IMG/VR virus record: IMGVR_UViG_3300006805_000141
Span: 1-25,581 of that record
Reading direction: 5' to 3' (one strand)
Length of the DNA: 25,581 nucleotides
From: a virus
Position numbers and translations under genes: made by a program. This document shows, piece after piece, positions 1 to 25,581 of this stretch; the stretch's first letter is position 1; every line of letters starts with the position of its first letter. The notes under the pieces were generated by a model. That model worked only from the letters and a program-made list of their open reading frames with translations. It had not been told where the DNA came from and did no database searches.

Positions 1-2
1 AA

Positions 3-497
3 GGTTCTTCAATGATGGGAACTGACTTGTTTTCAGTTCAATATCAGATGATGATGTCTGACATCTATTCACTTCGTGACCCAGGTTCCATTGTGAACTA
101 TGAAATCACCAAGCAATATATGAGTCTCATTGAACTTGAGTTGAATGGTATGACTCAACAGGTGGTGTTCTCTCGTCATATGAATCGACTTGAGATTGAA
201 ATCGATTGGAAGCATACTCTTCATGCTGGACAATATGTTATCATCGAAGGTTACTTTACGATTGATCCAGAAGCATACCGTGACATCTATAATGACATGG
301 CTTTAAAGAAATATTTGACTGCATTAATTAAAAAACAATGGGGTCAGAACTTGTCTAAGTTTGAAGGAATGCAACTACCAGGTGGTGTTACTATCAATGG
401 AACAAAGATCTTTGAAGAAGCTAAAGCTGAGATTGAAAAGATGGAAGAAGAGTTTGAATCCAAATTCGCGTTTCCAGCTGACTTTTTCGTGGGATAA
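3..497 (+). CDS. 13: Neck protein gp13, C-terminal part (gene enters from left edge)
   Basis: T4 gp13-type head-completion (neck) protein, which with gp14 forms the collar that closes the filled head and receives the tail. The frame is open to the left edge, so the N-terminus lies outside the window; about 165 of some 300 residues (T4 gp13 is 309 aa) are present. I recognise it from the pattern 'LKKYLTALIKKQWGQNLSKF' followed by a 'LPGGVTINGTKIFEEA' segment, an acidic helix and a C-terminal 'FPADFFVG', all typical of gp13 in marine/freshwater T4-like phages. In T4 gp14 follows directly; here a homing endonuclease gene lies between. ATG codons at 12 and 15 are internal methionines, not the true start. 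Confidence 0.82.
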   Translation, partial: GSSMMGTDLFSVQYQMMMSDIYSLRDPGSIVNYEITKQYMSLIELELNGMTQQVVFSRHMNRLEIEIDWKHTLHAGQYVIIEGYFTIDPEAYRDIYNDMALKKYLTALIKKQWGQNLSKFEGMQLPGGVTINGTKIFEEAKAEIEKMEEEFESKFAFPADFFVG

Positions 498-507
498 TTA
501 GTTTGTT

Positions 508-515
508 GATAAATA
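508..515 (+). promoter_or_regulatory. Possible late promoter GATAAATA before the homing endonuclease
   Basis: GATAAATA is one base off the T4 late consensus TATAAATA and ends 9 bp before the ATG at 525. Initiation about 6 nt after the box would leave a leader of only about 4 nt. The surrounding DNA is very AT-rich, so chance occurrence is possible. Confidence 0.35.
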
Positions 516-524
516 TATTTTATT

Positions 525-1130
525 ATGCACGAAGCCTTTGTATATAGTTGGAGAAATATTATAACTAATCAATTATATATTGGTTGGCATAAAGGTGATG
601 TCAATGATGGTTATATTTGTTCCAGTAAAATTGTATTACAAGAATATAAAAATAATCCAACTATATTTGAAAGATATATAATCTCTAGGGGAACTAGAGA
701 TCAAATGGTTTCACTAGAAGCAACATTACTTAAAGCAGTTGATGCTAAAAATAATAATGACTATTATAATCAACATAATGGTAATGGCAAATTTACATTG
801 AAATTTCATTCAGAAGAAGCTAAACTAAAGATAGGTAATGGTAATAGAGGTAATAAAAGACCTGATGTTATAGCTCGCAATAAATCAGAATTTGGTAACG
901 GTAGAACAGAAGAACATAGAAGAAAGTTGAGTGAAAGAGCTTCTACATATGTTGGTGATAAAAATCCAATGTATGGAAGAAATCATTCACTTGAATCTAG
1001 GAAAAAAATGTCAGATTCTTCAATCGGAAAGGGTAAGGGTATTCCTAAATCAACAGAACATAATCTTAAAAACTCGATAGCCATGAAGGAATTATGGCGA
1101 AAAAGAAAGGAATTAAAAAATGCCTCTTAA
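525..1130 (+). CDS. Free-standing GIY-YIG-like homing endonuclease with NUMOD-type tail
   Basis: 201-aa protein. Residues about 6-24 (FVYSWRNIITNQLYIGWHKG) match the start of a GIY-YIG nuclease fold, with YSW in place of GIY and an intact YIG. A conserved glutamate fits 'SLEATLL' near residue 65. The C-terminal half holds repeated DNA-contact motifs of the NUMOD3 kind: glycine-rich turns followed by 'TEEHRRKLSERAS' and 'SLESRKKMSDSS', then a Lys/Arg-rich end. Such enzymes are mobile genes that nick or cut related phage genomes lacking them and spread by repair (Seg family in T4). The gene is inserted between gp13 and gp14. It is visibly more AT-rich than its neighbours and favours AGA/AAT/ATA codons where they use CGT/AAC/ATC, pointing to recent acquisition. 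Its last 11 bases overlap the gp14 start. Confidence 0.83.
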   Translation: MHEAFVYSWRNIITNQLYIGWHKGDVNDGYICSSKIVLQEYKNNPTIFERYIISRGTRDQMVSLEATLLKAVDAKNNNDYYNQHNGNGKFTLKFHSEEAKLKIGNGNRGNKRPDVIARNKSEFGNGRTEEHRRKLSERASTYVGDKNPMYGRNHSLESRKKMSDSSIGKGKGIPKSTEHNLKNSIAMKELWRKRKELKNAS

Positions 1131-2040
1131 TGTTTACTTTCATAATGGAACTAAATCTGAACAAAATTTATTTGAAGATTTAACCATTGAAGCTATGCGC
1201 GTGTACGGGCATGATATTTGGTATCTGCCAAGATCATATTATTCGATTGATTTAATACTGAATGAAGATACTTTAAGCAAGTTTGATTCTGCATTTAAGA
1301 TTGAAATGTATATTGAATCAATCGATGGTCTTGAAGGTGATGGTAAGATGTATTCAAAGTTTGGGTTTGAGATTCATGATCAGATTACACTTGCTGTTTC
1401 CCGTAGACGATGGAATCAGCTTATTGGTCATAAAGGATATACGAAAGATTCGATTCGACCACGTGAAGGTGATTTGATCTATATTCCAATGACTAAAGGT
1501 CTTTTTGAAATTAGATACGTCGAAGATAAAAAACCATTCTTTCAACTGAAAAATGTACCAACATTCAAACTTACATGCGAAACCTTTGAGTATGCAAACC
1601 AAGAGATTGATACTGGTATTGCTGCTGTTGATGATCTTCAACGCACTTCTTCTCAGATGGTTACTGCTTCAGTGGAATTTACTGCGAATGAAAGGCATTT
1701 CATTAATGAAAAACTTATCATTACTCTACCTTCAGGTGTTACAGGTTATACCAAGCTTCTGGAATATGCAGTTGATCCATTAACTGATGTTCTGACCGAA
1801 CGTATGAGTGTTCTTAGCTTTAACGATGGTAACTTCCATAAGTTGGTGGCTGGAACCACATTGACTGGTATGAAGTCTGAAATCGTATCTACAATCGTTG
1901 ATACCTATGAACTTGGAGATATGGATCCTATTGCATATAATAATGACCCAGGATCACAAAACAATGCATTTGAAAGTATCGGAAATGAATATATTGATTT
2001 CTCGGTAGAAAACCCATTTGGAGACGCTCACGTTATTTAA
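1120..2040 (+). CDS. 14: Neck protein gp14
   Basis: 306-aa T4 gp14-type neck protein, partner of gp13 in the collar joining the DNA-filled head to the tail. The N-terminus 'MPLNVYFHNGTKSEQNLFED' followed by 'EAMRVYGHDIWYLPR' is the characteristic opening of gp14 in T4-like phages outside the T-evens, so the start at 1120 is secure although it lies inside the 3' end of the endonuclease gene (11-bp overlap). It is longer than T4 gp14 (256 aa). No catalytic motif is expected. gp15 follows after 2 bp, so 14-15-16-17 look co-transcribed and probably translationally coupled. No Shine-Dalgarno sequence is visible; the purine-rich stretch before the ATG is endonuclease coding sequence. Confidence 0.87.
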   Translation: MPLNVYFHNGTKSEQNLFEDLTIEAMRVYGHDIWYLPRSYYSIDLILNEDTLSKFDSAFKIEMYIESIDGLEGDGKMYSKFGFEIHDQITLAVSRRRWNQLIGHKGYTKDSIRPREGDLIYIPMTKGLFEIRYVEDKKPFFQLKNVPTFKLTCETFEYANQEIDTGIAAVDDLQRTSSQMVTASVEFTANERHFINEKLIITLPSGVTGYTKLLEYAVDPLTDVLTERMSVLSFNDGNFHKLVAGTTLTGMKSEIVSTIVDTYELGDMDPIAYNNDPGSQNNAFESIGNEYIDFSVENPFGDAHVI

Positions 2041-2042
2041 TC

Positions 2043-2813
2043 ATGTTAGATGGATCATATTATTACAATGGAACATTGAAGAAGATCGTTGCCGTATTCG
2101 GTACAATCTTTAATAATGTCTATACTGGAAAAGCTATCGATGGTAAGCTTATGAATGTTACTCGGGTTCCATTAGCATATGGCCCTAAAGAACATTTCTT
2201 AATGCGTATTAAGACAAATGAAGGCGATGAATATCCAACAGATATTGCATTGAGGCTTCCTCGTATGAGCTTTGAGATGACAACTATCGGTTATGATAAT
2301 AATGTCAAATTGAACAAGCTCAATACCAGAAGCTTTGCTACTGGTGAAGATAATAGTCAACGCAACTTTATTAAGCAGAGTGTTCCATATCTTCTTGGAA
2401 TGCAGTTGAATATTATTGCTCGTAATCAGGATGATGCTCTTCAAATCTTTGAACAGATTATTCCAACATTTACTCCAGAGTATACGATTACGGTCAAGGA
2501 TCTTGAGGGGCCTGGAACACTCACAGATGTTCCTATTACTTTAAATACTACGACATTTCAAGATGATTATGAGGGCGATTTTACAACAACTAAACGCCAT
2601 CTTGTTTACACATTAGACTTTACAATCAGAGTTAAGTTTATTGGCTCGATTAGTAATTTGAAGAGTGTTATTAAAGTTGTGGATGCAAATCTATATGAAG
2701 GTCTGAATCCAATCGATGCAACACCGATTGATAAAGTTCATCTTGAATTAGGTGATCCAGTGAATGATACTAAAGAGGATTTCACTGTCAATACAACCTT
2801 TGGTTTCTTATAA
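2043..2813 (+). CDS. 15: Tail sheath stabilizer / tail terminator gp15
   Basis: 256-aa protein matching T4 gp15 (272 aa), which caps the finished tail tube and sheath as a hexamer and joins the tail to the neck. Evidence is the opening 'MLDGSYYYNGTLKKIVAVFG', the central 'PRMSFEMTTIGYDN' and 'ISNLKSVIKVV' segments, the size, and the position between gp14 and the terminase genes. The start lies 2 bp after the gp14 stop. The stop overlaps the next start as TAATG, so gp16 translation is probably coupled to gp15. Confidence 0.86.
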   Translation: MLDGSYYYNGTLKKIVAVFGTIFNNVYTGKAIDGKLMNVTRVPLAYGPKEHFLMRIKTNEGDEYPTDIALRLPRMSFEMTTIGYDNNVKLNKLNTRSFATGEDNSQRNFIKQSVPYLLGMQLNIIARNQDDALQIFEQIIPTFTPEYTITVKDLEGPGTLTDVPITLNTTTFQDDYEGDFTTTKRHLVYTLDFTIRVKFIGSISNLKSVIKVVDANLYEGLNPIDATPIDKVHLELGDPVNDTKEDFTVNTTFGFL

Positions 2814-3259
2814 TGAAAAAAGACAAAGAGAGTATCATGGCATCATTGTCTCAACATTTTCCAGTAGCCGCTAAAGAAGATGTTGTTCCAGTTGTAGCCA
2901 CGATTGATTCTAGTATTGCTGAAGATACGGAATCTGATTATGAGTATTCACGTCAGAGATTAAAGAAGCTAATTGATAATGCTGAAGAATCTATCGCCAC
3001 GATGATGGCTCTTGCATCAGATTCAGAGACTCCTAGAGCATTTGAGATTCTGTCGGGTATGTTGACAATGGCTGCTGATCTAAACCAACAGCTAATGAAC
3101 CTTCAGAAGGATCGAAAGAAGCTTCATGAAAAGGCTTTAACTAAATCCAATAATAATGGTGGTAATACAACTACTACAAACAATTCAATTTTCGTTGGTA
3201 GCACTACTGAACTTCAGAAGTTTTTGACATCGCAAAAAGCTGAGGCGGTAGATATTTAA
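2813..3259 (+). CDS. 16: Small terminase subunit gp16
   Basis: 148-aa protein in the invariant gp16 slot directly before the large terminase. In T4 gp16 (164 aa) forms rings that recognise concatemeric DNA and stimulate the gp17 ATPase. The central part (about residues 40-110: DYEYSRQRLKKLIDNAEESI, ATMMALASDSETPRAFEILS, LNQQLMNLQKDRKKLHEK) is a helical, coiled-coil-like oligomerisation domain typical of small terminases, and 'PRAFEILSGMLTMAADLN' is a familiar gp16 pattern. A low-complexity Asn/Thr linker and a short C-terminal tail follow. The ATG at 2813 overlaps the gp15 stop; an alternative in-frame ATG at 2837 (MASLSQHF) would remove eight charged residues. I favour 2813 because of the TAATG coupling. 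Confidence 0.86.
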   Translation: MKKDKESIMASLSQHFPVAAKEDVVPVVATIDSSIAEDTESDYEYSRQRLKKLIDNAEESIATMMALASDSETPRAFEILSGMLTMAADLNQQLMNLQKDRKKLHEKALTKSNNNGGNTTTTNNSIFVGSTTELQKFLTSQKAEAVDI

Positions 3260-3260
3260 T

Positions 3261-4859
3261 ATGGCTTATAATAGCGACAATCAGAGGGATGCATATAACG
3301 GCAATCCATACGTCAAACCCGATGGGTATCAACAGAGCTTTACGGCTAATGAAATTGTTGAATACCAAAAGTGTATGGCGGATCCTGCATATTTCGCTAG
3401 AACATATATTAAGGTTATTAACCTTGACAGAGGCTTGGTTCCATTCCTTCTTTATCCATATCAGGAGGAAATGTTCAAGCATTTCAATAGCAATCGATTC
3501 TCTATTGTCTTAGCTTGTCGTCAATCTGGTAAATCGATCAGTTCTATTGCCTATCTGCTTTGGTATGCGATCTTTCATTCCGAAAAGACTATTGCAATTC
3601 TGGCTAACAAGGGAGCAACAGCACGTGAAATGTTATCACGCATCTCTCTAGCTATTGAGAACTTACCATTTTTTCTTCAGCCTGGATGTAAAGTCTTTAA
3701 TAAAGGAACTATTGCATTCTCCAATAACTCTAAGATTGTTGCCGCTGCTACATCAGCTTCATCGATTCGAGGTATGTCGATTAACCTTTTGTTCTTGGAC
3801 GAATTTGCTTTCGTTGAAAATTCAAACGAATTCTATACATCGACATATCCAGTTATTACTTCTGGAACTCAGACTAAGGTAATTATTACATCTACTGCAA
3901 ATGGTGTTGGTAATCTATTCTATCGACTTTGGGAGGGAGCAGTTCAGGGTGCAAATGACTTCAAGGGATTTAGGGTTGACTGGTGGGATGTTCCGGGACG
4001 TGATGAAGAATGGAAAAGGCAGACCGTAGCTAATACATCTGAACTTCAGTTTTCCCAAGAATTTGGAAATTCATTCATCGGATCATCTAATACTCTGATT
4101 TCTTCTGATGCTTTGCTTGGACTTAAAGGTAGAGAACCGACATATAGACAAAGAGATGTTAATTATTTCTTTGAACCTAAAGAATCACATCATTATGCTT
4201 TAGTTGCTGATGTATCTAAAGGTCGTGGCCAAGACTATTCAACATTTACTATAATTGATGTTTCTGTGATGCCATTTGAACAGGTGGCTACATTTAGAGA
4301 TAACCTAATTTCACCATTATTGTTCCCAGATATTATTGTTAGGACTGCGAAGACTTACAATAATGCAATGGTTATTATTGAGAATAACGATGCTGGACAG
4401 GTTGTTTGTAATGCTGTCTATCATGAATATGAATATGAAAACACATTCGTTGAATCAGCTGTCAAGTCTGGTGGTATCGGTGTGACAATGACCAAAAAGG
4501 TTAAGCGTATTGGTTGTTCTAATCTTAAAGATATTATCGAGTCTGGTAAATTGATGATTTACGATGTAAATACAATTCATGAGTTAAGTTCCTTTGAATC
4601 ACGCGGTGGTTCTTATCAGGCAGCTGGAAGCACACATGATGACATGGTTATGAATCTGGTGCTATTTTCTTGGTTTGTTTCGTCTGAAGCATTTGGTGAT
4701 ATATCCACTATTGATCTAAAGCAGTTATTATACTCAGAAAGAATTCGTGAAATGGAAGAAGATGTTCCTTTATTTGGTATATTTTCTGCAGAAGAAAATG
4801 CTATGAGCCCAGAATATGCGGAGATTGTAAAAGCACAACAAGAGTGGGGTACATTCTAA
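3261..4859 (+). CDS. 17: Large terminase subunit gp17 (packaging ATPase/nuclease)
   Basis: 532-aa terminase motor that cuts concatemeric DNA and pumps it into the prohead through the gp20 portal. The N-terminal ATPase has a Walker A-type loop CRQSGKS at 86-92 (T4-like, Arg in the P-loop), a Walker B with catalytic Glu in LLFLDEFAF (D180-E181) and a coupling motif TSTANG near 210-215. The C-terminal RNase H-like nuclease has three acidic motifs: D317 in LVADVSKGRGQDYS, E374 in VIIENNDAGQ, and D460/D461 in THDDMVMN. All catalytic positions are intact. T4 gp17 is 610 aa; the difference is mostly a shorter N-terminus and C-terminal tail. The start is 1 bp after the gp16 stop. A 92-bp gap with a late promoter follows. 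Confidence 0.96.
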   Translation: MAYNSDNQRDAYNGNPYVKPDGYQQSFTANEIVEYQKCMADPAYFARTYIKVINLDRGLVPFLLYPYQEEMFKHFNSNRFSIVLACRQSGKSISSIAYLLWYAIFHSEKTIAILANKGATAREMLSRISLAIENLPFFLQPGCKVFNKGTIAFSNNSKIVAAATSASSIRGMSINLLFLDEFAFVENSNEFYTSTYPVITSGTQTKVIITSTANGVGNLFYRLWEGAVQGANDFKGFRVDWWDVPGRDEEWKRQTVANTSELQFSQEFGNSFIGSSNTLISSDALLGLKGREPTYRQRDVNYFFEPKESHHYALVADVSKGRGQDYSTFTIIDVSVMPFEQVATFRDNLISPLLFPDIIVRTAKTYNNAMVIIENNDAGQVVCNAVYHEYEYENTFVESAVKSGGIGVTMTKKVKRIGCSNLKDIIESGKLMIYDVNTIHELSSFESRGGSYQAAGSTHDDMVMNLVLFSWFVSSEAFGDISTIDLKQLLYSERIREMEEDVPLFGIFSAEENAMSPEYAEIVKAQQEWGTF

Positions 4860-4871
4860 AATCGCTGAAAT

Positions 4872-4879
4872 TATAAATA
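4872..4879 (+). promoter_or_regulatory. T4-type late promoter TATAAATA for gp18
   Basis: Exact match to the T4 late promoter box recognised by the gp55 sigma with gp33/gp45, located in the gap between gp17 and gp18 and 72 bp before the gp18 ATG. gp55 itself is encoded at 16929. The leader would be about 65 nt and contains a 9-codon ORF beginning at 4903. Confidence 0.78.
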
Positions 4880-4951
4880 CATTTCATTGAGTGCTTCTTA
4901 TTATGCGTCAAGACTTATCATTAACTAAATAACAACTGAAAGAACAAAAAC

Positions 4952-7153
4952 ATGGGATATTTAACATCACCTGGAATTACAATCAATGAGATTGATTCCA
5001 CTAACGTCGTGCCTGCCTTGTCTACCTCCTCTGGTGGATATGCTGGTCATTTTAACTGGGGACCAGCCGAACAAATCGTTTCGGTTAGTTCAGAAAAAGA
5101 ACTTGGTGCTATCTTTGGAACACCCGTTTCTGGAGATACTACTTCTATTTCATTCTTAACGGCTGCCAGTTTCCTCAAATATGGAAATTCTTTAAGTGTT
5201 GTTCGTGCTATCGATTCGACTGATTTGAATGCTACGTCTACTGGTATCGGTACACAAATCAAGAATAGCGAAACTTTCGATGCTCTTGATGGTATTTCCT
5301 CACCATTCGCCGCTCGATATGCTGGTTCACTAGGAAATGGAATTCTAGTGAATGTTTTATATGGAGCTGCTAATATCAATTTCGATAGTCCTTCTGGTTC
5401 GACTACTGCTGCCGATAAAGTTGAATCCTTTCTTATGGATGAGTTTCATCTTTTAGTGATCGATGCTGATGGTAAATTTAGCGGAACGATTGGTACAATT
5501 CTTGAAAAATTTGCTGGACTTTCTCTTGCATCTGATGCAAAAGATGTCAATGGTGCGTCACTTTATTATAAAGATGTTATCAATCAGAATTCAGCATATG
5601 TCTATGCTGGATCACTTGCTGGATACTTCTATAATGCAGATCAAACACTTACTTATGCAAGAGATAATGGTAATTTCTATCAACTTACTTACAGTGGTTA
5701 TAATGGTGCTACTCTTAGTTTTAACGGGCAATCCACGATTACAAGTGTTGTAAATGGTATTACTCAGGATCCAGTTATTCAAAATAACATCATTAAGTTT
5801 GTTGCTCAAAGTAATGCATTTAGTGGTGTTGCTGGAACTAAAGGTAATAATGTTACAGTAACATTTGTTAAAGCTATTTCTGGTGTTAAATCGTGTGAGG
5901 TTACAGCTCCTGATCCTGCGAATGGTTTCATTAATATCAAATACACGTATTCTGGTGTTAGCACATTTACTGCTGGTGAATTGCAAAGTCTACTTGACCC
6001 AGCTTTAGATACGGCTGGTATTAATAGCTTTGCAATTACCGTAAAAGTTGGTGATATTGATCTTTCTGATCCTGGCATTTATGTTGGTCAAGAAACAGAA
6101 TATGCGATTGCATCCGATTCGGTGATTCAATTCTCTCCAGTATTAGTAACAGGAGTTCCTGTTACATATAGTTTTAGTGGTGGCAATAACTTGGGTGGAC
6201 AAGGTTCTTTCGTAATGTTAGGTGGTACCGATTCAACCAAGAAATCACAATCTGTTGTCAATGCTCTTGATGTTATTGGTCTTTCTGATCCTAACATTAT
6301 CGATATTAACTTGCTGTTTACTGAAAATTCGGTCGATGGTGGTGATTGGTCGCAATCTGATGTTGATGATGCTTTATTCACTATTGTTGAATCTCGTCGT
6401 AATCTAGTTGGATTTATTTCAGCACCACTGAGTATCACTTCGATGACATCGAATGTTGATAAACAAGCTGCTATCCTTGCTAAATTCCAAGATCAAAACA
6501 TTGGCGTTGGTTCTTCTAGCTTTACAGTGTTCGATTCGACTCCAGTATATGTCTATAACAAATATACTGATACGTATTCGTGGATTGCATCTTCAGGCCA
6601 TATGGCTGGTCTTTGCGCTAATACCGATCTTGTATCCGAGCCTTGGAATTCGCCAGCTGGGTATACTCGCGGTCAGCTTCGCGGCGTGACTAAGCTTGCT
6701 TATAATCCAAATCAAAATGATCGTGATACGCTCTATAAGGCTCGTATCAATCCGATTGTTTCGTTCCCAGGTAAAGGCATCTTACTCTTCGGTGATAAGA
6801 CAGCTCAAGCTAAACCAGGTGCATTTGATCGTATCAATGTTCGTCGTCTGTTCAACACTCTTGAGAAAGCGGTTGCTAATGCTTCGCAATATCAACTGTT
6901 TGAAATCAATGACGAATTCACACGTGCTTCATTCAGAAATACCATTGAACCTTATCTTCGTGATGTCAAGGGTCGTCGTGGTATTATTGACTTCAAGATC
7001 GTCTGTGATGAAACGAATAATACTGCTGGTGTGATCGACAGTAACCGTTTCGTTGCTGACATCTTCATTAAGCCTGTTCATTCGGTTAACTTTATTACAC
7101 TTAACTTCATCGCTACTCGCACTGGTGTTGAATTTAAGACTTTGGTTGGCTAA
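4952..7153 (+). CDS. 18: Tail sheath protein gp18
   Basis: 733-aa contractile sheath protein; rings of gp18 stack round the gp19 tube and contract on infection. The N-terminus 'MGYLTSPGITINEIDST' and the C-terminal half from about residue 540 (PWNSPAGYTRGQLRGVTKLA, NPIVSFPGKGILLFGDKTAQ, FDRINVRRLFNTLEKAV, 'FKIVCDETNN') are hallmark sheath regions; the core next to the tube lies C-terminally. The middle (about 220-480) is Ser/Thr/Gly-rich and less conserved, as expected for surface-exposed domains. It is longer than T4 gp18 (659 aa), with the extra length in this middle part. Expression is driven by the TATAAATA at 4872; gp19 follows with its own late promoter. No Shine-Dalgarno sequence: the leader is A-rich (aagaacaaaaacATG). 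Confidence 0.95.
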   Translation: MGYLTSPGITINEIDSTNVVPALSTSSGGYAGHFNWGPAEQIVSVSSEKELGAIFGTPVSGDTTSISFLTAASFLKYGNSLSVVRAIDSTDLNATSTGIGTQIKNSETFDALDGISSPFAARYAGSLGNGILVNVLYGAANINFDSPSGSTTAADKVESFLMDEFHLLVIDADGKFSGTIGTILEKFAGLSLASDAKDVNGASLYYKDVINQNSAYVYAGSLAGYFYNADQTLTYARDNGNFYQLTYSGYNGATLSFNGQSTITSVVNGITQDPVIQNNIIKFVAQSNAFSGVAGTKGNNVTVTFVKAISGVKSCEVTAPDPANGFINIKYTYSGVSTFTAGELQSLLDPALDTAGINSFAITVKVGDIDLSDPGIYVGQETEYAIASDSVIQFSPVLVTGVPVTYSFSGGNNLGGQGSFVMLGGTDSTKKSQSVVNALDVIGLSDPNIIDINLLFTENSVDGGDWSQSDVDDALFTIVESRRNLVGFISAPLSITSMTSNVDKQAAILAKFQDQNIGVGSSSFTVFDSTPVYVYNKYTDTYSWIASSGHMAGLCANTDLVSEPWNSPAGYTRGQLRGVTKLAYNPNQNDRDTLYKARINPIVSFPGKGILLFGDKTAQAKPGAFDRINVRRLFNTLEKAVANASQYQLFEINDEFTRASFRNTIEPYLRDVKGRRGIIDFKIVCDETNNTAGVIDSNRFVADIFIKPVHSVNFITLNFIATRTGVEFKTLVG

Positions 7154-7160
7154 TATAACC

Positions 7161-7168
7161 TATAAATA
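7161..7168 (+). promoter_or_regulatory. T4-type late promoter TATAAATA for gp19
   Basis: Exact late box in the 47-bp gap between gp18 and gp19. The predicted mRNA start near 7174 leaves a leader of about 27 nt that ends in ACTACTATT before the ATG, with no Shine-Dalgarno sequence. Confidence 0.8.
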
Positions 7169-7200
7169 ATAACAACTAAATACTTAAAGAAACTACTATT

Positions 7201-7734
7201 ATGGCAGGATTAGATGATTTTAAAGCACAATTAAAAGGCGGTGGTGCCCGTCCAAACCTATTCAGTGTTGAAGTTGGTTGGCCTTCGGCTACCACTGGAA
7301 ACATTGTTACATCGGCATTCATGATTAAGGCAGCTTCACTCCCAGCGAGTGTTATCGGCCCGATTGAAGTTCCGTTTCGCGGACGTAAGCTGAAGATTGC
7401 TGGTGATCGTACCTTTGAAAATTGGACCATCACGGTTATCAATGACAATGGAATGGAAGTTCGCAATGCATTCGAAGAATGGATGAACCTTGTGAATGCT
7501 CATACCGAAAACATTTCGTATTATGGAGGTGGTAATAATGCCCTTTCATACATGCAAAATATGGTTGTTCATCAACTTGATCGTCAAGAAAACATTACTA
7601 AATCATATAAGATTGTGAATGCTTTCCCAGTGAATATCCAAGCTATTGATCTTAGCTACGATGACACCGATAAAGTTGAAGAATTCACCGTTGAGTTGGC
7701 TTACCAATACTGGGAGTCCAATACAACAACGTAA
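7201..7734 (+). CDS. 19: Tail tube protein gp19
   Basis: 177-aa tail tube subunit (T4 gp19 is 163 aa) whose hexamer rings form the conduit for DNA. Recognised from 'MAGLDDFKAQLKGGGARPNLF', the conserved 'ASLPASVIGPIEVPFRGRKL' and 'DRTFENWTITVINDNG' blocks, and 'KIVNAFPVNIQAIDLSYDD' near the C-terminus, plus its position between sheath and portal genes. The gene at 13804 encodes a second protein with the same sequence topology. The gene is followed by a 66-bp gap dominated by a perfect inverted repeat. Confidence 0.95.
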   Translation: MAGLDDFKAQLKGGGARPNLFSVEVGWPSATTGNIVTSAFMIKAASLPASVIGPIEVPFRGRKLKIAGDRTFENWTITVINDNGMEVRNAFEEWMNLVNAHTENISYYGGGNNALSYMQNMVVHQLDRQENITKSYKIVNAFPVNIQAIDLSYDDTDKVEEFTVELAYQYWESNTTT

Positions 7735-7750
7735 TATTTAATTACACCCC

Positions 7751-7791
7751 TATACCGAGTAATCATGTTCTATCCGTGATTACTCGGTATA
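7751..7791. repeat. Perfect 15-bp inverted repeat (hairpin) between gp19 and gp20
   Basis: TATACCGAGTAATCA at 7751-7765 is the exact reverse complement of 7777-7791, with an 11-nt loop. No T-run follows, so it is not a classical intrinsic terminator. The right arm ends 9 bp before the gp20 ATG and overlaps a TATATATA (7788-7795) that might serve as a weak late box. Possible roles are a block to read-through, mRNA 3'-end protection for gp19, an RNA-processing site, control of gp20 translation, or a protein-binding palindrome. Confidence 0.85.
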
Positions 7792-7800
7792 TATACTATT

Positions 7801-9369
7801 ATGGAATTATTTGGATTTGAAATCTCGAAAAAGATTGCCAAGGGCAAGGACTATAAAGAACCAGAAGATGTGGTTTCGTTTGTCCCGCCAATGGATAAAG
7901 AGGGCACTTCATTAGTTAATGCTGCCTCTGGATACTTTGGTCAATTTGTTGACATCGATGGCACGGCCATTGTCAATGAAAGAGATATTATCATTAAATA
8001 TCGAAATGCAGCCACATTGCCTGAGTGCGATTCTGCTATCTCTGATATTGTTGACGCTTCTATTGTTTCCGATGAAGATAGTACATCTGTTAGTCTAATG
8101 CTTGATGATCTGGAATATCCAGATTCGATTAAGAAAAAGATCATTACAGAGTTTGATAATATTATTAAGGTGCTGAATTTCAATCGTGATGGCACCGAAA
8201 TTTTCCGTCGTTGGTATATTGATGGTAGACTTTACTATCATCTTATCATTGATACTAAAAAACCAAAAGATGGTATTGTTGAGGTCCGATATGTTGATCC
8301 AACAAAGATCAAGAAGGTTCGTGAGGTCTCTTCCAGAATGGATAAACACACTGGTGTTAAAACTATTGAAACCACTGGTGAATACTTTATCTTTGGTGAT
8401 AGTGTGGGTCTGAATAATGTTGGTGCTGCCGCATCGCAGTTAAAGATCGATCCAAATGCTATTGTATATGTTCCTTCTGGTATTGTAGATGAGACTGGTC
8501 GAACAGTTATCTCCAATATGCATAAATCGCTGAAGCTTGTAAATCAGCTTCGTATGATGGAAGATGCATTGGTCATCTATCGTATCTCCCGCGCTCCCGA
8601 GCGTAGAATTTTCTATATTGATACTGGTAACCTTCCAAAGGGTAAGGCTGAAGAATATGTTCAGTCGATCATGTCGAAATATCGCAACAAGCTGGTATAT
8701 GACATGAATACTGGTGACATCCGAGATGATCGTAAAGCAATGAGTATGCTTGAAGATTTCTGGTTGCCTCGTCGTGAAGGAGGTCGTGGTACCGAAATCA
8801 CCACTCTTCCAGGCGGTGAAAACCTTGGTCAGATTGAAGATGTTAAGTTCTTCCAAGAGAAACTTTATCGTTCTCTGAATGTTCCTATTACCCGACTTCA
8901 GGCTGATAATGGATTTAACATGGGACGATCATCCGAGATTTCCAGAGATGAAGTTAAGTTTCATAAGTTCATCTCTCGTCTCCGTAAGAAGTTCTCATAT
9001 CTGTTTATTGATATGCTTCGTGTTCAGCTATTGTTAAAGGGTATCTGCACCGAAAGCGATTGGGAGATGATTAGAGAGAATATCGCTGTTGACTTTGCTG
9101 AAGACAACTACTTTACTGAACTCAAGGAATTTGAGATCATGCAGGAGCGATTGAATATGCTTGGTTCTATGGAACAATACATTGGTAAGTATTATTCCGA
9201 GAAATGGATTCGCCATAATATTCTTCGTCAGACCGACCAAGATATTGAGCATATCGATGCTGATATTAAGAAGGAAAAAGCAGCCGCTGAACCAGAAGCT
9301 GGTGGTGATAATAATATGGATGGTGTTGATGATCCAAGCGATGAGTTGCCTGAGCCTCCTACTGAATAA
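7801..9369 (+). CDS. 20: Portal vertex protein gp20
   Basis: 522-aa portal protein (T4 gp20 is 524 aa). A dodecameric ring of gp20 nucleates prohead assembly, docks the gp17 motor and later connects to the neck. Conserved blocks: 'YRISRAPERRIFYIDTGNLP' from residue 260, 'EDFWLPRREGGRGTEITTLP' leading into GGENLG (to about 342), and 'FFQEKLYRSLNVPITRL'. The last 36 residues or so form an acidic, Pro/Glu/Asp-rich tail that is probably disordered. The start at 7801 follows 'atactattATG', the same context as gp19 (actactattATG), without a Shine-Dalgarno sequence. Confidence 0.96.
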   Translation: MELFGFEISKKIAKGKDYKEPEDVVSFVPPMDKEGTSLVNAASGYFGQFVDIDGTAIVNERDIIIKYRNAATLPECDSAISDIVDASIVSDEDSTSVSLMLDDLEYPDSIKKKIITEFDNIIKVLNFNRDGTEIFRRWYIDGRLYYHLIIDTKKPKDGIVEVRYVDPTKIKKVREVSSRMDKHTGVKTIETTGEYFIFGDSVGLNNVGAAASQLKIDPNAIVYVPSGIVDETGRTVISNMHKSLKLVNQLRMMEDALVIYRISRAPERRIFYIDTGNLPKGKAEEYVQSIMSKYRNKLVYDMNTGDIRDDRKAMSMLEDFWLPRREGGRGTEITTLPGGENLGQIEDVKFFQEKLYRSLNVPITRLQADNGFNMGRSSEISRDEVKFHKFISRLRKKFSYLFIDMLRVQLLLKGICTESDWEMIRENIAVDFAEDNYFTELKEFEIMQERLNMLGSMEQYIGKYYSEKWIRHNILRQTDQDIEHIDADIKKEKAAAEPEAGGDNNMDGVDDPSDELPEPPTE

Positions 9370-9386
9370 GTCAAAATATAATTTTA

Positions 9387-9394
9387 TATAAATA
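9387..9394 (+). promoter_or_regulatory. T4-type late promoter TATAAATA for the core-protein/protease/scaffold cluster
   Basis: Exact late box in the gap after gp20, 21 bp before the ATG at 9416. It probably drives the gp68-like gene and gp21, which overlap by one base, and perhaps gp22. Confidence 0.78.
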
Positions 9395-9415
9395 CAATTT
9401 AATAAATATACATCT

Positions 9416-9961
9416 ATGAGTAAAACAAGACAATTAATCGATTCTATAATGAATGGTAATGGCGAATTAGCTAGAGAAGCTTTCTCTACTGCTATCACTG
9501 ATAAAGTGAATACTGTTCTTGACATTAAGCGTGTTGCTATTACTGCTGACATCTATAACGAATCTGCAGAAGATGAACTCGATGAAGCCACCAAACCCGG
9601 AAGTAAGATCATTATTACTCAAGGCAATCACAAAGGTGAAACTGCTAGAATCGGTGAAATCAACTTGGGTTTACATAAAGATGACAAATCCTATGTAATC
9701 GATCTGCAAAATGGTAGTAATATTACACTTCGTCGTGGAGCTTTTAAACTCGTCGCTGCAGAGAAAATGCGTGAGGAAACAGAAGATGATCTCGACGAAG
9801 CACCAACACCTGGTAAGACTTTTGATATGAAAAAAGTTAATGCAGGTGCTATGAGCCAAGACGAATATAACAAGAAATATAAACTTGGTAAATATCGCCC
9901 TGCTGGTAGTAAGCTTGGCGGTCCAGGTGGACTTTATAATAATCTTGTTAAAAAAGCTTAA
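9416..9961 (+). CDS. Prohead core protein (gp68-like) with an embedded SH3/KOW-like domain
   Basis: 181-aa protein in the slot of the T4 core genes 67/68, between portal and protease. Residues 1-50 ('MSKTRQLIDSIMNGNGELAR ... AITDKVNTVLDIKRVAITAD') resemble the helical N-terminus of gp68-type prohead core proteins. Residues about 60-115 look like a KOW/SH3 barrel: PGSKIIITQGNHKGETARIG, a variable turn, then YVIDLQNGSNITLRRGAFKLV. This domain is bracketed by near-identical motifs DELDEATKPG (54-63) and DDLDEAPTPG (124-133). Each contains L-D-E, which fits the (L/I)-x-E cleavage rule of the gp21-type protease, so the domain could be cut out during head maturation. The basic C-terminus (140-181) is Gly/Lys-rich. 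The assignment to gp68 is by position and N-terminal pattern; the KOW reading is by pattern only. Confidence 0.62.
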   Translation: MSKTRQLIDSIMNGNGELAREAFSTAITDKVNTVLDIKRVAITADIYNESAEDELDEATKPGSKIIITQGNHKGETARIGEINLGLHKDDKSYVIDLQNGSNITLRRGAFKLVAAEKMREETEDDLDEAPTPGKTFDMKKVNAGAMSQDEYNKKYKLGKYRPAGSKLGGPGGLYNNLVKKA

Positions 9962-10605
9962 TGAAATTAATTACAGAACATAATGACGTAAATATTCAAT
10001 ACGTCACCGAAAGCGTTGGAACTGAAAAGAATGTCTTCATCGAAGGCGTCTTCATGCAGGCTGAACGAGTGAATAAAAATCGCCGTATCTATCCACGTCA
10101 AGTTTTAAAAGAAGCTGTTCACAAATATGTGACAGAGCAAGTTATGTCTGGTCGTGCCGTTGGTGAACTTAATCACCCAGATGGTCCTAGTATTAACTTG
10201 GATAAAGTTTCGCATCGCATCACAGAACTTAAATGGACTGGTGATGACGTTGTTGGGAAGGCACTCATTCTGAACACACCGATGGGTAAAATTGTGAAAG
10301 GACTAATTGAAGGTGGTGTTCGTCTAGGTGTATCCAGTAGAGGTATGGGAACGGTTGAGTCACGCGGTGGTTCAACTTATGTCAAGAGTGATTTCTTACT
10401 GGCAACAGTTGATATTGTTCAAGACCCTTCTGCTCCTGCTGCTTTTGTTAATGGGATAATGGAATCGGTATCATGGATCTATGAGAATGGTATCTTTAAA
10501 CCGAGCCAGATTGAAAATTATGTGACCGAAATTAAGAAGACACCTGCTTCTCGGATTGCCGAGGCTCAAGTAAGAATCTTTAACGATTTCCTCACCAATC
10601 TCTAA
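9961..10605 (+). CDS. 21: Prohead core protease gp21
   Basis: 214-aa maturation protease (T4 gp21 family, serine protease with a herpesvirus-assemblin-like fold). It is packaged in the core, activates itself, and cleaves scaffold, core and capsid proteins at (L/I)-x-E sites before DNA packaging. Candidate catalytic residues are His72 in ELNHPDGPS, Ser125 or Ser126 in LGVSSRGMGTVES, and Asp151/Asp155 in TVDIVQDPSAP. An 'NKNRRIYP' segment at 39-45 is also typical of the family. The ATG overlaps the stop of the preceding core gene by one base (TAATG), implying coupled expression. All expected key residues are present and the length is normal. Confidence 0.94.
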   Translation: MKLITEHNDVNIQYVTESVGTEKNVFIEGVFMQAERVNKNRRIYPRQVLKEAVHKYVTEQVMSGRAVGELNHPDGPSINLDKVSHRITELKWTGDDVVGKALILNTPMGKIVKGLIEGGVRLGVSSRGMGTVESRGGSTYVKSDFLLATVDIVQDPSAPAAFVNGIMESVSWIYENGIFKPSQIENYVTEIKKTPASRIAEAQVRIFNDFLTNL

Positions 10606-10624
10606 AAATAGAAAGTTAAACTAC

Positions 10625-12340
10625 ATGGAAAAACAAAACGAACTAGAAGACATCATTGAAGATGTTACCGTAGAACAACTTGCTGAAGAACTAGAGCTTG
10701 AACAGGAATCGTCTATCGTTTCCGAAGAACAAGCAGTGGATTCTGATGAAGTTGATTTGATCGAAGCAAAAAATGAAGAAGCTGAAGATGATGCCGACAC
10801 CGATGAATCGGAAATGGGCGAATCGGATGACTCTGATGAAGATGATATGGAAGAAGGCGTTAGACCTCACGTCGATTCTGATGGAAAAGGAAACTTCAAA
10901 ATTGTTGCAGCATCAGGCAAAGCCGTGAGATATTTCAATAAAGATGAATATGGCGCAAATGCTGAAAAAGTTGCTAAACTCGCATTAGATAAGAATATGG
11001 AAAAATACATGAAAGAAGATTCCGTTGAATTAGAAGAAGGCGTTGAGCAGATTGCGAATCGTGCTAAGAATCTGAAAAAAGGTGATAAGACCAATTTTGG
11101 TGTTGTTACAGATATCGGAACCGATAGTATTACATTCAAGTCTAAAGATACTCCAGTATCAAAGATCAAGTTCAATCAACGTAAAGTTGGTTCAAGTGAC
11201 TTTGTTCTGGATAAACTTCAAAAGCTTTCTGAAGCTTTGGATCCAGTCGGAAAAGAAGATGACGACATCGATAACGATGGCAAAGTTGATGATTCCGATA
11301 CATATCTGAAGAAGCGCAGAGATGCTGTTACAGCTGCTATGAAGAATGAGTCAGTCGAGCTTGAAGAAGATTTTAATGCAGCAGCAGAATCATTAAACAC
11401 TAAATATAAGTTTCTGCGCAGACAAGCTGATGAAGCCGAAGAGAAGTACAAAAAGGCAAAAGAACGCAAACTTGATGACGATTCGCTTGAACCGTATTAT
11501 ACTGCAATGAGAAATTTTAATGATAAAGCAGATGATGCGTATGATGCATATAAGGCGGCCAAAGGGAAAGCAAAAAATGAGTCCGTTGATTACACTGAAG
11601 ACCTCAGAGTGTTGACTGATTCGGAAGCTAATCTTACCGAAGCATTTAAAGAAAAGACAGCTATTCTTTTTGAAGCTGCACTTACTTCAAAGGTTCGTGA
11701 AGAAAAGCAACGTCTGGCTGAAGAATTTGAAACTAAACTTCAAGAACAAAGCGAACAACAACGCAATGATCTTGCTGAAAAGGTTGACAATTATCTGACT
11801 TATGTTGTCGAAGCATGGGTGGAAGACAATAAGGTTGCCCTTGAAAGCACCCTTCGCACTGAAGTTGCTGAGAACTTTATCTCTGCAATGAAGTCGGTAT
11901 TTGTCGAACATTATATTGAAGTTCCAGAAAGTAAGAAAGACATCGTTTCCGATATGGAATCCGAAGTTGCTCGTCTCAAGGAATCACTTCAAGATAACCA
12001 GTCCGAAGTTCAATCTCTCAGCGAAAAAGTCGAAGTGCTTGTTCGTGAAAAGATTCTTGCTGAAGCTGCCGATTCACTTGCTGATACACAAGCTGCAAAA
12101 CTTAACGATCTTGTCCAAGACATCGAATTCGTTTCAGAAGATACGTTCCGTAACAAAGTGGAAACCATCAAAGAAGCTTATTTCTCCAATAAAGATAATC
12201 TGAAGTCGCTTGAAGAATCGACTGAAGTTTATGATTCAACCGAAGTTATTATCGAAGGTGCAGATTCATCAGAATCTATCTCTCCGACAATGGCAAAATA
12301 TTTAACCGCTGTGTCTAGTTTAGCGAGAGCTAAAGGTTAA
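10625..12340 (+). CDS. 22: Prohead scaffold gp22, enlarged and modular
   Basis: 571-aa major scaffolding/core protein, about twice T4 gp22 (269 aa). The C-terminal part (about 325-571) is the recognisable scaffold: long charged coiled coil, 'AFKEKTAILFEAALTSKVRE', 'VEAWVEDNKVALESTLRTEV', ending 'SISPTMAKYLTAVSSLARAK'. The N-terminal half is built of inserts: an acidic tract (1-78); a small domain (79-130); a second (139-200) ending in an EF-hand-like loop DIDNDGKVDDSD (214-225) and a basic YLKKRRDAV helix; and a helical domain (250-316). Linkers KEDSVELEEG (130-139), KNESVELEED (240-249) and KNESVDYTED (316-325) separate them. L-E-E, L-S-E and L-T-E triplets fit gp21 cleavage sites. The core must be removed before packaging, so the inserts are candidates for cleaved, head-retained peptides. 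The start is preceded by aaactacATG, without a Shine-Dalgarno sequence. Confidence 0.85.
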   Translation: MEKQNELEDIIEDVTVEQLAEELELEQESSIVSEEQAVDSDEVDLIEAKNEEAEDDADTDESEMGESDDSDEDDMEEGVRPHVDSDGKGNFKIVAASGKAVRYFNKDEYGANAEKVAKLALDKNMEKYMKEDSVELEEGVEQIANRAKNLKKGDKTNFGVVTDIGTDSITFKSKDTPVSKIKFNQRKVGSSDFVLDKLQKLSEALDPVGKEDDDIDNDGKVDDSDTYLKKRRDAVTAAMKNESVELEEDFNAAAESLNTKYKFLRRQADEAEEKYKKAKERKLDDDSLEPYYTAMRNFNDKADDAYDAYKAAKGKAKNESVDYTEDLRVLTDSEANLTEAFKEKTAILFEAALTSKVREEKQRLAEEFETKLQEQSEQQRNDLAEKVDNYLTYVVEAWVEDNKVALESTLRTEVAENFISAMKSVFVEHYIEVPESKKDIVSDMESEVARLKESLQDNQSEVQSLSEKVEVLVREKILAEAADSLADTQAAKLNDLVQDIEFVSEDTFRNKVETIKEAYFSNKDNLKSLEESTEVYDSTEVIIEGADSSESISPTMAKYLTAVSSLARAKG

Positions 12341-12391
12341 TTCAAAAATAGACATATCCCAAAACAAAACAACAACTAAAGAATAGCAATT

Positions 12392-13720
12392 ATGTATAAT
12401 TCAGAACAACTTGAAAAGAAGTGGTCCGCAATCCTTGAAGCCAAGGATGCTCCTGCTTTCAAAGACAACTATCGTAAAGCAATCACGGCTGTGATGCTTG
12501 AAAACCAAGAGAAGGCTCTCCAAGAAGAACGCGCTCAATCCGCTTTCCTTGGCGAATCCACTTCGACCTCCGCTGTGAGTAACTGGGATCCAGTTCTTAT
12601 CGCTCTGGTTCGTCGTGCAATGCCTAACCTCATCGCTTATGATATTGCTTCGGTTCAGCCGATGAACATGCCTACTGGCCTGATCTTCGCAATGAAGTCC
12701 AACTATCAAAACTATGATACCACTGGTGCTAGCAAGGAAGCATTCATGAACACGATTGATACGGCTTTCTCGGGCCCTGTTTCGACTGTTGATGGCGAAC
12801 TTCTGACTGGCAATGCTACCTCGGCAACGGGTGGTCTTGTTTCTCCAAATGGTTACACTGGCGATGGCTATGGCTTTGCTAACATGGGTTTCACCATCGA
12901 TAAGCAAACTGTCACTGCTAAGACTCGTGCTCTGAAAGCCGAGTACACCATGGAACTTGCCCAAGACCTTAAGTCCGTTCACGGTCTTGATGCTGAAGGC
13001 GAACTTGCAAACATCCTGTCAACCGAAATCTTGGCTGAAATCAACCGTGAAATCATCAAGGCTGTCAATGATAAGGCTAAGCTTGGTGGTTATGTTAATC
13101 CAGTTTCAGTTCCTGAAGTTACGGATTCCGTTGCTGCTGGTACAGGTACATTCAATATCGACACTGATGCCGATGGCCGTTGGTTCCTTGAAAAGATCAA
13201 GGGTCTTCTGTTCCAACTTGAAGTCGAAGCTAACCGCATTGCCAAAGACACTCGTCGCGGTAAAGGTAACTACGTTCTTTGCTCCAGCAATGTTGCTTCT
13301 GCTCTTGCTGCTGCTGGTGTTCTCGCCTATGCTCCTGCATTGTCCACGAACCTCAATGTTGACGACACTGGTAATACCTTCGCTGGTATCCTCAATGGTC
13401 GCATGAAGGTCTTCGTTGACCCATATGCAACTGTTGACTATGCAACGGTTGGTTATCGTGGTACAAACAGCTATGACGCTGGTCTGTTCTATTGCCCTTA
13501 CGTGCCACTCACAATGGTTCGTGCGGTCGATCCTAACAGCTTCCAACCGAAGATCGGCTTCAAGACCCGTTATGGTCTGGTTGCTAACCCGTTCGTTCAA
13601 GGTGCTGGTCTTGGTGGCGCAGGTACCACAGGTACCGATGCGAAGAACATCTACTTCCGTAAGATTGTTATCAGCAATATCGGCGGTGGCGCTGGTGGTG
13701 CTTATACCGTCGCTCCATAA
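12392..13720 (+). CDS. 23: Major capsid protein gp23
   Basis: 442-aa major head protein (T4 gp23 is 521 aa) forming the hexamers of the capsid; HK97-type fold by family. Diagnostic blocks: 'WDPVLIALVRRAMPNLIAYD' (65-84), 'AKTRALKAEYTMELAQDLKS', and the C-terminal 'DPNSFQPKIGFKTRYGLVAN' followed by PFVQ, close to the most conserved gp23 stretch. The N-terminal 55 residues are charged and helical and end in F-L-G-E-S; cleavage by gp21 after L-G-E (residue 55) would match the known removal of the gp23 propeptide. Codons here are noticeably more C-ending than in neighbours, as expected for a very highly expressed gene. A strong intrinsic terminator follows. No exact TATAAATA precedes it; the only A/T-rich late-like box upstream is a weak AAAAATAGA near 12345. 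Confidence 0.97.
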   Translation: MYNSEQLEKKWSAILEAKDAPAFKDNYRKAITAVMLENQEKALQEERAQSAFLGESTSTSAVSNWDPVLIALVRRAMPNLIAYDIASVQPMNMPTGLIFAMKSNYQNYDTTGASKEAFMNTIDTAFSGPVSTVDGELLTGNATSATGGLVSPNGYTGDGYGFANMGFTIDKQTVTAKTRALKAEYTMELAQDLKSVHGLDAEGELANILSTEILAEINREIIKAVNDKAKLGGYVNPVSVPEVTDSVAAGTGTFNIDTDADGRWFLEKIKGLLFQLEVEANRIAKDTRRGKGNYVLCSSNVASALAAAGVLAYAPALSTNLNVDDTGNTFAGILNGRMKVFVDPYATVDYATVGYRGTNSYDAGLFYCPYVPLTMVRAVDPNSFQPKIGFKTRYGLVANPFVQGAGLGGAGTTGTDAKNIYFRKIVISNIGGGAGGAYTVAP

Positions 13721-13756
13721 TCTGGATATAAACTGAGTTTTAATTAACTAAGTTTT

Positions 13757-13790
13757 GGGGACACTCCGTAAAAAGAGTGTCCCCTTTTTT
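13757..13790 (+). terminator. Intrinsic terminator after gp23
   Basis: Perfect 10-bp stem GGGGACACTC (13757-13766) / GAGTGTCCCC (13775-13784), an 8-nt loop, and six Ts directly after. It ends the capsid transcript. The next late-type box begins immediately after the T-run. Confidence 0.93.
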
Positions 13791-13798
13791 CATAAATA
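13791..13798 (+). promoter_or_regulatory. Late-type box CATAAATA before the tube paralogue
   Basis: One mismatch to TATAAATA. It abuts the gp23 terminator and ends 5 bp before the ATG at 13804. Initiation about 6 nt downstream would fall on the start codon, giving a leaderless or nearly leaderless message. Confidence 0.5.
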
Positions 13799-13803
13799 AC
13801 AAC

Positions 13804-14265
13804 ATGAGTAATTTAACATCAAATGTTAATCTGTTATCACCAATCGGTTTCAAATTAACCATCGAAGGTGATTTTTCAAACGCTGAGTATTTCGCTGTCA
13901 CTGCAAATATTCCATCTGTTGCTTTGCCAGAATCACAAGCATCATTTAGGAATCGTAAAGGATATGTAACTGGTGATACTCTGTCTTATGATCCGTTAAA
14001 CGTGAAGATCATGGTTGATGAAGATATGGTCAACTACAAGGAGATTTTCAACTGGATTAAGTTGAATACAGATGCCGTAAAATTACAATATGCGGATGTG
14101 ATTCTTAATATAATGTCAAGTGATAGTAAACTAAATCGACAGATTAGATTTGTCAGAGCATTTCCAATCTCTATTACTGGTCTTGATTTTAATGTTCAAT
14201 TAACTGATATTGAGTATCTGCAAGCAGAAGTTTCATTCAGATACGATTATTTTGAGTTCATTTGA
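13804..14265 (+). CDS. Tail-tube-like protein, paralogue of gp19
   Basis: 153-aa protein with the same order of blocks as gp19: an N-terminal 'LLSPIGFKLTIEGD', a strand-rich middle 'GDTLSYDPLNVKIMVDEDMV', a helix 'NYKEIFNWIKLN' (cf. gp19 'RNAFEEWMNLV'), and a C-terminal 'FVRAFPISITGLDFNVQLTD' plus 'VSFRYDYFEF' (cf. 'KIVNAFPVNIQAIDLSYDD' and 'VELAYQYWE'). Genes of this type commonly sit between gp23 and uvsY in T4-like phages of aquatic bacteria. Probable role is a tube-fold adaptor at one end of the tail tube (baseplate junction as T4 gp54, or tube completion as gp3); which one cannot be decided here. The start at 13804 is preferred over an in-frame GTG at 13777, which lies inside the terminator stem. 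It is transcribed separately from gp23. Confidence 0.72.
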   Translation: MSNLTSNVNLLSPIGFKLTIEGDFSNAEYFAVTANIPSVALPESQASFRNRKGYVTGDTLSYDPLNVKIMVDEDMVNYKEIFNWIKLNTDAVKLQYADVILNIMSSDSKLNRQIRFVRAFPISITGLDFNVQLTDIEYLQAEVSFRYDYFEFI

Positions 14266-14281
14266 TAAGTGATTTTTTCAG

Positions 14282-14289
14282 TATAAATC
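14282..14289 (+). promoter_or_regulatory. Late-type box TATAAATC before uvsY
   Basis: Seven of eight match to TATAAATA, 10 bp before the uvsY ATG, in a 33-bp gap. If used, the leader would be about 4 nt. Early transcription of uvsY/uvsW would need another promoter that I cannot see. Confidence 0.4.
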
Positions 14290-14298
14290 AAGTTACAC

Positions 14299-14745
14299 AT
14301 GACACTTGATGATATACTAAAAAACTGGGCTGAAGATTCGGTTATTGACGATTTGAATCTTGATGAAACTTCGATGAAAAGTGCACGTCTGCATTCAAAG
14401 TATCTGGAGTTGTATAGTCTTGCAAAGCTTCAACTAAAGAAGCGTGAAATGCAACTGAATAATCTCCGTAAAGATAAATGGATGTATTATAATGGCAAGA
14501 TGACTAAAGATGAGCTGGACGAAAGACAGTGGCCTTATGATCCATTTAACGGAATGGCCAAACCATTGAAGGGAGACATGGAAATGTTTTACTCTACTGA
14601 TCCAGATATAAGTAAACTAACAGTGCAGATTGACTATCAAAAGACTTTAGTTGAAGCATTGCATGATATTATGGATAATATTAAATGGAGACACAGCAAT
14701 ATTAAGAATATACTCGATTGGAAGAAGTTCACAGCTGGAATGTAA
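14299..14745 (+). CDS. uvsY: Recombination mediator UvsY
   Basis: 148-aa protein matching T4 UvsY (137 aa), which loads the UvsX recombinase onto gp32-coated single-stranded DNA. Recognised by 'MTLDDILKNWAEDSVID', the helical 'ARLHSKYLELYSLAKLQLKK', the 'YYNGKMTKDEL' segment, and a C-terminal helix ending 'WRHSNIKNILDWKKFTAGM', and by its position directly before uvsW as in T4. Mostly alpha-helical and oligomeric by family. The stop is 1 bp before the uvsW start, so the pair is coupled. Confidence 0.93.
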   Translation: MTLDDILKNWAEDSVIDDLNLDETSMKSARLHSKYLELYSLAKLQLKKREMQLNNLRKDKWMYYNGKMTKDELDERQWPYDPFNGMAKPLKGDMEMFYSTDPDISKLTVQIDYQKTLVEALHDIMDNIKWRHSNIKNILDWKKFTAGM

Positions 14746-14746
14746 T

Positions 14747-16261
14747 ATGATAACAGTAAAAAAGAAAGATGAAACTAGCATCAGAATTCACTCTGATGAT
14801 TCTGGAACATTAATGGAGATTAGTGAATTCTTTACTTTTTACACTGAAGGGTATCGCTATATGCCTGCATTTAAGAACAAGACCTGGGACGGCAAGGTTA
14901 GACTTTTTGATCGTAGGGCTAATACGTTACCATATGGATTACTAGCTAATCTTGCAGACTTTGCTAAAAGTCGTGGTTATTCTTTGAACTTGGATAAAGA
15001 TGTTCTTCCGCAAAATGTTGCTTCTGCTGAAGATATTACCAAGTTCATTGATTCTCTTGTTATTACTGACAATAAGAATGGTTTGATTAGACCTAGAGAC
15101 TACCAGTATGAAGCTGTAATTCATGCCATTAGAAAAGAAAGAGCATTATTGATTTCACCGACTGGCTCTGGAAAGTCTTTAATCATCTACATTCTCATTC
15201 GTTGGTTCCTATCGAATAACGAAGATCCTAGAAAGAAAGTTCTGGTTGTGGTTCCAACGACATCTCTGGTATCTCAGCTTCATAAAGACTTTGAGGATTA
15301 CACTCAACAAGATAGATGGTTTGATGCAACTAATGCTGTCCATGAAATCTACTCTGGAAAAGAGAAGTTCAATATCGATGCTCCAATTATTGTAACTACA
15401 TGGCAATCTGCGATTAATCTTCCAAAGTCTTGGTTCTTACAGTTCGGTATGGTTATCGGTGACGAAGCTCATTTATTTAAAGCTAAGTCATTAACCACGA
15501 TTATGTCAGCTATCACTAATGCTCCGTTACGAATTGGAACTACTGGCACACTAGATAACACTCAGGTTCACGAATTAGTCTTGACTGGAAGCTTTGGTCC
15601 AGTTCATCGTGTTACAACTACAAAAGCACTAATCGATTCAAACACGTTAGCTGATCTTAAAATCAAATGTATTGTTCTGAAGTATGAAGATGAATTCAGA
15701 AAGATCGGTTCCAAGATGGAATACAAGGATGAGATTGATTTCCTAGTGAGTTGTTCTGCTCGAAATAACTTTATTGCTAATTTAACAGTTGGTTTAAAAG
15801 GTAACTCTCTGGTTCTATTCAATCTTGTTCAAAAGCATGGTAAACCACTATATGAGCTGATCAAGGCAAAGGCTGGTGTGGATACTAAGCGAAAGATCTT
15901 CTTTGTATCTGGAAGCACTGATGTTGATGATCGTGAAAGAATCAGAGCATTAGTTGAAAAAGAAACCGATGCGATTATTGTTGCGTCTAGCGGTACATTC
16001 TCTACTGGAATCAACATCAAAAACATTCATAATATTGTCTTCGCTGCGCCTACTAAATCTCAAGTAAGGGTTCTCCAGTCTATTGGTCGTGGTCTTAGAA
16101 AGTCCGATAATGATGAGACAACTGTGGTTATAGATATTTCTGATAACCTTTCATGGAAGTCAAAGAAAAATCACACTATGAAACATGCCATAGAAAGAGT
16201 GAATATCTATGCTAAGGAAAGTTTCAATTACAAACTTTATGAAATCCCGTTAATATGCTAA
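14747..16261 (+). CDS. uvsW: Superfamily 2 helicase UvsW
   Basis: 504-aa ATP-dependent DNA/RNA helicase (T4 UvsW is 503 aa) that unwinds R-loops, reverses forks and migrates branches, shifting replication from origin- to recombination-dependent initiation. The N-terminal DNA-binding domain (1-110) includes 'YRYMPAFKNKTWDGKVRLFD'. Helicase motifs: Q-like RPRDYQYEAV; motif I SPTGSGKS (137-144); Ia VVVPTTSLVSQ; II DEAH (239-242); III GTTGT; IV-VI with 'ASSGTFSTGINIKN' and 'QSIGRGLRKSD'. All look intact. The start is ATG 14747, giving the family length; upstream in-frame ATGs lie inside uvsY and would encode unrelated residues. The 3' end overlaps the next gene by 7 bp. Confidence 0.95.
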   Translation: MITVKKKDETSIRIHSDDSGTLMEISEFFTFYTEGYRYMPAFKNKTWDGKVRLFDRRANTLPYGLLANLADFAKSRGYSLNLDKDVLPQNVASAEDITKFIDSLVITDNKNGLIRPRDYQYEAVIHAIRKERALLISPTGSGKSLIIYILIRWFLSNNEDPRKKVLVVVPTTSLVSQLHKDFEDYTQQDRWFDATNAVHEIYSGKEKFNIDAPIIVTTWQSAINLPKSWFLQFGMVIGDEAHLFKAKSLTTIMSAITNAPLRIGTTGTLDNTQVHELVLTGSFGPVHRVTTTKALIDSNTLADLKIKCIVLKYEDEFRKIGSKMEYKDEIDFLVSCSARNNFIANLTVGLKGNSLVLFNLVQKHGKPLYELIKAKAGVDTKRKIFFVSGSTDVDDRERIRALVEKETDAIIVASSGTFSTGINIKNIHNIVFAAPTKSQVRVLQSIGRGLRKSDNDETTVVIDISDNLSWKSKKNHTMKHAIERVNIYAKESFNYKLYEIPLIC

Positions 16262-16632
16262 ATCAACTGATCGAACAATTAGATAAGCTTCAGATTAGAG
16301 TCTACACTCTGGAAGATGGTTCACAGATTATAGGTGAACTACTTCAAGTTCATCCGAACTCTATTGAACTCAAAGGGGTTTATAATATCCTTCAGGGAGA
16401 TATTGATGAAGAATCGGAATTAGAAATTGCTTTGATTCCGGTGGTTCCGTATTCGTCTGATGAGATTTCCATTATATATACTAATAAGGTTCTCATCGAC
16501 TCTACTGCTCCACTAGAACTTAAAAAACATTATTATGATGCCATACTAATGGAGACTATTGATTCATTAGATGGATTCGATGTAGATGAGAATACTGATC
16601 CTAGATGGAATAATAAGCATTGGAATATCTAG
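16255..16632 (+). CDS. Small acidic protein, possible Sm-like fold; function unknown
   Basis: 125-aa protein whose ATG lies inside the last codons of uvsW (7-bp overlap), so it is translated with it. Residues about 10-65 read as a short helix plus strongly bent strands (LQIRVYTLEDGSQIIGELLQ, 'PNSIELKGVYNI', 'ELEIALIPVVPYSS'), the pattern of an LSm/Hfq-like domain. Small Sm-like proteins are frequent in aquatic T4-like phages, often close to uvsW. The C-terminal part (85-125) is acidic and ends 'DPRWNNKHWNI'. There is no catalytic motif. A role in RNA binding near UvsW, which itself acts on R-loops, is only a guess. Confidence 0.6.
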   Translation: MLNQLIEQLDKLQIRVYTLEDGSQIIGELLQVHPNSIELKGVYNILQGDIDEESELEIALIPVVPYSSDEISIIYTNKVLIDSTAPLELKKHYYDAILMETIDSLDGFDVDENTDPRWNNKHWNI

Positions 16633-16645
16633 GATTGTTTACATC

Positions 16646-16721
16646 CCGAAGGGGAATAGTTACCACTATATTCATCCTTGGTCGGATGACCTTCGGAACT
16701 TGATCTTCTTAATTACAAGTT
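16646..16721. ncRNA. Candidate structured RNA (three-way-junction-like) in the uvsW-gp55 gap
   Basis: Perfect complementary arms nest here. Outer stem: CCGAAGG (16646-16652) with CCTTCGG (16690-16696). Inside it are ATAGT/ACTAT (16656-16660/16665-16669, 4-nt loop) and TCATCC/GGATGA (16672-16677/16684-16689, 6-nt loop). Abutting the outer stem is AACTTG/CAAGTT (16697-16702/16716-16721). All pairs are Watson-Crick, so either strand could fold. Two consensus leftward promoters (starts near 16745 and 16827) would transcribe it on the minus strand; read-through from uvsW would transcribe the plus strand. It does not match a tRNA. No terminator is visible on either side. Confidence 0.35.
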
Positions 16722-16751
16722 AACTGCTAGATCTAATGGAGTAACAATGTT

Positions 16752-16779
16752 ATTATAACATATTTGTAGGATATGTCAA
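16752..16779 (-). promoter_or_regulatory. Leftward consensus promoter, proximal (TTGACA-16-TATAAT)
   Basis: On the minus strand TTGACA (16774-16779) and TATAAT (16752-16757) are both perfect hexamers, separated by 16 bp, with a TG one base before the -10. Predicted start is near 16745, reading into the structured segment and then antisense to the 125-aa gene and uvsW. Its -35 region lies in a 16-bp direct repeat (16772-16787) shared with the distal leftward promoter. The spacer starts TATCCTA, as in the cobS-like promoter at 23756. Confidence 0.6.
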
Positions 16780-16833
16780 GAAAATAATGCAATCATATGC
16801 ACTTTTATTGTTTTCTGGTGGAATCACTATGTC

Positions 16834-16861
16834 ATTATAAAGGGTTATTTTGGTATGTCAA
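16834..16861 (-). promoter_or_regulatory. Leftward consensus promoter, distal (TTGACA-16-TATAAT)
   Basis: A second minus-strand promoter with perfect TTGACA (16856-16861) and TATAAT (16834-16839) and the same 16-bp spacing, 82 bp from the proximal one. Predicted start is near 16827. The -35 region lies in the second copy (16854-16869) of the 16-bp repeat. It is back to back with the rightward gp55 promoter. Confidence 0.6.
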
Positions 16862-16893
16862 GAAAATAAGTTCGTCGATATGAAAAATAATTC

Positions 16894-16922
16894 TTGACAT
16901 ATATTGGTTTATATGCTATATT
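16894..16922 (+). promoter_or_regulatory. Rightward promoter for gp55-47-46 (TTGACA-17-TATATT)
   Basis: Perfect -35, 17-bp spacer, TATATT -10 and an A/T-rich AAAAATAATTC just upstream that recurs at other promoters in the window. Standard spacing puts +1 at 16929, the A of the gp55 ATG, predicting a leaderless transcript. No late box is present, so gp55 is expected early or middle. Confidence 0.8.
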
Positions 16923-16928
16923 ACATTC

Positions 16929-17582
16929 ATGAGTGTCACAGCTAAGAAGAAGTCCGTTCATTATGTCAACAATAAGCTGTTCTCTTCAGCTGTGGTTGAT
17001 TATGTTACCGAAGTAAATGAGAAGAAAGAATCAGATGCAATCTGGATTCAGAACCATAAGATTCCAGATTATATCGGTGAATGCTTTATGAAGATCGCAG
17101 AAGGTCTTTCACACAAGTACAACTTCGTGAACTACACTTACCGCGATGAGATGGTTATGGATGCTGTGGAAAACTGCGTTAAGGCCATTACCAATTACAA
17201 TGTCGATAAGACAACCCGAACTGGTCTTCCGAATGCTTTCGGTTACTTCACTCAGATTTCATATTTCGCATTTCTCCGTCGCATCGCTAAGGAAAAGAAA
17301 CAGCAGGATATTAAAGAACTCTATGCTGAACACGCTGGTATCTCCGCATTCGCTGATTTCGGTGACGATGTGAACCACGCTGGTGATGGAATGGTTGAAC
17401 GTATCCGATCCAAGAATGATAACTTCTTTAAGGGTTCCGATGATGTTAGTGACCAATCGGTTGCGAACAAGAGACAGTTTGGAAAGCCAAGAAAGAAGAT
17501 CGATATTCCAGAGAATGGTGAATTTGAAGAACTTCAGTTATCGAAGGAAGAGCTGTCAATTCTGGAATCATTCCTTAGTTAA
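16929..17582 (+). CDS. 55: Late-transcription sigma factor gp55
   Basis: 217-aa relative of T4 gp55 (185 aa), the small sigma factor that directs host RNA polymerase to TATAAATA late promoters. Conserved block: 'IPDYIGECFMKIAEGLSHKY' then 'FVNYTYRDEMVMDAVENCVK' and 'GYFTQISYFAFLRRIAKEKK' (about 45-125), the gp55 equivalent of sigma region 2 with the basic helix. The C-terminus 'LSKEELSILESFLS' is a hydrophobic-acidic tail like the sliding-clamp-binding end of T4 gp55. An acidic/basic linker (130-195) accounts for the greater length. The gene has its own strong promoter with no room for a leader. The stop overlaps the gp47 start (TAATG). Confidence 0.93.
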   Translation: MSVTAKKKSVHYVNNKLFSSAVVDYVTEVNEKKESDAIWIQNHKIPDYIGECFMKIAEGLSHKYNFVNYTYRDEMVMDAVENCVKAITNYNVDKTTRTGLPNAFGYFTQISYFAFLRRIAKEKKQQDIKELYAEHAGISAFADFGDDVNHAGDGMVERIRSKNDNFFKGSDDVSDQSVANKRQFGKPRKKIDIPENGEFEELQLSKEELSILESFLS

Positions 17583-18661
17583 TGAAAATAGCTATCATCA
17601 ATGACACTCATGCTGGTGTCAAAAACGGAAGTGATGTCTTTATCGATTACCAAGAGAGGTTCTATTCTGAACAATTCTTCCCTTATTGCATAGAGAATGG
17701 AATCAAAGAAATCATTCATTTGGGTGATTATTTTGACCATCGAAAGCAGCTGAACATCAAGGTTATCAATCGTAATCGTGAGATGTTCTTGGATAAACTT
17801 CAAGAGTATGGAATGACTATGACGATCATTCCAGGTAATCATGATTGCTATTGGAAGAACACGAACGATCTTTGTTCGCTGACTGAATACCTTTCATACT
17901 ACAAAGAGAATGTAAAGATTCTAATGAAGCCGACTGTCGTTAATTATGATGGTCTTGATATTGGATTCCTTCCATGGATTGCTGCTGACAATTACGTTGA
18001 AAGTGTTGACTTCATTAACACTGCTAAAGCATCGATTATCTGCTGTCACCTAGAACTGATGGGATTTGAGATGATGAAAGGAGCACCAGTGACAAGTCAT
18101 GGAATGTGTCCAACATTATTCTCTCGATATGAGATGGTTCTCTGTGGTCATTTCCATACTAAAAGTTCAAAGGGAAATATCCATTATCTCGGGTCGCAGT
18201 ATGAAATGACATGGGCTGATTCAAATGATCCAAAGTATTTTCACGTTCTGGATACTTCCACCAGAGAATTGACTCCAGTTAGGAATCCACTTTGCATATT
18301 CAATAAGTTGATTTACAGTGATTCGGATATTGATAACCCGATAGAAGCTGTGGCTGAACTTGATCTTTCATTCATGAAGGGAACCTTTGCGAAGGTCGTT
18401 GTTCACAGTAAAAAGGATCCAATCGCATTTGACAAATACATCGATAAACTTCAAGATGCTGAACCATTCGAGATTAAGATTATTGAATCATTTACCGAGT
18501 ATGCTGCCGAATCTATCTCAGACGATAATGTTTCATTAGAAGATACTGGGACACTTCTGAATAGTTACGTTGATTTGGTAGAGACTGAGTTGGACAAGGA
18601 TAAGATCAAGGAGATTTTACAAGGGCTATATATAGAAGCTCAGGTTACAGACGCATTATGA
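17582..18661 (+). CDS. 47: Recombination nuclease subunit gp47 (SbcD/Mre11-like)
   Basis: 359-aa metallophosphoesterase (T4 gp47 is 339 aa), nuclease partner of gp46. The complex resects double-strand ends and host DNA to feed UvsX/UvsY recombination. Metal-binding motifs: D8-x-H10 (NDTH), GDYFDHR (D49), GNHD (N86-H87), H156 in CCHLE, and GHFH (H190, H192); all five are intact. The start overlaps the gp55 stop by one base and the gene overlaps gp46 by 4 bp (ATGA), so the three are a coupled operon. Confidence 0.95.
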   Translation: MKIAIINDTHAGVKNGSDVFIDYQERFYSEQFFPYCIENGIKEIIHLGDYFDHRKQLNIKVINRNREMFLDKLQEYGMTMTIIPGNHDCYWKNTNDLCSLTEYLSYYKENVKILMKPTVVNYDGLDIGFLPWIAADNYVESVDFINTAKASIICCHLELMGFEMMKGAPVTSHGMCPTLFSRYEMVLCGHFHTKSSKGNIHYLGSQYEMTWADSNDPKYFHVLDTSTRELTPVRNPLCIFNKLIYSDSDIDNPIEAVAELDLSFMKGTFAKVVVHSKKDPIAFDKYIDKLQDAEPFEIKIIESFTEYAAESISDDNVSLEDTGTLLNSYVDLVETELDKDKIKEILQGLYIEAQVTDAL

Positions 18662-20397
18662 TTATATTCCATTCGGTTGAATTTCGCAATTTTCTAAGTT
18701 CTGGTGATAATGCAATTAAGATCGATCTCAATCCAGGAGCATCTACATTAATCGTAGGAACCAACGGTGCTGGTAAATCAACTATTCTGGATGCTCTTGC
18801 ATTCTCACTCTTTGGTAAACCTCACCGTAGCATAACGAAGCCACAACTGGTTAATAGTATTAACGGCAAGCATTGCGTGGTTACATGTGAGCTTACTGTT
18901 GGTAATGTTCACTATAAGATTGTTCGTGGTATTAAGCCAAACATCTTTGAGATATGGCAGAATGGCATTCTATTGAACCAAGAATCTCATTCTAGGGATT
19001 ACCAGAAACTTCTGGAGACAAACATCCTTAAACTGAACCACAAGTCATTCCATCAGGTTGTTGTTATTGGAAGCAGAAGCTTCACTCCTTTCATGCAGTT
19101 AAGCACGAATCATCGGAGAGAAGTCATTGAGGATCTTCTGGACATCGGGGTTTTCACCAAGATGAATTCAGCTCTAAAGGAACGTAATGCTAAACTGAAA
19201 GACTCGATTAAGGATACGGAGAATCAGCTAGTTACTATCAAAGATAAGATCATTCTTCATAGCAAGCATATCGAATCTCTGAAACAGATGGACTCTGATA
19301 ACATCGCTAAGTTCAACGAGGAGATTGCGACATTGTCGGCTAACGTGGAAGAACTTCAGAATGCGAATATTGATATTGGTGACAAATATAGTGCTAATTT
19401 AAAGAGGTCGGAAGAAGCATTTAAGAAAGCTCAGAATGTCTGCACTTCTCTGAATTCATTCGAGAAACAGATCAAAGATAACATTTCAAAGATCGTCACC
19501 GAAGCTAAGTTCTATGAGAATCATGATGAATGCCCTAAGTGTAATCAGTCGATTGAATCTCATGTTAAAGATGGAAAACTAGGCGAATGTCGTGACAAAG
19601 CAATCGAACTTCAAAATGGATATGATCTTCTGAAGTCAAAGCTGGAGAAAGCCAATGAAGATTTCAGAGATGCTCAAGCTGTCTGCAAATCTCTCGATGA
19701 CTTGAATTCGACCTTTAAGGCGAACCTTGCCGTCATTAAGAAGTTCACGGAAAGAATCTCAAACCTTAATGCTCACGTTCAGAAGTCGGTAAATCAAAGT
19801 GACACTACCGAAGCCATTGAGGATCTGGAAAAGCTTCGCCAGAATAAGGAAACTTTGGGTGATCTTAAATCATCTCAAGTAGAGGAAAGAACATATAATG
19901 AAGCCATCGGTGAGCTGTTGAAGGACACTGGTATTAAGACCAAGGTTATCAAACAGTATCTACCAGTGATGAACAAGCTGATCAATAACTATCTTCAAGT
20001 TCTCGATTTCTTTGTTTGCTTTGAGTTAGATGAAAGCTTTAATGAGAAGATCAGAAGTCGCCATCGAGATGAATTCAGTTACTTCTCTTTCAGTGAAGGA
20101 GAAAGAAGTAGGATCGATCTGAGTCTATTGTTCGCATGGAGACAGATTGCCAAGATGAAGAACAGCGCAAATACAAATCTACTTATTCTGGATGAGACTT
20201 TTGACGCTGCCTTAGACTCAGATGGACTGGATAACCTACTGAAGATCCTAGACACCTTGGACTCATCAACAAACGTGTTCGTTATCTCACATAAGCAAGA
20301 TCTTTTAGAAGGGAAGTTTGAGAGAAAGCTGGAATTTGAGAAGCATAAGAACTTCTCTAGGGTCGTTGAATCGTCCCAAGTGTTTGATTTTGAATGA
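18658..20397 (+). CDS. 46: Recombination ATPase subunit gp46 (SbcC/Rad50-like)
   Basis: 579-aa SMC-family ATPase (T4 gp46 is 560 aa) that works with gp47 in end resection. Walker A GTNGAGKST at 34-42; two long coiled-coil arms (about 170-290 and 300-400) meet at a zinc-hook CPKC at 292-295; ABC signature FSEGERSRIDLS from 478; Walker B LLILDET with D512-E513; H-loop in VFVISHKQDL. A complete, normal-sized protein. Translation starts in the ATGA overlap with gp47. The operon ends here; the next gene has its own promoter. Confidence 0.95.
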   Translation: MIIFHSVEFRNFLSSGDNAIKIDLNPGASTLIVGTNGAGKSTILDALAFSLFGKPHRSITKPQLVNSINGKHCVVTCELTVGNVHYKIVRGIKPNIFEIWQNGILLNQESHSRDYQKLLETNILKLNHKSFHQVVVIGSRSFTPFMQLSTNHRREVIEDLLDIGVFTKMNSALKERNAKLKDSIKDTENQLVTIKDKIILHSKHIESLKQMDSDNIAKFNEEIATLSANVEELQNANIDIGDKYSANLKRSEEAFKKAQNVCTSLNSFEKQIKDNISKIVTEAKFYENHDECPKCNQSIESHVKDGKLGECRDKAIELQNGYDLLKSKLEKANEDFRDAQAVCKSLDDLNSTFKANLAVIKKFTERISNLNAHVQKSVNQSDTTEAIEDLEKLRQNKETLGDLKSSQVEERTYNEAIGELLKDTGIKTKVIKQYLPVMNKLINNYLQVLDFFVCFELDESFNEKIRSRHRDEFSYFSFSEGERSRIDLSLLFAWRQIAKMKNSANTNLLILDETFDAALDSDGLDNLLKILDTLDSSTNVFVISHKQDLLEGKFERKLEFEKHKNFSRVVESSQVFDFE

Positions 20398-20410
20398 ACA
20401 AAAATAGTCA

Positions 20411-20441
20411 AAAATAATTCTCGACATTCTCGGATTTTGAG
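20411..20441 (+). repeat. 31-bp promoter repeat, copy 1
   Basis: Identical to 23369-23399, about 3 kb downstream. It holds AAAATAATTC, the -35 TCGACA and most of the spacer. A diverged third version (AAAATAATTCTTTACA) starts at 21061. Confidence 0.9.
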
Positions 20442-20448
20442 CTAAGTT
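20421..20448 (+). promoter_or_regulatory. Promoter for the 90-aa gene (TCGACA-16-TAAGTT)
   Basis: Weaker than consensus, but the same layout recurs at 21071 and 23379. Predicted +1 is near 20455 with a 21-nt leader ending CTACTACATT before the ATG. TCGACA and TAAGTT each deviate from the sigma-70 hexamers, so an activator (middle-type promoter) may be needed. Confidence 0.55.
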
Positions 20449-20475
20449 GTTCTCATAGCTAACTGCTACTACATT

Positions 20476-20748
20476 ATGAAAAACAAATTGACTGTCGCCC
20501 AACAAACTGAAGCATCGACCATCACCGGAGCCTTTGGTGAAATCAAAATCAACCCAGCTTATGTTAAGACATACACGACCAAAGAAAAGGTCGTTGCTCG
20601 ATTGAAAGACCTCGGCATTCTTGACGCTGGTGTTTGGCACATGGTGATCCCAACGCAGTGCGGTCGTTGGACAGCAGTCCTTTTCGGAACTCAAGTGATC
20701 CGAGATTTTGGTATGAATACAGGATTCAAAATCGTTGCTTGCGGTTAA
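20476..20748 (+). CDS. Unknown 90-aa protein
   Basis: I do not recognise a family. The protein is compact, soluble and mixed alpha/beta: a polar N-terminus, 'TTKEKVVARLKDLGILDAGV' as an amphipathic helix and turn, then a tryptophan-containing beta segment 'WHMVIPTQCGRWTAVLFGTQ' and a C-terminal 'FKIVACG'. No signal peptide or membrane segment. It is the first gene after the 55-47-46 operon and has its own promoter and 21-nt leader of the shared type. It is followed by a hairpin and a second small gene with the same leader ending. The shared promoter suggests expression with the VWA gene; function cannot be inferred. Confidence 0.72.
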   Translation: MKNKLTVAQQTEASTITGAFGEIKINPAYVKTYTTKEKVVARLKDLGILDAGVWHMVIPTQCGRWTAVLFGTQVIRDFGMNTGFKIVACG

Positions 20749-20759
20749 TCCAAAAGTCC

Positions 20760-20781
20760 TGAGCAAGACTGAAACTGCTCA
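20760..20781 (+). terminator. Intergenic hairpin TGAGCA/TGCTCA (possible weak terminator)
   Basis: 6-bp stem with 10-nt loop (20760-20765 / 20776-20781), followed by TCTTT. A homologous hairpin at 23716-23738 keeps the flanking GTCCT and the pairing with a G-C to A-T change on both arms. The short stem and poor T-run make it at best a partial terminator; a processing or stability element is equally possible. Confidence 0.4.
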
Positions 20782-20803
20782 TCTTTCAAACCACTACTAC
20801 ATT

Positions 20804-21061
20804 ATGAAAAAACTTCCAGAACAAGTTAATATCGATCTTATGGGCAAACACGGATTTGAAGCAGTCCATTGGTTTTTCAAGACCGACGCTGTCCAATATG
20901 GAGTTGCTCTAAAAGATGGTGGTGTTTGGAATTTAACTTATTCACATGCTCGCAATCGCCTGAAAGGAACTCAAGGTTTTCCACAAATCACAGGTTCACC
21001 TACTCCAGGTCTTAAAGCAAAGCTGAATGAAGCTAAGGAATGGGTCATTGAAAATTTCTGA
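20804..21061 (+). CDS. Unknown 85-aa protein
   Basis: Unrecognised small protein. 'LMGKHGFEAVHWFFKTDAVQ', 'GVALKDGGVWNLTYSHARNR' and a C-terminal amphipathic helix 'LKAKLNEAKEWVIENF' suggest a small alpha/beta domain. The start at 20804 is preferred over an in-frame site at 20735, because 20735 lies inside the previous gene while 20804 follows the leader ending ACTACTACATT shared with neighbouring genes. There is no obvious own promoter, so it is probably read through from the 20421 promoter past the hairpin. No Shine-Dalgarno sequence. Confidence 0.68.
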   Translation: MKKLPEQVNIDLMGKHGFEAVHWFFKTDAVQYGVALKDGGVWNLTYSHARNRLKGTQGFPQITGSPTPGLKAKLNEAKEWVIENF

Positions 21062-21070
21062 AAATAATTC

Positions 21071-21098
21071 TTTACAAACTTTGAATTTCTGATAACTT
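21071..21098 (+). promoter_or_regulatory. Promoter for the VWA/HExxH gene (TTTACA-16-TAACTT)
   Basis: Preceded by AAAATAATTC as at 20411 and 23369. Predicted +1 near 21105 leaves a 21-nt leader ending CAACTACATT before the ATG at 21126, the same spacing as at the 90-aa and 89-aa genes. Confidence 0.55.
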
Positions 21099-21125
21099 GT
21101 CTAAGTAATCGACTGCAACTACATT

Positions 21126-23360
21126 ATGAAAGCAAACTTTAATCACCAATCACTACTTGCCAAACTTCTGGCTAAGGAGAATATCACTGTTCACTCGGGT
21201 AATTACCACACGGCGTTTTTCGATGTTAAGAACCGCCTGCTAGGTCTTCCAACATGGAATATCGATAACAAGCAAGTTTCCGATTTGTTAGTCGGTCATG
21301 AAGTCAGCCACGCTCTTCATACACCATTAACTGGTCTGGATGATTTCAGAAAGTGTCTCCCAACTTGTCCCTTCGATGTTTTCAATATCGTGGAAGATAT
21401 TAGAATTGAACGATTGATCCAAGACCAATATCCAGGTCTCATTTCTTCCTTCGTTAGCGGATACCGTTACTTCATTGAAAATGATTTTTTTAAGATCAAG
21501 GGCAAGGATGTATCCAAGATGCCTTTCATCGACCGTCTGAATCTTCGCGGTAAGATTGGAATGTTAATGTCGATTCCTCTATCGATAGCTGAAGAAACTA
21601 TTTATCGGAAATGTTTGAAGGCAGATACTATTAGCGATGTTATCGACATCTGCAATGAAATTTACACACTGGAGAAAGACAATCTCTCCAAAGAAAACCA
21701 ATCTCCAGAAGATAAGCAGTCTGAAGACACACTGACTGTTCCAGATTTTGACAATCAAGATCAAGTGGTTTCAATTTCAAATCCTCCAACAGGTGATACA
21801 GGTAAAAGTGATTCTGAAAATAATGGAGATGAAACCGATGAGTCTGGATCCGAAACAGAGAATGGTGAATCAGAAACTCAATCGAATGATCCAGAAGGAA
21901 CTCCCACGGAAGGATCTGGTGGTAGTACCTCTGGATTTGCAGATGTGAATGAAAGACTGAAATCAAAGACACTTTCCGATCTTGACAAAGAATTGAACAA
22001 GATTCAATCCGATGCAACCATTGAAAAGCAGATTGTAACTCCATTCAAGGAACATATGATGCGCCAAGTCACACCAGTTGATGAGGTAATGCAATCACGG
22101 ATCGGTCATAGAAATTATTCAAACTTCAATCGCATTGAAGTAACCGAAGATTGGTTGAAATTCAAAGCATCTACCAAAAAGTCTGTCGGTATTCTCGTTA
22201 AGGAATTTGAGCGCCGTAAAGCTGCTTTTCAATACTCCCGCGCTCGACAGAATACAACTGGTTCTATCGATGTGAACCGACTTCATTCATACAAATATGA
22301 AGATCAGATTTTCAAAAGCGTGATGCAACTCGCTGACGCAAAAAGCCACGGGATGATGTTCTTCATCGACTATTCCAGCTCAATGTACCGAGACATTCCA
22401 AATGTGATTAACCACACTTTGAATCTTTGCTTCTTCTGTAAAGCAGTTGGTATCCCCTTTGAAGTTTATGGTTTTACCAATTGTTATCCAAAAGCTGATG
22501 ATGAATATTCCAAGATCAATTCAAACCAAATCTCTTTCCGATATACTGGAGTATTTGAGCTGTTGAACTCTTCTATGAAGAAAGACAAATATGATCTGGC
22601 ATGCCGCCAACTACGTGCCCAAGCTTTTCTACTTGATGATTCACTTAACCAGCACGATGCGGGTGTCTTTAGTTCGTATGAGATGATGTGTGGCACTCCA
22701 CTCTATGAAACCATTATCATTGCTCATGAGCTAGTGAATCAATTCAAGATGAAGCACAAGATTCAAAAGATGAATGTTATCTTCTTAACCGATGGTGACG
22801 GCGCTTCGCTTGGTTTTGGTAACAATCAAGAGACTGAAAAGTATGTAAAGAAAGGTACTCAATACAGCGATAAGTACATCATGAAATTAAATGGTCGGAC
22901 GGTACATCTTTCCCGTTCTCCACAAGTTTGCTATGCAGCCCTTATTAAGAACTTGAAGATCACGTGTGGTGCCACGGTAATCGGTTTCTTCATTACTTCA
23001 TCTAAAAACGGAATGCAAAACTCTGCGATCAATTCTCTCCGTTACAATAAAGGAATCAATAATGTATCTGGATGGACCGAAGCAGCTGAAAAGATCAAAA
23101 AGCTGATGGTAAAATATAAGAAAGACAAATGCTTATTGATTGAAGATGGTTTCAACTTTGATCAATATATTACCTTTAACGCCCGCGGTGATTTCAACAT
23201 TGAAGATGAGAATGAAGACTTTGATCCAGATTTCGATATGAATGGCAAGTTCAGTTCTGCCGCAGCCCAGAACAAGTTAGCTAAAGCCTTCACAAAGCAC
23301 ACTTCAGACAAGCGCACAAGTCGAATCGTTATGAACAAATTCGCTGAACTTGTTTCTTGA
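21126..23360 (+). CDS. VWA-domain protein with N-terminal HExxH motif (CobT-like partner of the MoxR/CobS-like ATPase)
   Basis: 744 aa. The N-terminal domain (1-180) has H58-E-V-S-H62 in 'LLVGHEVSHALHTPLTG', a zinc-peptidase-type HExxH, and 'FNIVEDIRIERLI' (E90, D91, E95), which could supply a third metal ligand. Residues 185-270 are an acidic Ser/Glu/Asn/Gly linker. A helical segment (275-400) leads into a von Willebrand A domain whose MIDAS motif is D415-Y-S-S-S (FFIDYSSSM); 'MNVIFLTDGDGASLGF' supplies a further MIDAS-type aspartate. The C-terminus is acidic (DENEDFDPDFDM). The layout resembles MoxR-associated VWA proteins and CobT. A CobS/MoxR-like ATPase follows 440 bp later. The family occurs in aquatic T4-like phages; its substrate is unknown. 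Whether HEVSH is catalytic is inference. Confidence 0.8.
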   Translation: MKANFNHQSLLAKLLAKENITVHSGNYHTAFFDVKNRLLGLPTWNIDNKQVSDLLVGHEVSHALHTPLTGLDDFRKCLPTCPFDVFNIVEDIRIERLIQDQYPGLISSFVSGYRYFIENDFFKIKGKDVSKMPFIDRLNLRGKIGMLMSIPLSIAEETIYRKCLKADTISDVIDICNEIYTLEKDNLSKENQSPEDKQSEDTLTVPDFDNQDQVVSISNPPTGDTGKSDSENNGDETDESGSETENGESETQSNDPEGTPTEGSGGSTSGFADVNERLKSKTLSDLDKELNKIQSDATIEKQIVTPFKEHMMRQVTPVDEVMQSRIGHRNYSNFNRIEVTEDWLKFKASTKKSVGILVKEFERRKAAFQYSRARQNTTGSIDVNRLHSYKYEDQIFKSVMQLADAKSHGMMFFIDYSSSMYRDIPNVINHTLNLCFFCKAVGIPFEVYGFTNCYPKADDEYSKINSNQISFRYTGVFELLNSSMKKDKYDLACRQLRAQAFLLDDSLNQHDAGVFSSYEMMCGTPLYETIIIAHELVNQFKMKHKIQKMNVIFLTDGDGASLGFGNNQETEKYVKKGTQYSDKYIMKLNGRTVHLSRSPQVCYAALIKNLKITCGATVIGFFITSSKNGMQNSAINSLRYNKGINNVSGWTEAAEKIKKLMVKYKKDKCLLIEDGFNFDQYITFNARGDFNIEDENEDFDPDFDMNGKFSSAAAQNKLAKAFTKHTSDKRTSRIVMNKFAELVS

Positions 23361-23368
23361 AATAATTG

Positions 23369-23399
23369 AAAATAATTCTCGACATTCTCGGATTTTGAG
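23369..23399 (+). repeat. 31-bp promoter repeat, copy 2
   Basis: Identical to 20411-20441. Similarity continues imperfectly into the leaders (TTCTCATAG versus TTTCATAG), so promoter and leader look duplicated together. Confidence 0.9.
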
Positions 23400-23406
23400 T
23401 TAATCT
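23379..23406 (+). promoter_or_regulatory. Promoter for the 89-aa gene (TCGACA-16-TAATCT)
   Basis: Same -35 and spacer as the 20421 promoter. Predicted +1 near 23413 and again a 21-nt leader to the ATG at 23434. Confidence 0.55.
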
Positions 23407-23433
23407 GATTTCATAGTTCAAACCACTACTTCA

Positions 23434-23703
23434 ATGTACAACCTCATTACCCACTCAGTCTATACCGAAACCTATGATACCGAAGGTCAGCTTCGCCAAG
23501 CACTCGCTGAAGGTGCCAAGTTCGCCATTGAGTTTGCCGATAACAAGTTGGCGAATGCAGGTATCATCTACCTGACGGATACCATCGAAAATGCCCGATT
23601 GATCTTTAAAAAGTATCGGGACTTTTACAGCATGGCTGATGTGCGTGAATACCAAGATCAAGATCTGAATGGTTACAAGTCGTTGTTCAGCGGCTGGCTT
23701 TAA
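23434..23703 (+). CDS. Unknown 89-aa protein between the VWA and ATPase genes
   Basis: Not recognised. The sequence is a mixed alpha/beta pattern: 'MYNLITHSVYTETYDTEGQL', helix 'RQALAEGAKFAIEFADNKLA', strand 'GIIYLTDTIENARLIFKKYR', and a C-terminal aromatic segment ending 'GYKSLFSGWL'. No membrane segment or metal motif. It sits between the two presumed partner genes and carries the same promoter-leader cassette as the VWA gene, so co-expression is likely and it may be an accessory to that pair. This is guilt by association only. Confidence 0.72.
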   Translation: MYNLITHSVYTETYDTEGQLRQALAEGAKFAIEFADNKLANAGIIYLTDTIENARLIFKKYRDFYSMADVREYQDQDLNGYKSLFSGWL

Positions 23704-23715
23704 TATCAACTGTCC

Positions 23716-23743
23716 TAAGCACGATATAAAACTGCTTATTTTT
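23716..23743 (+). terminator. Weak intrinsic terminator / hairpin TAAGCA-TGCTTA-TTTTT
   Basis: 6-bp stem (23716-23721 / 23733-23738), 11-nt loop, then TTTTT. Homologous to the hairpin at 20760. It lies just before the CobS-like promoter and could separate the two transcripts. Confidence 0.45.
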
Positions 23744-23755
23744 GAATAAAAGTTC

Positions 23756-23784
23756 TTGACATATCCTAAAAAATTTAGTACATT
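23756..23784 (+). promoter_or_regulatory. Promoter for the CobS-like gene (TTGACA-17-TACATT)
   Basis: Perfect -35, optimal 17-bp spacer and a good -10. Predicted +1 near 23791 gives a 13-nt leader. It shares TTCTTGACATATCCTA with the minus-strand promoter at 16752-16779. Confidence 0.77.
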
Positions 23785-23803
23785 CTCCTTACCACAATAT
23801 ATT

Positions 23804-25000
23804 ATGAAATCCGAAATTGCAAATACAATCGCCGATCTTCGCCAATACTCCGAAGACATGATCATCGATGAGCCTACAATCTTCGCTGCTGGATGGCGCA
23901 ATGGCATGACTCACTCTTCTATTAAGGAAGCATTCATTCAACCCCAATTTGAAGTCCGCAAGGGAGTCTATAAGGTTGGTGCAACTTGTCTGAATGAAGT
24001 GACTCCAGTCACAAAGCAAGATGCACTCTATGAGAATAATGAAACTACACTAATGATGGCAATTCCACAAACTAAAGTCGAATCAACTAAAGTCAACCTG
24101 ATCTCATCTTCCGTAAATGAAGATGTTTATATCCCAGAGGTTGACCGCACATTTGTCCAATGGGGTGAATATGCGACAGTAAAGAAAATTATTGATTCCA
24201 ATATGTTCTTCCCGCTATATATTAGCGGCATGAGCGGTAACGGTAAGACCATGATGGTTGAACAAGCTTGCGCCAAAGCCAAGCGTGAATATATCCGAGT
24301 TCAGATTTCACCAGAGACAGATGAAGATGATCTCATCGGCGGATTCCGACTTGTTAATGGCGAAACCATTTTCCACAAAGGTCCAGTAATCAAAGCGATG
24401 GAACGTGGTTGCATTCTCCTCATCGATGAGCTTGATCGTGGTTCAAATAAAATCATGTGTCTTCAAGGAGTCCTTGAGGGCAAGCCAGTCCTAATCAAGA
24501 AGATCGGTGAGGTAATTCGACCAGCAGCAGGATTCAATGTAATCGCCACTGCAAACACCAAGGGACGTGGTTCTGAAGATGGTCGATATTCAGCAGCGAA
24601 CATTATCGATGAAGCCTTTATCGAACGGTTTGTGGCTACCATTGATCAACCCTATCCGGGTAACACTATCGAACATAAGATCATCGCCAAACACATGGAA
24701 GCATTCGATGTCGATGATTCAGAATTCTGCGACAAGCTCATTGCCTGGTCTCAGGTTATTCGTAAAACGTATGAAAGCGATGGTGTGGATGAAGTTGTCT
24801 CAACTCGCCGTCTGTGCCATATCGTCAAGGCTCACTCCATCTTTAATGACCGTATGAAATCGATCATGATGTGCATCTCTCGATTCGATGATGAAACTCG
24901 GTCCGCCTTCATCGATCTTTACACTAAGATTGACGCTGAACCAAAGCCAGTAGAACTTACGGTTGAAGATACATCCAAAGTAGATTACGCCCCGTATTAA
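23804..25000 (+). CDS. CobS/MoxR-like AAA+ ATPase
   Basis: 398 aa. Residues 1-110 form an N-terminal domain that I do not recognise. The AAA+ core has Walker A GMSGNGKTM (142-150), Walker B ILLIDELD (204-211), sensor 1 in ATANTKGRG (N251), a 'DEDDLIGGFRLVNGETIFHK' loop typical of CobS/MoxR, and 'STRRL' as the likely sensor 2. It is commonly annotated CobS in T4-like phages, but no cobaltochelatase large subunit is seen in this window, so a MoxR-type remodelling role with the VWA protein upstream is more likely. The start at ATG 23804 is chosen because the in-frame TTG at 23756 falls in the promoter -35. Confidence 0.88.
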   Translation: MKSEIANTIADLRQYSEDMIIDEPTIFAAGWRNGMTHSSIKEAFIQPQFEVRKGVYKVGATCLNEVTPVTKQDALYENNETTLMMAIPQTKVESTKVNLISSSVNEDVYIPEVDRTFVQWGEYATVKKIIDSNMFFPLYISGMSGNGKTMMVEQACAKAKREYIRVQISPETDEDDLIGGFRLVNGETIFHKGPVIKAMERGCILLIDELDRGSNKIMCLQGVLEGKPVLIKKIGEVIRPAAGFNVIATANTKGRGSEDGRYSAANIIDEAFIERFVATIDQPYPGNTIEHKIIAKHMEAFDVDDSEFCDKLIAWSQVIRKTYESDGVDEVVSTRRLCHIVKAHSIFNDRMKSIMMCISRFDDETRSAFIDLYTKIDAEPKPVELTVEDTSKVDYAPY

Positions 25001-25020
25001 TTGCAAACACTCTGGTGAAA

Positions 25021-25045
25021 GGGATCACACCGTTAATTTGATCCC
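25021..25045. repeat. 7-bp inverted repeat GGGATCA/TGATCCC
   Basis: Perfect stem (25021-25027 / 25039-25045) with an 11-nt loop in the 71-bp gap after the CobS-like gene. No T-run follows. The loop length and the missing T-run are shared with the larger hairpin at 7751. Confidence 0.6.
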
Positions 25046-25071
25046 GACTATATAACATAACACACAAACAT

Positions 25072-25377
25072 ATGACCAAGAAACTGACACAAAAACTGAC
25101 ATCGCTCCTCAAGTCCAACACCCAAAATGAAGCAGTGCTTACGTTCCTTAGCGGACAGAATACGCTGACTTCCTCTGGTGCCCGTCAAGCCGGTATTGCT
25201 GATCCACGACGAGTGATCAACTATCTCCGTGCAGCTGGTTTTGGTATTGAAGCTAATCAAGTTGTTACCCGCGAAGGCAATCGTTTGACCCAATATCAAC
25301 TCGCAGTTAAACACCCTGCTCCAGTTGAAGTTGCAGCCGCTCCAAAAGCAAAGCGTACCGCTAAGAAGCAAGGCTAA
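25072..25377 (+). CDS. Small winged-helix-like protein with Lys-rich tail
   Basis: 101 aa. Residues about 15-78 fit a small winged helix-turn-helix: helix 'QNEAVLTFLSGQNTLTSSGA', recognition-type helix 'DPRRVINYLRAAGFGI', then a wing 'NQVVTREGNRLTQYQLAV'. Similar small proteins are common in phages. The last 20 or so residues are Ala/Pro/Lys-rich (APKAKRTAKKQG), a probable nucleic-acid-contacting tail. It lies between a stem-loop and an intrinsic terminator, so it ends a transcript. DNA binding is likely; target and role are unknown. No Shine-Dalgarno sequence (cacacaaacatATG). Confidence 0.68.
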   Translation: MTKKLTQKLTSLLKSNTQNEAVLTFLSGQNTLTSSGARQAGIADPRRVINYLRAAGFGIEANQVVTREGNRLTQYQLAVKHPAPVEVAAAPKAKRTAKKQG

Positions 25378-25387
25378 TAAAAACATA

Positions 25388-25426
25388 GGGAGGGACGTTG
25401 TAAATTGAGCTGCGTCCCTCCCTTTT
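25388..25426 (+). terminator. Intrinsic terminator after the winged-helix gene
   Basis: Perfect 10-bp stem GGGAGGGACG (25388-25397) / CGTCCCTCCC (25413-25422), 15-nt loop, then TTTT. The next ATG is 6 bp beyond the last of these Ts, so that gene's transcription must begin inside or read through this element. Confidence 0.88.
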
Positions 25427-25431
25427 CTATT

Positions 25432-25581
25432 ATGAAGAAACTTGCCTCTGGAGTCAAATACGATGGTGAAAAACCAGATTACAGCCTGATACCACCATTT
25501 GCTCTTGATGAGATTGCAAAGGTTTTAACATGCGGTAAAAACAAGTATGCCAGAGATAACTGGAGACACGTTGAAAACGGA
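25432..25581 (+). CDS. dATP/dGTP pyrophosphohydrolase-like protein, N-terminal part (runs off right edge)
   Basis: 50 residues are visible: 'MKKLASGVKYDGEKPDYSLI', then PPFALDEIAKVLTCG and 'KNKYARDNWRHVENG'. The pattern KYD-x-GKPDYSLIPP...ALDEIAKVLT-x-G-x-x-KY-x-x-x-NW is that of the phage family annotated as dATP/dGTP diphosphohydrolase N-terminal domain, related to MazG-like nucleotide hydrolases and found in many phages, including some that alter their nucleotide pools. The metal-binding helices would lie beyond the window. The start follows 'tctattATG', the usual context here. No promoter is visible between the terminator and the ATG. Confidence 0.75.
   Translation, partial: MKKLASGVKYDGEKPDYSLIPPFALDEIAKVLTCGKNKYARDNWRHVENG

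Follow-up and report, generated by a model that had tools for sequence, protein, structure and literature searches.

NorQ-NorD, which functions in the maturation of nitric oxide reductase, provides the best solved fold for the VWA half of the protein pair described here and is among the two best for the ATPase half. It shares with the phage VWA protein an architecture of N-domain, linker and VWA domain with a MIDAS. In contrast, NorQ-NorD serves another client, its sequence identity to the phage pair is low, and an HExxH motif is not reported for NorD (PMC13036017). The aerobic cobaltochelatase CobS-CobT is also related, with a homologous and collinear CobT, a CobS-like ATPase, and an ExxRxE motif common to both. 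However, the zincin motif is degenerate in chelatase CobT, and the phage pair occurs in elements without CobN and misses the curated thresholds. Midasin/Rea1 likewise combines an AAA ring with a MIDAS-VWA domain that pulls on clients (VWA fold Z 15.7), but it is a single giant eukaryotic protein working on ribosome precursors.

The pair itself is already known. By sequence, it corresponds to PHROG 459 ("peptidase") and PHROG 249 ("porphyrin biosynthesis/CobS") of T4-like cyanophages and pelagiphages, which share both proteins, their order and linkage, and the gp46-gp45 position, and to the viral cobST cluster of Liu et al. 2021, where CobT is described as "mistakenly annotated as a peptidase". 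The system can thus no longer be called undescribed, as the first-pass annotation had it. Compared with the PHROG 459/249 isolates, the VWA protein here is only about 30% identical to those of isolated phages, and an 89-aa insertion lies between the genes. In marine T4-like phages, cyanophage cobS belongs to the core genes. It is used to mark communities, and the usual practice is to class it among the auxiliary metabolic genes for vitamin B12 (PMC3037559, PMC9983427, PMC9146016). The ICE/conjugative-plasmid module bet-exo-AAA-DUF3150-VWA likewise has a CobS-like ATPase and a VWA protein with a HEAAH-type motif and NIIEDxRIE, whereas its gene order is reversed with DUF3150 in between, and no DUF3150 was seen adjoining the phage pair. 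Literature naming DUF3150 or a phage MoxR-VWA system was not found.

The window analyzed here is the whole 25,581-nucleotide stretch of an IMG/VR virus record, and the features of the locus are listed in Table 1.

Table 1. Features of the VWA-ATPase locus, in window coordinates.
Feature	Position	Strand	Evidence or remark
Promoter-like cassette AAAATAATTCTTTACA	21061..21076	+	upstream of VWA gene
VWA protein, 744 aa	21126..23360	+	phrog_459 match, conserved motifs, model, NorD-like fold
HEVSH, zincin signature, residues 58-62 of VWA protein	21297..21311	+	invariance in homologues; helix from model
NIVEDIRIE, residues 87-95 of VWA protein	21384..21410	+	homologue conservation; CobT comparison
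MIDAS DxSxS (D415, S417, S419) of VWA protein	22368..22382	+	invariant in 44 homologues
Promoter-like cassette AAAATAATTCTCGACA	23369..23384	+	upstream of 89-aa ORF
89-aa ORF between VWA and ATPase genes	23434..23703	+	no homologue among phages, PHROGs, Pfam, or related loci
Sigma-70-like promoter TTGACA-17-TACATT	23756..23784	+	just upstream of AAA+ gene; 10/12 match
MoxR/CobS-type AAA+ ATPase, 398 aa	23804..25000	+	phrog_249, AAA_5, CbbQ/NorQ folds, promoter overlap, Walker motifs

The ORF check confirmed the VWA gene with an ATG start, and its product matches the phrog_459 profile over nearly its full length (E 1.7e-151, residues 6-743). The protein comprises a zincin-like N-terminal domain (residues 1-192), an acidic linker (about 193-268) that is a low-confidence stretch of the model, a helical region, and a VWA domain (about 406-744). 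Its MIDAS is intact, with T524 and D556 present in addition to the DxSxS residues, so the combination of HEVSH, acidic linker, and intact MIDAS noted in the first-pass annotation is confirmed. In the predicted model, HEVSH sits in the helix 49-65 and NIVEDIRIE in the helix 83-101, which gives the gluzincin arrangement of an HExxH helix followed by a downstream Glu in a second helix. NIVEDIRIE, whose counterpart in chelatase CobT is ExARVE, is a candidate region for the third zinc ligand. Every one of 44 non-redundant T4-like homologues retains HEVxHA, N87, D91, R93-I94-E95, and the five MIDAS residues, together with [ED]DxRIE downstream of HEVxHA. The invariance of HEVxHA and of this downstream motif across the family is new here. 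Since the composition of the protein predicts 0.02 HExxH motifs and the motif is invariant in the 44 homologues, HEVSH is not a chance occurrence.

The best solved match of the VWA model is the NorD VWA chain 9qh6_G from NorQ-NorD complexes (Z 17.2), followed by the midasin MIDAS. The NorD alignment spans residues 300-744 and the fold matches cover 342-744 of the model, and the putative zincin fold of the N-terminal domain therefore rests on the motif, the helix order, and the conservation. PDB sequence matches to the VWA profile were rejected as only low-complexity, on the acidic linker.

The mechanical ORF call starts the ATPase at TTG 23756. This codon belongs to the TTGACA-17-TACATT promoter-like site, and the start was therefore placed at the ATG given in Table 1. 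The ATPase contains Walker A GMSGNGKT at 142 and Walker B CILLIDE at 203, is of the AAA_5 type in the Pfam search, and matches phrog_249 (E 4.1e-110, residues 91-379). Its model is closest to CbbQ (Z 23.7) and NorQ (Z 22.9), within a group at Z 23.7-20.1, while the next group is at 15.3. Profile comparison with the PDB finds CobS 9ujv (E 4e-27) and midasin/Rea1 (E 8.9e-46, summed over 4 domains). An AAA_5 ATPase with Walker A and B motifs, a CbbQ/NorQ-like fold, and a neighboring VWA gene with an intact MIDAS are the marks of the MoxR type, and the pair is very probably a MoxR-VWA remodeller of the NorQD/CobST type. The proposed partnership of a MoxR/CobS-type ATPase with the VWA protein is supported, and the HExxH of the VWA partner is invariant.

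The pair is present in ~450 cyanophage records, where the counts per name group are identical for both genes (365/61/24). Among related viral loci reaching both genes, the ATPase gene directly follows the VWA gene in the same orientation (87 pairs, median gap 89 bp). No homologue of the 89-aa gene was detected in these loci. In phage DLP6, the pair is outside the gp46-gp45 slot and still together. The pair was not found in the gp46-gp45 region of the related phage Melnitz, and hence is not essential to T4-like replication. Distant VWA partners from ICEs/plasmids and E. coli phage-plasmids also have HExxH, and so do those of ICP2 and of Rhizobium, Ochrobactrum, Gordonia, Roseobacter, and Bacteroides phages. 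It is missing from some mobile-element partners (Acinetobacter, Stenotrophomonas BUCTxx99, and nickie), and catalysis is thus not universally needed. The CobS-like ATPases of Staphylococcus and Listeria phages were not counted as the same pair because their partners are DUF7192 and not VWA proteins. A defence system was also considered and set aside, with no convincing match to defence-system models.

In most lineages (T4-like phages, ICEs/plasmids, and phage-plasmids), the pair lies within replication/recombination modules. The neighborhoods include gp46/47 with clamp genes, UvsX-primase/helicase, primase-helicase-polymerase, bet-exo-AAA-DUF3150-VWA, and dnaE/ligase/primase, and those in Gordonia and Roseobacter CRP-810 are uninformative. 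In modular phage genomes, such neighborhoods are weak evidence.

On the observed basis of sequence, motif conservation, pairing, CobT homology, predicted folds, CobN absence, and gene neighborhoods, we infer an ATPase-VWA complex that would act on a client by a finger-in-pore mechanism borrowed from NorQD (PMC13036017). The ATPase would assemble into a hexameric ring, on which the VWA protein would dock with a loop or finger entering the pore, while its MIDAS would grip the client. ATP hydrolysis would then twist the VWA domain relative to the N-terminal one via the acidic linker and loosen the client. The N-terminal domain has an intact HExxH...E set and might therefore coordinate zinc and either cleave or retain the client. 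This client would most likely come from the phage or host DNA replication/recombination apparatus and not be hydrogenobyrinate. This reading as a whole, in which a MoxR-VWA remodeller resembling NorQD bears a zincin-like head and has a client probably in DNA replication/recombination, stands at about even chances. Taken separately, the assignment of the client to DNA replication or recombination proteins is tentative, at slightly less than even, and the proposal that the zincin-like domain is an active zinc peptidase is a little more tentative still. It is unlikely, on present evidence, that the pair represents a widespread unrecognised class of ATP-driven metalloproteases or remodellers. In such a class, a MoxR ring and a VWA partner whose zincin head is active would serve phages, phage-plasmids, and ICEs in acting on complexes of DNA replication/recombination, and chelatase CobT would have arisen from it by losing the zinc site.

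A MoxR-VWA chaperone may instead help to mature or take apart a metalloenzyme or complex of the host or phage, with the zincin-like head as a structural-zinc or client-binding platform and no special tie to DNA metabolism. The nearest folds (NorD, NorQ, and CbbQ), the analogues NorQD for NO reductase and CbbQO for Rubisco, the members that keep the pair without HExxH, and the uninformative neighborhoods of some lineages are all consistent with this possibility. Nevertheless, the recurrence of replication/recombination neighborhoods in T4-like phages, ICEs/plasmids, and phage-plasmids, and the fact that the catalytic-type Glu59 never varies within the T4-like family, make it rather unlikely.

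According to the viral CobST proposal (Liu et al. 2021), which is also the usual auxiliary-metabolic-gene reading, the pair gives the host CobN its CobS and CobT and raises cobalt insertion and B12 supply. The ATPase is homologous to CobS, and the T4-like VWA protein shows remote homology to CobT, collinear from the N-domain into the VWA domain (profile comparison 99.3%, E 1.3e-20). The ICE/plasmid N-domain also matches CobT (99.0%, E 5.3e-18). CobN is encoded by the cyanobacterial and haloarchaeal control genomes. However, the ATPase scores 63 bits against the curated CobS cut-off of 558.55 (TIGR01650), and the VWA protein has no Pfam match at E<=1 and so misses the CobT cut-offs (PF06213/PF11775). 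Searches of the window, of 9 complete public related records plus a 170-kb IMG/VR contig, and of the E. coli control gave no CobN, even though E. coli phage-plasmids have the pair. Class II RNR was likewise not found above cut-off in 10 element records. The TIGR02504 matches in 8/10 give no support for B12, since all are below cut-off and both phage RNRs that were inspected proved to be nrdA/nrdB, for which the annotation of the E. coli plasmid gives class Ia. The proposal also leaves unexplained the HExxH that sets mobile-element partners apart from chelatase CobT, in which the motif is degenerate (HDARVH in Sinorhizobium and HNPRIH in the solved 9uka) while ExARVE is retained. No CobT chain is listed in the fold search, which carries no weight as solved CobT entries may postdate its library. 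The doubt already cast on the cobalamin label is therefore borne out; the pair is probably not a functional cobalt chelatase, and the viral CobST reading is improbable. If the pair is a DNA-metabolism remodeller or protease, an annotation in wide ecological use is mistaken. The matter would then be testable in E. coli K-12, on which the SSU5-like phage PhiR41_1 with the HExxH version is listed, and E. coli lacks CobN.

A virion maturation protease, as an HExxH protein in a T4-like phage adjoining the structural gene block may suggest, is very improbable, because the window already has a prohead-protease-like gene (9961-10605) flanked by portal and capsid genes, presumably in the gp21 position by T4 gene order, the pair sits in the gp46-gp45 block after sigma-70-like promoter cassettes, and it also occurs on ICEs and conjugative plasmids, elements that do not form virions.

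The 89-aa product has next to no likelihood of being an adaptor of the machine, the role first suggested for it. Its ORF stands between both genes after the shared promoter cassette, and DLP6 has a small gene at the equivalent place. In contrast, searches of 50,697 phage records, PHROGs, Pfam, and the related loci detected no homologue, and most relatives, with a median VWA-AAA gap of 89 bp, leave no space for an intervening gene. The gene is lineage-specific, unrelated to both neighbors, and not a conserved adaptor. The TTGACA-17-TACATT site is weak alone, with 17 promoter-like sites found in the region against 12.2 expected. The promoter cassette is real, as the first reading held: AAAATAATTCTYKACA has exact copies at 16884, 20411, 21061, and 23369, all on the + strand and each just 5' of a gene, and with <=3 mismatches 10 copies were found against 2.9 expected, a number reached in 0/100 shuffles.

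The VWA protein and the MoxR/CobS-type AAA+ ATPase encoded by the window are members of a known viral family, the accepted label of which (PHROG 459/249, viral cobST) is probably wrong. By PHROG profile match, the VWA protein belongs to PHROG 459 ('peptidase') and the ATPase to PHROG 249 ('porphyrin biosynthesis'). Cyanophage-named records are equal for both proteins (365 Synechococcus, 61 Cyanophage, and 24 Prochlorococcus in each search), and both also occur in pelagiphage HTVC008M. Viral cobST was described by Liu et al. 2021, who called the cyanophage 'peptidase' a mislabelled CobT and suggested that viral cobST hijacks host CobN (PMC8651126). The first-pass annotation regarded the pair as a plausible undescribed system; given these matches and that description, neither the pair nor its family membership is new. 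The feature itself is real. HEVxHA, N87, D91, R93-I94-E95, and the MIDAS residues D415, S417, S419, T524, and D556 are invariant in 44 non-redundant T4-like VWA proteins, and a synteny survey of related viral loci found the VWA gene directly 5' of the ATPase gene in 87 pairs, with a median gap of 89 bp.

The early doubt about a 'cobalamin' label was well placed. The ATPase scores 63 bits against the curated CobS model (cut-off 558.55), and the CobT Pfam models do not match the window's VWA protein. CobN was not found in any of ten records with such pairs (nine complete ones from phages or plasmids, and a 170-kb contig), nor in the E. coli control genome; E. coli phage-plasmids carry the pair. 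The two phage ribonucleotide reductases (RNRs) inspected are nrdA/nrdB, which in the E. coli plasmid carry a class Ia annotation; enzymes of this class do not need B12. From the CobS/CobT scores, the CobN absence, and the RNR type, the pair is probably not a chelatase. One paper gives cyanophage cobS as 'cobalamin synthetase' (PMC9983427), apparently confusing the cobaltochelatase ATPase CobS with the CobS of the Salmonella type.

Profile comparison relates the T4-like VWA proteins to a CobT set (99.3%, E 1.3e-20, domains collinear) and, via the N-terminal domain, to VWA proteins of integrative conjugative elements (ICEs) and plasmids (99.0%, E 5.3e-18), the E-values being pairwise, without database correction. 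The E. coli phage-plasmid protein bridges these groups: both CobT Pfam models hit it (3.2e-27 and 1.6e-81), and it contains HEVAH. HExxH is present in partners from Rhizobium, Ochrobactrum, Gordonia, Vibrio ICP2, Roseobacter CRP-810, and Bacteroides phages, and in the ICE/plasmid forms. The motif is degenerate in the CobT of Sinorhizobium (HDARVH) and the solved CobT 9uka (HNPRIH), with the downstream ExARVE kept in chelatase CobT. It is also degenerate in partners from Stenotrophomonas (DREVST), the Acinetobacter phage-plasmid (DQEVAK), and Pseudomonas nickie. Most simply read, the N-domain of CobT is zincin-like, and the chelatase branch, along with a few others, would have lost the zinc site. 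The worth of the finding lies in this comparison across elements, which makes function testable in laboratory E. coli. In the Caulobacter vibrioides control genome, the CobT family (PF06213) was matched and CobN (PF02514) was not, which may mean that this chromosome has a CobT but no chelatase subunit.

In the model of the VWA protein (mean pLDDT 75.9), HEVSH lies within helix 49-65, preceded by strands 21-25, 31-33, and 38-42, and NIVEDIRIE within helix 83-101, the order of elements found in small gluzincins. Motifs and model suggest a zincin-like domain with a candidate zinc site. The best fold match of the VWA half is NorD (Z 17.2, 253 residues, 5.1 A), then midasin; those of the ATPase are CbbQ and NorQ (Z 20-24; next group Z 15). 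In NorQD, the VWA protein's finger occupies the ring pore, and ATP-driven rotation opens the client by stretching the linker that leads to the N-domain (PMC13036017). Like NorQD, the phage VWA protein is ordered as N-domain, acidic linker, and VWA with MIDAS; a zincin-like head would stand where NorD has its own N-domain. By analogy, the pair may share NorQD mechanics: the finger would sit in the ATPase ring pore, and ATP-driven rotation would stretch the acidic linker to the head and open a putative client, most likely a DNA replication or recombination protein.

Gene neighbourhoods are suggestive of such a function. In T4-like phages, the pair sits between gp46/47 and the sliding clamp; in DLP6 it lies outside this slot, still together, behind DNA polymerase, UvsX, and primase/helicase. 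ICEs and plasmids (Vibrio, Shewanella, Marinomonas, Alteromonas, Providencia, and others) have bet/recT, exonuclease, AAA, DUF3150, and VWA; the literature search found no paper on DUF3150. Chromosomal loci with this module look like SXT/R391-type ICEs. In phage-plasmids and siphophages the neighbours of the pair are dnaE, ligase, primase, and 5'-3' exonuclease, and in ICP2 primase, helicase, and polymerase; Gordonia and CRP-810 are uninformative. Melnitz has no pair in its gp46-gp45 interval, and the machine is therefore useful, not essential.

The window is a 25.6-kb contig of a T4-like phage. It carries terminase, tail, portal, and capsid-type genes, UvsY, and genes like those for UvsW, sigma, gp47, and gp46, followed by the pair; UvsY was assigned by family match (phrog_231), and genes without a family search were named by T4 order. 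The nearest relatives of the capsid protein are Methylophilales phage Melnitz and pelagiphages, at <60% identity. The cassette AAAATAATTCTYKACA directly precedes early-type genes, the sigma-factor-like one among them; allowing up to 3 mismatches gives 10 matches (2.9 expected), four of them exact. The leader CTACTACATTATG has no obvious Shine-Dalgarno sequence at its three genes and may point to the host type.

Coordinates of the pair, of putative regulatory elements, and of related loci
Feature	Position	Remarks
VWA gene	21126-23360	
ATPase gene	23804-25000	ATG start
Promoter-like cassette AAAATAATTCTYKACA	16884, 20411, 21061, 23369; 23746	first four exact; last with 3 mismatches
Repeated start-site leader CTACTACATTATG	20461-20483, 20789-20811, 21111-21133	before three genes
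Module bet-exo-AAA(CobS-like)-DUF3150-VWA(HExxH)	related loci L097 11180-15770 and L118-L143	conjugative plasmids and chromosomal loci
CobS-like ATPase then DUF7192, no VWA partner	related loci L103 7837-8682; L105 7042-7953	Staphylococcus, Listeria phages

A longer ATPase ORF from TTG 23756 was set aside and the ATG preferred because this TTG falls inside a promoter-like TTGACA. Among the structural genes, a predicted 201-aa protein (525-1130) resembles a GIY-YIG homing endonuclease by eye.
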